DNA of 64,000 nucleotides from Salibacterium qingdaonense (lineage in GTDB: Bacteria > Bacillota > Bacilli > Bacillales > Marinococcaceae). The position numbers were made by a program, and so were the translations under genes. Positions 1-64,000 of this stretch are shown here, one piece after another. Below the pieces are notes generated by a model, which saw nothing but the letters and a program-made list of their open reading frames with translations, searched no databases and was not told where the DNA came from. The DNA lies in the NCBI RefSeq assembly GCF_900114715.1, contig NZ_FOTY01000006.1, forward strand, positions 1 to 64,000, in the 5' to 3' direction. Positions within the stretch are counted from its first letter, which is position 1. The number at the start of each line of letters is the position of its first letter.

Positions 1-237
1 ATCACCGCGGGATTCTTCTATCCAGTCAAAATCATTTTTTCCCTGAGAGAGAAGACCGAGATAGCTGTACACGACATCGCCGTGGGAAATCGCGGCCGAC
101 GATGTTAAGCCGGGCATGGATAAGGAATGGAGACGTTTATGTAAGTTCAAGGATTGAAGAAGTTCCCCTATCAAGAGAAGTCCACTGGCAGATATAATAT
201 AATTATCCGTTAATTGGATATCAAATCGACGTTTCAT
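1..237 (-). CDS. IS1380-family transposase, N-terminal part, runs off the window
   Basis: The reading frame is open from ATG 235-237 to the left edge, giving 79 residues. A GGAAGGTG ribosome-binding site lies just upstream. The protein begins MKRRFDIQLTDN and contains GLLLIGELL, then ISHGDVVYSYLGLLSQG and a following DFDWIEE. That order (GL-LIG-LL, then SHGD/SDVV, then GL--LGK-DFD) is the usual start of Firmicutes IS1380-type DDE transposases, which cut and paste their element. The catalytic residues would lie outside the window, so intactness cannot be judged. The family call rests on recognising this N-terminal pattern. Confidence 0.68.
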   Translation of the reverse strand, partial: MKRRFDIQLTDNYIISASGLLLIGELLQSLNLHKRLHSLSMPGLTSSAAISHGDVVYSYLGLLSQGKNDFDWIEESRGD

Positions 238-289
238 TTTTTCACCTTCCGGGTGCATTCATCCAATAAGATGAATAGGATCTTATCCC

Positions 290-433
290 CTATTTTATCA
301 AGGTTTTGAAGGGTATGTCGAAAGATATCATTACGGATTCAGGAGGAGATATAGTAGTAGACTCAACTAAGAATCTATAATCATACTCACTTTCTTTCAT
401 ATCCAGAATCTTAAAGTTTGATAGATTAATCAT
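290..433 (-). pseudogene. N-terminal fragment of a transposase, probably ISL3 family
   Basis: A 47-codon frame starts at ATG 431-433 and ends at TAG 290-292. The first ~30 residues (MINLSNFKILDMKESEYDYR, then FLVESTT-SPP) look like the start of ISL3-family transposases, in which a CPxCG zinc motif should follow. Here the expected cysteines are absent and the frame runs into unrelated sequence. It appears to be cut off by the left end of the IS1380-type element, somewhere near 300-340. The family assignment is from a short stretch and is tentative. Confidence 0.42.
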
Positions 434-502
434 ATTGGTTAACGTTTTATACTATCCTTTGCAAAATATCGGTTCTTTGTTAAAACCTGTTTTAAAATCC
501 TA

Positions 503-925
503 TTACCTTCTTTTAATAATAAGAGCACCTATCCCTACAATCCAAATATAAGCAAAGAAAAAGAGCCATAGATAAAGAATTGAAATCGACTCATTTCCTA
601 AAAGTGTGAAAACTGCTAAAGCCACAAATAAAATAGCTAAGGAAATATGAGATGTATATGCAAAAAGACGGAAAACATTGTGGATGACTCGTTCATCTGC
701 TTCGGGCAAATTATCTCTTTTGTGTTTCTGTTTAATCACCTGAATTACTGTCAAAATGATAGTTGCTACCAAACCACCTGTAAGCACTTCATACGGAAAT
801 TCACCTTGAAAAATATAAGCAAGAAATGAACCCAGAACAGCACCAATAAAAGTACAAGTAATAATAAAGTATGGTTTCCACTTTTCTAAAATCTTTCCCC
901 ATTTTTTTCTGTCCTTTACACTCAT
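503..925 (-). CDS. Small membrane protein partnered with an XRE regulator
   Basis: This 140-residue protein is not assigned to a named gene. It has four hydrophobic segments (about residues 18-38, 44-62, 88-108 and 113-135) and a short cytoplasmic loop with LPEADERVIHNVFRL in the middle. That DER motif between two membrane pairs is typical of small DUF2178-like proteins that sit beside Cro/C1-type regulators. Its ATG overlaps the stop of the upstream HTH gene (ATGA at 922-925), so the two are translationally coupled and co-transcribed. Function is unknown. The region is visibly AT-rich compared with the core genes, consistent with accessory DNA. Confidence 0.7.
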   Translation of the reverse strand: MSVKDRKKWGKILEKWKPYFIITCTFIGAVLGSFLAYIFQGEFPYEVLTGGLVATIILTVIQVIKQKHKRDNLPEADERVIHNVFRLFAYTSHISLAILFVALAVFTLLGNESISILYLWLFFFAYIWIVGIGALIIKRR

Positions 926-1131
926 TTGTCATCCTCCTCTAAAATAAATATTTCATTTATTGGCATATCAAAATATGCTATTAATTTTAATGCCAACTCA
1001 AGACTGGGATTATACTTATTTTTTTCAATTGCATTTATAGTTTGACGTGTAACTTGTAGATCTTCAGCCATTTTAACTTGAGTTATACCTTTTTTTTGGC
1101 GGATTTCTCGAATATGGTTAATTACCTTCAT
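922..1131 (-). CDS. Small XRE-family (Cro/C1) HTH regulator
   Basis: This 69-residue protein is almost entirely one helix-turn-helix domain (about residues 5-60): IREIRQKKGITQVKMAEDL, the recognition segment VTRQTINAIEKNKYNPSLE, then LALKLIAYFDMPINEIF. It belongs to the YozG-like class of minimal regulators. A strong GGAGGGG ribosome-binding site precedes ATG 1129-1131. It heads a two-gene operon with the membrane protein at 503-925. Two GTAAAG-N4-CTTTAC dyads sit on its promoter, so autorepression is the likely mode of control (inferred). Confidence 0.88.
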   Translation of the reverse strand: MKVINHIREIRQKKGITQVKMAEDLQVTRQTINAIEKNKYNPSLELALKLIAYFDMPINEIFILEEDDK

Positions 1132-1152
1132 TAATCACCCCTCCAAATCAAA

Positions 1153-1212
1153 GTAAAGATATCTTTACACATACAATAACAAAAAACCGATCTAATGTAA
1201 AGCAGTCTTTAC
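1153..1212. promoter_or_regulatory. Two dyad operators flanking the XRE promoter
   Basis: GTAAAGATATCTTTAC (1153-1168, a perfect 16-bp palindrome) and GTAAAGCAGTCTTTAC (1197-1212) share the form GTAAAG-N4-CTTTAC. Their centres are 44 bp apart, close to four helical turns. The upstream copy overlaps the -35 element and the downstream copy covers the expected transcription start. This geometry suits cooperative autorepression by the adjacent HTH protein. The binding protein is inferred. Confidence 0.7.
1173..1201 (-). promoter_or_regulatory. Promoter of the XRE-membrane protein operon
   Basis: On the minus strand, -35 TTTACA (1196-1201) and -10 TATTGT (1173-1178) are separated by exactly 17 bp. 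Transcription would start near 1166, about 35 nt before the HTH gene. Confidence 0.6.
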
Positions 1213-1232
1213 AGTGGGTCGGTATTATTTCT

Positions 1233-1301
1233 ACACGATAATCCGATTTATGATTTCGTAGCTATTATACTTTTTAACTGGTATTCCACACGATAATCCG
1301 A
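1233..1301. repeat. Direct repeat pair ACACGATAATCCGA
   Basis: The 14-mer ACACGATAATCCGA occurs at 1233-1246 and again at 1288-1301, a 55-bp period. The second copy abuts the point where TnpB-like coding similarity begins. It may mark an element end, an excision scar or a local duplication. Confidence 0.55.
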
Positions 1302-1862
1302 ATACCCGATTATTTAAACTACTACATTGAAGACGACGAAATTGAAAAGTTTCGGAGGCAGATGGAAAGCAGAAAAAAAGCGATGCAGAAGCAGGGGAAA
1401 TATGCTGGCAGCGGACGTGTCGGACACGGTACTAAAACACGAGTTGACCCACTTAAAGTCATTCGAGATAAAATAGCCAATTTCCGGGAAACCAAAAACC
1501 ATCAGTATTCCCGCTACGTCGTGGACATGGCTGAAAAGCACGAATGTGCCACCATTCAAATGGAAGAACTTAAGGGGATTCATCAGGATGATGCTTTCTT
1601 AAAAAGATGGTCCTATCATGACCTGCAGGAAAAAATCACATACAAAGCGGAGGAGAAAGGCATTCAGGTTTTAAAGATCGATCCCCAAAAGACTTCGCAG
1701 CGTTGTCATCAGTGTGGTAATATAGACAGCGACAATAGAAAAGAACAGGCAACTTTTCTGTGTACCTCATGTGGGATGGAAACGAATGCGGACTTCAATG
1801 CAGCTAAAAACATTGCAATACCAAGTATTGAACAAATCATACAAACCGAGATGAACAGTTAA
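1302..1862 (+). pseudogene. tnpB: TnpB (IS200/IS605-type RNA-guided nuclease), C-terminal remnant
   Basis: The frame is open from about 1278 and shows TnpB similarity from about 1302; the first ATG is at 1362 (166 residues to the stop). Visible are the middle RuvC motif with its glutamate (CATIQMEELKGI), the zinc ribbon with two CxxC pairs (CHQCG and CTSCG) and the final RuvC motif NADFNAAKNI with its aspartate. The N-terminal recognition lobe and the first RuvC aspartate (the usual GIDxG) are missing. The protein is therefore about 40% of full length (usually 370-400 residues) and should not cut DNA. No tnpA is nearby. Two of three catalytic residues are intact, so loss looks like truncation rather than evolution of a nuclease-dead repressor. 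Confidence 0.82.
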
Positions 1863-2219
1863 ATTTATTTGGGCGCTTTCTCGTCCATAAAACGAGAAGT
1901 ACCGTCCATAGTGGCGGCAACACTCATGAAGGTAGCCTATCATCAAAGTTGGGCTGAAATCTCAGTCACAAAAACCGACTGGGGAACCCTCACACTACAT
2001 AATTGGTAGATTCAAAACGGTCGTCGACCTTTAGTAGCGTAAAAACCCCAGGGGATCGACGACAGCAAGAACCCTTGAATCACGGGACTTGAATAGAAAA
2101 GATGGTATTAACCTATCAATCTTCGAACACATTGAAGTCCTGTCCTATCGGCTTTTAATGGGGTTTTAATCTTACCTTAGAGGGTTTGAAACGGATGCAC
2201 CGATGAAGTCACCACGCCC
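1863..2219 (+). other. Structured non-coding flank of tnpB, possible relic of the guide-RNA (omega RNA) and right end
   Basis: No gene is seen in these 357 bases. They are rich in inverted repeats: GTCGTCGA at about 2021-2028 pairs with TCGACGAC at about 2056-2063, TTTCTCGT pairs with ACGAGAAG around 1877-1902, and GGGCTGAAATCTCAGTC can fold near 1951-1967. In TnpB elements the guide RNA is transcribed from the 3' end of tnpB through the right end, in this orientation. Its identity here is an inference from position and structure only. Confidence 0.35.
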
Positions 2220-2405
2220 TTGATGGACTGTTTTGATCTTCCCTTTAAGTCGATTAAATATAATACTAACGAAAAAAGTAAGGATACAATAATTGAAGCA
2301 CTCAGGCATAGGGTTAAAGAGTTGGAAAAAGCAAACAAAGAATTAAAAGAGGAAAACAAAGACCTTATTGGAAAATTATACGAAAACTATAATTCAAACA
2401 ATTGA
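2220..2405 (+). pseudogene. Coiled-coil fragment, possibly the C-terminus of a TnpC/DUF6262-type transposon protein
   Basis: A 61-codon frame (TTG 2220 or ATG 2223) encodes a charged helix from about residue 20: KSKDTIIEALRHRVKELEKA, then NKELKEENKDLIGKLYENYN. This is a regular heptad coiled coil and resembles the C-terminal helix of Tn554 TnpC-like (DUF6262) proteins, where an N-terminal domain would be expected. No convincing ribosome-binding site or N-terminal domain precedes it. It is followed directly by a terminator, so it looks like the true 3' end of a lost gene. The family assignment is tentative. Confidence 0.35.
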
Positions 2406-2406
2406 T

Positions 2407-2441
2407 AAAAAAGGCGGTCGTTTTATTGATCGCCTTTTTTA
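2407..2441 (+). terminator. Rho-independent terminator
   Basis: An A-run, GGCGGTC, an 8-nt loop, GATCGCC and TTTTTT form a hairpin with one G-U pair. It can work in both directions and lies immediately after the coiled-coil remnant. Confidence 0.75.
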
Positions 2442-2608
2442 ACTCTTGCATCCGTTAATGTTATGTGAAAATAAAGTTGTTCAAATTGATATTTGCTCCA
2501 CAACCGCGCCTGATGTTTGAATAGCCTCTTTCTAATTTTTGCTGATATTCTAGAACAAGGACAACGCCTTAGCATGATGCTATTTCACATTTCTATACTT
2601 GAAGAGCG

Positions 2609-3403
2609 TTAAAAGATAGTCGGTACCAGCCCACCATCCATACGGATTGGGGACCCTTTAAATGCGGATGCATAAGGGCTGCAGACAAATGTAGTTAGCC
2701 TTCCTATTTCAGTAGGTCTAATAAATCTTTGTATCTCAGATTGAGGTAGGTTTGCAGTCATAAATTCCTTCTCTTTCTCTGAAAAAGTCATATCTTTATT
2801 ATCGTACATACCCTCAATGATTTGATGCACATTTTCAGAGAGTGTTGGTCCTGGCATGATCGTATTGACCGTAACATCTTTTCCTATTGTTAATTTAGAT
2901 AAGCTTTTTGACAATGATAATAGCATTGATTTTGTCATACAATACTGAGGCATTTGTCCTGAAGGCATCACTGCTTCTTCACTCGCAATAAAGATAATCC
3001 GGCCGAACTCATTGTTCAACATTTTAGGTAAATAAAATTTAGATAAACTATTTGCAGCAAGAACATTGGTACGGAAGTATTTTTCCCATACTTCATCGTC
3101 AACGTCCTCATATTGCATGATTTCATAAATACCCATATTGTTAACTAAAATATCAATATTGGGATACTTTTCGAATAAAATTTTTCGTTGTTCAACATCC
3201 ACAATATCGGCTGCAGCATTTTGAGGAGAGGTTGTAGGGAAATCTGATTTAATTTCATTTACAATTCGCTCTACCTGTTCATAATTTCGGCCATTAATAA
3301 GGACATTAACACCTTCCTTTGCAAGCTCAATAGCAATTACTTTACCTATACCTTTTGTTGAGCCTGTAACTAAAGCTGTTTTGTTGGTTAGTCCCATGTC
3401 CAT
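2609..3403 (-). CDS. SDR-family NAD(P)-dependent oxidoreductase
   Basis: This is a 264-residue short-chain dehydrogenase/reductase. The nucleotide-binding glycine motif TGSTKGIG lies near residues 13-20, the NNMG variant of the NNAG motif near 87, the catalytic serine in IFIASEEA and the catalytic pair as YCMTK. The substrate cannot be read from sequence. I start at ATG 3401-3403 because AAGGAG lies 9 nt upstream; an in-frame ATG further up would add 12 residues without a good site. It lies 43 bp after an AraC-type regulator on the same strand, so they may form a two-gene unit. It is more AT-rich than its neighbour, so the two may differ in origin. Confidence 0.88.
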   Translation of the reverse strand: MDMGLTNKTALVTGSTKGIGKVIAIELAKEGVNVLINGRNYEQVERIVNEIKSDFPTTSPQNAAADIVDVEQRKILFEKYPNIDILVNNMGIYEIMQYEDVDDEVWEKYFRTNVLAANSLSKFYLPKMLNNEFGRIIFIASEEAVMPSGQMPQYCMTKSMLLSLSKSLSKLTIGKDVTVNTIMPGPTLSENVHQIIEGMYDNKDMTFSEKEKEFMTANLPQSEIQRFIRPTEIGRLTTFVCSPYASAFKGSPIRMDGGLVPTIF

Positions 3404-3446
3404 AATACATTTCTCCTTTTCATTTATAGTTAAAAACAAGGTCAGT

Positions 3447-4454
3447 TTATCGAGTTGTACCTAAATGTTCAGTACGCCAATTTGAGGGCGTATCTCCCTC
3501 CCAAAGCCGAAAGGCCCGATAGAACGAGTTTTGATTTTCATAACCAATCAGGAAGGCAACTTCGCGAATATCGAGCGAGGGATCTGCTAAGTACTCTCGT
3601 TCCTGTTCTTGTCGGACTTGTGTTAACAGATGTTTAAAGCTCGTCCCTTCGTCATGAAGACGGCGCTGCAAGGTGCGATTGCTCATCCCTAACTCGCCTG
3701 CGACAGTCTGGATGTTGGAACGCCCTCCTGGCAGGCTGCGTTTCATGATCCACTTGACCATCTTGGTAATTGAATTGCCAGGTTGCTGCTCATCTGCCGA
3801 TTGGTCCAATACGGGGGTCAGAATTTCCAGCAACTCTGCGTTGTACGAGACAAAGGGGCGGTCCAGGTCACTTCTATGGAGCGTCAATTTGTCACGACTT
3901 CCACCGATTTGGACACGGCATCCGAAGTAAGTTTCAAGCGACTGAGCGTCGCCCATTAAATGCGAAAATTCAACGGACTTCGCCGTCAATGGCTGACCAG
4001 TTCCCCGGCGTCCTAACTCTAAAAGAAACGCAAGCGTAATACCAATTAACATCGACGGACCCGGTTGCTCTGTATACAACCATCCCAGTTCGATAGTACA
4101 TTCATCGCCTTCCTCTGTGATAAGTAAGCTTTCAGGGGGGCACAGTCGTTTATACCGAGCCATGCGTGTTAGTGCGTCGCGGTAGTCACGAGCGTGGTAA
4201 GCTGCTAAAACAGTTGGTGGAAAATGAACTGTTTCGTAGCCGGCCGTTAGCTTGATGATTCCTTTAGCTGTGTCACCTATGATATCGGAATACGCCTGCC
4301 AAATTGAGAAATATTGGGGGGTGGTAACAACTGGTTCATTAATGATAGTGAGTGGAAGTCCTGCTTTTCGGGCTACTTCATGGGGGGCAATCCCTAATTG
4401 GCGTAATCCCGTCCAAAATCCTGCCGGGAATTTAATACGAGTATAAGACGTCAT
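3447..4454 (-). CDS. AraC-family transcriptional regulator
   Basis: This 335-residue protein has an N-terminal effector domain (about residues 20-200) of the Arabinose_bd type common in OruR-like regulators, and a C-terminal AraC DNA-binding domain with two HTH units. The first is NIQTVAGELGMSNRTLQRRL (about residues 248-267). The second includes IREVAFLIGYENQNSFYRAF, with the family's A-x2-x-GY-x5-F-RAF pattern. It probably activates the SDR gene just downstream; this is inferred from position. Its base composition is close to the core genome and unlike the AT-rich genes to its left. Confidence 0.9.
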   Translation of the reverse strand: MTSYTRIKFPAGFWTGLRQLGIAPHEVARKAGLPLTIINEPVVTTPQYFSIWQAYSDIIGDTAKGIIKLTAGYETVHFPPTVLAAYHARDYRDALTRMARYKRLCPPESLLITEEGDECTIELGWLYTEQPGPSMLIGITLAFLLELGRRGTGQPLTAKSVEFSHLMGDAQSLETYFGCRVQIGGSRDKLTLHRSDLDRPFVSYNAELLEILTPVLDQSADEQQPGNSITKMVKWIMKRSLPGGRSNIQTVAGELGMSNRTLQRRLHDEGTSFKHLLTQVRQEQEREYLADPSLDIREVAFLIGYENQNSFYRAFRLWEGDTPSNWRTEHLGTTR

Positions 4455-4778
4455 TTATAAACCCCCTTAGCCATCTATAACTTGACCTGTGTCTACCCTG
4501 TTGGCAGGATAGTTATCATATTACCAATCCAATGCTGTTTTGTAACTAGCAAAAGACGACATACAACTAATTGTTTACGTCAAATTAATCCTGTTGATGT
4601 GATTGAAAATGTATTAGCGTTTTTTTGTTATTCCTATTCAATAGGGAGTACATTCTGAGTTATCATAAAACGACCTGCTCTCCTTCTTCCACAAACATTG
4701 AGCCGATTCTAGCGCAAACCTTATGCGATAACTGCGTCCGATGATTGAAGACTTGAAATCGAGATAATCCGGCCTGGA
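4455..4778. other. Gene-free intergenic region upstream of the AraC-type gene
   Basis: I see no credible gene in these 324 bases. The part nearest the regulator is AT-rich and presumably carries its promoter, but no confident -35/-10 pair stands out. The far end, near 4760-4778, contains GATAATCCG, also part of the direct repeat at 1233-1301. Confidence 0.5.
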
Positions 4779-4853
4779 TGGGTTACACTTAGTTGGACAG
4801 ATTCATTAAGGTCATATAGACTTAGATCAAATAAACGCTGAGGGGAATCAATA

Positions 4854-5137
4854 GGACCAGACGAACAAGAAGAAGCTTCACGAAAGAATGTAAAGAACAA
4901 ATCGTTCAGCTACACGCTTTAGGCAAACCTAGATCCGAAATTATCAAAGAATATGAGCTGACGCCTTCTGCCTTTGATAAGTGGGTTAGCCAATCCCGGA
5001 CCAGTGGGTCCTTTGAAGAGAAAGACAACCGTACTCCTGAGCAGGAAGAACTGACTCGACTAAGGAAAGAAAACCAAAAGCTTGCCATGGAGAATGATAT
5101 TTTAAAGCAGGCCGCGCTGATCATGGGACGAAAGTAG
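4854..5137 (+). pseudogene. IS3-family orfA (HTH transposase subunit), broken
   Basis: Read with one corrected base this encodes about 95 residues starting TRRTRRSFTKE, then an HTH (IIKEYELTPSAFDKW) and a leucine-zipper end ENQKLAMENDILKQA. Three lesions are visible. The expected start ATG at 4854 reads AGG, 7 nt after a good GAGGGG site, and no other start lies in frame. A base is missing at about 4919-4920 (CTT-AGG where CTTTAGG is needed), giving a stop. A conserved FKEQ phenylalanine codon reads TGT. OrfA supplies end recognition and the frame needed for OrfAB fusion. Confidence 0.82.
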
Positions 5138-5139
5138 AT

Positions 5140-5963
5140 GTGATCCGGAACAACCGCCACAAATACTCGGTATCAGCAATGTGCGACGTCCTACAAATAC
5201 CAAGAAGTACGTATTATTATGAAGCTCAAATCCGTGATGACCAGGATGAAGAATTGGCTGCACGGATCGTCGAAATCTTTAAAAACAGCCGGAATATTTA
5301 TGGGCAGAGAAAGATAAAAAAAGAACTAGAAAAGCTGGGATGGACAGTCTCTCGCCGTCGTATTGGAAGAATCATGAAGGAACAAGGTCTTGTGTCAAAA
5401 TATACGGTTGCTCCATACAAACCGACGAGAATGCCCAGTAACGAATCAGAAGTCGGAAATACATTAAATCGAGCGTTTAATCAAGACCAGGAATTGAAAG
5501 TGATTGGGAGCGATTTAACCTATGTTCGAGTACAGCAGAAGTGGCATTACATCTGCGTTTTAGTAGATTTATATAATCGCGAGATTATCGGCTACAGCGC
5601 AGGCCCTCATAAAAGTGCTGCATTAGTTCAACGTGTCTTCGCATCGGTGAAATACAACCTTCATCGTCTTGAAGTATTTCATACTGATAGAGGTAGTGAG
5701 TTTAAAATCAACTCATCGACCAGGCCCTCGAAACCTTTGGCATTGAACGCTCATTGAGTGAAAAAGGAACGCCCTACGACAACGCCGTAGCAGAAGCTAC
5801 GTTTAAGACCATCAAAACGGAGTTTGTCCACGGTTCTAGCTTCCCTAACCAATACGAACTTGACCTCGAACTATTTGATTATGTTCATTGGTTCAATCCT
5901 ATTCGCATTCATGGATCACTAGATTATTTAACACCAGCTGAATACAAGTCTAAGCACCTTTAA
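5140..5963 (+). pseudogene. IS3-family orfB (DDE transposase), frameshifted
   Basis: Two overlapping frames (5140-5757 and 5754-5963) together make one rve-type transposase of about 274 residues. An N-terminal HTH_21-like part (IYGQRKIKKELEKLGWTVSR) precedes the DDE core: Asp in SDLTYV, Asp in HTDRGSEF and Glu in NAVAEATFKTIK. After HTDRGSEF the frame is lost because AAAA stands where AAAAA is needed (about 5702-5706), which separates the last catalytic glutamate from the first two aspartates. The ending HGSLDYLTPAEY is typical of the family. Confidence 0.88.
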
Positions 5964-6108
5964 ATATTTGTTCAGTTTAGTGTTGATATACCACGTATCA
6001 AAAGGCATTTGAATAACAATCATCTACTTCACCCGTAGTGACGGCTTCACTGATACTATAACTTTATTCAATTAAATGGCCCGATTGTTTAATTATATTG
6101 TATCAGAA

Positions 6109-6140
6109 TTATTAGATAAATTTTAAACTTTATCTAATAA
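6109..6140. repeat. Perfect 12-bp inverted repeat with 8-nt loop
   Basis: TTATTAGATAAA (6109-6120) and TTTATCTAATAA (6129-6140) are exact reverse complements. No U-tract follows on either strand, so it is not a typical terminator. It lies in a gene-free AT-rich stretch (5994-6220) between the IS3 element and the ssrA terminator. It could be an operator or a relic of a mobile element. Confidence 0.6.
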
Positions 6141-6220
6141 GTGTTGTATTAAAAACGAACATTTATTGTAGAGCCGATTTTTTGCATTTTAAATATGTTT
6201 ATTACATTCGGTTTGAAAAC

Positions 6221-6260
6221 GAAAAAAGCATGAGCATTCCAACAGGAACACTTATGCTTC
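6221..6260 (-). terminator. Terminator of ssrA
   Basis: On the minus strand AAGCATAAGTGTTCC, a 4-nt loop and GGAATGCTCATGCTT form a 15-bp stem with G-U pairs, followed by TTTTTT. It begins about 20 nt beyond the CCA end of tmRNA. Confidence 0.82.
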
Positions 6261-6281
6261 ACTTCGGTTCATTATTATGTA

Positions 6282-6646
6282 TGGTGGAGACGGTGGGAAT
6301 CGAACCCACGTCCAGAGATATCGCTGACTGAGCTTCTACGAGCGTAGTCACTATATTATGATTCGCCGCTGCTTTGGCTTAGTGACAAGCCGCTGCAGGG
6401 CTAGTCTGATTGGTCTCTTCTGCCAGCCTCAGACGGTGGCTGGACAGCGTAGCCCACTATTAGTGAGACCCCGTATCACTCCACATGGGCGATGGAGAGC
6501 GGGATCCGCAGAAAACTGCTTATGCAGCTACTGCGAGGTTTTCTTCTTGTTTGCCAGTTATTATTGGCGTGGGCCTTTTTCGAGGCCTGCCCAGCTCGGC
6601 TCGCAACTCAGCCTCGACCTATCTCTGTCGAAGCCGTGTCGTCCCC
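6282..6646 (-). ncRNA. ssrA: tmRNA (ssrA)
   Basis: The 365-nt gene has both halves of the tRNA-like domain: 5' GGGGACGACACGGCTTCGAC at 6646 downward, and 3' GGACGTGGGTTCGATTCCCA (T arm) running to an encoded CCA at 6282-6284. The tag frame lies at 6520-6555: after TAACT, GGC is the resume codon and the peptide is GKQEENLAVAA followed by TAA. With the tRNA-borne alanine this makes a 12-residue degradation tag ending in the protease-recognised AA. tmRNA with SmpB rescues ribosomes stalled on broken mRNA. smpB and rnr lie just upstream, as in Bacillus. Confidence 0.97.
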
Positions 6647-6691
6647 ATTTGTAGAAAAAGGAGATACATTCAAATCCCCTTTGGACATTTA

Positions 6692-6719
6692 ATTATAACA
6701 CATACACACGCAGATGCAA
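6692..6719 (-). promoter_or_regulatory. Promoter of ssrA
   Basis: Minus-strand -35 TTGCAT (6714-6719) and -10 TATAAT (6692-6697) are 16 bp apart, placed just after the smpB stop codon. Transcripts would begin near 6685, leaving a ~40-nt 5' leader to be removed by RNase P. Confidence 0.75.
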
Positions 6720-6723
6720 GGGA

Positions 6724-7197
6724 TTATTCCCCTTTCATCTGGCGACGTACCGCACGGTCCATTTCACGTTTGGCGTCTTTTTCCTTAAGAGCCTGGCGTT
6801 TGTCGTATTTCTTCTTCCCTCTGGCAACACCAATTAATACTTTAGCTACACCGCGCTTAATGTACACTTTCAGCGGTATAACCGAGTATCCGGGTTCCTG
6901 GCTTTTGCCGATCAGCTTGTTGATTTCCCGGCGGTGCAGCAGCAGTTTCCGCGTCCGGAGCGGATCGTGGTTGAACTGGTTCCCCTGTTCATACGGACTG
7001 ATATGCATGTTATGGAGAAACATTTCGCCGTTATCCACTTTTGCGAAGCTGTCCTTAATATTGACCCGTCCGGCGCGGATCGCTTTAATCTCTGTTCCTT
7101 TCAGCGCCAGTCCGGCTTCGAACGTTTCTTCGATAAAAAAGTCATGACTCGCTTTGCGGTTCTGCGCGAGCACTCTTCCTTCCGTTTTTGTCGCCAT
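6724..7197 (-). CDS. smpB: SsrA-binding protein SmpB
   Basis: This 157-residue protein is full length for SmpB. It has the start [20 protein letters not shown], the signature [21 protein letters not shown] and the C-terminal basic tail ([20 protein letters not shown]) that enters the empty mRNA channel of the stalled ribosome. SmpB binds the tRNA-like part of tmRNA and delivers it with EF-Tu. It lies between rnr and ssrA and all three are on the same strand, the usual Bacillus arrangement. Confidence 0.97.
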
Positions 7198-7318
7198 CTC
7201 CCGTTCACCTACTTTACTTCATCATTTCTATATCGTAGCAAAACAGGATAAAAACCGTCAACACAGGACCGCTCCCACCCTCTCCGGATGAGATACGTGT
7301 CCTGCGGCAGAAAAAGGG

Positions 7319-9625
7319 TTATTTTTTCTTTTTGTTCCCTTTATTTTTCGGGGCATTCTGGTAAAAAGCTTTATTGTCACCGCCGTTATTTTTACCTTTC
7401 TGCCTTCCTTTCTTTGCTTTCGGGTTATCTTTTTTGGAACGGTCGCCCCCTTCAATAACGGTCGGGCTGTCTTTTTTCTTCCGCTTTTTCGGCGGTTTCA
7501 TCCCGACGATTTCAAAATCGATATCAGCTTCGTCGAGATTGACCTGCAGCACCCGGACCTCAACCTGGTCGCCGATGCGGTAGATATTCCCGGTCCGTTC
7601 CCCGATGAGCGCGTACTGTTTTTCGTCGTAATGATAGTAGTCATCGGTCAGGTAACTGATATGCACCATGCCCTCGATGGTGTTCTCGAGTTCGACGAAC
7701 AAGCCGAAGTTGGCGGCCCCGCTGATAAATCCGGTGAATTCTTCGCCTACTTTGTCTTTCATATACTGCGCTTTCTTCATATCGTCGACTTCCCTTTCGG
7801 CGTCCACGGCGCGGCGTTCCATGTCCGAGGAGTGCTTGGCGATGTCGGGAAGTTTCTCTCTCCAGGCTTCTTTCGTCTTTCCACCGAGATTTTTATTCAC
7901 GAGGTATTCCCGGATCAGACGGTGGACAATCAGGTCCGGATAACGGCGGATCGGGGACGTAAAGTGTGTATAGAAGTCCGAAGCGAGCCCGAAGTGGCCG
8001 AGGTTATCCGCATCATAGCGGGCCTGCTGCATCGAGCGAAGCAGCACCGTATTAATCACTGCTTCTTCCGGTTCTCCTTTTACTTGATCGAGCACTTTCT
8101 GCATGGCGCTTGGGTGAATGGTGTTGGCGGTACCTTTCACGACGTAGCCGAAGTTGGTCACAAACTCGAGGAATCTCTCGAGTTTCTCCGAATCCGGATC
8201 CTCGTGGACGCGGTAGATAAACGGCACGTTCATCCAGTGGAAGTGCTCAGCCACCGTTTCGTTGGCCGCGAGCATAAACTCTTCAATCAACCGTTCAGCA
8301 ACAGAGCGATCGATCAGTTCCACGTCCTGCGGTGTTCCGTCCTCGTCGACTTTCACTTCCGCTTCTTTGAAGTCAAAATCGATGGCGCCGCGTGCGAACC
8401 GTTTTTCCCTTAGAATTGCTGCAAGCTCTTCCATCTGTTCAAAAAGCGGCACGAGGCTGCTGTATTTTTCTCTTGTTTCTTCGTCCTGCTGTTCCAGAAT
8501 CAGGCGTACGTCGCTGTACGTCATGCGTTCACTCGTGCGGATGACACTCTCGAAAATGTCATGATCCACGACCTCGCCTTTTTCGTTGATTTCCATTTCA
8601 CATGACAAGGTGAGGCGGTCGACTCTCGGGTTCAAACTGCATATGCCGTTGGAGAGCCGGTGGGGAATCATCGGAATGACACGGTCAACAAGATACACAC
8701 TCGTCGCGCGCTCGTAAGCTTCTGTATCAATCGGAGAACCCTGCTCCACGTAATAGCTTACGTCAGCAATGTGGACGCCGAGTTTGTAGTTGCCATTATC
8801 GAGTTTCTTGACCTGTACCGCGTCGTCCAGGTCTTTCGCGTCGGCTCCGTCAATGGTGACGATCGTTTCGTCCCGCAGGTCCCGGCGCTGTGCTATTTCT
8901 TCGGATTTAATTTCATCAGCCGTGTTATTAGCATGCTCCAGCGCTTCTTCCGGAAAGTCACCGGGAAGTCCGTGTTTATGGATAATCGTCAGAATATCAA
9001 CACCGGGGTCATTTTTATGCCCGATGATGTTTACGACTTTTCCTTCTGCACTGAAAAGGCCTTCCGGGTATTTCGAAATTTCCACGACTACTTTATGGCC
9101 GTCCACAGCACCATTTTCAGCGTCCTGTGGAATGAAGATATCATTGTTGATATGTTTATCGTCCACTTCCACAAAACCAAAAGAGCGGTTATCGATGTAC
9201 GTTCCCACCACTTTGCTGACGCCGCGCTCGAGAATACGGACGATGGCGCCTTCGGGTTTGGAACCCGAGGATTTCTGCTGCACACGCACGAGCACGGTAT
9301 CTTTATTCATGGCACCGTTCAGTTCATGCGCCGGCACAAACACATCCGCTTCTTCCTTGTTTTCAGGCAGAATAAAGGCAAAGCCTCGTTGATGGCTCTG
9401 TACTTCTCCTTTCAGCAGGTTCATTTTTTCCGGAATGCCGTAACGGTTGCTGCGGGTACGTACGATATCGCCGGATTCTTCCATTTCATTCAGGGCTTTC
9501 ATCAGTTGTTTCGTTGCTTCGCCGTCTGTCATCTCAAAAGCTTCCTGTATTTCTTCGACCGACATCGGTTTGACGGCTTCTTCTTTCATATATTGCAGTA
9601 ATTGCTGCTTCTCTTGCTCATCCAT
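7319..9625 (-). CDS. rnr: Ribonuclease R
   Basis: A processive 3'-5' exoribonuclease of 768 residues that degrades structured RNA and works with tmRNA-SmpB on non-stop mRNAs. Visible in order: an N-terminal winged helix (~20-65), two cold-shock domains (~70-200), the RNB catalytic domain with the metal-binding cluster [12 protein letters not shown] (~259-270), an S1 domain (~625-705) and a lysine-rich tail (PPKKRKKKD to the end). I start at ATG 9623-9625 (MDEQEKQQ) because AAAGGAG is 9 nt upstream; the longer frame starting at 9673 has no good site. It overlaps no neighbour and is followed by smpB after 121 bp. Confidence 0.96.
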
Positions 9626-9682
9626 CTGGTTCATCTCCTTTCGTATCGATGTATCGTATGATCTGATAAGCATTTTTTTATT

Positions 9683-10438
9683 CTATTTGTCTGATTCCCA
9701 GTCCAGCCGCTCCAGAAACTGATAAATATCTTCATGGAGCTGTTCTTTTTCCGGACCATGGGTAATAACGTGGGACGAGTGTTCGTACCACTTCAATGTT
9801 TTATCATCGGATGCGATATTGTCATGAATGACATTCGCGCTTTCAGGATGCACCATCTTATCCTGAACAGCCTGGACGATAAAAGCCGGCGTGTAAATCA
9901 TGTCGAGCGAGTCCTTTACTTCGTCGATCGTTTCATTGATGGAGTAGAGCGTGTCGACCGGCAGCTCTTCAAACGATGCCATTTCCTTTTCAATCTGCTC
10001 TTCGTCTTTGTCCTCCATTTTTTTGAAATCGCGCGCATACTGAAGGACACCTTGGTAGAGACGCTCTTTATTGTCTGTTGTAATGGCAGGGGCGCACATT
10101 GGTATGATACCCTTCAAATCAAACATGTATCCCGCCTTCAACGTCATCAGACCACCCAGGGAAAGGCCTGCCACGGCAATTTCTTCATAACCTTCGTTTT
10201 TCAGGTATTCCACTGCCTTTTCCACATCATACCACCAGGCATCTGTGTCGGCTTCCATCAGTTCTTCCGGAGGAACACCATGGCCGGATAAAATCGGTGC
10301 ATGGCAGGTATATCCTTTTTTCTGCAGAAATCTGCCAAGCATCCGGACATCCGCTGAATTTCCTGTGAATGCATGAAGCAGCAGCACAGCCCGGTTTCCT
10401 CCTTCAAAGGTGAATGGTTTTGGTGGCACTATTTTCAT
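9683..10438 (-). CDS. est: Carboxylesterase (alpha/beta hydrolase, Est30/YvaK type)
   Basis: A 251-residue single-domain serine esterase that hydrolyses short-chain carboxyl esters in the cytoplasm. The nucleophile elbow GLSLGG places the catalytic serine at about residue 93. The oxyanion region LLHAFTGN is near 20-27, the acid probably in [10 protein letters not shown] (~193) and the histidine in [10 protein letters not shown] (~223). Length and these motifs match Geobacillus Est30 and B. subtilis YvaK, which also lies between rnr and secG. Confidence 0.92.
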
Positions 10439-10569
10439 CGTAGGTTCCCCTTTCTCTCTCTATGATTCCTATCTTCCAGGTATCAATATACCCTGTTTTA
10501 CGCGATTCAAGCCCCTTCTTCAAAAGAAAAGCTTTTACGCTGCGCTGCACCGGATCCGCCTGCAAAGCA

Positions 10570-10604
10570 TAAAAAAACAGCAGGAACTGTGTGGATCCCG
10601 CTGC
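10570..10604 (-). terminator. Terminator after secG
   Basis: On the minus strand CAGCGGGA and TCCTGCTG form the stem, followed by a run of seven T. It lies between secG and the esterase gene. Confidence 0.78.
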
Positions 10605-10634
10605 TTTCGTTTATCGGCACACGATATTTTCTGT

Positions 10635-10865
10635 TTACAGAAAGTAACCAAGTAACAGAGTAAGCACAAAAAACAGTACAGCCAGTACAACGGTGGCACG
10701 GCTTAAAAAGGCTTCCACCCCGCGTGCTTTCTGTTTTCCGACCATCTGCTCTGCTCCGCCGGAAATAGCTCCGGATAAACCTGCGCTTCGACCGGACTGC
10801 AACAGTACAACGGCAATCAGCGAAAGCGACACAATAATCAGCAGTACGTAAAGCAACGTTTCCAA
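10635..10865 (-). CDS. secG: SecG, preprotein translocase subunit
   Basis: SecG is the small accessory subunit of the SecYEG channel. The 76-residue protein has two membrane helices (about 4-24 and 52-74) and the conserved loop [14 protein letters not shown] followed by GKQKARG. I choose the TTG at 10863-10865 as start: GGAGG lies 7 nt upstream and the resulting length equals that of B. subtilis SecG. A longer frame from TTG 10886 would place the ribosome-binding site inside the gene. It is flanked by terminators on both sides, so it is probably a single-gene unit. Confidence 0.93.
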
Positions 10866-10940
10866 ACCTGACACCTCCACGTCCAATTCACACTATTATT
10901 AATGTAACACAACCCTGTCCCATTGGCAAATATTCCTTAA

Positions 10941-10981
10941 AAGAAAAAGCAGAGACCGCAGCATATCAGAATGCTGCGGCC
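10941..10981 (-). terminator. Terminator after eno
   Basis: On the minus strand CCGCAGCAT, a 6-nt loop and ATGCTGCGG form a perfect 9-bp stem. A T-rich tract follows a few bases later. It ends the glycolytic operon. Confidence 0.75.
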
Positions 10982-10994
10982 ACTGGTATAGTGC

Positions 10995-12296
<1,302 letters not shown>

Positions 12297-13829
12297 TTAT
12301 TTTATTAGAGATTGTCCTGTCATTTCTTCGGGTTTGTCCATCTGAAGCAGATCGACGGCTGTCGGGCATAGATCGGCAAGAATACCTTCCTCCCGAAGTG
12401 TCAGACCCTGTTTGGTCACAATGACCGGAACCTGATTCGTCGTATGGGCCGTCATCGGCTCATCTTCAAGCGTAATCACTTCGTCCGCGTTGCCGTGATC
12501 GGCGGTGATAATCGCCTGTCCGCCTTTTTCGGTAATCAAATCCACAACCCGGCCAAGGCATTCATCTACCGCTTCCACGGCTTGAATGGTGGCGTCAAGT
12601 TTCCCGGAGTGGCCGACCATATCCGGATTGGCAAAGTTCAGGACGATAAAGTCATGACGATCAGCGTTGATCTCGTCCAGAAGAGCCTCCGTTACCTGAT
12701 AGGCACTCATCTCCGGCTGCAGGTCATAGGTGGCAACTTTCGGAGAATCGATGAGAATGCGGTTCTCTCCTTCGAATTCTTCCTGGCGTCCCCCGTTGAA
12801 AAAGAAAGTGACATGGGGATATTTTTCCGTTTCCGCAATCCGGAGCTGGCTGCGCCCCGCTTCAGCGAGTGTTTCCCCCATTGTGTTCTTAAGGTCCTGC
12901 GGAGGGTAGGCGACTTCGGCCTGCACCGATTCACTGTAGTTCGTCATCGTGACAAAGTGCAGATTCTCCGGGGCCTTCTCCCCAGTATCAAACCCGTCGA
13001 ACTCTTTACTCGTGAACACTTCCGACAGCTGAATGGCACGATCCGGCCGGAAATTGAAAAACACGACAGCATCTTCATCTTCGACCAATCCTGTTGGTTC
13101 CCCGTCTTCGTTTTTCAGCACGCAGGGTTCGAGAAACTCATCCCAGATTTCATTTTGATAAGACTGCTCAATCGCTTCTTCCGGGCTGTTAAATGCCGGA
13201 CCGTCTCCGTATACAAGCACGCGGTACGATTTTTCAAGACGCTCCCAGCGCTGATCCCGGTCCATCGCATAGTAGCGGCCGTGCAAACTGGCCAGCCGGC
13301 CGACACCAATATCCTTCATTTTCTGCTGGAGCTGTTCCACGTACGACTTGGCCGTTGTCGGTCCGACATCGCGGCCGTCAAGAAAACCATGCACATAAAC
13401 ATTTTCAACGCCTTGTTCCTTCGCTGTGTCGAGCAGAGCAAAAAGGTGGTCGATATGGCTGTGCACGCCTCCGTCGGAGAGCAGACCGTAAAGGTGGAGG
13501 CTGCTGTTATGTTCTTTAGCATGCTCCACTGCTCCGGTCAGCGCCTCATTTTGATGAAACGTCTTTTCTTCAATTGCTTTGTTGATGCGGGTGAGGCTTT
13601 GATATACGACTCTGCCGGCTCCGATGTTCATATGGCCGACTTCCGAATTTCCCATCTGTCCTTCCGGGAGACCAACCGCTGTTCCGCAGGCTTCAAGACG
13701 GGTACGGGGATACATGTTCCAGTACCGGTCAAAATTCGGAGTATCTGCCTGCGCCACTGCATTTCCTTTCGTCTCCCCCCGGAGGGCGTAACCGTCCAGG
13801 ATAATCAGTGCTACCGGCGCCTTACTCAT
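12297..13829 (-). CDS. gpmI: 2,3-bisphosphoglycerate-independent phosphoglycerate mutase
   Basis: Interconverts 3- and 2-phosphoglycerate by a manganese-dependent phosphoserine mechanism. The 510-residue protein shows the metal aspartate in ILDGYALRG (~12), the phosphorylated serine at 62 in [11 protein letters not shown], the substrate loop [11 protein letters not shown] and late metal ligands in [10 protein letters not shown] and [10 protein letters not shown]. Its start overlaps the tpiA stop (13826-13829), giving translational coupling. The Mn-dependent type is the one used by sporulating Bacillaceae. Confidence 0.98.
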
Positions 13830-14584
13830 TTTGCTCCCGCCTCTACAAGCTTAAGGAATGCGTCCGGTTTGAGGCTGGCTCCTCCGACAAGCGCACCATC
13901 AATATGTTCTTTTTCCATATAGCCGTCGATGTTTTCCGGCTTCACGCTGCCGCCGTACTGAATCCGTACTTTTTCAGCCGTGTCCTGATCATACAGCTCC
14001 GCCAAGACTTTACGGACTGTACCGCACGTTTCATCCGCATCTTCGGCGCTTGAGGATTTGCCGGTACCAATGGCCCAGATCGGCTCATAGGCTACAACAA
14101 CGTCGGAAGCTTTCTCCGCACTGATTCCTTCGAAACCTTTTGCCACCTGCGCCCGTACAACCTTTTCTGTTTCATTGTTTTCACGCTGTTCAAGAGATTC
14201 ACCGCAGCACATAATCGGTGTGATGCCGTAGCTGAACGCAGCGTGAACCTTCTGGTTGACACTTTCGTCGGTTTCATTGAACATCTCACGGCGTTCGGAG
14301 TGTCCGATGATCGAATACGTGATGCCAAGGTCTTTCAGCGCAGCCGGGCTGATTTCCCCGGTAAACGCACCGCTTTCCTCAAAATGCATCGTCTGGGCAC
14401 CGATGTGAACATCCGAGCCTGCTGCTTTATCGTTCATTTCCTTTAAAAACAGAGCTGGTGCACACACTACCGTTTCCACTTCGTTACCGGAAGGGACATG
14501 TCCTTTGATTTCTTCGATGAACGACACGGCTTCTTCATGCGTTTTGTTCATTTTCCAGTTTCCTGCAATAATCGGCTTTCTCAC
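13826..14584 (-). CDS. tpiA: Triosephosphate isomerase
   Basis: Interconverts dihydroxyacetone phosphate and glyceraldehyde 3-phosphate. The 252-residue TIM barrel has GNWKMNKT with the catalytic lysine at residue 11, the histidine in IIGHSERRE (~95), the catalytic glutamate in [16 protein letters not shown] (~169) followed by the mobile loop, and the phosphate-binding YGGSVKPEN and GALVGGASL at the end. It lies between pgk and gpmI in the glycolytic block. Confidence 0.98.
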
Positions 14585-14615
14585 ACGTAAAACTCCTTCC
14601 CGTTATCTGTACGTT

Positions 14616-15800
14616 TTATCTGTCATTCAGTGCTGCGACACCCGGCAGTACTTTTCCTTCCATAAACTCAAGTGATGCTCCGCCGCCGGTGGAAATGTGG
14701 CTCATCTGATCAGCGAGACCAAATTTCTCAACAGCTGCAGCCGAATCGCCGCCGCCAATAACCGTGTAGGTGTTGTCAGCTTGCGCGAGCGCTTCGCCTA
14801 CGCCTCTTGTACCTTTGGAAAACAGGTCAAATTCAAAAACACCCATCGGTCCATTCCATAGTACCAGTTTGGAATTCTGAATGACATCGGTATAAGTATC
14901 GATTGTTTTCGGTCCGATATCAAGTGCTTCCCAGTCGGAAGGGATATTATCGATGTTGACGATTCTGGTATCCGCCTCATTGCTTAAATCATCCGCGATG
15001 GTGACATCAAGCGGCATGTAAAAGTTGACGCCGTTTTCTTCGGCTTTTTTCATGTAGTCTTTCGCCAGCTGCAGTTTATCTTCGTCCAGCAGCGATTTGC
15101 CGATTTCGTATCCTTTGGCTTTAACGAAGGTATAGGCAAGTCCGCCTCCGATGATAAGGTTGTCGACTTTATCGAGCAGGTAATCGATAACTCCGATTTT
15201 GTCTTTTACTTTCGCCCCGCCGATAATAGCGGTGAACGGGCGGTCCGGATCTTCAAGCGCCTGGCCGAGCACTTCAAGTTCTTTTTCCATCAGAAGCCCG
15301 GAGACAGATGGGAGATGACGGGCGATACCTTCTGTGGAAGCATGGGCACGGTGGGCGGCGCCGAATGCGTCGTTGACATAAACATCCGCAAGAGACGCGA
15401 GGTTTTTGGAAAGAGTTTCATCATTTTCTTCCTCGCCCGCTTCAAAGCGGAGATTTTCAAGAAGCAGCACTTCTCCTTCAGTCAATTCTCCGGCTGCTTT
15501 TTCAGCTTCTTTTCCATAAACTTCATCCACTTTTTTTACGTCTTTCTGGAGAAGTTCTCCAAGCCGCACCGCTGCAGGGCCGAGACGCAGTTCGTCGTGG
15601 GCTTCGCCATCCGGACGGCCGAGGTGGCTTCCGAGAATGACTTTTGCCCCTTGATCGATCATATGCTGAATCGTCGGCAGAGCAGCGCGGATCCGTGTAT
15701 CATCCGTGACTTCTCCTTCTTTCATCGGTACATTAAAATCAACACGGCAGAAAACCGTTTTTCCTTTTAAATCGATATCTCTGATCGACTTCTTATTCAT
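14616..15800 (-). CDS. pgk: Phosphoglycerate kinase
   Basis: Transfers phosphate from 1,3-bisphosphoglycerate to ADP. The 394-residue protein has the N-terminal substrate domain ([13 protein letters not shown], then HLGRPDG) and the nucleotide domain with [18 protein letters not shown] and [11 protein letters not shown] start at ATG 15798-15800 ([10 protein letters not shown]), 7 nt after AAAGGAGG; the frame is open 34 codons further up without a site. A strong terminator separates it from gapA, so part of its transcription comes by read-through or from a promoter I could not identify. Confidence 0.97.
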
Positions 15801-15904
15801 GAAAGAGCCTCCTTTATTTCCTTCCCTTTTGTCCATGTTCCCGGAGAACCAGGATGAAAAACCGAAAGTCTGCGGGGCATCCGCAGAAAAGGTCTTTGAC
15901 ATGG

Positions 15905-15935
15905 AAAAGAAAGGGAGTATTTGTTACTCCCTTTC
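15905..15935 (-). terminator. Terminator between gapA and pgk
   Basis: GAAAGGGAGTA and TACTCCCTTTC form a perfect 11-bp stem with a 5-nt loop, followed on the minus strand by TTTT. It would make an abundant cggR-gapA transcript relative to the downstream glycolytic genes. Confidence 0.85.
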
Positions 15936-15954
15936 CATTGTTTCCCGGTTTGTT

Positions 15955-16959
15955 TTACTGCTGTTTGGCCATGTAAGCAACAAGGTCTACGAGACGGCTG
16001 GAGTAGCCGAATTCATTGTCATACCAGGAAATGACTTTTACCATGTTGTCTTCCATGATCATGGTGGAAAGCGCATCTATCGTGGAAGAAGTTGGAGTGC
16101 TGTTGTAGTCTCCGGATACGAGAGGTTCTTCACTGTAGCCGAGAACGCCTTTCAGTTCATTTTCGGAGGCTTCTTTCAGCGCATTGTTTACGTCTTCTGC
16201 TGTTACATCCTGTTCGAGCTCTGCAACAAAGTCAACGAGGGATACGTTTGGTGTCGGCACACGCATCGCAGCACCGTTAAGCTTGCCATCCAGTTCAGGA
16301 AGGACAAGAGCAACCGCTTTGGCAGCGCCGGTTGATGTCGGGATGATATTCTCAGCAGCTGCGCGGGCACGACGGTAGTCTTTATGCGGCAGGTCGAGAA
16401 TCTGCTGATCGTTTGTATAGGAGTGAACCGTGTTCATAAGACCACGCTTCACACCGAACTTGTCATGCAGAACTTTTGCTACCGGTGCAAGACAGTTTGT
16501 TGTGCAGGACGCATTGGAAACAACGTCGTGTGCTGCTGGATCGTACGTGTTCTCGTTAACGCCCATGACAAACGTAGCGTCTGTTTCTTTACCAGGCGCG
16601 GAGATGATAACTTTTTTGGCGCCGGCTTCGAGGTGCTTGGCAGCATCATCGCGTTTTACAAACAGACCGGTCGATTCAACAACCAGTTCAACGCCGGCTC
16701 CACCCCAGTTGATGTCAGCCGGATTTTTCTCCGCTGTTACGCGGATTTCTTTCCCGCCGATTACGAGGTTATCGCCGTTTACTTCCACTTTTTCTTCAAG
16801 ACCGCCGTGCACGGAGTCATAGCGGAGAAGGTGTGCCAGCATTTCCGCGTCTGTCAGGTCGTTGATTGCTACAACCTCTACATCGTCATTTTTAAGTGCG
16901 GCACGGAATACAACGCGTCCGATTCGTCCAAAACCGTTAATACCAATTTTCGTTGCCAT
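15955..16959 (-). CDS. gapA: Glyceraldehyde-3-phosphate dehydrogenase, NAD-dependent glycolytic type
   Basis: Oxidises glyceraldehyde 3-phosphate to 1,3-bisphosphoglycerate. The 334-residue protein has the NAD site INGFGRIGR, the aspartate in VAINDLTD that favours NAD over NADP, the active-site SNASCTTNCLAP with the catalytic cysteine (~152) and the histidine in VHSYTNDQ (~178). The glycolytic rather than gluconeogenic isoform is supported by the adjacent cggR. Start ATG 16957-16959 follows GGGAGG. It lies 102 bp downstream of cggR. Confidence 0.97.
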   Translation of the reverse strand: MATKIGINGFGRIGRVVFRAALKNDDVEVVAINDLTDAEMLAHLLRYDSVHGGLEEKVEVNGDNLVIGGKEIRVTAEKNPADINWGGAGVELVVESTGLFVKRDDAAKHLEAGAKKVIISAPGKETDATFVMGVNENTYDPAAHDVVSNASCTTNCLAPVAKVLHDKFGVKRGLMNTVHSYTNDQQILDLPHKDYRRARAAAENIIPTSTGAAKAVALVLPELDGKLNGAAMRVPTPNVSLVDFVAELEQDVTAEDVNNALKEASENELKGVLGYSEEPLVSGDYNSTPTSSTIDALSTMIMEDNMVKVISWYDNEFGYSSRLVDLVAYMAKQQ

Positions 16960-17003
16960 AAATAAAATCCTCCCTTTAATAATAATTCCTTTATTTACAG
17001 TCC

Positions 17004-17029
17004 GCCGGCGTCCTTCTGGAAGCACCGGC
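17004..17029 (-). promoter_or_regulatory. Hairpin in the cggR-gapA intergenic region
   Basis: On the minus strand GCCGG and CCGGC flank an inner CTTCC/GGAAG-like segment, giving a compact stem-loop about 45 nt before gapA. In B. subtilis a stem-loop here protects the processed gapA mRNA after endonuclease cleavage near the end of cggR. The same role is inferred. Confidence 0.4.
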
Positions 17030-17061
17030 AGAATGTGAGCATGATCAACATCCGGGACGGG

Positions 17062-18081
17062 TCAATCCCCAAGCACCGCCTGGGCGGCCCCTTCATCTGT
17101 AATCAGTACATCACTCGGTCTGTAATTCATGTAGGCACTGATAGCTTCGGCCTTTGAAGCACCGCCTGCCACCGTTATCACTTTCTGGTTTTCCTGCAGT
17201 TCATCAAGCTGAAGACCGATTGTCTTTTCCTTATGGACGATTTGTCCGTTTCGGTCAAAGTAGTACCCAAATGCTTCTGCTGCTGCCTCTTTTTCCTGCA
17301 GAACGCGGAGAATATCATCTTCGGCGCCGCGGCGTACTGCCATGGTCGAGGCCGCTCCGACCCCGTGAACGACAATTCCCGCGCGCCGTATCAGACGCAG
17401 GAGTTCTTTAATACCGGGTTCAAGTACGAGAGACTCCCTTGCTTCCCGGCTGAGCTGATCGGGAACGTGCAGCAGCCGGTAGTTCCCTTTTGCTTTAACG
17501 GCCATCGTGGAGCTGATGGTGTTGGACTGGATTTCCACTTTTTCGCCAAGTCCTCCGCGGGCCGGAACAAATGTAACAGAACTGAATTTCTCGTCCGGGG
17601 TCATCATCTGTGCCACATCCGCAAGAGTTGTCCCCCCTGCGACAGCCACGATGTCTTCCGGCTGCAGCATGTCTTTCATCTGCTGGATGCAGGCCCTTCC
17701 CAATTCTTTTTTTACCCACGAATAGCGGTCACTATTCCCGGGTACGATAATGACCCGGTCAACCTGAAGCCGCTCAGCGACTTCTTTTTCCCGGTCAGCA
17801 AGGCCGGTGACAGATTCCATGGTCTCTTCGAGGCCCTCGAGCAGTGCTTCTCCGTCTTCGGTAAGCACCATACCTCCCGACCCGATGTGGATAAGGCTCT
17901 GTTCTTTCAGGAACAGCACCTCACCCCGGAGAATACGTTCCGAAATGTCAAGGCTCCCTGCAAGTGTTCGTCTGCCGACCGGCTGCATCAGACGCAGGTA
18001 CTGAAGAATCTGGTATCTTTTTTCCATCACCTCTAGTACATCCGGCTGGAGTTTTTTTTGTAATTCAATTAATTGTCGCAT
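17062..18081 (-). CDS. cggR: Central glycolytic genes regulator CggR
   Basis: This 339-residue SorC/DeoR-type repressor binds its operator upstream and is released by fructose 1,6-bisphosphate. It has an N-terminal winged HTH (about residues 36-66, RRTLAGSLDISERILRGEVL) and a C-terminal sugar-phosphate isomerase-like effector domain with VAVAGGTTLADVAQMM (~144-160) and VITVAGGASKAEAI near the end. Its position directly before gapA and the matching operator at 18110-18145 confirm the call. Confidence 0.95.
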   Translation of the reverse strand: MRQLIELQKKLQPDVLEVMEKRYQILQYLRLMQPVGRRTLAGSLDISERILRGEVLFLKEQSLIHIGSGGMVLTEDGEALLEGLEETMESVTGLADREKEVAERLQVDRVIIVPGNSDRYSWVKKELGRACIQQMKDMLQPEDIVAVAGGTTLADVAQMMTPDEKFSSVTFVPARGGLGEKVEIQSNTISSTMAVKAKGNYRLLHVPDQLSREARESLVLEPGIKELLRLIRRAGIVVHGVGAASTMAVRRGAEDDILRVLQEKEAAAEAFGYYFDRNGQIVHKEKTIGLQLDELQENQKVITVAGGASKAEAISAYMNYRPSDVLITDEGAAQAVLGD

Positions 18082-18109
18082 ATGTACTCCTCACCAGATC
18101 TGCATCCGG

Positions 18110-18145
18110 GACTGAATACGTCCCGGCGTGACATTTTAAGTCCCG
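18110..18145 (-). promoter_or_regulatory. CggR operator
   Basis: The minus strand reads CGGGAC-N6-TGTC-N4-CGGGAC-N6-AGTC. This matches the known B. subtilis CggR operator of two direct repeats CGGGACN6TGTC, differing only in the first base of the last half. It lies about 30 bp upstream of cggR and downstream of the predicted promoter, where bound CggR would block elongation. Confidence 0.9.
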
Positions 18146-18181
18146 CTTAAGCGTAAAAAAAAGAAAGTTCCTATCTCTTAT

Positions 18182-18210
18182 ATCTTATCAATATATGAGC
18201 TGACAGGCAA
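18182..18210 (-). promoter_or_regulatory. Promoter of cggR-gapA
   Basis: Minus-strand -35 TTGCCT (18205-18210) and -10 TAAGAT (18182-18187) with a 17-bp spacer. Transcription would begin near 18175, about 30 bp before the CggR operator. Confidence 0.55.
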
Positions 18211-18441
18211 TAAAAGTTTTTGTTTATTATGCCCCTCTCAGGGACAGCAGAAAAATATTCATGACAGCCGTTTTCATCGGAAGTTTGAATCCTTGAAAAA
18301 ACGGATAGTATACAAAAGGATTATCGATTCCCTTATCGAATAAGAAAAATAGTGAAATCCCTGCCGGTAAATTATTCGAGGTTTTCGATTCCATCATGTA
18401 CAATGAGAGGCGGAACATCATTCAGTAACCAGTCCTTATCA
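18211..18441. other. Gene-free region between the cggR and clpP promoters
   Basis: These ~230 bases separate two divergent promoters. They are AT-rich and I see no credible gene or RNA. A reading frame at 18227-18421 on the minus strand lacks a ribosome-binding site and family features. Confidence 0.5.
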
Positions 18442-18471
18442 TTTGACCAATATTGACCATTGGGGTATGAT
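18442..18471 (+). promoter_or_regulatory. clpP promoter with CtsR operator
   Basis: -35 TTGACC (18443-18448) and -10 TATGAT (18466-18471) are 17 bp apart. TTTGACC-AAT-ATTGACC at 18442-18458 is the tandem heptamer recognised by the heat-shock repressor CtsR (GGTCAAA-NAN-GGTCAAA on the other strand). It overlaps the -35 element, so CtsR would block polymerase. clpP is a standard CtsR target in Firmicutes. Confidence 0.88.
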
Positions 18472-18525
18472 GGAATCATCAGCTGAGCAAGGGCTGCACG
18501 CACTTAACGAAGGAGGATGTAATAC

Positions 18526-19104
18526 ATGAACTTGATTCCTACAGTAATTGAACAGACAAACCGCGGAGAACGCGCGTACGACATCTATTCAAGGCTGTTA
18601 AAAGACCGCATTATCATGCTGGGTTCCGGCATTGACGATAACATTGCCAACTCGGTGGTAGCTCAGCTTCTTTTCCTCGCCGCTGACGATCCGGATAAGG
18701 ATATTTCCATTTACATTAACAGTCCGGGCGGTTCGATTACAGCAGGCATGGCTATCTATGATACGATGCAGCACATCAAACCGGAAGTTTCCACTATCTG
18801 CGTGGGTATGGCTGCATCCATGGGCTCCTTCCTGCTTGCTTCAGGTCAGGAAGGCAAACGCTATGCACTGCCCAACAGTGAAGTCATGATTCACCAGCCG
18901 CTTGGCGGCACGCAGGGTCAGGCAACGGACATTGATATTCATGCCCGCCGGATTCTTGAAATCCGCTCCAAACTGAATAATATTCTGTCCGAACGTACCG
19001 GCCAGCCAATTGAAGTCATTGAGCGCGATACCGACCGCGATAACTTCATGACAGCTGATGAGGCAAAGAACTACGGCCTTGTGGACGACGTTCTGTACAA
19101 ATAA
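18526..19104 (+). CDS. clpP: ATP-dependent Clp protease proteolytic subunit
   Basis: The 192-residue protein forms the double-heptamer proteolytic chamber used by ClpX, ClpC and ClpE. The catalytic triad is Ser98 (GMAASMGSF), His123 (VMIHQPLGG) and Asp172 (RDTDRDNFM). NSPGGS lies near residue 65. AAGGAGG precedes the ATG by 9 nt. It is one of very few plus-strand genes here and forms a single-gene unit with its own CtsR-controlled promoter and terminator. Confidence 0.98.
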
Positions 19105-19116
19105 TTGTCCCCCATG

Positions 19117-19154
19117 CGCTCCTGATTATCCCGGATAATCGGGAGCGTTTTCGT
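19117..19154 (+). terminator. Terminator after clpP
   Basis: CGCTCCTGATTATC and GATAATCGGGAGCG form a 14-bp stem with one G-U pair, followed by TTTT. Confidence 0.85.
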
Positions 19155-19217
19155 TCTCCGTCTATTCCTTTAAAAGGAAAGGCGGCCTTACAGCCGAACC
19201 ACGTTTGATCCAGCACG

Positions 19218-19256
19218 AAAAAAACCGGCACCTTATAAAAGGATGCCGGTTTTTTT
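19218..19256 (-). terminator. Bidirectional terminator at the end of crh
   Basis: CCGGCACC and GGATGCCGG pair with a small internal irregularity and are flanked by an A-run on one side and seven T on the other. It separates clpP from the convergent crh-whiA-glmR-rapZ operon. Confidence 0.75.
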
Positions 19257-19512
19257 ATTCCTCTTTTTCCACAAAGCGGGCCAGTTCTTCCACTGCTTCC
19301 TGTTCATCTTCTCCATCCACTGAGAACTTAATCGTTTCCCCGGTTCTGGCAGCCAGACTCATGATACCCATGATACTTTTGGCGTTCACTTTTTTATCTT
19401 CTTTTTCAATAAACACGTTGGATTGAAAGCGGTTTGCTTCCTGAACAAATAAAGCAGCGGGCCTGGCCTGCAAACCCGTCTTTAATTTTACTTCAGCTTT
19501 TTTTTCTATCAA
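19255..19512 (-). CDS. crh: Crh, catabolite repression HPr-like protein
   Basis: The 85-residue protein is an HPr paralogue. Position 15 is glutamine (GLQARPAA) instead of the PTS-phosphorylated histidine, while Ser46 (NAKSIMGIMSLA), the target of HPr kinase, is kept. Crh-Ser46-P acts as a CcpA co-repressor; unphosphorylated Crh also binds enzymes such as methylglyoxal synthase in B. subtilis. It is the last gene of the nudix-rapZ-glmR-whiA-crh operon. The partner kinase gene hprK is at 34328-35263. Confidence 0.96.
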   Translation of the reverse strand: MIEKKAEVKLKTGLQARPAALFVQEANRFQSNVFIEKEDKKVNAKSIMGIMSLAARTGETIKFSVDGEDEQEAVEELARFVEKEE

Positions 19513-19536
19513 CCGGTATGTCCTCCCTTTCCTTAT

Positions 19537-20514
19537 TTACTCTGCATGTACCCCGTTTTCCGGCATCACAATCTCTTCTCCGTTGCGTATCTTCTCAGCC
19601 AGCTGATCGATTTTGCGAAGCCTGTGATTAACACCGGACTTGCCTACAGGGCCGCTTGGCACCATCTCCCCAAGTTCTTTCAACGTAACATCCTGGTATT
19701 TCACCCGCATTTCTGCCATCTCCCGGACTTTCTCCGGAAGGTTTTCAAGACCAATGCGTCCTTCGACAAGCTGAATATTCTCCACCTGCCGCAGTGCCGC
19801 TCCGACCGTCTTGTTCAGGTTGGCTGTTTCACAGTTCACCAGACGGTTCACAGAATTACGCATATCTTTCATTATTCTGACATCCTCAAAATAAAGAAGG
19901 GCCTGGTGGGCACCAATCACATTTAGAAATTCCGTTATTCTTTCACTTTCTTTAATGTAAAGGATAAATCCTTTTTTTCGTTCCAGGCTTTTTGAAGAAA
20001 GATCAAATTCCTGAAGCAGTTCCCTGAGAGACCGGTTATGTTCTTCGTACAGCGAAAAAATTTCAAGATGGTACGAAGATGTCTCCGGATGATTAACCGA
20101 ACCTCCTGCGAGAAAAGCACCCCTAAGGTATGCCCGTTTGCAGCAGGTGTCTCTCAGTACATCGCGGGATATCGTACGGATAAAGCGGTATCCGTCCTCC
20201 ATAATGCTTAAATCCCGGAGCATGTGCCTCGCTTCCTCTACAATTCGTACGATATATACGTTGTTTTTTTTCAGCCGCATTTTTTTGCGCACCATTAATT
20301 CGATAATCGTATCGGGATACACTTTTTTAATAAGTTGATAAATACGACGGGCAATAGCCGCATTTTCCGTTGACACATCAAGGATCAGCTCCCCGCTGCT
20401 GAAGGAGATTGAACCGTTCATGCGCACTAGTGCGGCCAGTTCCGCCCTGGCACAGCAGTCCTCTTCTTCAAACCGGGTCAGTTCTTTCTTTGTCATAGCT
20501 GCAAAAGATGACAT
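19537..20514 (-). CDS. whiA: WhiA, DNA-binding cell-division regulator
   Basis: This 325-residue protein has the degenerate LAGLIDADG-like N-terminal domains ([17 protein letters not shown] near residue 21, then [15 protein letters not shown]) and a C-terminal HTH ([20 protein letters not shown], then [13 protein letters not shown]). In B. subtilis it supports Z-ring function, chromosome segregation and fatty-acid composition. It lies 50 bp after glmR and 24 bp before crh, the conserved order. Confidence 0.96.
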
Positions 20515-20564
20515 CTTATCATCTTCACCGCCTTTCCCTTTCCACCTGTCTAACCTGTTATTTA

Positions 20565-21509
20565 TTACATTTGGGCAAGCAGCGACTGGGAGACTTTCAC
20601 CGCATCATGACGGAACAAATCGTCGCGGTAATGCATAAAAGCATCCTGAACGACACGGCAGCCCAGACCCTTCACCCGTGCTTCATCAAAAACGACCGGA
20701 TAAGCCGATTCTTCCTTGTAGTTGGCAAGTATTTCAGAAGGTATTTCAGTATTGTTTACAAGTACCGTTTCTATCAAACTACGGCCGGTATGTTCCTGAA
20801 TCGCTTCGACGTGGTCGGCGACTGTAAAATAATCGGTCTCTCCGGCCTGGGTCATTCCGTTGCAGATGTATACTTTCCGGGCCCGTGCTTCTTCCACCGC
20901 TTCGGCGATACCGGGAACAAGAAGGTTCGGAATGACACTGGTATACAAACTCCCGGGACCAAACACTATCACATCCGCTTCCCGGATTGCTTCAAGGCTC
21001 TGCTCGAGCGGCTGGACGGTTTCGGGGGAGAGGTATACCCGGCGTATCCGTTTCCCGGAATGGGGGATGTTGGATTCCCCTGATATAATCGTGCCATCTG
21101 TCATTTCTGCATGTAGTTCAATGCTTTGATTGGAGGCCGGGAACACGTTCCCTTTCACATTCAGCACGGTACTTAATTCACTGATCCCTCTTGCAAAATC
21201 CCCTGTGATCGATGTCATACCAGCGAGTAGAAGATTTCCGAGCGAATGACCTGTCAGTCCGTTTCCATTTTCAAACCGGTGCTGAAACATCTGTTCAATC
21301 ATAGGTTCCACTTCGGCCAGCGCCACTAATACATTTCGTACATCTCCCGGCGGCGGAATATCAAGTTCTTTACGCAGTCTTCCTGAGCTGCCGCCGTCAT
21401 CAGCCACGGTCACAATCGCTGAAATGTTAACAGGAAATGTTTTCAGTCCCCTTAACAGAACGGACAACCCAGTCCCCCCGCCGATGACGACAATATTTGC
21501 TTTCTCCAC
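20565..21509 (-). CDS. glmR: GlmR (YvcK), regulator of carbon flux to peptidoglycan
   Basis: The 314-residue protein belongs to the CofD/YvcK family. The N-terminal nucleotide-sugar site is [14 protein letters not shown] (~9-22), followed by [14 protein letters not shown] and LGNLLLAG. In B. subtilis it binds UDP-GlcNAc and stimulates GlmS to direct carbon to cell-wall precursors during growth on gluconeogenic sources. It is separated from rapZ by 5 bp. Confidence 0.95.
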
Positions 21510-21514
21510 GATAG

Positions 21515-22426
21515 CTATTCCTTCCCTTTCTCAATATCGCGGTGGGTTTTATGCACAGCATATCCCTCGGCGAAATAATCGGCTGTGTATTCGGCCAGCG
21601 TGACCGAGCGGTGTTTGCCTCCGGTACAGCCGATGGCAATAATCAGCTGGCTCTTTCCTTCCCGTTTGTATTGTGGAAGCATAAAACTTAACATATCAAG
21701 CAGTTTTTCGATAAACTCTTTCGTCTCCGTCCATTTTAACACATAGGATGATACTTCTTCTTCCAATCCGGTTTTTGGTTTGAGGTGGTCAATATAATGA
21801 GGATTGGGCAGAAAACGCACATCAAACACGAGATCCGCATCAATTGGCAGGCCGTATTTGTAACCAAACGACAGGACGTTAACCGAGAATGCATCCTTTT
21901 CCGGCGCGGAAAAAGTCTGTATAATCCTTTCCCGCAGCTGCTTTGGATGCAGTCCGGTCGTGTCAATAATCTGACGGGCCCGCCCTTTTAGGTCTTCCAG
22001 AATCTCCCGTTCCTGATGAATCCCTTCAAGCGGTGTTTCCGAGGCCGCAAGCGGATGAGAACGCCGCGTCTCTTTAAAACGCTGCACGAGTACTTCATCT
22101 TTGGCATCCAGAAATAGAATGTGTGTGCTTAAGTGAGCTTTCAGACGCAGGTTATCCACCGCTTCAAACAAGTGGTCAAAAAATTCCCTGCCCCTGAGAT
22201 CAATAACCAGCGCCACTTTATTCATCTGCCCGCCTGAATTTTCAATCAGTTCCACAAATGTTGGAATCAGTGCCGGCGGCAGGTTATCCACGCAGTAGTA
22301 GCCCATGTCTTCAAAACTTTGGACAGCAACGGTTTTGCCCGCTCCGGACATGCCGGTAATAATGACGACATGAATATCCTCCTGCGGTTGTTCCATTTGT
22401 ATATCTTTCCCCCTGTTTTCTGCCAA
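21515..22426 (-). CDS. rapZ: RapZ/YvcJ, nucleotide-binding regulator
   Basis: The 303-residue protein has a Walker A site GMSGAGKT (~25-32) and a C-terminal phosphate-binding-like region with [11 protein letters not shown]. In B. subtilis YvcJ is a GTPase affecting competence; the E. coli homologue controls GlmZ RNA, which has no counterpart here. I use TTG 22424-22426 as start because AAGGAGG lies 8 nt upstream and the codon abuts the nudix stop. An alternative ATG at 22394-22396 with a weaker GGGGGAAA site would give 293 residues. Confidence 0.94.
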
Positions 22427-22891
22427 TTACAGCTCCTCCTTATCAAAATGGGAATGCAGGAGATTGAAATCCCGGTCATAGTGGAACGTGCCGTAAAGAA
22501 CTCCTGTATCTTCCAGTACGTGACGGAAAATCGTCCGGTCTCCCTCTGCCATCGGAAGGCCGGCCGTTCTTTCCACGGGAACATGCTCCAGTTTTCCTTC
22601 CGGCGATTCTTCCAGTATTGTGCCGCGGCTTGACCGGGCTTCAAAACTGAACATCATCCACTCCGAGAACAGATCCTCATCACCCATCACCAAAAAGGTA
22701 AATACTCCCCGAAGCAGTGGGTCAAGCAGGGTTAAGCCGGTTTCTTCCCGGTATTCCCGCAGAACAGCCTCCCTTACAGATTCTCCGCTTTCCATTTTTC
22801 CACCCGGTGGAACCCACCAGTTCCGGCTCGGTTTCTGCAGTAAGAGGACATCTTTTGTATTATGAAGAAAACAATTTGTTATCCGCTGCAT
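22427..22891 (-). CDS. Nudix hydrolase (YvcI-like)
   Basis: This 154-residue protein carries a perfect Nudix box: G-x5-E-x7-REYREETGL beginning at GKMESGE (~34). This fold hydrolyses nucleoside diphosphates linked to another group; the substrate is unknown. The gene heads the rapZ-glmR-whiA-crh operon as yvcI does in B. subtilis and abuts rapZ. Confidence 0.9.
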   Translation of the reverse strand: MQRITNCFLHNTKDVLLLQKPSRNWWVPPGGKMESGESVREAVLREYREETGLTLLDPLLRGVFTFLVMGDEDLFSEWMMFSFEARSSRGTILEESPEGKLEHVPVERTAGLPMAEGDRTIFRHVLEDTGVLYGTFHYDRDFNLLHSHFDKEEL

Positions 22892-23015
22892 CGTTTACCC
22901 TCCGCTCTATCTCTATTCAGTATACTATGCCGGAAGGCACCTGCTCAATTTTTCAATAAAGACGAACGCACAGAAGCAGGCTGTACACACTGAGAAAGTC
23001 CCTTTCTTTTCTGTC

Positions 23016-23046
23016 AAAAAAAAGAGCACAGGCCTCTGCCTGTGCT
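23016..23046 (-). terminator. Terminator after trxB
   Basis: On the minus strand AGCACAGGC, a 4-nt loop and GCCTGTGCT form a 9-bp perfect stem followed by eight T. Confidence 0.85.
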
Positions 23047-23158
23047 GCTCCACATAATATTTAAAGGGGGTCAATTACTGTGTTCATATTACCACATTCA
23101 CTGTTTCACAGGGGTTACAGTTACGTTAAAATCCCTTTAACTTTTGTAAAGAGGCCAT

Positions 23159-24109
<951 letters not shown>

Positions 24110-24226
24110 TCACTCCTCTTCCTCCTCCATAATATCCCCTTAGGCATTCGCACACATGCATTTGTGTCTGCTTTACGGCTATCTTAAGCAAATTCTGAGC
24201 TTACGTCCAGAAATGTGCCTGATGAT

Positions 24227-25276
24227 TTACAGCAGGGGGCCGGACCATAATTCGTGCATCACATCACTGGAGAATAACAGATGATGCTCCATTTTATCCA
24301 GTAGAACATCTGCTCCTGTGCAGCCTTTGGCGCGGGCGGTGTTCCATTGTTTTTCCGCTTCCCGCACGTAACCGGCCTGATAGGCGGCAGCCCCGTAGTA
24401 AAGGAAAAACTCCGCTTTTTCAGGAGCAAACCGGTGACGGTACCTTCGGAAAAAGAATACGGCATCCTCCCCTTCTTCCAGCAGTGTAAGTGCCGCTGCT
24501 GTCCGGTATAAATGGTCGCGGTCAAGCGGGACAATTTGTTTCAGCATCCCGGCCATTCCGGAAGCTTCCATATCCCTTCCTGCTTCTTTATACAAAAGCG
24601 CAAGCTGGCATGCTGCCGGAACATAGTAATGCTCATGCCAAACCTCTTTTGCATACACCAAGGCTTCTTCCACATGACCCTTCAAGTACAGAACACGGAC
24701 CAGCCGGCTCTGGGCCGCCGGATAGTACGGGTAGGCGGCAATGAGATCTTCCAAAGTATTTTCGGCTTCAAACAGCCGGTTCTCTTCTATCATACGAAGC
24801 GCTCGTTCATACGTTATAATCAGTTCATCATCAGCTTCGGAATCCTCTGAAAGAGAACCTTCCTCTTCATTTTCGGTTTCCAGCATTTCCAGAAGATACT
24901 TTGCGTCTTCGGCAAAATCTCCCTCCGGTGCCAGAACAAGATATTGTGCTGCTGTCTCCCCTGCTTTATCAAACAAGCCTTGATAGGCATAGTTATTGGC
25001 CATAAAGAAATAGCATTCATACAGCGTTTCATCGACATGTTCAAGTACATGCGACAAAAGATCATTAGAGGCTGTATATTCACCCATATCAGAATAGATG
25101 GCTGCCAGCTGACACTGAAAGACGCCCTGTTCCGGATTCAATTCCACAGCGCGTCGAACATATTTAACGGCGCGCTTCAGCTCTTGTTTCTGATAAGCAT
25201 GAACGCCCCGCTTGAAAAAATAATCACTATGATGAATAAATGGGATGACCTGTCCCTGAGATTGTTCTGTTTTCAT
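24227..25276 (-). CDS. TPR-repeat protein (YvcD-like)
   Basis: A 349-residue protein made of tetratricopeptide-like helix pairs, for example KRAVKYVRRAVELNPEQGVF (~31-50), AAQYLVLAPEGDFAEDAKYL, and repeated pairs through the middle. No signal peptide or catalytic motif is visible; an acidic linker lies around residues 130-145. Such proteins mediate protein contacts; the partner is unknown. I start at ATG 25274-25276 because GGAGGGG lies 7 nt upstream. Its place next to trxB and near the his operon matches B. subtilis yvcD. Confidence 0.85.
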   Translation of the reverse strand: MKTEQSQGQVIPFIHHSDYFFKRGVHAYQKQELKRAVKYVRRAVELNPEQGVFQCQLAAIYSDMGEYTASNDLLSHVLEHVDETLYECYFFMANNYAYQGLFDKAGETAAQYLVLAPEGDFAEDAKYLLEMLETENEEEGSLSEDSEADDELIITYERALRMIEENRLFEAENTLEDLIAAYPYYPAAQSRLVRVLYLKGHVEEALVYAKEVWHEHYYVPAACQLALLYKEAGRDMEASGMAGMLKQIVPLDRDHLYRTAAALTLLEEGEDAVFFFRRYRHRFAPEKAEFFLYYGAAAYQAGYVREAEKQWNTARAKGCTGADVLLDKMEHHLLFSSDVMHELWSGPLL

Positions 25277-25535
25277 TAGTATCCCCTCCAACGGGAAAAA
25301 ACCATACGCGTTAGACTCAGTATATCATCAACGAAAACGTAAGAAAAGCGAGCTGAATAGAAGATGTCTGCTTGAGCAGCATTTTCTTCTGCCTTTCTGT
25401 TATGCGGAAATAAGAGAGTGTACCAGCCGAATAGGCATGATTCCATGCCAGAGCGGCAGAATCCGGATTTCGGGGGAGGTCTTGCGGCAATTTTCCTCAC
25501 TCCGGGCTGCGCCTGCAGCACGAGGCATCCAACAG

Positions 25536-25576
25536 AAAAAGACGGAGCGGGATCATTCTCCCGGAACTCCGTCTTT
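25536..25576 (-). terminator. Terminator of the his operon
   Basis: AAAGACGGAG and CTCCGTCTTT form a 10-bp stem with a second hairpin-prone loop, followed on the minus strand by a T-run. Nearly the same stem recurs after minJ at 42576-42615. The rest of the gap to the TPR gene (25292-25535) shows no gene. Confidence 0.82.
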
Positions 25577-25588
25577 ACTCATAATCTG

Positions 25589-26218
25589 TTATTTCCCGTG
25601 CCGTTCGTTCAGTACCTCGAGCACATCTTGAAATGGAAGACGCTGTTCCCGAAGCAGGACAAACAAATGATACAAAAGATCGGCACTTTCCATGCTAAGC
25701 TCTTTTGGATCTCTGTTTTTAGCGGCGATGAGCACTTCGCTCGATTCTTCTCCGATTTTTTTCAGTATTTTGTCCACGCCTTCGGTAAACAAATACGTCG
25801 TATAGGCACCTTCCGGCATTTCAGCAGAGCGCTTGGCAATCGTCTGTTCGAGCGTATTCAAAATCTCAAACCGCCCGCCGGACGCAGGCGCCGTCTCTTC
25901 GTGCAGAAGGGATTCGGTGAAACAGCTGTATGTACCTGTATGACAGGCCGGGCCGTTTGGAATGACTTCGACAACAAGAGCGTCCTGGTCGCAGTCGTAC
26001 CGGATATCAGTCACCTGCTGGGTATGACCGGAACGTTCTCCTTTATGCCAGAGCCGGTCTTTGGAGCGGCTGTAAAACCATGTTTCCTTCGTTTCTATTG
26101 TCGTTTGAAGCGATTCTTTATTCATGTAGGCCAGTGTCAGCACTTCCCGGCTTGCCGCATCCTGAACAACAGCGGGGATCAGTCCGTTTTCATCATATTG
26201 AAGATCGTCTATATTCAT
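25589..26218 (-). CDS. hisIE: Phosphoribosyl-AMP cyclohydrolase / phosphoribosyl-ATP pyrophosphatase
   Basis: A fused bifunctional enzyme of 209 residues for steps 2 and 3 of histidine synthesis. The N-terminal HisI part (1-~110) has the metal and substrate motifs [26 protein letters not shown] and the zinc ligands in YDCDQDAL and ACHTG. The C-terminal HisE part (~115-205) has the pyrophosphatase helices with [15 protein letters not shown] and [13 protein letters not shown]. Its ATG overlaps the hisF stop (ATGA). It is the last gene of the operon. Confidence 0.97.
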
Positions 26219-26973
26219 CGCACCCGCACTCCTTCCTCGCGTAAATGCTTTTTCACTTCTTCGACGGATGTTTCTTTGTAATGAAAGATGGAAGCCGCCA
26301 GGGCTGCGTCGGCATTGGTTTCGGAGAACACCTCGCTGAAATGTTCTTTCGCCCCGGCACCGCCCGAGGCAATAACCGGAACGGACACGGCGTTATTTAC
26401 CGTTTCAGTGAGGGACAGGTCAAATCCGTCTTTGGCTCCGTCCTGGTCCATGCTCGTGAGCAGAATTTCACCGGAGCCACGCTCCACTACTTCCTTGGCC
26501 CAATCTGTCACTTCCCATTCTGTCGGCGTTCGTCCGCCGTGGGTATATATCCTCCAGGAATGAAGTTCTTCATCAAACTTGGCATCAATGGCCGTCACCA
26601 TGCACTGGGAACCAAAATAGTCCGCCCCTTCACTGATCAGTTCCGGCCGTTTCACCGCAGCTGTATTCAGCGATACTTTGTCTGCGCCGGCCCGCAGAAT
26701 CGTGCGCATGTCATCGAGTGTGTTAATGCCGCCTCCAACTGTAAAAGGGATAGCAAGCGTCCCCGCCACTTCGCGAACAACATCCACCATCGTTTTGCGT
26801 CCTTCGTGAGACGCGGATATGTCGAGAAAAACGAGTTCATCTGCGCCCTGCCCGTCATAAAAGGAGGACAGTTCCACCGGATCTCCGGCGTCACGCAGAC
26901 CGACAAACTGCACCCCTTTCACAACACGACCTTCCTTCACATCCAGACACGGGATTATCCGTTTTGTGATCAC
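26215..26973 (-). CDS. hisF: Imidazole glycerol phosphate synthase, cyclase subunit
   Basis: With HisH it converts PRFAR and ammonia to imidazole glycerol phosphate and AICAR. The 252-residue barrel has the catalytic aspartate at residue 11 ([16 protein letters not shown]), a second in the [10 protein letters not shown] region (~130), and phosphate-binding [10 protein letters not shown] and VIASGGAG. It starts with GTG, overlapping the hisA stop by 4 bp. Confidence 0.97.
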
Positions 26974-27710
26974 GGCCTGTTCACCTCCTGCAATGCTTCT
27001 TCCAGGTCCAGCTGTCCGGTATATACGGCTTTTCCGGTAATGGCTCCTGCAATGCCGTCTCCGCTGCGCGCAGCCAGTTCTCTTACATCTTCCAGCCGGC
27101 TCACTCCGCCGGAAGCGATGACCTCGGCTCCGGTTTCCCGGGCGAGCTCCGCCGTTGCTTTGACATTCGGTCCTTCCATCATGCCGTCCTTTGAAATGTC
27201 GGTAAAAATAAACGTCTCTGCTCCGTATTCCACCATTTTTCTGCCGAGAGCCACCGCTGTTACATCCGACGTTTCAAGCCAGCCGTTCACCGCGATACGA
27301 CCGTCCCGTGCATCGAGTCCGATGGCAATCCTGCTGCCGCCGTACCGGGAAAGCATGTCTTTGGCAAAATCCGGATGATGAAGCGCTACACTGCCGAGAA
27401 TGACACGGCCCACCCCGCGTTCGAGATAATAGGCCACGTCCTCTTCGCTTCGGATTCCGCCGCCTGCCTGTATGTTCACATTCAGAGACCGGGCAGCTTC
27501 CACGATATGGGCATGGTTTATCCGCTGTTTCTCTCTGGCACCGTCCAGGTCGACCATGTGAATCCAGGAAGCCCCGGCTTTCTGAAAATGTTCTGCCATA
27601 GCTGCCGGGGAATCTCCGTAGACCGTCTCTTTTTCATAATCTCCCTGAAGGAGACGAACGCATCTGCCGCCGCGGATATCAATGGCCGGATAAAGATCGA
27701 ATTTACTCAT
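26970..27710 (-). CDS. hisA: ProFAR isomerase
   Basis: Catalyses the Amadori rearrangement of ProFAR to PRFAR, step 4 of the pathway. The 246-residue barrel shows [15 protein letters not shown] with the catalytic aspartate at residue 10 in YPAID, the second aspartate in [14 protein letters not shown] (~130), and phosphate loops [11 protein letters not shown] and [12 protein letters not shown]. It overlaps hisH by 8 bp and hisF by 4. Confidence 0.97.
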
Positions 27711-28347
27711 AGGTGTTTCCCCCTTCCGCCACGATGCGGCCGAAGTTTTCGAGAATCTTCATGCCGATGGTGCTGCTTTTTTCCGGATGAAACTGTGTGC
27801 CGAGAACACGCCCGCGTCCGACGACTGCCGGAACGTTCTCATAATAATCGCTGTCAGCGACCAGCACATCCTCGTCTTCGGTTTGAATCACGTACGAGTG
27901 GACAAAATACACATGACCTTCTTCCACGTCTTTTAAAAGATCATGCTGCGGCTGCTTAAAGGTGAGCTTATTCCAACCCATATGCGGTACTTTATACGCC
28001 GTACCGTCTTCTGTTATGCCGGGGAAGTGTTTTGCATAACCGGGCAGAAAACCAAGACCCTGCGTATGTTTGTTTTCTTCACTTCCGTCAAACAGGAGCT
28101 GCATACCAAGGCATATCCCAAGCAGGGGCCGGCCGTCCGCCGCCCATTTTTTGATGAAATCTTCCTGACCTTTTTCTTTCAGCAGATTCATCGCATCGTG
28201 AAACGAACCGACTCCCGGGAGAATCAGACCATCAGCTTTGGCAAGCTCGTCCGTGTCTTCCGACAGAAAATACGGTAAACCCAGACGCTCCAGTGCCTTG
28301 CTGACACTATGAAGATTTCCCATTCCGTAATCAATAATCCCGATCAT
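27703..28347 (-). CDS. hisH: Imidazole glycerol phosphate synthase, glutaminase subunit
   Basis: This class I glutamine amidotransferase of 214 residues supplies ammonia to HisF. The triad is the cysteine in [12 protein letters not shown] (~83) and the histidine and glutamate in [10 protein letters not shown] (~190). I start at ATG 28345-28347 ([11 protein letters not shown]); the open frame upstream covers the end of hisB in another frame. A GGAAGGA-like site lies before it. Spacing to hisB is 19 bp. Confidence 0.96.
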
Positions 28348-28366
28348 GTCCTTCCCACATCCTTCC

Positions 28367-28957
28367 TTACAACATTCCTTTTGTCGAGGGCACTCCCTGC
28401 ACCCGGTCATCCATCTGAACCGCTTCATCCAGCGCCCGTCCAAGCGCCTTAAATACGGCTTCTACGATATGGTGGGTGTTGTGTCCGTAATGGACGATGA
28501 CATGCAGATTGATTCTTGCTTCCAGTGCGAATTTCCAGAGAAATTCATGTACCAGTTCCGTATCAAATGTGCCAATGGATGCAGCCGGAAGCTCTGCCCG
28601 GTATTCCAGATGAGGACGGTTGCTGAGGTCAACGACCACCTGCGCGAGCGCATCATCCATCGGAACCATCGCCTGACCGTATCGGTGAATGCCCTTTTTA
28701 TCTCCAAGCGCTTCCTGAAAGACATGGCCGAGACAAATACCGATATCTTCTGTCGTATGATGATCATCAACGTCTGTGTCGCCGTCTGCGTCAATCGTAA
28801 CGTCAAAATGGCCGTGTTTTGTGAATAAGTCAAGCATGTGGGTCAAAAAAGGGACGCCGGTCGAGATGGATCCGTTTCCTTCCCCGTCCAGATTCATATC
28901 CAGCCGGATATTCGTTTCCTTCGTTTTTCTTTCGATTGAGCTGCTGCGATTTGTCAC
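28367..28957 (-). CDS. hisB: Imidazoleglycerol-phosphate dehydratase
   Basis: Monofunctional dehydratase of 196 residues, step 6 of histidine synthesis. It has the metal-binding repeats [14 protein letters not shown] (~45) and [11 protein letters not shown] (~69), and the related late pattern [16 protein letters not shown]. It lacks the phosphatase domain of the E. coli fusion. The start is GTG 28955-28957, with AAAGGAGG upstream and a 4-bp overlap with hisD. Confidence 0.97.
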
Positions 28958-30231
28958 GGGCTTCCTCCTTTCGTGCGCTTCTCCACAGCGCGTGCATGAC
29001 CTTCCAGCCCTTCCAGGCGGGCGATTTCAGCTATATCGCCGGCATGTTCTTCAAGCGCTGTGCGGCTGTAGGAAATAATACTTGATTTTTTCGTGAAATC
29101 ATCCACACTGAGCGGACTCGAAAAACGGGCGGTGCCGTTTGTCGGAAGAACATGGTTCGGTCCCGCCATATAATCGCCGACAGGTTCCGAGCTGTAGGGA
29201 CCGAGAAAGATGGCGCCCGCGTGCCGGATCTTTCCGAGCAGAGCGTGCGGGTCATCCACAAGCAGCTCCAGATGCTCTCCGGCAAGCTGATTCACAGCCT
29301 CAACAGCCTGCTCCATCGAATCCGCAAGGTAAATAGCTCCGTGATTGTCAAGCGACGAACCAGCGATGTCCTGTTTCGGCAGGGTTTCAAGCTGTTTATC
29401 GACTTCGCACTTCGTCCGCTCCGCTACGCTGCGGGAGGTGGTGACAAGCACAGCCGAAGACATTTCATCATGTTCAGCCTGGGAAATCAGATCCGCCGCT
29501 GCCAACTCCGGGGAAGCCGTGTCATCAGCAAGTACGACGATTTCACTGGGGCCTGCAATCATATCAATGTCCACCTGCCCGAATACCGCCCGTTTTGCAA
29601 GAGCGACAAAAATATTACCGGGGCCGGTGATTTTATCGACCCGCGGAACGGTTTCGGTACCGTAGGCAAGAGCTGCCACCGCCTGGGCACCGCCTGCTTT
29701 CAGAATCCGGGTGACACCCAGTTCTGCGGCCGTCACAAGGACACCGGGAGCCAAGTTCCCGTCTGCATCCGGCGGAGAGGTCATAATAATATCTTCGACA
29801 CCGGCGGTTTGCGCCGGGATGACGTTCATCATAATCGTCGACGGATAAGCAGCCTTGCCCCCCGGCACGTAAACGCCGGCACGATCGAGCGGCGTGATTT
29901 TCTGTCCGAGCATCGTTCCATTTTCTTCGGTCGTGATCCAGGACTGTTTCACTTGTTTCTCATGGAAAGAGCGGATGTTCGCAATAGCCCGGCGCAGTGC
30001 TTTCAGGGATTTTTCGGAGAAATCCCTGTATGCGCCCTCCATTTCTTCAGACGTGACAAAAAAGGAGTCGAGACGGACGCCGTCGTATAATTCCGTCCAT
30101 TCACGGAGCCCGTCATCGCCTTTCTCCCGGATTTTTGCCACAATGGCTTCCACCGTTTCTCTTTCTTTTTCTGTACTCTGTTCCAGGTTTCGTTCCAGGC
30201 TCACTTCAGGTCCAAGTTCCACAATGTTCAT
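28954..30231 (-). CDS. hisD: Histidinol dehydrogenase
   Basis: Zinc-dependent enzyme of 425 residues that oxidises histidinol to histidine in two NAD-dependent steps, ending the pathway. Visible motifs include [37 protein letters not shown], the zinc region [16 protein letters not shown] and [20 protein letters not shown]. Overlaps with hisG (ATGA) and hisB (GTGA) are 4 bp each. Confidence 0.97.
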
Positions 30232-30866
30232 CGCACGTCCTCCTCTACCACTTCCGCGAGCCGCACCGCTATATCATCAATCCGACTATCTTTCATGCGG
30301 TAGCTGACCGGGTTCACAATCAGCCGCGACGTGATGGATACAATCGTCTCCAGTTCCACAAGTCCGTTTTCTTTCAGCGTCTGACCACTCGAGACGATAT
30401 CGACAATACGGTCGGCGAGACCGACAAGCGGAGCGAGTTCAATGGAACCATTCAACTTGATAATTTCCACCTGTTCGCCCTGCTCCTTAAAATACCGGGA
30501 AGCGAGATTTGGGTATTTGGATGCCACTTTCGGGTTGATATCTGTTTTTTCATACTCGGGGAGCCCTGCCACAGCCATGTAACACGGGCTGATTCCAAGG
30601 TCGAGCACTTCATGCACATCGCGCTCTTCTTCTATCATCGTATCCTTGCCGGCTACACCGATATCAGCCACTCCGTGTTCCACATACGTCGGTACATCCA
30701 TTGGTTTGGCAAGGATGAACCGCATATCTGCGTCCGGGGCGTCGACAATCAATTTTCTCGAATCATCAAATTCCGGAGGCAGGGAAAAACCGGCCCGGCG
30801 GAGAAGTTCGACCGCTTCTTCAAAAATCCGCCCTTTTGGCATCGCTATTTTTAATGGCTCTGTCAT
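30228..30866 (-). CDS. hisG: ATP phosphoribosyltransferase, short catalytic subunit
   Basis: First committed step: joins ATP and PRPP. The 212-residue protein is the short form without the C-terminal regulatory domain, so it needs HisZ. Motifs are [14 protein letters not shown] at the start, [13 protein letters not shown] (~62) and the PRPP loop [15 protein letters not shown] (~165). Its ATG overlaps the last base of the hisZ stop (TGATG), which fits a strict partnership. Confidence 0.97.
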
Positions 30867-32047
30867 CAGCCCTCGTCCTCCTTCTTCGTTCCGTTCAAAT
30901 CAATCCATTCGCTGAAGAGACTGCGCAGCTGTTCCACATTTTCCACGCCGTCCTCATCCTGAAGAACCACCCGCTTTCCTAGATTCCGCTGCCGGCGCGC
31001 TTCTTCCACCGCTTCGCTTCTTCGTTCACGGCTGAATAAAATGCACGTCTGAGCGGGCTTTTCTCCTGTGTAACCGAGCGCTTCCACAAGAAGGTCGAGA
31101 CGGATGCCGAATCCGGTGGCGCGGCCCGGGCGTTCGAATTTTTCAAGGAGCTCATCGTACCGGCCGCCGCCTGCCAGCGGAAACCCGAGGCGGCTTCCGT
31201 ATCCTTCAAAGACAACGCCGGTGTAATAACTCATATGAAGGACAAGGTTGAAATCAAAAGTGACGTGCTGTTCCACTCCGTAGCATTCCAGTACATCACG
31301 GATCTGACGGAGGTTCTCCAGCGCTTCTGCGGCTTTGCCGTTATGAACGAGCGCGTCCGCTTCCTCCAGTTTTTCCGCCCCGCCCCGCAGCTGGAGCAGC
31401 CCCAGCAGACGGTTTTCGTCCTCTTTGGGAAGCTCGAGCGATTTCACATGCTGCCGGAATCCGACGTGATTTTTTTCATATAAAAAGCGGCGCAGGTTGT
31501 CCACCTCGTCAGTGCTTGCGAGCACATCAAACAATAGAGCATTGACGTAACCGATATGACCGACCGCCACCTGGAAATCTTCGAGTCCCGCTTCTTTCAG
31601 GGCAGCTGCCATCAACGCGATGACTTCTCCGTCTGCACTGGCCGTACTGTCGCCTACCAGTTCCACGCCCATCTGTTCAAATTCAGCCGGCCGTCCGCCT
31701 TCGCGCTGCTGGGCCCGGAATACATTGGTGTGGTACGACAGACGTATCGGAAAAGACTGCTCCTTCAGGCTTGATGCCGCAACTCTTGCGATCGGTGCTG
31801 TCATGTCAGGACGCAGAACCAGGGTGTGTCCCTGCTGGTCCAGCAGTTTGAAGAGCTGCTGATCAAGAATGGCAGAAGCACGGCCTACCGTATCGTAATA
31901 CTCCAGAGCAGGTGTTTCGATGGGAAGATACCCCCAGCTTCCAATTTCAGATTCCAGACGGTCCGCCACTCCGCGTTTTGTCTGGTAATAAGCCGGCAGT
32001 GTATCCCGCATGCCTAGTGGTTTCTCAAACATAAATGGCTGAGTCAA
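30866..32047 (-). CDS. hisZ: HisZ, ATP phosphoribosyltransferase regulatory subunit
   Basis: A 393-residue catalytically inactive paralogue of histidyl-tRNA synthetase that forms a hetero-octamer with HisG and confers histidine feedback. It has [30 protein letters not shown] (class II motif 2 region) and ERFGRP-type [10 protein letters not shown]. It lacks the anticodon-binding domain. I choose TTG 32045-32047 as start because AAAGGAG is 8 nt upstream; the ATG 18 nt earlier would put the site inside the gene. It is the first gene of the his operon. Confidence 0.95.
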
Positions 32048-32196
32048 AACGGGAACTCCTTTCATATCGCGGTATTTTGTTCACTGCATCTATGTATGCA
32101 AGGGAATACCAGATTCCCTTTCTTCCTTTTTAATAAAGAAAAAAACATGACGCTTTAGTCTGCTAATGCAATAGAGAGATAAAGTGTATATCATGT

Positions 32197-32225
32197 AGTT
32201 TACACCCCTTCGCAAGCCGCGTCAA
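32197..32225 (-). promoter_or_regulatory. Promoter of the hisZGDBHAF(IE) operon
   Basis: Minus-strand -35 TTGACG (32220-32225) and -10 TAAACT (32197-32202) have a 17-bp spacer. The ~140-nt leader contains a small GGGAAT-ATTCCC hairpin (32102-32118). I see no T-box signature and no histidine-rich leader peptide, so control is probably by a repressor or by general nitrogen/carbon signals. Confidence 0.75.
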
Positions 32226-32243
32226 TCGGGAAATTAACCGTTG

Positions 32244-32290
32244 AAAAAAGCCCTTTTCCCAGGGCAGGCGCCTGCACTGGGAAAAGGGCT
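32244..32290 (-). terminator. Terminator of the hprK operon
   Basis: A very long hairpin of about 20 bp (AGCCCTTTTCCCAG pairing with CTGGGAAAAGGGCT, and GCAGGC with GCCTGC) followed on the minus strand by TTTTTT. It overlaps the stop codon of the yvoF-like gene. Confidence 0.9.
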
Positions 32291-32774
32291 ATCTGGAGCT
32301 TTGAAGGAGCTGAAGTGGATTCCCTCCGACAACGGTCCCTGCCTCCACATCTTTATGGACGACCGAACCTGCCGCTACGACAGCATGGTCGCCGATCCGC
32401 ACCCCGGGCAGAATGGTTGAATTTGCTCCAATCATGACATGACTGCCGATTTCAACAGCACCAAGCCGGTATTCCGTAATCAGGTATTCATGCGCGAGAA
32501 TCGTTGTGTTGTATCCTATCACGCTGTTTTCCCCTATCGATATCTTTTCAGGATACATCACATCCGGCATCATCATTAATGCAAACGCCGTTTTGTCGCC
32601 TACCCGCATGCGCAAAAAGGTTCGGTACATCCAGTTTTTAAGCGGTAGAAAGGGAGTCAGGCGGGCGGTCTGAATGACGATGAAATTTTTGACGACTTTC
32701 CAGAAAGATACCGTTTTGTACATCTGCCAAAGAGAGTTCGAGGACTCGACCGGATACCGCTCCGTACGCCTCAT
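32289..32774 (-). CDS. yvoF: Left-handed beta-helix acyltransferase (YvoF-like)
   Basis: This 161-residue protein has hexapeptide repeats: ISIGENSVIGYNTTILAHEY (~76-95), VEIGSHVMIGANSTILPG and VRIGDHAVVAAGSVVHKDVE, ending in the typical VVGGNPLQLL. This trimeric fold transfers acetyl or other acyl groups; the acceptor is unknown. It overlaps ppaX by 4 bp and ends the hprK-lgt-ppaX-yvoF unit as in B. subtilis. Confidence 0.9.
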   Translation of the reverse strand: MRRTERYPVESSNSLWQMYKTVSFWKVVKNFIVIQTARLTPFLPLKNWMYRTFLRMRVGDKTAFALMMMPDVMYPEKISIGENSVIGYNTTILAHEYLITEYRLGAVEIGSHVMIGANSTILPGVRIGDHAVVAAGSVVHKDVEAGTVVGGNPLQLLQSSR

Positions 32775-33418
32775 ACCTGCTTCACGCCAAGATACGAAAG
32801 AATGCCGGGCATCGTCTGCAGCATAATATCCGGTTCATAAGACTGCAGGTGTTCTTCTCCTTTGATGGTCCAGGCCACACCGGCCGTCCTCACTCCGGCA
32901 TTTTTTCCGGCAAGAATGTCATACTTGCTGTCTCCGACCATCATCGTTTTACCGGGCTTCGATCCAAACGCGGCCATCGCCCGCTCGAGCGGCTCAGGAT
33001 CAGGTTTTGCCCGCTCCACATCAGCGAGCGTAATAACGGTTGGAAAATACGGAGCCAAACCGGATGCCTCAAGACCCATCAAGGCCGTTTCCTTTCGCTT
33101 TGTGGTCACCACAGCTAGATGAAAACCCTGCTCGTGCAGTCTCTGAATCGTTTCTGTGACTCCCTCGTACTCCTCAAGCATCGCATCATGATGATCGAGC
33201 GTGAACTGCTGATACATCCGGATCATCTCTTCCGCCCGGTCAGGGTCGATGGAGCGGAAATTCTCGGGAAGAGGAGTACCGATAAAACCGATAATATCCT
33301 CCCGCGAATACCGGCCGGGATAATAAGAGTCCAGTACGTGTTCAAACGAAGATATAATGAGCGGATTGGTGTTTACAAGTGTTCCATCAAAATCAAACAG
33401 AATCGTATCAATCTCCAT
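32771..33418 (-). CDS. ppaX: Pyrophosphatase PpaX
   Basis: A 215-residue HAD-family phosphatase that hydrolyses the pyrophosphate released when HPr kinase/phosphorylase dephosphorylates HPr-Ser-P. Motifs are FDFDGTLVNTN (nucleophile aspartate near residue 9), VVTTKR (motif II), and KPDPEP then MVGDSKYDI (motifs III and IV). Start ATG 33416-33418 lies 6 nt after GGAGG. Location in the hprK operon supports PpaX over a generic phosphoglycolate phosphatase. Confidence 0.94.
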   Translation of the reverse strand: MEIDTILFDFDGTLVNTNPLIISSFEHVLDSYYPGRYSREDIIGFIGTPLPENFRSIDPDRAEEMIRMYQQFTLDHHDAMLEEYEGVTETIQRLHEQGFHLAVVTTKRKETALMGLEASGLAPYFPTVITLADVERAKPDPEPLERAMAAFGSKPGKTMMVGDSKYDILAGKNAGVRTAGVAWTIKGEEHLQSYEPDIMLQTMPGILSYLGVKQV

Positions 33419-33442
33419 AAGATGCCTCCTCACGGTCCGTGT

Positions 33443-34309
33443 TTACTTTTTTCTGCTGGATGAAGACTTCTTTTTCGGTTTGGGGACTCCGCTTCCATCC
33501 TCATCCAGATAACGGGCGGAGGCAAGGCCGGTTTTTCTGCGGTATGCCCACACAAGGGCTGAACCAATAATAAGAATAACGGAAATGACCTGAGCAGCCT
33601 GCAGTGTATCACCGATCATCAGGCTGTCTGTCCGCATCGCCTCGATGAAAAAACGACCGGCTGAATACCAGATGATATAGCTCAGGAACAGTTCGCCCCG
33701 TTTCAGGTTGACGCGTCGGAGCAGAAGCAGAAGAACAAGCCCGAGCAGATTCCAGACGGATTCATACAGAAAGGTCGGGTGGTAATAGGTGCCGTCAATG
33801 AACATCTGCTCGATGATAAAGTTCGGAAGCTGCAGGTTTTCCAGAAAGCTCCTCGTGACCGGACCTCCATGTGCCTCCTGGTTAATGAAGTTACCCCAGC
33901 GTCCTACAGCCTGTCCAAGAATGATACTCGGAGCGGCAATGTCTGCCATTTTCCAAAACGACACTCCGCGCTTTCTTGTGAATACGACGGCTGTGAGTAC
34001 AGCTCCAATCAATCCGCCGTGAATGGCAAGACCGCCTTCCCATACAGCCAGTATCTCCCCGGGGTTTTCTGCGTAGTATCCCCAGCGGAAAATCACGTAA
34101 TAAAGACGGGCACATAAAATCGAAACCGGAATAGCAAAAATAAGAAGATCTGCAAAAATATCCTTAGGAAGGCCGCGTTTTTTCGATTCCCGGTTAGCAA
34201 GCAAAAACCCGAAAAGGGCGCCGAGCCCGATAAGAATCCCGTACCAGTAGACCGGCCACGATCCGATTTCAAACGCGACACGGTCAATCGGTGGTGCTGT
34301 GTATATCAT
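33443..34309 (-). CDS. lgt: Prolipoprotein diacylglyceryl transferase
   Basis: A membrane enzyme of 288 residues with about seven transmembrane helices that attaches diacylglycerol to the lipobox cysteine of prelipoproteins. It has [10 protein letters not shown] with the essential histidine (~95) and the Lgt signature [14 protein letters not shown] (~135). The C-terminal ~30 residues form a lysine/serine-rich tail ([12 protein letters not shown]). Substrates in this window include the predicted lipoproteins at 49192 and 56973. Confidence 0.96.
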
Positions 34310-34327
34310 CTGTCTTCTCTCCTATCC

Positions 34328-35263
34328 TTAAAAATCCTCCCGGTTTCCTTCTTCAATGACATCGGTCAGGCGGTCGGAAAACTGCTTCGCCGTGTTGATT
34401 CCCATCCGCTTGAGACGGAAATTCATCGCCGCCACTTCGACGATAACAGCAAGGTTCCGCCCGGGCCGGACGGGAATCGTATACTTCGGTATTTCGGTAT
34501 CGATAACCTGAAGGGTTGCTTCTTCCAGGCCGAGACGGTCATATGCTTTGTTTTCATCCCAAAGTTCAAGATGAATCGTCAGCCCGATACGCTTAAATGG
34601 ACGTACGGCTCCCGCACCGAATAATGTCATCACATCAATGATACCAAGTCCCCGGATTTCAAGCAGGTGCCGTATCAGTTCCGGCGCACTGCCGACGAGC
34701 GTATCTCCGTGCTGCTGGAAAATCTCAACGGAGTCATCAGCAACAAGACGGTGGCCGCGGCGCACGAGGTCCAGAGCCGTTTCACTTTTACCGACGCCGC
34801 TCGCTCCGGTTAACAGCACACCAATGCCGTAGATATCAACGAGAACCCCGTGGACAGCAGTGGACTTGGCCAGCCGTGCCTCAAGAAAATTGGTAAGCTG
34901 ACTGCTGAGCCGTGTGGTCGTAACGTCTGAACGCATGACCGGAACACCCACATTTTCTGCGCTCTCCAGGAGTTCAGGCGGAGCAATCAACCCACGCGAA
35001 ATAATAATCCCGGGTGTGTCATATGTACAAAGGTTCGTCATCCGTTCTTTTTTTTCTTCTTCATTCAGCTGCTGAAAAAAAGAAAGCTCGGTGCGTCCAA
35101 GGAGCTGCAGCCGCTTGGCGGGATAATACGTGAAAAACCCGGCCATTTCGATTCCGGGCCGCGAAATGTCACTTGTTGTAATAGCCCGGTATACTCCGTC
35201 GTTTCCGGCGAGCACCTCCATGTTGAATTGTTTTACTAAATCATTGGCGCTTACTTTAGGCAT
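34328..35263 (-). CDS. hprK: HPr kinase/phosphorylase
   Basis: Phosphorylates and dephosphorylates Ser46 of HPr and Crh, the central step in Firmicutes carbon catabolite control. The 311-residue protein has a Walker A site [10 protein letters not shown] (~153-162), the preceding catalytic histidine in [12 protein letters not shown] (~138) and the signature [19 protein letters not shown] (~200). It heads the hprK-lgt-ppaX-yvoF operon; yvoD, present between lgt and ppaX in B. subtilis, is missing. Confidence 0.97.
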
Positions 35264-35479
35264 ACATACCCCTCTACCTGTTCCATCACAGAGGACAGTG
35301 CCCCGGCTGGAATCATCAGAATTTTTCTAGTTATGCTTCTATTATTGTAGCACGATTTCACCGTCTATTGGAAATCAGGTTTGGGAAAGGTTATGTACCA
35401 GATGAGCATCGGCGGGCGCTGATAGGAAGTGGACCCTGAATGACTCTACAGGGACTTTAGTGTCCATGAAGTCAGATGC

Positions 35480-35528
35480 TGAAAAAAGAGCATTTCCGAT
35501 ATCATTGCTGATTATCGGAAATGCTCTT
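35480..35528 (-). terminator. Terminator of yvlB-yvlC-yvlD
   Basis: AAGAGCATTTCCGATA and TATCGGAAATGCTCTT make a perfect 16-bp stem with an 11-nt loop, followed on the minus strand by TTTTTT. The gap 35264-35480 holds the hprK upstream region; a TACAAT-like -10 is visible near 35352. Confidence 0.9.
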
Positions 35529-35557
35529 CCGTCATTAGAGAGATCTGCTTTTATTGC

Positions 35558-35920
35558 TCACGACCGGCTCTTTCGGAGCGGTTCTACGATAAAGTTGTTA
35601 ATAAGCACGTTCAACAGTGCAATCAGTACCGCTGCGAGCAGAGCCATGCCAAAGCTTGAAATCTGGAATAAATCACCCATCAATTCAGATGTGAGCATGA
35701 GCAGTGCCGCATTGATGATAAAAACAAAGAAGCCGAGCGTCACTACCGTAATCGGCAGGGTCAAAATGACAAGCAGTGGACGAATCAGCATGTTAATGAT
35801 GGACAGGAGCAGCGCCGCGGTAAACGCTGCCCCGAGACCATCCAGTTCAAAACCGGGAAAGAAACCAGCCACGACCATCAGGGTTACCATATTAACGAGA
35901 AACGGGACGAGGCACCCCAT
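35558..35920 (-). CDS. yvlD: YvlD-like phage holin family membrane protein
   Basis: This 120-residue protein has four membrane segments and the family motif IINMLIRPLLVILTLPITVV (about residues 40-60). YvlD belongs to the four-TM holin-like family (PF04020) found with PspC-type genes. In B. subtilis the yvlABCD operon is induced by cell-envelope stress through extracytoplasmic sigma factors. It shares one base with the upstream yvlC stop. Confidence 0.9.
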   Translation of the reverse strand: MGCLVPFLVNMVTLMVVAGFFPGFELDGLGAAFTAALLLSIINMLIRPLLVILTLPITVVTLGFFVFIINAALLMLTSELMGDLFQISSFGMALLAAVLIALLNVLINNFIVEPLRKSRS

Positions 35921-36120
35921 TATTCTACCGTGTCTCCCTCATTGGGCAGGACAAATGTGAGCACAAGGTAAGCGATGGGAATGGGGAAAAACCACGTTAC
36001 AAAAAACAGAACAACTGTGATAATCCGGATAAGCATCGGGTCCACTCCGAAGTAATCGGCAATGCCGCCGCATACCCCAGCCAGTTTTCGGTTTGTCCGG
36101 CTTCGAACTAATTTCTTCAT
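35920..36120 (-). CDS. yvlC: PspC-domain protein (YvlC-like)
   Basis: A 66-residue protein that is a single PspC domain: RSRTNRKLAGVCGGIADYFG at residues 5-24, then a membrane segment VVLFFVTWFFPIPIAYLVL. PspC proteins sense membrane stress together with a DUF4097-type partner, here yvlB just upstream (13 bp). Confidence 0.93.
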   Translation of the reverse strand: MKKLVRSRTNRKLAGVCGGIADYFGVDPMLIRIITVVLFFVTWFFPIPIAYLVLTFVLPNEGDTVE

Positions 36121-36133
36121 CCTATCTGCCTCC

Positions 36134-37327
36134 TCAGCTGTCTTCGGGTTTCAAAGAAATGGATCCGGTCTTCGTCTGTGCATTCAGACGAAGACGCGGC
36201 GACGCTTCCATATTGGATGTGAAGCGCAGCGATTTCTGAATAAAATCTTTCTTCTCTTCATGAATCTCCATATCGCTTAATGAATAATTGTAGTTGCCCA
36301 CATTGGTACGAAGGTGCCCTTCCGTTCTTATTTCCGGAGGAACTGTAACAAAAATACTCCCCGTCGTTGCAGAAAGAGCGGCCCTTGCATCCTGGGTGAC
36401 TCCCATTAACGCATCGATAGTGCCGTTCACCGATTCCGCCTCCAGATCGCGGATATTTGAATTCAGTTCAATCGTGCCGTTCATGGTTTTCACATCGCCG
36501 ACATCTACACGGCCTCCCGTCACTTTGACCGGACCGTTTACCGTTTCGAGGTGGCATTTCATCGTATCCGGCTGCTCGATGGTGAGGCTGCCGTTCACGG
36601 CTTTGGCGGAAAAACTATTTACTTTTACGTCTTCCCCTCTCAAATGACCATTAAACGTGTACAGATGCAGACTTTCATACGTCCGGCGCGGCACATACAT
36701 CACGGCGTCGACTTTCATCGCTTTCGTTCTCGTGTAGAAACGAAGGTGCGTGTCGTCCACCTCAAACACCGTCTCCTTCAGAAATTCCTGACGTGCTTCT
36801 TCCTGAGTCCGGCTCTTGTATACTTTCACGTCACATTCGAGCTTTACATCCGCCTCATCCCAGGGTTTCCATTCGAGTGACCCATTTTCCAGCGATATAT
36901 CAAGAGACGTCTGCTCCATGTTTTTGTGCTGGAAAATGTGATGCACTTCCTGGTAAGGCCCGAAATTAAAATCCAGATCCAGTTCTTTGATTTTCCGGAC
37001 AGCGCTGTCGATGAAATCAGAGAAACCGGTCGCTGCCCCTGCATGGTCTTTCTGCTTTTCCCGGTCCCACTCCGTATCCCAGCCCGAACGTCTGTCCTGC
37101 CGGCTGCCGGCTGCCCGGGTCGGCAGACTGGTTTCCGTGGAAGCCTCTGTTTTCTCTTTTTCCTGTCCGGCCCCGCCTGAATCGGGACCGGAAACCGGGC
37201 TGCTGTTTTCCTGCATCTGCTTTTCCCCGTCGTCCGAATTCATGGCTTTCAGCAGTTTGGTTCCGTCTTCAGGCGAAATCTTTCCGTCTTCCACCATTTT
37301 TAATATCAGCTTGCGTTCTTCCTCCAT
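36134..37327 (-). CDS. yvlB: DUF4097 beta-strand repeat protein (YvlB-like)
   Basis: This 397-residue protein starts with a short helical SHOCT-like motif (LKMVEDGKISPEDGTKLLKA, ~8-28), then a low-complexity linker, then a long DUF4097 region of repeated short strands (VNSFSAKAVNGSLTIEQP, VKTMNGTIELNSNIRDLEAE, VNGTIDAL). The region probably forms a right-handed beta structure. No signal peptide is seen. It heads the yvlB-C-D envelope-stress operon. Confidence 0.9.
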   Translation of the reverse strand: MEEERKLILKMVEDGKISPEDGTKLLKAMNSDDGEKQMQENSSPVSGPDSGGAGQEKEKTEASTETSLPTRAAGSRQDRRSGWDTEWDREKQKDHAGAATGFSDFIDSAVRKIKELDLDFNFGPYQEVHHIFQHKNMEQTSLDISLENGSLEWKPWDEADVKLECDVKVYKSRTQEEARQEFLKETVFEVDDTHLRFYTRTKAMKVDAVMYVPRRTYESLHLYTFNGHLRGEDVKVNSFSAKAVNGSLTIEQPDTMKCHLETVNGPVKVTGGRVDVGDVKTMNGTIELNSNIRDLEAESVNGTIDALMGVTQDARAALSATTGSIFVTVPPEIRTEGHLRTNVGNYNYSLSDMEIHEEKKDFIQKSLRFTSNMEASPRLRLNAQTKTGSISLKPEDS

Positions 37328-37487
37328 GATTGATCCCTTCCTTTTTAAGTAATATGAGGGTTCTGTGCAACCATTCAGACTGTCTTACCTGATTTTTACG
37401 CAAACGACGCCGGTACGGTTTCAGCATTTCAGGAAAAATCAGCCGCTGCTCCGGCCGGCCTCCGGGATCGGGCTGAAAGTATCCGGC

Positions 37488-40373
37488 TCAGGATGAAGAA
37501 GGCTCGGCAACCTGCTCAGCTTCTGCTAAGCGCTCTGCCATGCGCCGCTTTTCGCGTTCGAGTATCGGCTTGAGGTAGAAACCCGTGTAGGAATCCCCGT
37601 CCTCTCCCACCTTTTCCGGTGTGCCGGATGCAATAATGCGGCCGCCGCCGTCTCCTCCTTCCGGTCCGAGATCGATAATGTGGTCGACGGTTTTAATCAC
37701 GTCGAGGTTATGCTCAATAATAATGACCGTGTCTCCATTATCCACAAGACGCTGGAGTACTTTCATCAGACGGTCGATATCATCCACATGGAGCCCTGTT
37801 GTCGGTTCATCGAGAATATACAGGGACTTACCGGTGGAGCGGCGCTGCAGCTGACTTGCGAGTTTTACCCGCTGCGCCTCGCCTCCCGACAGGGTTGTCG
37901 CCTGCTGACCGAGCTTGATATATCCAAGCCCGACATCATACAGTGTCTGGATTTTACGCTGGATTTTCGGGATGTTTTCAAAAAAGTCCAGAGCCTCTTC
38001 CACCGTCATCGCGAGGACATCTGCGATATTTTTACCCTTGTATCGTATGTCCAGTGTATCACGATTGTACCGCGTTCCGCCGCATTCTTCGCAGGTGACG
38101 TACACATCAGGCAGAAAGTGCATCTCAATCTTGATAATGCCGTCGCCTTTGCACGCTTCACAGCGGCCGCCTTTCACGTTGAAACTGAACCGCCCCTTTT
38201 TGTATCCCCGCGTTTTTGCTTCATTTGTCATCGCAAAAACGTCACGTATGTCATCAAACATGCCTGTGTACGTGGCCGGGTTGGAGCGCGGTGTCCGGCC
38301 GATCGGCGCCTGGTTGATGTCGACAACTTTTTCGAGCTGCTCGATGCCTTCCACTTTTTTATGGGCGCCGGGCTTTTCCTTACCGCGGTGAAGCTTTTGG
38401 GACAGTGTCTTATACAGGATATCATTGATCAGTGTGCTTTTTCCGGATCCGGAGACACCTGTCACAGCGGTCAGCAGACCGAGCGGAATGGATGCGTTCA
38501 CATTCTGGAGGTTGTTCTCTTTTGCTCCCTTGATCTTCACCTGCCGTTTATCGGGTTTACGGCGCGCGGCCGGGAGCGGGATGAATTTTTTCCCGGAAAG
38601 ATACTGACCGGTAAGCGAATCTTCATCCTCTTTCACTTTTTCAGGCGGTCCCTCGGACACAATATAACCACCGTGGACGCCGGCTCCCGGACCAATATCC
38701 ACGAGGTGGTCGGCCGCGAGCATTGTATCTTCATCATGTTCCACGACAATCAATGTATTGCCAAGATCCCGCATCCGTTCCAGGGTCCGGATCAGGCGGT
38801 TGTTATCACGCTGATGCAGGCCGATCGAAGGTTCGTCGAGAATGTAGAGCACACCCATCAGGGAGGAGCCGATCTGAGTGGCCAGCCGTATACGCTGCGC
38901 TTCCCCGCCTGACAGTGTTCCGGCCGCCCGGCTCAATGTCAGATAATCAATACCGACATTAATCAGAAAACCAAGACGTTCCTCGATTTCTCTCAGAATC
39001 AAGCGGGCAATCGTCAGTTCTTTCTCTGAAAGCTCCAGTTCTTCGAAAAACTGCTTTGCATCTTTAATCGATAAATCCGTTACCTCTCCGATATGACGTC
39101 CGGCTATTTTGACAGCCAGGCTCTCTTCCCGGAGCCGGTTTCCGTTACAACCCGGGCAGTTGGTGCGGGCCATGTACTGCTCCATCTGATCACGGATGAA
39201 ATCCGAGGCCGTGCCGTAGTAGCGGCGCGAAATATTATTCAGCACGCCTTCAAAGTAAATATTTCGTTCCGTGATACCGCCGCGGTCGTTTTCGTAACGG
39301 AAGGTCATACGCTCTTGGTTGCTGCCGTGCAGCAGAATATTCAATTTCTCTTTCGGCAGGTCTTTCACCGGAACATTCATATCAATATCGAAATGACGGC
39401 ACACAGAATCAAGCAGCTGCGGATAATAATTGGAACTGGTCGGTTCCCACGCTGCAATGGCATGATCATTCAATGTGCGGTCCCAGTCGGGAATGACAAG
39501 TTCTTTATCCACTTCCAGGCGGCTGCCGATTCCATCACACGTCGGGCATGCACCAAAGGGACTGTTGAACGAGAACAGGCGCGGCTCCAGTTCACCAATG
39601 GCAAATCCGCAGTGCGGGCACGCGTGATGCTGATTAAAGAGGAGCTCTTCGCCGTCCATGACATTCGCCATCGCTTTGCCGCCGCTTAAATCCAGTGCCG
39701 TTTCGAGTGAATCCGAAAGCCGTGTTTCGATTCCCTCTTTTATTACAATCCGGTCCACCACTACTTCAATGTCATGGTTTTTGTTCTTCTCCAGATTGAT
39801 TTCTTCGCTTACTTCACGCATCTCCCCGTCCACGCGGACACGGACGAATCCTTTCTGCTTCAGGTCTTCGAGCAGTTTGACGTGCTCCCCTTTACGCCCG
39901 GAAACGACCGGTGCGAGAATCTGCATCTTCGTGCGTTCGGGAAATTCCATCATACGGTCCACCATCTGCTGCACCGTCTGCGAAGAGATTTCGACGCCGT
40001 GGTTCGGACAAACCGGGTGTCCAACTCTGGCAAACAACAGACGCAGGTAGTCATAAATTTCTGTTACCGTGCCGACCGTGGAACGCGGGTTGCGGCTGGT
40101 GGTTTTCTGGTCTATGGAAATCGCCGGGGAAAGGCCTTCAATGGAATCGACATCTGGTTTCTCCATCTGACCGAGAAACTGCCGGGCGTAAGCCGACAGA
40201 GATTCTACATAACGACGCTGGCCTTCGGCGTAAATCGTGTCAAACGCAAGAGAGGATTTCCCCGACCCCGACAGTCCCGTCAAGACAACCAGGCTGCCGC
40301 GGGGAATCGTCACATCAATATCTTTCAGGTTATGGGACCGTGCTCCCTTAATCTGTAGATTTTCTACCGGCAT
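37488..40373 (-). CDS. uvrA: UvrABC system protein A
   Basis: A 961-residue ATPase that recognises DNA damage and loads UvrB. It has two ABC modules: Walker [14 protein letters not shown] (~33) and [10 protein letters not shown] (~645), two ABC signatures [12 protein letters not shown] and [12 protein letters not shown], and zinc modules with [15 protein letters not shown] and the CEACKGDG / CEECGG pair. Length is normal (B. subtilis 957). It follows uvrB by 6 bp. Confidence 0.98.
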
Positions 40374-40379
40374 TGTACG

Positions 40380-42356
40380 TCATCCTTCCGCTTTTAATTC
40401 AAGTAACATATCACGAAGTTCCGCCGCCCGTTCAAACTGAAGGTCTTTGGCGGCCGTCTTCATTTCTTCTTCCATCTCGTCGATTACTTTCTGCCGTTCT
40501 TTTTTACTCATCTTATCAAGCGCCGGTTTGTCAAAGTCATTCGTTTCCTCGGAAGAAATCGTCGCCTGGATCAATTCCGGAATTTCTTTCTGGATTGTTG
40601 TCGGTGTAATATCATGAGTTTCATTAAACTCTTTCTGGATTGCCCGGCGCCGGTTTGTCTCCTCCATCGCCGTATTCATCGAGCGGGTTATCTTATCTGC
40701 GTACATCACAACATGTCCATTCGCATTTCTCGCGGCACGCCCCATCGTCTGGATAAGCGAGCGTTCAGCACGGAGAAATCCTTCTTTGTCAGCATCCAGA
40801 ATGGCAACGAGGGAAACTTCCGGTATGTCGAGACCTTCCCGGAGCAGATTGATCCCGACGAGCACATCAAATTCACCGAGCCGCAGCTGCCGTACGACAT
40901 CAATACGTTCAAGCGTCTTCACTTCCGAATGTAGGTATTTTACACGGATGCCGACTTCTTTTAAGTAAGACGTCAAATCTTCGGCCATCTTTTTCGTCAG
41001 CGTCGTGACCAGCACCCTTTCCCTGCGTTCCCGGCGTTCATGAATCTGTTCGATTAAATCATCAATCTGACCTTCAATAGGCTTTATCTCAATGGTCGGA
41101 TCAAGCAGTCCGGTCGGCCGGATAATCTGTTCCACCACTCCCGGGGAATGTTCCAGTTCATAAGGCCCCGGTGTTGCCGAGACGTAGACGGCCTGCTGCA
41201 TCCGGTTTTCAAACTCATCAAACTGAAGCGGACGGTTGTCCATGGCGGATGGAAGGCGGAATCCGTGGTCTACAAGCACCTGCTTACGGGCCTGGTCGCC
41301 TTTGTACATGCCGTTCACCTGTGGAAGCGTCACGTGCGACTCATCAACGATAAGCAGAAAATCTTCCGGAAAAAAGTCCATCAATGTGTAAGGGGACTCT
41401 CCGGCACTGCGGAACGTCAAATGACGGGAATAATTTTCGATTCCCGAGCAGAAACCCATTTCCCGCATCATCTCCAGATCATATTTCGTGCGCTGTTCCA
41501 GGCGCTGGGCTTCCAGTTCCCGGCCGTTATCCCGGAAGGCCTGCAGCTGTTCCTCCAGTTCCTTCTCAATATTTTCGATGGCGCGTTTCATCTTTTCTTC
41601 ACGGGTTACAAAGTGGGAAGCCGGGAAAACCGCAACGTGCTGGCGTTCCCCGAGCACTTCTCCTGTCAGCGCATCGACTTCGGTAATCCGGTCGATTTCG
41701 TCACCGAAAAATTCAACACGAATGCAGTGTTCATCCCGGGAAGCCGGAAAAATTTCCACCACATCACCGCGCACCCGGAACGTTCCACGAACAAAATTCA
41801 CATCGTTTCGTTCATACTGGATATCAACAAGGTCCCGCATCAAAGCATTTCGTTCCTTCTCCATATCTTTACGGAGTGAAAGAACAAGTTCCCGGTATTC
41901 CTCCGGAGAACCAAGTCCGTAAATACAGGAGACACTCGCCACGATTATGACATCATTGCGTTCAAAAAGCGCGCTCGTGGCAGAATGCCGGAGTTTATCT
42001 ATCTCATCATTGATGCTGGCGTCTTTTTCTATAAACATATCAGTGGAAGGAACGTAAGCTTCCGGCTGATAGTAATCGTAATAACTGACGAAATACTCGA
42101 CAGCATTGTTTGGAAACATCTCTTTAAATTCATTGTACAGCTGGCCTGCAAGTGTTTTGTTGTGAGCCATAACGAGGGTGGGCTTATTCACATTCTGAAT
42201 AACGTTGGATACGGTGAAGGTCTTGCCGGTACCGGTGGCGCCAAGCAGCGTCTGATGCCTGCTTCCCGTCTCGATACCCTTTGTCAAAGCTTTAATCGCT
42301 TCCGGCTGGTCGCCCTGGGGGTCATAGCCGGAAGCGAGTTCGAATGTTTCATTCAT
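40380..42356 (-). CDS. uvrB: UvrABC system protein B
   Basis: The 658-residue helicase-like damage verifier of nucleotide excision repair. It has Walker [14 protein letters not shown] (~40), the DNA-clamping beta-hairpin [20 protein letters not shown] (~95), DESHVTLPQ, helicase motif [11 protein letters not shown] and a C-terminal UVR domain that binds UvrC. I start at ATG 42354-42356, 7 nt after GGGGGAG; two ATGs further up have no site. It is the first gene of the uvrB-uvrA operon. Confidence 0.98.
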
Positions 42357-42575
42357 GGTATTCTCCCCCATTATATGCATTCAAGTTTAGTACTCGTTAT
42401 CTATAACCGCTTATACATTATACCACATCTTCCATCAAATTAAACGGCTTATTCGAATATATGTTCGTTTTTTATTTCAGTAAAAAAACGACGATTCATT
42501 TTCAAGCAGCAGCTGCCGTGTGCGGGCGGGGAGAATCGGCGGCCCTCAGCGGACAGTGACAAAGCATGCCATAAG

Positions 42576-42615
42576 AAAAGACGGAGCGGGTTTTCATCCC
42601 CAAACTCCGTCTTTT
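42576..42615 (-). terminator. Terminator after the minJ-like gene
   Basis: AAAAGACGGAG and CTCCGTCTTTT form an 11-bp stem with an 18-nt loop. On the minus strand it follows minJ and ends in T-rich sequence. It shares a 15-base core with the his terminator at 25536-25576. Confidence 0.82.
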
Positions 42616-42632
42616 AAACTATGCTTCCAGCG

Positions 42633-43826
42633 TCAGCCCTGCATACCGGACGCCGGCAAGTCGTCGTTTTCTTTTACCGCCAGTACTCCGATTTCGTGAT
42701 GCTCATTATCATATAAGGTGGATTGAACATAGCGGCGTTCCCCGTCTGTATCCATCACTTCCAGCCGGCAGTGGGCGGAATTTTTCTGAAGAGCATGGTA
42801 AAATTCCTTTTTCGAATGAACCGGAATGCTGTTCACTTTCCATATAATCTCCCCTGCGGTCATGCCCATTTTTGCAGCCGGAGACTCCGGAAGAACCGCC
42901 AGTATTTTCACCCCGCGGGCACCAGGCTGAAAAAAGGGCTGCCTTCCGCGGTCTTCCAAGCGCTGCCACACCTGAAGTGCTGCGCGCAGCACAAAGACGG
43001 CGGCTGCCGTGTACAGGACAGCCTGCGGGTAGTAAAAGGAGAGCCCCGCACCTGCTCCGGCAGCAAGGCCGAGCAGACCAAGCCGGCGCCCCATCTGCTG
43101 CAGGGCGGGTCTTGGCAGCGTATGATAAATCGTGCGATCTGCTCCCACGGCAAGAGGAAAGAAAAAGAGCGCCAGTCCTCCCTCTCCAATCGGAAGGAGC
43201 GGCCACCAGGACAAAGCATTAAGCATACCGCCTGGAATAAAAAAGACGGATGGGAGAAGCCAGACCCGGCGCATCCGGTGCGCCCCAATCCATTTTCCGC
43301 GGCTGCTTTTCACCGTCAGCGGAGAAGTGAAAAACCGGGCGCTCCGGAAAACGAGCACGCTTTCCATAATAATCAGAACAGCAAGCCAGAGAAGGACGCC
43401 TTGGTAATCAAATGATCCCAATTCCTGCAGCCACGCATCTACACGGGAGTTTCCCGTTTCCCAAAGTGGAAGAAGCAGCGCCAAGAGAACCGCTGCACTG
43501 ACCGTGAATGCCGGAGACAGCCACTTCACCCTTCCAATCAACAGAATCAAACCTGTTAAAAAGGAAAGAAGCAATAGAAAGGAAAACGGGACCGTAACAC
43601 CAAGGAGTACAGCGGCTGCAGAGCCGGTAAGACCCGCAGCCAAACCCGGGAGCAGCGGCGCTGTAACGTCAAATACGGCACGGAACACCCGGGTGTGAAA
43701 GTCGCGGCGTTCTTTTACCACTCGGCGCCACCCAAGAATGAACATGACAATCGGAATCAGATAAGTCAGCGGATGAGCGAAAAAACGCCCAATCCCATAT
43801 AACAGCTCCCAGCCGATATCATACAT
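42633..43826 (-). CDS. minJ: Multi-pass PDZ-domain protein, MinJ-like division topology factor
   Basis: This 397-residue protein has about seven or eight membrane segments in the first ~270 residues and a C-terminal PDZ domain (~290-370: VLPESPAAKMGMTAGEIIWK, then VNSIPVHSKKEFYHAL). In B. subtilis MinJ with this build bridges DivIVA and MinD at poles and septa. The position beside uvrB and ctpB matches the minJ locus. The membrane part is poorly conserved, so the call rests on architecture and synteny. Confidence 0.75.
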   Translation of the reverse strand: MYDIGWELLYGIGRFFAHPLTYLIPIVMFILGWRRVVKERRDFHTRVFRAVFDVTAPLLPGLAAGLTGSAAAVLLGVTVPFSFLLLLSFLTGLILLIGRVKWLSPAFTVSAAVLLALLLPLWETGNSRVDAWLQELGSFDYQGVLLWLAVLIIMESVLVFRSARFFTSPLTVKSSRGKWIGAHRMRRVWLLPSVFFIPGGMLNALSWWPLLPIGEGGLALFFFPLAVGADRTIYHTLPRPALQQMGRRLGLLGLAAGAGAGLSFYYPQAVLYTAAAVFVLRAALQVWQRLEDRGRQPFFQPGARGVKILAVLPESPAAKMGMTAGEIIWKVNSIPVHSKKEFYHALQKNSAHCRLEVMDTDGERRYVQSTLYDNEHHEIGVLAVKENDDLPASGMQG

Positions 43827-43887
43827 CCCGGTTCCTCCTTCTCCAAGCAGACCATCCTTTCAAAAAAGAATGTCCGTCTTATTTTAG

Positions 43888-43929
43888 GAGGCCGGCGCCC
43901 CTTTATTACTACTTACAGCGCCCGGCCTC
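43888..43929 (-). terminator. Possible terminator after ctpB
   Basis: GAGGCCGGGCGC and GCGCCGGCCTC form a GC-rich stem with one bulged G. The following tract is only moderately T-rich. Confidence 0.5.
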
Positions 43930-43938
43930 TTCCTTCGA

Positions 43939-45414
43939 TTACTGGTTCGTCAATTTGTCATTCATCAACTCTAATGCTTCATTAAACTGCCGGTCATTTT
44001 CACGGTTTTGAACTTTTTCCATCAGACCCTGGTTCATCCGCCCGGCTGTTTCTTCATCAATTGTACCGGTAACAGGCAGTTCCTCGACAGATTCCTGATA
44101 GCTGCGCACCGCTTCGGACGTCTGTTCATCAAAATATCCGTCGGTCCGGCCCGGATTATGACCGAGAGCCTGCAGCATCGTCTGAGCGGTTTCGACCTGC
44201 TCTCCGTTCGTTCCGGTGGTCAGCTCTTCTTCCGGGGACAGTGCCGCCGAATAGAAATACTCCGGCTGCTGCACTTCCACCGTAGGTTTGACACCTTCCT
44301 CGTTAATCCAGTTACCGTCTGATGTGAGCCATTTAAACATCGACAGTTTCAGCCGGCTTCCATCTCCAAGCTTCATGGACTGTTGTACCGTCCCTTTGCC
44401 GTATGTCGTCTGGCCGACGAGATCGTATCCGCCTGCTTCTTTCAACGCAGCAGCCAGAATTTCGGAAGCAGACACACTGCCTTCATCAATCAAACCGACA
44501 ATCGGATAATCTTTCTTTCCGTCCAGTGCAGATATCGAACGGGTGGTTTCCCCGTTAGGATCTTCAATTTGAACAATCGGTTCTCCTTCTGGAATAATAA
44601 GGTCTCCGATGCTTTGAACACTGTTCAGATAGCCTCCCGGGTTGCCCCGTACATCAATTAACAGCCCGTCAATACCCTGCTCTTCAAGACTTCTCAGCTG
44701 TTCTTCAAACTCTGATGCTGTATTTTCGGAAAAAGAAGTCAGTTCCAGCAGCCCGATGGTCTGTCCGTTCTGCTCTATAGTGTCGGAAGTGACCGTTTCA
44801 ATTGGAATTTCATCCCGCACCACATCAACTTTAAACGGCTCTGAAGAACCCTGGCGCTGGATTGTCAACGTAACGGTCGAGCCTTTTTCCCCGCGTATTT
44901 TCAGCACGGTCTCATTCAGAGTGCTTCCTTCCGTGCTTTCCCCATTCACTTCGAGAATCTGATCATTCGGCCGCAGTCCTGCCTTCTCAGCGGGCGAGCC
45001 GCCAAACGGCGACACGATGGTCGGTGTGTCATCGACCATGCTTACTTCCGCTCCTATTCCTTCAAATGAGGATTCAAGAGATTGATTGAACTGAGAGGCT
45101 GTTTCCTGATCCATGTAAGCCGAATGAGGATCATCCAGCTCATTTACCATCCCTTTCAGCGCCCCTTCCCAGAGCGCCTCTTTATCTACATCCTCCACGT
45201 ATTCGGATTCAATCATCTGGTAGACCTGCTGTACTTTGTCCAATCCGTCCATGGACTGCTGTTCTGTGTTTCCGGTCTGTCCGGAAACACTGGAGGCGGC
45301 GGATGATTCACTGCCGGCCTGTTCGTTTATATTAATTCCGGCAAAGACGCCGCCGGCTCCGGCAATAAGTACGGCACCGGTCACCACGGATGCCAGTTTC
45401 ACTTTCCATTTCAT
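43939..45414 (-). CDS. ctpB: S41-family carboxy-terminal processing protease
   Basis: A secreted or membrane-anchored serine protease of 491 residues. It has an N-terminal hydrophobic anchor (~8-27), a PDZ domain (~95-180, SPAEKAGLRPNDQILEVNGE), the S41 catalytic core with the serine in GSVSASEILAAAL and lysine in TTYGKGTVQ, and a C-terminal peptidoglycan-binding domain (VETAQTMLQALGHNPGRTDG to the end). In B. subtilis CtpB cleaves SpoIVFA to help activate pro-sigma-K during sporulation. Synteny with ftsEX supports CtpB over CtpA. Confidence 0.92.
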   Translation of the reverse strand: MKWKVKLASVVTGAVLIAGAGGVFAGININEQAGSESSAASSVSGQTGNTEQQSMDGLDKVQQVYQMIESEYVEDVDKEALWEGALKGMVNELDDPHSAYMDQETASQFNQSLESSFEGIGAEVSMVDDTPTIVSPFGGSPAEKAGLRPNDQILEVNGESTEGSTLNETVLKIRGEKGSTVTLTIQRQGSSEPFKVDVVRDEIPIETVTSDTIEQNGQTIGLLELTSFSENTASEFEEQLRSLEEQGIDGLLIDVRGNPGGYLNSVQSIGDLIIPEGEPIVQIEDPNGETTRSISALDGKKDYPIVGLIDEGSVSASEILAAALKEAGGYDLVGQTTYGKGTVQQSMKLGDGSRLKLSMFKWLTSDGNWINEEGVKPTVEVQQPEYFYSAALSPEEELTTGTNGEQVETAQTMLQALGHNPGRTDGYFDEQTSEAVRSYQESVEELPVTGTIDEETAGRMNQGLMEKVQNRENDRQFNEALELMNDKLTNQ

Positions 45415-45568
45415 ATTTTACACCTCAGCTCCATCATTAAAATCACCGCGGGTCAGAGAGGTTTTATCGTCTCTTTCATTCTAGCATGAATTCACGTATT
45501 CCAAAAATAAATTTTCCATGATGCGGCGGTCTGTGAAACAGTTCCGTTATCCTCTCATCAACTCGTCA

Positions 45569-45620
45569 CATAACGAAAAGAGGGACCGTCCCATGAGACA
45601 GCCCCTCTCTTTTCGTTATG
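45569..45620 (-). terminator. Terminator after the M23 peptidase gene
   Basis: CATAACGAAAAGAG and CTCTTTTCGTTATG plus inner GGG/CCC form a long stem that overlaps the last codons of the gene. Confidence 0.75.
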
Positions 45621-46866
45621 GTAGATAGTTTCTTGGGTTGACCGCGTTGGATTTGGCTCCGTTCCATGGTCCTTCATGAACTTCAAAGTGAAGATGTTTC
45701 CCCTGGGAGGCACCGGTATTACCCATCATCCCGATGTTTTCGCCGCGGGATACGCTCTGTCCACTGGACACATTAGTGGAGGACATATGGGCATACAGCG
45801 TTGTTAACTGCTGCCCGTCCACCTGATGGGAAATCATCACGGTGTTTCCGTATCCATTCATGTATCCTGCTTTCACAACCGTTCCACCTGCTGCGGCAAC
45901 GATCGGAACGTTCGGACGGCCTCCCCCTCCGATATCAATACCGTTATGCATGCGGCCCCAACGAGGTCCAAACTCAGAGGTATAGGTTCCTGTCGCCGGG
46001 CGCATCAATGTACCGCCGCTGTCAGAAGGTGCGTTACCCGCTGCCTGTGCTGCAGTGCCGCTGGATTGTTGTTGACGCATGGCTTCCTGCCGCTCTTTAT
46101 AATTCTCCAGCTCCTGCTTGGCAGCTTCTTCCTGCTTTTTAAGAAGTCCTTTTTCATCTTCCAGCGATACCAGCGTTTCCTGCAGGGAATGCTCCTGATT
46201 TTCCAGATCCCCAAGTATACTGCTCTTTTCCCCGCGCCGCTGCTTCTGATCGGCTTTCAGATTTTCAAGTTCCGTCAGCGAGCCTTCGAGGGAGCTCCGC
46301 TGCTCTTCCACTTCTTTTTTCGCATCCTCAAGCTCATTCTGGTCTTTGATATGGGCTTGAAGTATGTCTTTATCCTGATCGGCAATGGTGTTCAGTGCCG
46401 ATACCCTGTCCAGAAAATCTCCGAAACTTTTTGCTCCCATCAGCACTTCCAGATAATCGACCGAGCCGCCGTTTTTGTACATAGCGTTCACGCGTTCCTT
46501 CAGAAGTTCATCCCGTTCTTCAATTCGCTTCTGAAGTTTGTCAATCCGGCTTTCGAGCTCTTCGATACGCTGTTCTGTCTCATCGATTTCCTCTTCTTTT
46601 TTCGTAATTTTATCGTTTGTTTCTGTTAATTTTTTATCCAGTTGGCGGATTTCATCACTGATATTCTGTATTTCTTCTTTCAGTGCTTCGATTTCCTTTT
46701 TTGTTTCTTCTGAATCCGCCTGAGTGCTTTCCCGTTTATCCTGCAGCTCGTTAATTTTTGTACGGAGTTCTTCTCCGTCTGCCGCTGCTGCAGGAGCTGA
46801 AGCGGCAAGTGCAATACCGGAAGCGGTTATCACCGCAGCCAATGTCTTTAACCATCCCTTTTTCAT
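45616..46866 (-). CDS. EnvC-like murein hydrolase: coiled coil plus M23 peptidase
   Basis: This 416-residue exported protein has a signal peptide (~1-28, ending SAPAAAADG), a long coiled coil of two helices (~33-270) and a C-terminal LytM/M23 domain (~295-416). Zinc and catalytic residues are present: the His and Asp in RMHNGIDIGG and the HLHFEVH motif, so it should be active rather than a degenerate activator. It lies between ftsX and ctpB. Proteins of this build (EnvC, PcsB) are controlled by FtsEX, so a role in septal or lateral wall cleavage is inferred. B. subtilis uses CwlO with FtsEX instead. Confidence 0.9.
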   Translation of the reverse strand: MKKGWLKTLAAVITASGIALAASAPAAAADGEELRTKINELQDKRESTQADSEETKKEIEALKEEIQNISDEIRQLDKKLTETNDKITKKEEEIDETEQRIEELESRIDKLQKRIEERDELLKERVNAMYKNGGSVDYLEVLMGAKSFGDFLDRVSALNTIADQDKDILQAHIKDQNELEDAKKEVEEQRSSLEGSLTELENLKADQKQRRGEKSSILGDLENQEHSLQETLVSLEDEKGLLKKQEEAAKQELENYKERQEAMRQQQSSGTAAQAAGNAPSDSGGTLMRPATGTYTSEFGPRWGRMHNGIDIGGGGRPNVPIVAAAGGTVVKAGYMNGYGNTVMISHQVDGQQLTTLYAHMSSTNVSSGQSVSRGENIGMMGNTGASQGKHLHFEVHEGPWNGAKSNAVNPRNYLP

Positions 46867-46906
46867 TCCAACAGTTCCTCCTCTAATTCGTTCCAGCCGT
46901 ATGTAA

Positions 46907-47800
46907 TTAAACTTTCAGGAATTTACGTACAGATGTGACACTTCCCCAGATCCCTACCAGTATACCGATTCCAACGAGAACGGCTGATATCTGCAGGGTC
47001 AAAGGATACGTCGGTAATATTTCAGCAAAGTCGATGCTGAGCTGTTCCGCGTAGTTGTTATAAAGGTAATGATATCCTCCTGTAACGGCCGCAATCGGGA
47101 TGACCGCGCCAAGAACGCCCAGCAGTAACCCTTCCACGAAAAAGGGCCAGCGGATGAATCCATTGGTTGCGCCGACAAGTTTCATTATCTGAATTTCCTG
47201 CTGTCTGGCGACGATTGTCAGTTTTATCGTGTTGGATATCAAAAACATCGCGGTGAACATCAGACCGACAACAAGGACCAGACCGATGATCCGAAGAATT
47301 TTGGTCACATTGAACAACTGCTCCACAACCTGCTCCCCGTAATCAATGGAATCAATATAAGGAAGATCAGAAGCAGCTTCTGCCACCTGCTCCGTCTGCT
47401 GTGGCTGCTCAGCCTGAATAACAAATTTATCATTCAGAGGATTTTCGTTCCTCAGTGATTCAAATGCTCCGCTCTGCTGGTCGAGACTGTCAATCAGCTG
47501 ATCCAGTCCTTCATCCTTGCTCACAAATGAAATACCGTCCACATGATCAAGGTTCTGCAGCTGCTGTCTAAGTTCAGTCTGTTCTTCATCCGACGTGCCG
47601 AGATCAATGTAAACCTGGACTTCCACATCCTCTTCCACCGATGAAATAAAACTGTTCATATTTACGATAAGAAGGAGAAATACTCCCACAACAAACAGCA
47701 TAATCGTTACTGCACTCACTGAGGCGAAGCTCATCCAGCTGTTCCGCCCGAGATTCTTGAGTCCTTCTTTTCCGTGACGTGCGAGGGTTCTACCTTTCAT
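46907..47800 (-). CDS. ftsX: Cell division protein FtsX
   Basis: The 297-residue permease-like partner of FtsE has four membrane helices: one near residues 25-48, then, after a large extracellular loop (~50-170) that contacts the murein hydrolase, three more at about 172-195, 222-245 and 265-290. It transmits ATP hydrolysis by FtsE to a cell-wall hydrolase outside. It overlaps ftsE by 11 bp and is followed 40 bp later by the M23 peptidase, its likely target. Confidence 0.95.
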   Translation of the reverse strand: MKGRTLARHGKEGLKNLGRNSWMSFASVSAVTIMLFVVGVFLLLIVNMNSFISSVEEDVEVQVYIDLGTSDEEQTELRQQLQNLDHVDGISFVSKDEGLDQLIDSLDQQSGAFESLRNENPLNDKFVIQAEQPQQTEQVAEAASDLPYIDSIDYGEQVVEQLFNVTKILRIIGLVLVVGLMFTAMFLISNTIKLTIVARQQEIQIMKLVGATNGFIRWPFFVEGLLLGVLGAVIPIAAVTGGYHYLYNNYAEQLSIDFAEILPTYPLTLQISAVLVGIGILVGIWGSVTSVRKFLKV

Positions 47801-48476
47801 AGCCGTAGTCCCCCTTCATCTCATCACGGACAATCCTGCCGGACTCGATGGCAATCACCCGTTTTTTAATCGCGTTTACAATCTCGCGGTTATGGGTAGC
47901 CATAAGAACAGTAGTACCGTTTCGGTTGATGTTTTCAAGAATATCCATTATCTCCCAAGACGTATCCGGGTCAAGGTTTCCGGTAGGCTCGTCCGCAATG
48001 ACGACACGCGGATTATTGACAACTGCTCTTGCAATGGAAACACGCTGCTGCTCTCCACCCGATAGTTCATCCGGAAAAAAACGTGCTTTATTTTTCAGCC
48101 TGACAACATCAAGCACTTCCATAACCCGTCTTCGGATGACATCTTTGGGTTCTTCGATGACTTCAAGAGCAAACGCGACATTTTCAAAGACCGATAGTTT
48201 CGGGAGAAGTTTGAAGTCCTGAAAAACGACTCCTATTTTCCGCCGCAGAAACGGCACGTGTTTTTCTTTAAGGGTCATCAAATCCGTTCCGTGGATCTGA
48301 ATGGAGCCTTCGGTGGGTTTTTCTTCCCGGTAAATCATTTTAATAAAAGAAGACTTGCCTGCGCCGCTCGGTCCGACAACATAAACGAATTCTCCCTTTT
48401 CAATGAGAATGTCAATGTTGTTCAGTGCGCTGACGCCGTTCGCATACGTTTTCGACACATTATTCATTTCAATCAA
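47790..48476 (-). CDS. ftsE: Cell division ATP-binding protein FtsE
   Basis: An ABC ATPase of 228 residues with Walker A GPSGAGKSSF (~36), signature LSGGEQQRVSIAR (~138) and Walker B VVIADEPTGNLD. I choose TTG 48474-48476 (encoding MIEMNNVSKTY) as start: AGGAAGTGA is close upstream and the length equals B. subtilis FtsE. The frame is open 45 codons further up but without homology there. It forms a unit with ftsX and probably the M23 peptidase. Confidence 0.95.
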   Translation of the reverse strand: MIEMNNVSKTYANGVSALNNIDILIEKGEFVYVVGPSGAGKSSFIKMIYREEKPTEGSIQIHGTDLMTLKEKHVPFLRRKIGVVFQDFKLLPKLSVFENVAFALEVIEEPKDVIRRRVMEVLDVVRLKNKARFFPDELSGGEQQRVSIARAVVNNPRVVIADEPTGNLDPDTSWEIMDILENINRNGTTVLMATHNREIVNAIKKRVIAIESGRIVRDEMKGDYGYER

Positions 48477-48648
48477 AACAATCACTTCCTGAAGCAAACA
48501 TACTCTAAGATGGTTTTTCGTGGTGGTTGTCCACTTTCTTAATAGGTGACAAATTCCCGGCAGAACCGCCGGAATAGTGGAGTATTTTCCACGGACGACA
48601 CCGGAAATCATGTTGAATGATATATCGTTTTGTCATTTTCCATCTCAC

Positions 48649-48677
48649 ATTATATCATCTTTAAAGGCTGAAAAATG
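48649..48677 (-). promoter_or_regulatory. Probable ftsEX promoter
   Basis: On the minus strand an extended -10 (TGATATAAT, hexamer at 48649-48654) stands about 170 nt before ftsE; the -35 region (CATTTT 17 bp away) is poor, which an extended -10 can tolerate. Confidence 0.5.
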
Positions 48678-48679
48678 CT

Positions 48680-49191
48680 AAAAAAGTATTACATTTTGAT
48701 TTCAATGAAAGGCTGTTTAATAGATTAAGATGTACAAAGTCTGAAATGACGGGAATTGAGAAATCAGGAAAATGTAATAGAAAGATGGAATGTTTCAATC
48801 ATAAGAATAAAGTCCTACGAAGCACGACGATAACATTCTTTGCATTTCCGGTGCGGTGGAGAGAGAGGATGAAAGGGATCTGTCGGCACGTTGGATGGTA
48901 AACCCTCTGATCCGGCTGGTATTGCGTTTCATTCGGCATGTAAATGGCAGCATTCGGCATGTAATCGCAGATGTTTGGCCTGTATACGGCCTTCTCCGCA
49001 GGTGTTCCGCTTTAACGATGCTCGAAGCAGCAGGAATTAGTCTAAAATACCGCAGCGGCGTTTCGGCCGTACAATTCCTGCAGCAGAACGGCTTGTACCA
49101 TAAAAAATCCGAGCGATATCTAATGCTTTCACGCAGCATTTAAGATTATCGTTCGGATGTAAAGTTAAACGGTATTCTTTTGCTTCAGCCT
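48680..49191. other. Gene-poor region between ftsEX and cccB
   Basis: No recognisable gene is found in ~510 bases, long for this compact neighbourhood. Frames of 95 codons (plus, 48856-49143) and 114 codons (minus, 48795-49139) overlap each other; neither has a convincing ribosome-binding site or family feature. CATTCGGCATGTAA occurs twice, 27 bp apart, near 48932 and 48953. It may hold a decayed gene. Confidence 0.45.
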
Positions 49192-49530
49192 TTACTGATC
49201 CGCTACCCAGGCGGCAAGGTTTTCTGCTTCGGAGCCGCTCACAAGACCATCAGGCATGCCGGCGCCTCCGTTTTGGATCATACTGAGCACGTGATCCTGC
49301 GATAAATCCTGTCCGGCGAGCGGCGGCCCGTTCATGCCTTCCAGATTTTCGCCGTGGCACTGCAGACAGTTCTGGTCGTAGGCGCTGCGGGCTGCCTCAG
49401 CGTCTACAGAACCTCCGCTGCTTTCGGTATTTCCGCTTTCTGCAGAGTCTTCCGGCTCTTCACCGCCTCCGCCGCAGGCGCTTAGAGCAAATACGAGCGC
49501 AGCTGCCAGTGTCATAACTATTTTTTTCAT
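49192..49530 (-). CDS. cccB: Cytochrome c-551, lipoprotein type
   Basis: A 112-residue exported lipoprotein: signal peptide with lipobox ALSAC (cysteine ~19), a glycine/glutamate/serine-rich linker, and a monohaem cytochrome c domain with CLQCHG (haem attachment, ~56-61) and the axial methionine probably in GAGMPDGLVS (~92). It carries electrons at the outer face of the membrane, for example to an oxidase. Same place and build as B. subtilis cccB. Confidence 0.93.
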   Translation of the reverse strand: MKKIVMTLAAALVFALSACGGGGEEPEDSAESGNTESSGGSVDAEAARSAYDQNCLQCHGENLEGMNGPPLAGQDLSQDHVLSMIQNGGAGMPDGLVSGSEAENLAAWVADQ

Positions 49531-49564
49531 GATTCATGACCTCCCATACATCTCAGTTTATCTT

Positions 49565-50464
49565 CTATGACGTTTCGTTATTATACCCAGCAACCTCATT
49601 TTTGAAACCCTTTCCGAGTACTTCTGCAGCATCGGTAACAACCACAAATGCCTCGTGATCCGCCGACTGCACCCAGTGCTTGAGCGTGGATACTTCGTTT
49701 CGGTTCACCACACAGAGAAGAACCGGTCTGGCGTCTTTTGTATAACCGCCTTCTCCCGGCAGATACGTGACCCCGCGGTCCACCCGGTTCAAAATGACGC
49801 TGCGGACTTCTTCTTCTTTCTGCGTGATGATAAGCGCTACTTTGGCATATCCGATACCAGTCTGCACAATATCAATCGTCTTTCCGGTCACAAACAGCGC
49901 AATCAGGGCATACAGCGCGTACTCGATGCTGAACACAAACGCCGACATCGTCACAATCAGGCCGTCCATCATAAACACGCAGGCTCCAAGAGATACACCG
50001 GAAAACTTATGTATAATCTGCGCCAGTAATCCGGTACCGCCGGTGGACGCTGCTGCCCGGAACACCAGGCCAAGACCGGCTCCCACGCCGATACCGCCGA
50101 ATACAGCGGCCAGAAGCGGATCATCCACACCCGCGTCCAGATGGCGTGTTATATAAATAACAAATGGCAGAAACAAGGTGCCTGCCAGTGTTTTCCCACC
50201 GTATGTCCATCCTCCAAGCAGCAGGATCCCTGCAACAAATAACGGAATGTTCAATACCCACATCGTCACCGCCGGTTCCATCCCGGCCACTTCGTAGACG
50301 ATGGTGGCAAATCCGCTGAGACCGCCGGAGGCAATCCGGTTTGGAAGCAGAAAAAGGTTATAGGACAATGCCAGAATCGTGGATCCTGCCAAAATATAAA
50401 CCGTCTGCAGCACCATCCAAAGGTTTTGGGGCATCGGCTCGCGTCGTTTTCTCCAGTTCATCAT
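49565..50464 (-). CDS. yvjA: YitT-family membrane protein (YvjA-like)
   Basis: A 299-residue protein with five or six membrane helices (YitT_membrane domain, ~20-205, containing GGLSGFATIVYE and STGGTGLLAQI) and a C-terminal cytosolic DUF2179 domain (~220-295: VILNRVDRGVTYLPGEGGY, then VVTDAAEVLGKGF). The function of this family is not established. It lies between cccB and prfB as in B. subtilis. Confidence 0.92.
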   Translation of the reverse strand: MMNWRKRREPMPQNLWMVLQTVYILAGSTILALSYNLFLLPNRIASGGLSGFATIVYEVAGMEPAVTMWVLNIPLFVAGILLLGGWTYGGKTLAGTLFLPFVIYITRHLDAGVDDPLLAAVFGGIGVGAGLGLVFRAAASTGGTGLLAQIIHKFSGVSLGACVFMMDGLIVTMSAFVFSIEYALYALIALFVTGKTIDIVQTGIGYAKVALIITQKEEEVRSVILNRVDRGVTYLPGEGGYTKDARPVLLCVVNRNEVSTLKHWVQSADHEAFVVVTDAAEVLGKGFKNEVAGYNNETS

Positions 50465-50520
50465 TCCTGTTTTCCCTCACTTCTTGTTGCTTTGCAGCTT
50501 AAGGCTTTTTTCTATGGACA

Positions 50521-50554
50521 AAAAGGCCGGGGTGCCCCACTTCAGAGGCACCCC
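50521..50554 (-). terminator. Terminator after prfB
   Basis: GGGGTGCC and GGCACCCC form a perfect 8-bp stem, followed on the minus strand by GGCC and TTTTT. Confidence 0.8.
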
Positions 50555-50561
50555 TTTTCTT

Positions 50562-51666
50562 TTAAATATCCATGCTTGCCCGAAGGTATCCATCAATGAA
50601 TGGATCAATGTTACCGTCCATCACTGCGGAGGTATTCCCCATTTCTTGATTGGTCCGGTGGTCTTTTACCATATTATATGGGTGGAAAACATAAGACCGG
50701 ATCTGGCTTCCCCAGCCGATCTCTTTTTGCTCGCCGCGGATTTCATCCATTTCTTTCTGCTGCTCTTCGAGTTCACGCTGATACAGCTTCGAGCGCAGCA
50801 TTTTCATGGCGGAATCCCTGTTTTTCAGCTGGGAACGCTCATTCTGACACGTCACAATAATATTGGTCGGAAGGTGGGTAATCCGCACCGCCGAATCGGT
50901 TGTGTTAACGTGCTGACCACCTGCCCCGCTGGAACGGTACGTATCAATTCTCAAATCTTCACTGTTGATTTCCACTTCCACCGTGTCGTCCATCTCCGGC
51001 ATGACTTCACACGAAGCGAAAGACGTGTGCCGGCGCCCCGAAGAATCAAACGGTGAAATCCGGACGAGCCGGTGGACTCCTTTTTCAGCTTTCAGATAAC
51101 CGTAGGCATTGTGGCCTTTGATATGCAGAACAGCACTTTTCAGACCCGCTTCATCGCCGTCCAGGTAATCCAGCACATCGACGGTGTACCCTTTGCCTTC
51201 CGCCCAGCGTTTATACATGCGGTACAGCATCTGAGCCCAGTCCTGGGATTCGGTACCGCCTGCACCGGGATGAAGTTCCAGGATGGCGTTGTTTTGATCA
51301 TACGGTTCACTGAGCATCATATTCAGTTCAAAATCATTCACGTTTTTTGTAAGCGTCTGTACGCCTTCTTCCAGTTCTTCCTTCAGATCTTCATCGTCCT
51401 CTTCTTTGACGAGATCATACGTGAGAACGAGATCATCATATGCCTCCGAGAGTCTCCGGTATCCTTCCACCGAATTCTTCAAGACATTGGATTCATCAAT
51501 AACTTGTTTCGATTCGTCCGGATTGTCCCAGAAGCCGGGTTCCGTCATTTTCTGTTCCAGTTCAGCAATGCGTTCCTCTTTTTCAGAGAGGTCAAAGAGA
51601 CCCCCTGAAGTCCGCCAGACGCTGGCGGATATTTGACAATGCATGCTGTATTTCAGCCATATCCAT
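50562..51666 (-). CDS. prfB: Peptide chain release factor 2, with programmed +1 frameshift
   Basis: RF2 terminates translation at UGA and UAA. The gene starts at ATG 51664-51666 and its first 24 codons end CTT-TGA. Ribosomes must skip the T at 51594 and continue at GAC, giving 367 residues (B. subtilis 366). The frameshift signal is complete: SD-like AGGGGG (51601-51606), 3-nt spacer, CTT TGA C. This autoregulates RF2 level. Downstream are the GGQ motif (GAGGQHVN), which triggers hydrolysis, and the SPF-type stop-codon motif ([15 protein letters not shown]). It forms a secA-prfB pair. Confidence 0.97.
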
Positions 51667-51689
51667 CGCGTTCACCTCTATTTTAAGAA

Positions 51690-54224
51690 TTACTGCGCCG
51701 CTTCTGCGCTTCCATGACAGTGTTTGTATTTCTTTCCACTGCCGCAGGGGCACGGTTCGTTGCGTCCCACTGTTTCTGTTTTGCGGACGGGACGGCGCTT
51801 GTTGTTGTTTTCCTCACGTTCGGTGTTCTCACCGTGAACGGCTTTGCCTTCCGCAACTTCCTCCCGTTCCAGGTTGCTGCGGACCTGCGCCTTCACGATA
51901 TACATAGCCACTTCTTCTTCAATGGAAGCAACCATTTCTTCAAACATGTTAAAGCCTTCAAACTTATACTCCCGGAGCGGATCGTTCTGACCATAAGCAC
52001 GCAGATGGATGCCTTCGCGGAGCTGGTCCATCTGGTCGATATGGTTCATCCATTTGCGGTCGACAGCGCGGAGCAGCACTACCCGTTCGAATTCCTTCAT
52101 CGTTTCTTCAGGCAGTTCTTCCTGCTTCTGCCTGTAATGGGTATATGCTTTTTCAAGCACCGTTTCGGTGATTTCCTCCGGTTCCATGCCTTCAATATCT
52201 TTTACCTCAAGGTCGTCCGCCCAGAGCACCGTTCCTTTCAGGTAGTTGACGAGGCCTTCGAGGTTCCATTCTTCCGGCACTGTCCCTTCCGGTGTATACT
52301 GCCCTACCGCACGTTCCACGACAGATTTGATCATCGGTTTCACGACATCTTCCAGGTTTTCGGAATCGAGAACTTCCATCCGCTGCGCGTAAATGACATC
52401 ACGCTGCTCACGCATCACGTCATCATACTGAAGAATCTGTTTCCGGGCGTCAAAGTTGTGGCCTTCCACACGCTTTTGCGCCTGCTCCACGGCCCGGCTG
52501 ACAATTTTGCTCTCAATCGGCTGGTCATCTTCCATGCCGAGTTTTTCCATCATGCCGCGCATGTTATCTGTACCGAAGCGGCGCATCAAGTCATCTTCCA
52601 TCGAGAGATAGAACTGGGAAGCACCCGGGTCCCCCTGACGACCGGAACGTCCGCGGAGCTGATTATCGATACGGCGGCTTTCGTGACGCTCTGTACCGAT
52701 CACAAACAAACCGCCGAGATCCACCACACCTTCGCCGAGTTTGATGTCGGTTCCGCGTCCGGCCATATTTGTCGCGATGGTCACCGTCCCGGGCTGGCCG
52801 GCGTCTTCGATGATTTTCGCTTCGTTCTCATGGTGCTTGGCGTTCAGGACATTATGCGGAACGTTCCGTTTTTTGAGAAGCTGGGAAATCAGCTCGGACA
52901 TTTCCACACTGACAGTACCGACAAGAACCGGTTGTCCTTTTTGATAAAGTTCTCCCACCGTATCAGCAATCGCACGGTGCTTGCCCTCTTTCGACTTGTA
53001 AATCATGTCCGGCTTATCATCTCTGATGACCGGTTCATTCGTCGGTACAGACGTTACGCCCATACCGTAAATGTTGCGGAATTCTTCTTCTTCCGTTTTT
53101 GCTGTACCGGTCATGCCGGCAAGTTTATTGTACATCCGGAAAAAGTTCTGGAAAGTGATCGAAGCAAGCGTCATGCTTTCTTTCTGGACTTCAAGACCTT
53201 CTTTTGCTTCAATAGCCTGGTGAAGACCGTCGCTGTAACGACGCCCTTTCATGAGGCGTCCGGTGAACTGGTCGACGATGACGACCTGACCTTCGTCGAC
53301 GACATAGTCCGAATCCCGGTTCATCGTCACATGGGCTTTCAGCGCCTGGTTAATATGGTGAAGAAGCTGAACGTGATTCTGGTCAAACAGGTTGTCAATG
53401 CCAAAGGCCTGCTCGGCTTTATTGACACCTTCTTCGGTCAATTGTACGTTCTTAGTCTGTTCATCATACGTATAGTCTTCCTCGAGCTTCAGACGTCTGA
53501 CGAAAGCATCTCCTGCCATATACATTTTCGTCGACTGCTGCACCGATCCTGAAATAATCAGCGGTGTCCGTGCCTCATCCACCAAAATCGAGTCCACTTC
53601 GTCGACGACGGCAAAATGAAGCGTGCGCTGCACCATGCGTTCTTTGTACAGCACCATGTTATCCCGCAGGTAATCAAAACCGAATTCATTGTTCGTTCCG
53701 TACGTGATATCGGCTGCATACGCTTCGCGTTTTTCATCTTTGGTCATGCCTTTCTGGTTAAGACCGACCGTCATGCCGAGAAAACGATACAGTTCACCCA
53801 TATCTTCGCTGTCACGCCCGGCAAGGTAGTCGTTGACCGTGATGACATGCACCCCTTTACCGGTCAGCGCATTCAAATATACAGGCATGGTGGCGACGAG
53901 GGTTTTCCCTTCCCCTGTCTTCATTTCCGAAATATCGCCCTGGTGCAGAACGATACCTCCCATTAACTGGACGCGGAATGGTTTCATTCCAAGCACCCGG
54001 TGCGCTGCTTCCCGCACTACCGCGTACGTTTCCGGAAGCAGGTCCTCAAGCGATTCTCCGTTTGCGTAGCGTTCTTTAAACCCTTCAGTCTTACCGCTCA
54101 GTTCTTCATCCGAGAGCTTTTGCATCTCTTCGTCCCACTGCTCGATCTGTTCAACCGTTTTCTCCAGTTTTTTCACACTTCGTTCGTTCGTATCGCCTAT
54201 TACTTTCTTTAATAAGCCGATCAT
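51690..54224 (-). CDS. secA: Preprotein translocase ATPase SecA
   Basis: The 844-residue motor drives unfolded preproteins through SecYEG. It has the N-terminal nucleotide-binding fold with [13 protein letters not shown] (Walker A, ~101), Walker B region [18 protein letters not shown], the preprotein crosslinking domain, the second fold with [10 protein letters not shown] and [15 protein letters not shown], and the C-terminal zinc motif [14 protein letters not shown] that binds SecB-like or ribosomal partners. Length matches B. subtilis (841). Confidence 0.98.
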
Positions 54225-54301
54225 GCCGCGATCATCGTCCTCTCTTTTGGTCGGGAAATCTATAAAGTATGGCGCAGGTTCCGCATTTCACAGTTATTGT
54301 T

Positions 54302-54330
54302 ATTTTATCAGTTTCCTCTGCTTGTTACAA
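54302..54330 (-). promoter_or_regulatory. Promoter of secA
   Basis: Minus-strand -35 TTGTAA (54325-54330) and -10 TAAAAT (54302-54307), extended by TGA, with a 17-bp spacer. The start would be near 54295, some 70 nt before secA. Confidence 0.65.
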
Positions 54331-54495
54331 CGTGGAGGAGGTGCTGACCGTATGAAAAATAGAGCCTCGGTTGTGAGCCTGGCGGGTGTGACAGCCTATG
54401 GACACCAGGAAGCCCGCAAGTACGTTTCATGTCCACGGATCATCATTCCGCGCCGGCTACAGCGCGGGGGGCAGCCGATAAAGGCCGCATACCAA
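54331..54495 (+). other. Intergenic segment between hpf and secA with a plus-strand start signal
   Basis: No gene is assigned. A GGAGGAGGT followed by ATG 54352-54354 opens a plus-strand frame that continues antisense through hpf; its product has no recognisable family features. It may be a decayed gene end or chance. Confidence 0.3.
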
Positions 54496-54497
54496 AT

Positions 54498-54533
54498 AAG
54501 CTCCCGACTATCGTTTAAGATAATCGGGAGCAG
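54498..54533 (-). terminator. Terminator after hpf
   Basis: GCTCCCGATTATC, a 6-nt loop and GATAGTCGGGAGC form a 13-bp stem with one G-U pair, followed by TTATTT on the minus strand. Confidence 0.78.
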
Positions 54534-54552
54534 GACAAAACCCCTGTGCTTT

Positions 54553-55152
54553 TTATTCCGGCTCAATGAGCCCGTACCGGCCGTCTTTGCGGCGGTAGAC
54601 GACGTTGGTGTCACCGTTGACCGAGTTGGAGAAGACGAAGAATCCGTGGCCGAGCATGTCCATCTGCAGAATTGCTTCTTCGGCATCCATCGGTTTCAGG
54701 TTAAACCGTTTTGTCCGGACAATCTGGTTATCTTCTACGTCTTCCTCTTCTTCCTCGACGAGACCATTGCCGTTGGAGAGCCCTCCGTTGGCAATTTCTT
54801 CGTTAAGGGCTTCGATGTCATCTTCTTTAAACATATGCTTTACTCCATCGTTTTGACGGAATTTTCGGTTAACTTTTGTTTTGTGCTTGCGGATTTGTCG
54901 TTCAAGTTTTTCCACCACAAGATCGATCGCCGCGTACATGTCATTGTGCTCTTCTTCGGCACGCAGGAGCAGGTTGGGCATCGGAATGGTCACCTCTATG
55001 TTATTTCCGGTGTTATGCACCTGCAGCTTCACGTGGACATCCGCGACCGGTGTTGTATCAAAATATCGTTCCAATTTGCTTACTTTCTTCTCTACATAAC
55101 TTTTCAGAGCCGGAGTTACCTCTAGGTTTTCACCTCGAATATTATAATTCAT
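54553..55152 (-). CDS. hpf: Ribosome hibernation promoting factor, long form
   Basis: A 199-residue protein with the N-terminal HPF/RaiA domain (~1-100: MNYNIRGENLEVTPALKSYV, EVTIPMPNLLLRAEEEHNDM) and the C-terminal dimerisation domain (~140-199: LKPMDAEEAILQMDMLGHGF, then FVFSNSVNGDTNVVYRRKDG). The long form dimerises 70S ribosomes into inactive 100S particles in stationary phase. Start ATG 55150-55152 follows AAAGGAGG. In B. subtilis (yvyD) it lies between fliT and secA; here other genes intervene on the fliT side. Confidence 0.96.
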   Translation of the reverse strand: MNYNIRGENLEVTPALKSYVEKKVSKLERYFDTTPVADVHVKLQVHNTGNNIEVTIPMPNLLLRAEEEHNDMYAAIDLVVEKLERQIRKHKTKVNRKFRQNDGVKHMFKEDDIEALNEEIANGGLSNGNGLVEEEEEDVEDNQIVRTKRFNLKPMDAEEAILQMDMLGHGFFVFSNSVNGDTNVVYRRKDGRYGLIEPE

Positions 55153-55302
55153 CAAGTAAACTCCTCCTTTCGTTACTTCTACCTTTCTATATTCACTTAA
55201 CAATCCCCTTCTAAAACTCAAAATTCGTCAAAATTTTTTACAATATCTTAACAACGGGTGACGAATTCACGGCTTAGCAGGGCCGGGCGCCCATCATTAC
55301 AG

Positions 55303-55340
55303 GAAAAACACGCTTCATGCCAAAAGCACAAAGCGTGTTT
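55303..55340 (-). terminator. Terminator after the aldehyde dehydrogenase gene
   Basis: AAACACGCTT and AAGCGTGTTT form a 10-bp stem with a 15-nt loop; TTTTT follows on the minus strand. Confidence 0.78.
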
Positions 55341-55347
55341 GTCATTT

Positions 55348-56775
55348 CTACAGGCCAATGGAGATATATTTTGTTTCAAGAAACGGCTTGATGCCTTCAT
55401 GGCCGCCTTCGCGTCCGACGCCGCTTTGCTTCCAGCCGCCGAATGGGGCCTGGGCGGCGGACGGGCGTCCATCGTTCCATCCGACAATGCCGAATTCGAG
55501 CCCTTCCGCTACTTTCACACCGCGGCTCATGCTCTCGGTGAAAAAGTAGGAGGCAAGCCCAAACGGTGAATGGTTCGAGTGACGCACAGCTTCTTCGTCG
55601 CTCGATACTTTCTGGATTGGAGCGACAGGACCAAATGTTTCCTCTTCCATGATAATCATGTCGCTTGTGACATTCTTGAGGACCGTCGGCTCATAAAACC
55701 AGCCGCCGTTTTCTTCCCAGCCTCTGCCGCCGGTAACAATTTCCGCTCCTTTATCGACTGCGTCTTTCACGTGGCGGTCCACTTTTTCCCAGCCTTCTTT
55801 ATTAATCATCGGGCCGATCGATGTACCTTCGGCAAAACCGTCACCGACCTGAAGTTTCTCCACTTCTTCTTTCAGGCGGTCGACAAACGTATCGTATACC
55901 GCTTCCTCCACGTAAACACGGTTGCCGCAGACGCATGTCTGACCGGCATTCCGGAATTTGGATGCGACCGTACCGTCGACGGCTTTTTCCATGTCCGCGT
56001 CGTCGAGGACGATAACCGGTGCGTGGCCGCCCAGTTCAAGCGACAATTTCTTGATATCGGAAGCGCCCTGCTCCATCAGTTTCTTTCCAACTCCGGTGGA
56101 ACCGGTGAAAGTCATTTTCCGCACAGCCTGGCTGCCCATAAGTTCACCGCCGATGGCTGCTGCATCTTCTCCTGTAATCAGGTTGAATACACCATCAGGC
56201 AGTCCCGCTTCTTCGCAGATTTCAGCGAAACGTACTGCCGACAGCGGCGTGTCTTCAGCCGGCTTTAAAACAACCGGGCAGCCTGCTGCAAGCGCCGGTG
56301 CGACTTTTCTTGTTACCATCGCCTGCGGGAAGTTCCACGGGGTGATTGCAGCGGTCACACCAACGGGCTGGTGCAGCACCATCATCCGCTTGTCAGGCGA
56401 ACCAGCCGGAATCGTATCGCCGTAGATCCGTCTTCCTTCTTCAGCGAACCATTCGAGAAAAGAAGCCGCGTAAGCCACCTCGCCTTTTGCCTCTTGAAGG
56501 GGTTTGCCCATTTCCAGCGTGATCAATTCTCCGAGTTCATCCTGTCTTTCCATCATTAAGCGGTATATTTCTTTTAAGTAGGCAGCTCTGTCGCCTGCGC
56601 TCCGGTGCGCCCAGGACGGAAAGGCGTCTTCTGCTGCTTTGATGGCTTCTTTCGTTTCTTCGGCTCCGCCATCTGCTGCCTGTCCGATTTCTTCATTGTT
56701 TGCCGGATTTTTAACCGCAAAGGTGCCGTTGGCTGCTTTTTTCCATGTACCGTTTATAAATAGGCGTGTCTCCAT
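55348..56775 (-). CDS. gabD: NAD(P)-dependent aldehyde dehydrogenase, probably succinate-semialdehyde dehydrogenase
   Basis: A 475-residue enzyme of the aldehyde dehydrogenase superfamily, full length for GabD. The nucleotide region WNFPQAMVTRKVAPALAAGC (~140), the general-base glutamate in LELGGHAPVIV (~250) and the catalytic cysteine in FRNAGQTCVCGNRV (~284) are all present. The CVCGNR context and DGRPSAAQAPFGGWKQSGVG ending fit succinate-semialdehyde dehydrogenases. No gabT or gabP is nearby, so the substrate is uncertain. Start ATG 56773-56775 follows AAAGGAG. It is foreign to this syntenic spot in B. subtilis. Confidence 0.85.
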   Translation of the reverse strand: METRLFINGTWKKAANGTFAVKNPANNEEIGQAADGGAEETKEAIKAAEDAFPSWAHRSAGDRAAYLKEIYRLMMERQDELGELITLEMGKPLQEAKGEVAYAASFLEWFAEEGRRIYGDTIPAGSPDKRMMVLHQPVGVTAAITPWNFPQAMVTRKVAPALAAGCPVVLKPAEDTPLSAVRFAEICEEAGLPDGVFNLITGEDAAAIGGELMGSQAVRKMTFTGSTGVGKKLMEQGASDIKKLSLELGGHAPVIVLDDADMEKAVDGTVASKFRNAGQTCVCGNRVYVEEAVYDTFVDRLKEEVEKLQVGDGFAEGTSIGPMINKEGWEKVDRHVKDAVDKGAEIVTGGRGWEENGGWFYEPTVLKNVTSDMIIMEEETFGPVAPIQKVSSDEEAVRHSNHSPFGLASYFFTESMSRGVKVAEGLEFGIVGWNDGRPSAAQAPFGGWKQSGVGREGGHEGIKPFLETKYISIGL

Positions 56776-56972
56776 GAAAATCTCTCCTTTAATCATGTCT
56801 CTTTGTACTACATACCCGGGTGTGGACGTTCCTATGCAGATTTCCAAAAATTCTCTCTGCTGAAATGCTATACGTCCATCCTGCCCTTCCTTTTTTCTTC
56901 TGTAAAGTCTATCCAACCTCCTCTTTATATGATATATTTTAGTGACAGGCTTACGCAGGAGGAGGAAAAATC

Positions 56973-58091
56973 ATGCAGCGGATTCTTACAGGCATGTATG
57001 GTCTCCTGATTGTCCTGCTTCTGGCATCCTGCATGTCAGAAGCGGATACAGATGAAAACGGGGACAGCGCCGCCCCCTCTGAAGAAGAACCGGATGACAC
57101 CGAAGATACAGAACCGGAAAAGGAACCTGAGAAGGTCATGCCGGCGGGGGACGTTCTGCAGCAGTCTATTGATAAGATGAATGATATAGAAAGCTACACC
57201 ATTTCAACGAATATGAACCAGCACCTGGAACTCGGCGGGGAGCAGACACTCGAAAACCGGTACCGCTCCAATACGCTTGTCAACCTTGATCCGGTGCGGT
57301 ATCACGAATCATCCACCATCGAAAAAAACCAGACGACCGCGGAGGAGACAAATAACAGCTTCGTGGAGCTGGAGCGTTATTTTACGGACCGGGGTTTTTA
57401 TATGTTTGACTCCTCGGAAAGCCGCTGGGTGCAATTTCCGGAACAATTCAACGAAGACTTCAAGTCTTTTGACAAATCCTATGAGAACCCGGGCCGCATT
57501 CTTGAAATGATTGAAGCCTACAGCAGTAACATCCATATAATAGAAGGAAACCGTCATTATCAGCTCACATTCAGCGGCGGGGAAGACCAGACCCAGGAAA
57601 TCGCCCTTGAAATGATCGGCATGGTTAACACCGGCTTCTCTTCTTCGATGGAAGACATGATGTACATGGCGGAGCTGGAGTCGCTGACATTCCAGCTTCA
57701 GATTGACAAGGAAACGTTCTACCCGAAAAAACTGAAAATGAACCTCGACATGAACATGAATAACGCAGAAGGAGAGCCGGATGCCTCGGATCACCTTGTT
57801 GTCGCCCGTTATTCTGATTTCAATGAAACAGAACGTGTCGAGATTCCGGCCGACGTCCTGAACGTCGCCGAGGGCATGGAACTGGATGAATTCACCGGAT
57901 TTGAGCAGATGGAGGAATTTGATTCGGTAGACGGGATGGAAATGGAACAAATTTACGGAGACGACACCACAGAATCCCAGGATGATCCCGCGCTTGACTT
58001 CGATCTGAGTGAACACCTGAACGATGGCAGCGGCGGTGGAGAAAGGGAAGATACGAACGAGCAGCCAGCATCCGGAGATTCCTCCGGGTAG
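56973..58091 (+). CDS. Predicted lipoprotein of DUF6612-like type
   Basis: A 372-residue exported protein with a lipobox LLASC (cysteine ~21) after a hydrophobic signal, a strongly acidic linker (about 24-55), and a folded domain with alternating strands and helices resembling the LolA/LppX-like lipid-binding fold: VLQQSIDKMNDIESYTISTN near residue 60, then ALEMIGMVNTGFSSSMEDMM and KETFYPKKLKMNLDMNMNN. The C-terminus is acidic and Gly/Ser-rich. GGAGGAGG precedes the ATG. It is oriented against all neighbours, diverging from the dehydrogenase gene with 197 bp between. Function unknown. Confidence 0.82.
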   Translation: MQRILTGMYGLLIVLLLASCMSEADTDENGDSAAPSEEEPDDTEDTEPEKEPEKVMPAGDVLQQSIDKMNDIESYTISTNMNQHLELGGEQTLENRYRSNTLVNLDPVRYHESSTIEKNQTTAEETNNSFVELERYFTDRGFYMFDSSESRWVQFPEQFNEDFKSFDKSYENPGRILEMIEAYSSNIHIIEGNRHYQLTFSGGEDQTQEIALEMIGMVNTGFSSSMEDMMYMAELESLTFQLQIDKETFYPKKLKMNLDMNMNNAEGEPDASDHLVVARYSDFNETERVEIPADVLNVAEGMELDEFTGFEQMEEFDSVDGMEMEQIYGDDTTESQDDPALDFDLSEHLNDGSGGGEREDTNEQPASGDSSG

Positions 58092-58127
58092 GAAGCTGTC
58101 CTTTTAAAAGGACGGCTTCTTTTTTTA
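58092..58127 (+). terminator. Terminator after the lipoprotein gene
   Basis: GAAGCTGTCCTTTT and AAAAGGACGGCTTC pair through 14 positions with one mismatch and are followed by seven T. Confidence 0.85.
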
Positions 58128-58160
58128 TGGGACGTGGCGCAGTTGGGTGCAGGGACCGGT

Positions 58161-58762
58161 GTTTCTTGATCAATTTTCTGGATTTCTTGATCGATCCGAT
58201 GATTTCTCGATCGATTTCCGGCACGTGCGGGGATTTCTTGATCGTTTCTCCGGATTTCTCGATTGTTTCTCCACTATTATCCATCGATTCTCTACTTTTC
58301 TCTATGGATTCCGGTAAAAATGGTCCACGATGAGCCTCCAGCAGCGCTGAAAAGCGGGACGCTGCGTTTCTCGATCGCTTCTCCCGATTTCTTGATCGAT
58401 CCGATGATTTCTCGATCAATTTCCGGCACATGCGGGGATTTCTTGATCGTTTCTCCGGATTTCTCGATTGTTTCTCCACTTTTATCCATCGATTCTCTGC
58501 TTTTCTCTATAGATTCCGGTATAAATGGTCCACGATGAGCCTCCAGCCCCGCTGAAAACCACGGCGCTGCGTTTCTCGATCGATTCTCCCGATTTCTTGA
58601 TCGATCCGATGATTTCTCGATCGATTCCCGGCACGTGCGGGGATTTCTTGATCGTTTCTCCGGATTTCTCGATTGTTTCTCCGCTTTTATCCATCGATTC
58701 TCTGCTTTTCTCTATAGATTCCGGTAAAAATGGTCCACGATGATCCTCCAGCGTTGAAAGCC
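58161..58762. repeat. Three tandem copies of a 205-bp repeat
   Basis: Units start near 58161, 58366 and 58571; the marker TCGATCCGAT falls at 58191, 58396 and 58601, exactly 205 bp apart. Units differ at scattered single bases; the first is the most divergent and the third ends early. Each contains five copies of TTTCTYGATY plus related TTTCTCC blocks. Since 205 is not a multiple of 3, no single frame crosses all copies, so a repetitive protein is unlikely. No CRISPR-like spacer structure exists. The minus-strand start of the array lies inside the 3' end of the gene at 58712-59083. Confidence 0.93.
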
Positions 58763-59083
58763 GGGGAGGAAATCCATGGTCAGCGCTGACAGTTTCCATG
58801 TCGCAGAGTCCATATCAGGAATAGCGCGGGCTTCTCCCAATTTTTCGTGGAAAGCGTCCATCTCTGCGCCGCGGTCTGCTTTCTGCCCAAACAGATGCAT
58901 CAGCGTGACGTTACCTTCCGCCAGAGGCGTGAATCCGTCCAGCATCTGCTGCAGCAGACGATCTCCATTTTCGTCCAACCCTTCCCGGTAAAAATATGCG
59001 ACCGACGCAATACCTTCCTCGACCGTTTCCAGATAGCCGAGATACTGCTTGAGAAAATCCTGTTCTGCCTGATCGAGCAGCAT
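58712..59083 (-). CDS. Hypothetical protein next to fliT; its 3' end lies in the repeat array
   Basis: I do not recognise this 123-residue protein. It starts MLLDQAEQDFLKQYLGYLET and looks mainly helical, with no membrane segment or signal. The last ~10 codons (from about VDHFYRNL) are encoded inside the first minus-strand copy of the 205-bp repeat, so the present stop may be secondary. ATG 59081-59083 has a GGTGAGG only 3 nt upstream; the frame is open 17 codons further. A terminator lies between it and fliT, so it probably has its own weak expression. Its place suggests, but does not show, a flagellar link. Confidence 0.55.
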   Translation of the reverse strand: MLLDQAEQDFLKQYLGYLETVEEGIASVAYFYREGLDENGDRLLQQMLDGFTPLAEGNVTLMHLFGQKADRGAEMDAFHEKLGEARAIPDMDSATWKLSALTMDFLPGFQRWRIIVDHFYRNL

Positions 59084-59132
59084 ATGCCTCACCAACCCTT
59101 CTCTCGTTTTGAGAATAACACAACGATAATAC

Positions 59133-59160
59133 AAAAAAACAGCCGCACGAGGCGGCTGCC
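59133..59160 (-). terminator. Terminator after fliT
   Basis: CAGCCGC and GCGGCTG with a 5-nt loop form the stem; seven T follow on the minus strand. Confidence 0.85.
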
Positions 59161-59164
59161 CACT

Positions 59165-59527
59165 TCAATTTTTCTTGTCAAAAAACACACCGTCCACCGT
59201 CGTCCCGGAGTACGGACGCGCATAATGCCGGGTAGACTTCTTTTTCTTGTTCAGCTGCTGCATGACAAGCCGCAGTTCTCCGCGCGACGCCTCCATCCAG
59301 CGCTGAATCTCCTCATTCATTTTGAACATCTCCGCGCCGAGCTGTCGTTCTTTCTCAGAAAACGACGTCTGCTCTCTCATCTTCTCCAGCAGTTCCGACC
59401 GCTGCGCCAGATACTGTTCCAGCTTTTCCACGTACGTATCGCGTTCTTCAATACGTTTTGGCATCGGTTCTGCCATATGATCGTACAGGGCTTTCGTGAC
59501 ATCATACAGCTCTTTCACGACAGCCAT
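59165..59527 (-). CDS. fliT: FliT-like flagellar chaperone
   Basis: A 120-residue helical protein: VKELYDVTKALYDHM at the start, then a long antiparallel coil (PKRIEERDTYVEKLEQYLAQ, RSELLEKMREQT, EMFKMNEEIQRWMEASRGEL) and a basic C-terminus. The size, helical content and position directly after fliS fit FliT, the export chaperone for the filament cap FliD. Sequence conservation in FliT is low, so synteny carries much of the call. Start ATG 59525-59527 is one base past the fliS stop, with GGAGG inside the end of fliS. Confidence 0.72.
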   Translation of the reverse strand: MAVVKELYDVTKALYDHMAEPMPKRIEERDTYVEKLEQYLAQRSELLEKMREQTSFSEKERQLGAEMFKMNEEIQRWMEASRGELRLVMQQLNKKKKSTRHYARPYSGTTVDGVFFDKKN

Positions 59528-59528
59528 A

Positions 59529-60080
59529 TCAAGCCTGGCCTCCGCCGCCGAAGCGCTCCTGCCGGTCCTTCTTAATAACTTCTTTCCACGTATCACGGAA
59601 GTCAACGACAAGATCCCGCGCTTCCTGCAGCACATCACGATCGTTCTGGACGTTCGCGTCAATCAGCCGGCGGTGGATAAAGTCATAGAGACTGTACATG
59701 TTCGCGCCAACTTCCGTATCAGTCCGAAGCGTCACCATCAGCTCGCGGATAATATCCTGCGCCCGTTTAATGAAATTGTTTTTATCTTCAATCTGCTTGT
59801 CCTGCATCGCCTGATCCGCTTTATCAATAAACTTCACGCATCCGTTGTACAACAGCAGCGTCAAATCCCCGCTGGACGCGGTTTCGAGCGCATTCTGCTG
59901 ATACGGATTGGCCGCTGGTTTCTGCTGCGCGCCCGGCTTCACACTGCCGATTGCTGCGCCCCCGGAGGACGCCGATCCCGGCGTAAACGTCTGATTTGTA
60001 TTTTTCCCTGTCGATTTTCTATGGTCTTCCGCCTGTTTCATCGTCTGTTGGTAGGCCGTCTGTGCGTTTTGAAAGGACAT
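59529..60080 (-). CDS. fliS: FliS flagellin chaperone with N-terminal extension
   Basis: The FliS core begins at about residue 58 (NPYQQNALETASSGDLTLLL, then YNGCVKFIDKADQAM) and runs to ~175; it binds the C-terminus of flagellin and prevents early polymerisation. The protein is 183 residues, against about 130 normally. The extra ~57 N-terminal residues are low-complexity (TPGSASSGGAAIG) after MSFQNAQTAYQQT. FliS normally uses its N-terminal tyrosine-containing segment to cap the flagellin groove, so an extension here could alter control. A GGGGGAA site precedes the ATG and the sigma-D promoter fits this start. Confidence 0.9.
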   Translation of the reverse strand: MSFQNAQTAYQQTMKQAEDHRKSTGKNTNQTFTPGSASSGGAAIGSVKPGAQQKPAANPYQQNALETASSGDLTLLLYNGCVKFIDKADQAMQDKQIEDKNNFIKRAQDIIRELMVTLRTDTEVGANMYSLYDFIHRRLIDANVQNDRDVLQEARDLVVDFRDTWKEVIKKDRQERFGGGGQA

Positions 60081-60125
60081 GATGCCGTTCCCCCATTTTC
60101 TTAATGAAAAAATGTTCTAAAGCTT

Positions 60126-60152
60126 ATATCGGCGGGAATCCGTAATGCTTTA
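60126..60152 (-). promoter_or_regulatory. Sigma-D flagellar promoter of fliS-fliT
   Basis: On the minus strand TAAA (60149-60152), a 15-bp spacer and GCCGATAT (60126-60133) match the sigma-D consensus TAAA-N15-GCCGATAA at 11 of 12 positions. It lies 46 bp before fliS. Confidence 0.9.
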
Positions 60153-60198
60153 GGAGAAATTTTCGCAAAAGACGGGCCGCCAGATAGAAGCATACAAT

Positions 60199-61293
60199 TT
60201 ATTGCTCTTCCCACTGCTGCCGGGCAAGCATGGGGAGCAGGTTGTCAAAAATATGGGTGTTATCGTCATGGATGGAATATCCGCCGTAATACAGGCTCGT
60301 CCGGCGTGTCACCTGAAATGCTTCCATCCGTTCATACAGCGTCTCCGCCAGCTCCGTCTCGCCGATTTCAATCGCATACAGGACAAGCAGCGCGTAAATC
60401 GCAGGAGATTCGTAAGAAACGACCGGTTCTGCTGTGTCCAGGTCATACATCCCGTGGACGAGCCCGCGCTCTTCCAGTTCCGTCTCCACAAACGCGAGAA
60501 ACGGTTCCGATACAGTGCCTGCTTCCGCCTGATGCAGCGCCGCAAGTGCCTGGTCGAGAATATTCACCTCTTCATCATACTCATATTCCCCGCGTTCCAC
60601 GTTGTACGCTTTTGGATAAAACGGACCGGACAGCGGTGCATCCATCAACAGCGCACCAGTCGCTGCCGCCGGTCCGGCCGACAGCATGTCCGCTTCAGCA
60701 AGATCCTGAAGCAGCGCGGCATCAATATAGGACAGCGTGATGGTATCTTCTGCATACTTATCCCGTCGCTCATAAAAATCGGTCAGCACCCCGTCATACA
60801 TGTTATGGGTCTCCACAAACGTCAGTATCTCCCGGGCGGTTTCTTCATAATAGTCCTTACCCCAGCGTTCGGCCGCCTTCATCAAAACCCCGGCAATCCG
60901 GATATCATCAATCAGAGCATTCGACGTCACCTCCGCTGTTCCGTCCTCCTCCAGTTTCCAGTACACAAACCCGTCTTCAGCGAGAAACAGACGGCGGAAC
61001 TGGGAATAAGCACGGTCGAACCGTTTGTCGTCCTCTTTTTCATACACATACTCCATCCATAACCCAAGCGTTTCCGCCAACGCTTCACGTCCCCTCACCT
61101 CATCTTCTTCTTCCTCTCCGCCTTCCTGGATATAGGTCGCAAGCGTCCCGTTCTCATTCGTCAGCCACCGCGTGAGAAAACGTTCCGCTGCTTCTTCCGG
61201 GAGGCTGCGTGTGTTGTCATAGAGCCGGTACAAGCCCGCCGCTGCCGCCACTACCAGCACCAATACAAGGAAGAATACCGTCACCTGCTTCAC
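60199..61293 (-). CDS. Membrane-anchored GH8-like protein (YdaJ-like)
   Basis: A 364-residue protein with an N-terminal signal anchor (~5-23) and an all-helical domain resembling glycoside hydrolase family 8 (alpha6/alpha6 barrel): VYWKLEEDGTAEVTSNALID (~110), LSYIDAALLQDLAEADML, FYPKAYNVERGEYEYDEEVN and the ending HIFDNLLPMLARQQW. B. subtilis YdaJ has this build and belongs to the ydaJKLMN exopolysaccharide operon. Here it follows mnaA by 18 bp and is the last gene before fliS. Catalytic acids cannot be assigned with confidence. Confidence 0.72.
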   Translation of the reverse strand: MKQVTVFFLVLVLVVAAAAGLYRLYDNTRSLPEEAAERFLTRWLTNENGTLATYIQEGGEEEEDEVRGREALAETLGLWMEYVYEKEDDKRFDRAYSQFRRLFLAEDGFVYWKLEEDGTAEVTSNALIDDIRIAGVLMKAAERWGKDYYEETAREILTFVETHNMYDGVLTDFYERRDKYAEDTITLSYIDAALLQDLAEADMLSAGPAAATGALLMDAPLSGPFYPKAYNVERGEYEYDEEVNILDQALAALHQAEAGTVSEPFLAFVETELEERGLVHGMYDLDTAEPVVSYESPAIYALLVLYAIEIGETELAETLYERMEAFQVTRRTSLYYGGYSIHDDNTHIFDNLLPMLARQQWEEQ

Positions 61294-61311
61294 CCCCGCT
61301 GCCTCCTGTTT

Positions 61312-62445
61312 CTACCTGGATACAACCTTCTGTCCTCCGCTTGCTGCGGCTTGACCCTGCAGCACATCAATAATTCGGCGCGCGGCGTCTCCTTCGCCAA
61401 ACGGATTGCGCACTTCGGCCATGCGCCGGTACGCCGTTTCATCCTCAAGCAGCGTGCTGCATGCTTTAACAATCCGCTCTTCCGATGTGCCGACAAGTTT
61501 CAGCGTCCCGGCTTCCACTCCTTCCGGCCGTTCCGTTGTTTCCCGGGCGACAAGAACAGGCTTGCCAAGCGCCGGAGCTTCCTCCTGAATCCCCCCGGAA
61601 TCGGTCAAAACGAGAAAGGAATGCTTCATCACGTGCACAAATTCCGCGTAGTCGAGCGGTTCTACCAGGTGAATCCGGTTCCGTCCGGTCAACAGCTGCA
61701 TGACGCTGCGGCGGATAGCCGGATTTTTATGCACAGGGAAGACGACCTGCACATCGTCATACTGATCTACGATCCGCTCCAGTGCCCGGTAGATGTGCTG
61801 CATATCCTCCATGTTTTCACGCCGGTGCGTCGTGACGAGAATCGTCCGCCGCCCGTTTGCAAAAATCTCCTCCAGCTCCGTACGGCACCGGACCGGACGC
61901 TCCGAAATTTCAAGCAGGGCGTCAATAACTGTATTGCCGGTGACCGTGATCGAAGCGGGATTAACATTCTCGTTTATCAAATTCTGCCTGTTTGCCTCCG
62001 TTGCCGCGAAATGATACGCCGCCATCCGGCCGACAAGCTGCCGGTTCAGTTCTTCCGGAAACGGGGAGTAAAGGGTGTTCGTGCGCAGTCCGGCTTCCAC
62101 GTGACCGACGGGGATCTGCTTTAGAAAGGCAGCGTACGCACCGACAAAAGTGGTGGTTGTGTCCCCGTGCACGAGCACAACATCCGGTTTTTCCTGCTCC
62201 AGTACAGGCTGCAGCCCTTCAAACAGACGCATCGTCAGTTCCTCCAGCCCCTGTCCCGCCTTCATCAAATCGAGGTCGTACTGCGGTGTGAGACCGAATA
62301 ATTCAAGCACCTGATCGAGCATCCCGCGGTGCTGGGCGGTATTGATGAATACACTTTCCATACCGGGAGTGTCCTGCAGGCCTTTTATAACCGGTGCCAT
62401 TTTAATGCCTTCCGGTCTTGTACCGATAATCGTCATCACTTTCAT
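61312..62445 (-). CDS. mnaA: UDP-N-acetylglucosamine 2-epimerase (non-hydrolysing)
   Basis: Interconverts UDP-GlcNAc and UDP-ManNAc. The 377-residue protein has the typical start GTRPEGIKMAPVIKGL (~8-23), HGDTTTTFVGAYAA and the nearby VEAGLRTNT, VTGNTVIDALLE, VTTHRRENM and the UDP-binding LTDSGGIQEEAP then TERPEG. UDP-ManNAc feeds teichoic acid linkage units or ManNAc-containing polysaccharides. It lies within 20 bp of both neighbours in the polysaccharide operon. Confidence 0.96.
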   Translation of the reverse strand: MKVMTIIGTRPEGIKMAPVIKGLQDTPGMESVFINTAQHRGMLDQVLELFGLTPQYDLDLMKAGQGLEELTMRLFEGLQPVLEQEKPDVVLVHGDTTTTFVGAYAAFLKQIPVGHVEAGLRTNTLYSPFPEELNRQLVGRMAAYHFAATEANRQNLINENVNPASITVTGNTVIDALLEISERPVRCRTELEEIFANGRRTILVTTHRRENMEDMQHIYRALERIVDQYDDVQVVFPVHKNPAIRRSVMQLLTGRNRIHLVEPLDYAEFVHVMKHSFLVLTDSGGIQEEAPALGKPVLVARETTERPEGVEAGTLKLVGTSEERIVKACSTLLEDETAYRRMAEVRNPFGEGDAARRIIDVLQGQAAASGGQKVVSR

Positions 62446-62465
62446 AATTAAGAAACCTCCTTCGA

Positions 62466-63761
62466 TTAAGATGATTTGGCCCGTTTTTCTTTTTTTACCG
62501 TTTCACGTCCGCTCGTCTGAAAACGCTGTGTCTTGTACCAGGTCACTTCCTGTTTCGTAAGCATCCGTTTCGCTTCAAGAAAAGTGGCGTGAACAACGAG
62601 AGCGAGCCACAGCTGCGAGTAGGTGAAGTACATGAGCACCGCGGTACCGGCGTTTTTCAGCGTCAACTGCCCCCGTTCAAGACTCAGCGCCAGCAGCACT
62701 TCTACAAGAAAGAGCAGAAAACCGGTGACAAGCAGGACGTAGGACACCATGCCGATCGTTAAATCAAGATCAACAAACAGATTCGTAACAAAAATCGCAT
62801 GTGACAGCAGAATACCTGTGAAAAACAGCAGATACGTGAACAAAAAGTAGAACAGATCAAGGGTGATTTTCCTGTGTTTCAGCCGGTGCAGACCGAGCAG
62901 GTATTTCCCGATCACGTATTCATTGCCCCTCGCCCAGCGCATCCGCTGCTTCCACCATACGTTCAGGGTTTCCGGCTCCTGCTCCCACGTCACCGCCGCC
63001 GGAAAAAAGCGGATGTGCCAGCCGAGGTTGTAGACGCGGAAACTGAGTTCTGTATCTTCGGAGAGCGCCTTTTCATCCCAACCCCCGAGTTCATCGAGAA
63101 TCTCCCGGCGGATCGCAAAGTTCGTTCCCGGGATCGTCGCCATGCGGAACCAGAACCAGCGCCCGGCCTGGGCGAGCCACTGAAAGGTCAGGGTTTCCAT
63201 ATTAATAAGACGGGTGAGCAGATTCCGGCCGCCGTTTTGTACCCGGAACTTGCCGACAACTGCGCCGGCATCCGGATCCTTGTTCAGACCAAGCGCGAGA
63301 TACCACACCGCGTCCGGCTCCGGCGTGTTATCCGCGTCATACACGGCAATCACATCTCCGCTGGCGCGCTTCAGGCCCTGGTTCAGTGCTCCAGACTTCC
63401 CTTTTCCACCCTCGGGCGGACGCGTATGCACCGCGTGGATAAATGAATAGCGCGCTGCAAAGCCTTCGACAATCTCTCCCGTCGCATCGCTTGAGTTATC
63501 ATTTACCACGATCACTTCCAGTCTGTCTTTTGGATACTGCAGCGCCGCCATCGCTTTCAGTGTGTCGGCGATAACCATGTCCTCATTATGCGCCGGAATG
63601 AGGATGCTGAAGGAGGGGAGTTCCCCGGGATCTTTTTCCCATGCTGCTTTCAGCTCCCGGTGCCGCCGGTGGTGAAGGTAACCGCCCTGCATAAGAAACA
63701 TGTGGTAAAACAACATGAACCATATAATGAAGAGAGACATATACAGGAGAAAATCAGCCAT
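62466..63761 (-). CDS. Membrane glycosyltransferase family 2 (YdaM-like, processive)
   Basis: A 431-residue enzyme with one or two N-terminal membrane helices (~2-22), a GT2 catalytic domain (FSILIPAHNEDMV ~41, the metal-binding aspartates in VYDADNTPEPDA, the catalytic acid in LSEDTELSFRVY, and the processivity motif QRMRWARGN) and several C-terminal membrane helices (~300-385). The QxxRW motif marks polymerising synthases such as those for cellulose, hyaluronan or poly-GlcNAc; product unknown. Start ATG 63759-63761, 9 nt after AGGAGG, overlaps the upstream ydaN-like gene by 8 bp. Confidence 0.9.
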   Translation of the reverse strand: MADFLLYMSLFIIWFMLFYHMFLMQGGYLHHRRHRELKAAWEKDPGELPSFSILIPAHNEDMVIADTLKAMAALQYPKDRLEVIVVNDNSSDATGEIVEGFAARYSFIHAVHTRPPEGGKGKSGALNQGLKRASGDVIAVYDADNTPEPDAVWYLALGLNKDPDAGAVVGKFRVQNGGRNLLTRLINMETLTFQWLAQAGRWFWFRMATIPGTNFAIRREILDELGGWDEKALSEDTELSFRVYNLGWHIRFFPAAVTWEQEPETLNVWWKQRMRWARGNEYVIGKYLLGLHRLKHRKITLDLFYFLFTYLLFFTGILLSHAIFVTNLFVDLDLTIGMVSYVLLVTGFLLFLVEVLLALSLERGQLTLKNAGTAVLMYFTYSQLWLALVVHATFLEAKRMLTKQEVTWYKTQRFQTSGRETVKKEKRAKSS

Positions 63762-64000
63762 GATGAATGTCCTCCTCCTTTTTACGCTGCCGGACGGCAT
63801 AGACACCGAACAGCAGCACCGCCGACATGCCGACCCCGGCTATGCCCCACATCGACTTCTGCACCAGAACTTTGGCGTGGTACGCGGGATAGTCGAGGGA
63901 CGCTGTCATCAATCCGGTTCGGTCAATAGTGGTATCAATGGTTCCGTCTCCGCTTGAGATCACGACGTTCTCCGCACTCGTCGTATTCTCCATCTCTTTC
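63754..64000 (-). CDS. C-terminal end of a BcsB/YdaN-like membrane protein, runs off the window
   Basis: Only the last ~81 residues are visible; the frame stays open to the right edge. They contain a beta-like segment (STIDTTIDRTGLMTAS seen as TIDTTIDRTGLMTAS), then one membrane helix (MWGIAGVGMSAVLLFGVYAV) and a basic cytosolic tail (RQRKKEEDIHHG). This is how BcsB/YdaN-type co-polymerases end, and the coupling to a YdaM-like synthase supports it. The short length limits confidence. Confidence 0.5.
   Translation of the reverse strand, partial: KEMENTTSAENVVISSGDGTIDTTIDRTGLMTASLDYPAYHAKVLVQKSMWGIAGVGMSAVLLFGVYAVRQRKKEEDIHHG

Follow-up and report, generated by a model that had tools for sequence, protein, structure and literature searches.

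Helically phased seven-site elements in two Salibacterium species: a genus-restricted repeat family that may serve as a docking platform for a DNA-binding protein

Introduction

The polar sequences of SpoIIIE/FtsK (SRS and KOPS) are oriented by replication and occur as single octamers throughout the chromosome, the SRS of B. subtilis being GAGAAGGG. According to the parts of the report on STAR elements drawn on here (PMC3532100), these staphylococcal repeats are, like the elements described below, interspersed intergenic direct repeats with a locus-specific copy number at stable loci; they consist of a 14-bp GC-rich motif, T(G/A/T)TGTTG(G/T)GGCCC(C/A), with recurring sequences of at least 40 bp in between, and a function is suspected. 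In E. coli, the gyrase motif extends over about 130 bp and has two arms of 10.75-bp GC periodicity around a centre, and BIME-2 elements are gyrase sites in intergenic DNA (PMC6379681). BIME-2/REP sequences resemble the Salibacterium elements in being intergenic and repeated, and in that they may act on topology; REPs, however, are palindromes in alternating orientation, whereas the Salibacterium elements are direct repeats without hairpins (PMC6379681).

RemA and LrpC/AsnC are DNA-wrapping proteins whose octamers have been proposed to wrap DNA, and LrpC and RemA provide examples of multimers that act on phased DNA by bending or wrapping it (PMC8481266). In contrast to the Salibacterium elements, which lie at 3' ends and have a well-conserved motif, RemA sites are found upstream of promoters and show poor conservation (PMC8481266). 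Helically phased T/A runs tied to intrinsic curvature underlie the A-tract periodicity of prokaryotic genomes, which is a diffuse genome-wide signal, whereas the Salibacterium element is a defined unit with a sequence motif (PMC3940949).

Here we describe this element family, starting from an array in a window of 64,000 nucleotides (the whole stretch of DNA that was analysed). The window is part of a 163-kb contig (C25) of the 3.52-Mb genome of a Salibacterium species (G000). Comparisons were made with a close relative in the genus, taken as Salibacterium halotolerans S7 (G003), and with two other genomes of the genus (G001 and G002).

Results and discussion

The window array and its origin

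A preliminary description of the locus had reported three tandem copies with a period of exactly 205 bp, and a repeat search returned three direct 205-nt copies at spacings of exactly 205 and 205 nt (Table 1), with the copy number as it stands in the assembly. Copies 2 and 3 are 91% and 86% identical to copy 1, and the TRF score of the array (1037; period 205, 2.9 copies) is far above that of any other repeat in the window. The TTTCT tracts that had been listed for the middle copy (58367, 58388, 58408, 58439, 58450, 58460 and 58471) all start at the positions given; an eighth tract at 58502, at offset 135 or 13 helical turns, had been overlooked.

Table 1. Coordinates of the array and its neighbours in the window
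Feature	Position	Strand	Remarks
Tandem unit 1 (205 bp)	58161..58365	+	Core element plus relic of the neighbour gene's 3' end
Tandem unit 2 (205 bp)	58366..58570	+	From repeat searches and unit comparison
Tandem unit 3 (205 bp)	58571..58775	+	Right part is the living 3' end of gene 58712-59134 (minus)
Core copy 1	58162..58314	+	Motif starts 58162, 58183, 58203, 58234, 58255, 58276, 58297
Core copy 2	58367..58519	+	Motif starts 58367, 58388, 58408, 58439, 58460, 58481, 58502
Core copy 3	58572..58724	+	Motif starts 58572, 58593, 58613, 58644, 58665, 58686, 58707
Gene-tail relic in copy 1	58302..58365	-	Ends ...FQRCWRLIVDHFYRNP*
Gene-tail relic in copy 2	58507..58570	-	Ends ...FQRGWRLIVDHLYRNL*
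Convergent gene right of array	58712..59134	-	140-aa protein, no Pfam family
Left convergent gene, DUF6612 protein	56973..58091	+	
Palindrome followed by T run, directly before array	58092..58125	+	Inverted repeat; likely terminator of the DUF6612 gene
fliS, marker of flagellar cluster adjoining the locus	59529..60080	-	

Outside the core, every unit of the array repeats the last codons of the right-hand convergent gene, whose protein ends in ...FQRWRIIVDHFYRNL* and whose TAG stop codon lies inside motif 7 of core copy 3. In S. halotolerans the same spacer holds a single core (L016 6163-6367) and the protein ends in ...VDHFYRNQ*, and in G001 the orthologous spacer is empty and the protein ends in ...FVENMAAG*. 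Because of the gene-tail relics in the units, the single core in S. halotolerans and the empty spacer in G001, the 205-bp array is evidently a local tandem duplication of one core together with the tail of the neighbouring gene. The period of 205 bp as such has no functional meaning, and the coherent unit is the 153-bp core. Other arrays have unit lengths of 114, 153, 194/195, 214 and 226 bp, and we take these units to be cores with other adjoining DNA, the detailed check covering the window array. As with STAR elements, the direct repeats are interspersed and vary in copy number, with an array in the window and one copy at the same locus in S. halotolerans.

Seven sites on one face of the helix

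The anatomy of the core is solid. It consists of seven copies of an 18-bp motif, TTTCTCGATYGATTCTCC, over about 153 bp; the motif was derived from a position weight matrix refined on the loci found by blastn (TTTCTCGATCGATTCTCC). The consensus across both species, TTTCTC[G/T]ATYGATTCTCC, is not the 14-bp motif of STAR. The sites start at offsets 0, 21, 41, 72, 93, 114 and 135 (13 helical turns), and the steps of 21, 20, 31, 21, 21 and (21) recur at nearly every locus in both species. Counted over the two species, there are 56 steps of 20, 183 of 21 and 56 of 31 bp, with only three 1-bp departures (22, n = 1; 32, n = 2). When all within-core spacings are pooled, 240 fall at 20-22, 58 at 31-32, eight at 41-42 and four at 53, besides single values of 9 and 11, and spacings of 58 or more span a linker. 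The variant arrangements with steps of 41-42 and 53 thus also keep to whole helical turns.

These fixed spacings place all seven sites on the same face of the helix over some 13 turns. The helical phasing claimed in the preliminary description held up in 40 aligned cores, where the TT, GC and pyrimidine signals all peak at 10.3-10.4 bp at seven to nine times the shuffled level, and it is therefore not due to chance. The rigid geometry persists despite considerable divergence, since cores differ at about 40% of their variable positions. Between tandem copies, 1-bp length changes amount to five in 1,016 linker positions, whereas the 2,067 core positions show one; two pairs of 1-bp gaps in the cores that compensate each other are read as alignment artefacts. 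One 42-bp deletion preserves the phase.

Bent DNA had been suggested as one possible role, and the prediction agrees: in the Bolshoy wedge model, the ratio of end-to-end to contour length is 0.829 for the cores, compared to 0.935 for shuffled letters, 0.925 for the same motifs randomly spaced and 0.946 for the rest of the window. A phased-A-tract control behaved as expected in this model. For 30 of the 40 cores the predicted ratio is below the fifth percentile of the background, and the cores are predicted to be curved only when their motifs are in phase. The elements share with LrpC and RemA targets the arrangement of several sites on one helix face in DNA that is, here by prediction, curved.

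The spacing also bears on two readings at the level of the gene product. The preliminary description had observed that the period is not a multiple of three, which is correct, and that short frames within each copy read as 7-residue repeats. The 21-bp units are indeed free of stops in most frames, which yields short open frames (SGETIEK and the like), and the elements could in principle be remnants of genes for 7-residue repeat peptides. A coding role is nevertheless unsupported, because the steps of 20 and 31 shift the frame in every core at every locus and the unit lengths of 194, 205, 214 and 226 are not multiples of three; neither the local ORFs (no Pfam match) nor the repeat peptides matched a protein family, and we regard such an origin as hardly credible. 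Nor did RNA structure emerge: RNAalifold gave no consensus pair in 41 cores, five single core folds had z-scores from -1.03 to 0.09, and comparison with known structured RNAs (Rfam) returned a chance match only. The array in the window contains direct repeats only and, in keeping with the missing consensus pairs, no palindromes of the BIME/REP type.

Distribution of the family

The preliminary description had proposed a search for further clusters of the motif in the genome and its relatives. This search located the motif at about 19 loci in the genome of the window, where the rigid spacing recurs, and at about 20 loci in S. halotolerans, so that neither a lack of recurrence nor a loss of phasing, which the description had named as grounds for refutation, was observed; the counts for the genome of the window come from searches and from stretches read one by one. 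Whole-genome blastn with the window array gave 36 matches, distributed over eight contigs. From 41 cores a sequence-only covariance model (R1) was built, which matched 55 times in the genome of the window and 30 times in G003, had no match in G001 and G002 and yielded no convincing match in 25 further genomes of the family. A few isolated R1 matches in other genera (E 0.004-0.009) were single and not in arrays, and were discarded. A pattern of two motifs with up to three mismatches was found 94 times in the genome of the window and 33 times in G003, and was absent from the 395 further genomes of the order that were searched. Searches of plasmids, phages and viral contigs were likewise negative. 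The family is thus a genus-restricted set of DNA-level elements, carried by two species only, and its orthologs and tandem copies are non-independent. Since G001 and G002 lack it, and the orthologous spacer of G001 is empty, the family is not essential in general.

SRS and KOPS are spread over the whole chromosome, whereas the Salibacterium motif is confined to arrays, and the motif word TTTCTCGAT has no above-chance occurrence outside them. The Salibacterium motif and the B. subtilis SRS have GAGAA in common. The octamer GAGAAGGG is, however, not the repeated word, as the motif continues into GAGAATCG and GAGAAATC and does not occur above chance outside arrays, and an SRS/KOPS identity was rejected.

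Conserved positions and a one-base dialect

Synteny is clear for 14 loci, and at 13 of these both species carry the element, in one case as no more than a degenerate copy in G003; the array length at shared loci differs between the species. The sole exception is C32:56477 (C32:56477-56776; L027, L096), the only element for which the orthologous G003 spacer is empty, the two spacers being about 620 and 140 bp long. A precise insertion junction was not found there, the empty site (C32 versus G003 C37) lying within a larger non-matching stretch.

The two species agree closely at most motif positions, with base 6 set apart. It is G in 81% and T in 1% of cases in the genome of the window, but T in 77% and G in 8% in S. 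halotolerans. In aligned orthologous sites from six loci, 24 of 33 G sites correspond to T in the relative and none shows the reverse, whereas G to T amounts to 3.4% in the flanking DNA. Similarity at the remaining variable positions is higher between orthologous than between non-orthologous cores (0.619 versus 0.569; 3 of 720 permutations), which argues that the cores stayed put and changed in parallel, the shift at base 6 occurring in place. Avoidance of a restriction site was considered as a cause and rejected: the representation of CGATCG and similar words is the same in the two species, and neither species avoids them outside the elements. Homogenisation by short-tract gene conversion could be a source of the dialect.

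These data weigh on the proposal, also made in the preliminary description, that the copies are selfish. The family would then be an ancient interspersed repeat, selfish or neutral and of no benefit to the host, which an enzyme spread before the two species diverged; this enzyme would act on the single-stranded lagging-strand template, giving an orientation bias, and the enzyme or gene conversion would account for the similarity among copies. Tandem expansion, the orientation bias, the patchy presence in the genus and the preference for spacers without promoters all fit. Against this, there has been little movement since the split, with 13 of 14 positions common to both species, the geometry has been retained in place throughout that time, and no terminal inverted repeats were seen. 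Positional conservation and the coordinated one-base shift therefore weaken a selfish origin, which we still place second among the explanations, as somewhat unlikely.

The nearest candidates for such an enzyme are Rpn-type recombination-promoting nucleases, genes for which lie beside several copies. Rpn genes (TIGR01784) are found within about 150 bp of the elements at C21:26195 and C36:10863 in G000 and are syntenic in G003. The association may be coincidental, because both features are abundant in the C21 and C36 regions; moreover, in G001 and G002 the Rpn genes are not flanked by repeats of this kind and E. coli RpnA lacks sequence specificity (PMC5350276), and on these grounds an Rpn nuclease was rejected as the partner. 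The Rpn genes near elements are at L020:3657-4709 (G000 C21:26156-27208), L025:2780-3748, G003 C41:229-1245 and G003 C36:13312-14142, which puts them at two syntenic positions in each of the two species; several Rpn fragments lie close by, and the arrangement may reflect just a shared variable region. The Rpn gene in L020 contains a 12-bp tandem repeat, GGCCATGCAGAG, in seven copies (L020:4494-4595), in agreement with the four-residue repeats described for Rpn C-terminal domains (PMC10327210).

Placement between converging genes and replication polarity

Convergent spacers account for 16 of the 30 loci with two flanking genes, compared to 10 of 146 other gene pairs (p = 1.6e-8; genes called with a simple home-made codon-based gene finder), and only one of the 30 loci lies in a divergent spacer. 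The loci are also clustered, as contigs C25, C21 and C31, which make up 7% of the genome, hold 13 of the 19. When orthologous genes are used for mapping onto contig 1 of G002, where dnaA lies at 32 kb, the neighbourhoods of the ATP synthase and of tuaD fall at 228 and 644 kb, so that a good part of the cluster probably lies on one origin-proximal arm.

The elements are polar with respect to replication. Relative to the array-masked GC skew, the TTTCTC strand is opposite the G-rich strand in 34 of 39 elements (17:2 and 17:3 by species; binomial 2.4e-6 for all 39, with orthologs counted twice), an orientation by replication as in SRS and KOPS. The G-rich strand is equated here with the leading strand, as is usual in Bacillota, and in the window it carries 49 kb of genes versus 2 kb on the opposite strand.

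Orientation argues against a feature acting in RNA at 3' ends, such as Rho-utilisation sites, which are unstructured, pyrimidine-rich RNA with evenly spaced YC. The element is likewise unstructured, pyrimidine-rich on one strand and located at gene 3' ends. In co-directional contexts, however, both orientations occur (by eye, about three with and five against the genes), and an RNA would have no need to match the DNA helix, as the element does with 13 turns in 135 bp. Rho sites were rejected for their inconsistent orientation relative to the genes, and an RNA-level role in general is very improbable.

Supercoils accumulate between converging genes, and the elements might be strong gyrase-wrapping sites of the BIME-2 kind, placed where converging transcription builds up positive supercoils. 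Besides the convergent placement, the GC periodicity of 10.3-10.4 bp over 153 bp compares well with the 10-11-bp arms over about 130 bp of strong gyrase sites, and three plus four sites form two periodic arms around the irregular 31-bp step. The centre, on the other hand, is not the aperiodic stretch of about 36 bp of such sites, but one step of 31 bp instead of 21, only about 10 bp longer than normal. Gyrase is furthermore thought to read shape, so that a precise motif and a one-base dialect are not expected, and neither is polarity. Gyrase as the sole explanation is accordingly improbable, and less likely than a selfish repeat.

A putative docking or wrapping platform

The reading that we put first, albeit tentatively, is that the core acts as a polar platform with several sites, on which a sequence-specific DNA-binding protein docks or wraps the DNA, and that it is kept by selection. 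The rigid spacing, the retained position and the coordinated one-base shift together point to recognition by a trans-acting factor on DNA. An array of protein-binding sites had also been proposed in the preliminary description, and the rigid motif spacing, the base-6 data and the 10.3-10.4-bp phasing speak in its favour. A putative sequence-specific protein, or its multimer, would dock side by side on the seven sites, and the docked complex would bend or wrap the DNA, in the manner of LrpC, RemA or gyrase on phased DNA. The spacing would be held rigid by selection acting on this complex, and an altered preference of the protein would have switched motif base 6 between G and T at most sites genome-wide. 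The likely purpose would be local DNA architecture or topology between converging transcription units, oriented by replication; a segregation or nucleoid role is possible. That the elements are bound by a protein and that they act on local topology are both steps that we infer. The gene for the binding factor was not found in this analysis, and wrapping alone gives no prediction of replication polarity.

If docking holds, the family would offer a natural example of a DNA-binding specificity that has shifted by one base in concert with its sites across the genome, and orthologous sites would be available for comparison on either side. It would also provide a defined nucleosome-sized wrapping element in a Bacillota genome that is replication-oriented and lies between converging genes. 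A bolder proposal, which we hold to be doubtful and less likely than the docking platform or the selfish repeat, is a new class of chromosome architecture: polar, nucleosome-sized elements of about 150 bp with seven co-facial sites, served by a dedicated protein whose specificity diverged between sister species and dragged the genome-wide sites along by one base. Even a selfish origin would leave an old repeat whose near-perfect helical geometry over such a time needs explaining. Helical phasing, a fixed seven-site core, replication polarity and a species dialect all go beyond the STAR description in the parts cited above.

Possible mobile or foreign DNA nearby

A 2.2-kb segment of the window (2522-4696) is 96.6% identical to G003 C22:86419-88606, as against about 82-90% for ordinary orthologous DNA, and is probably a recently moved element; its G003 counterpart adjoins the element locus C22:88816-89032. 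Likewise, L025:5043-5501 is 98.9% identical to G003 L031:6543-7001, far above what is usual between the two species, and is likely mobile DNA. Finally, positions 1-8000 of the window have a G+C content of 0.417, lower than the rest, and a weaker GC skew, suggesting that this end is foreign DNA.
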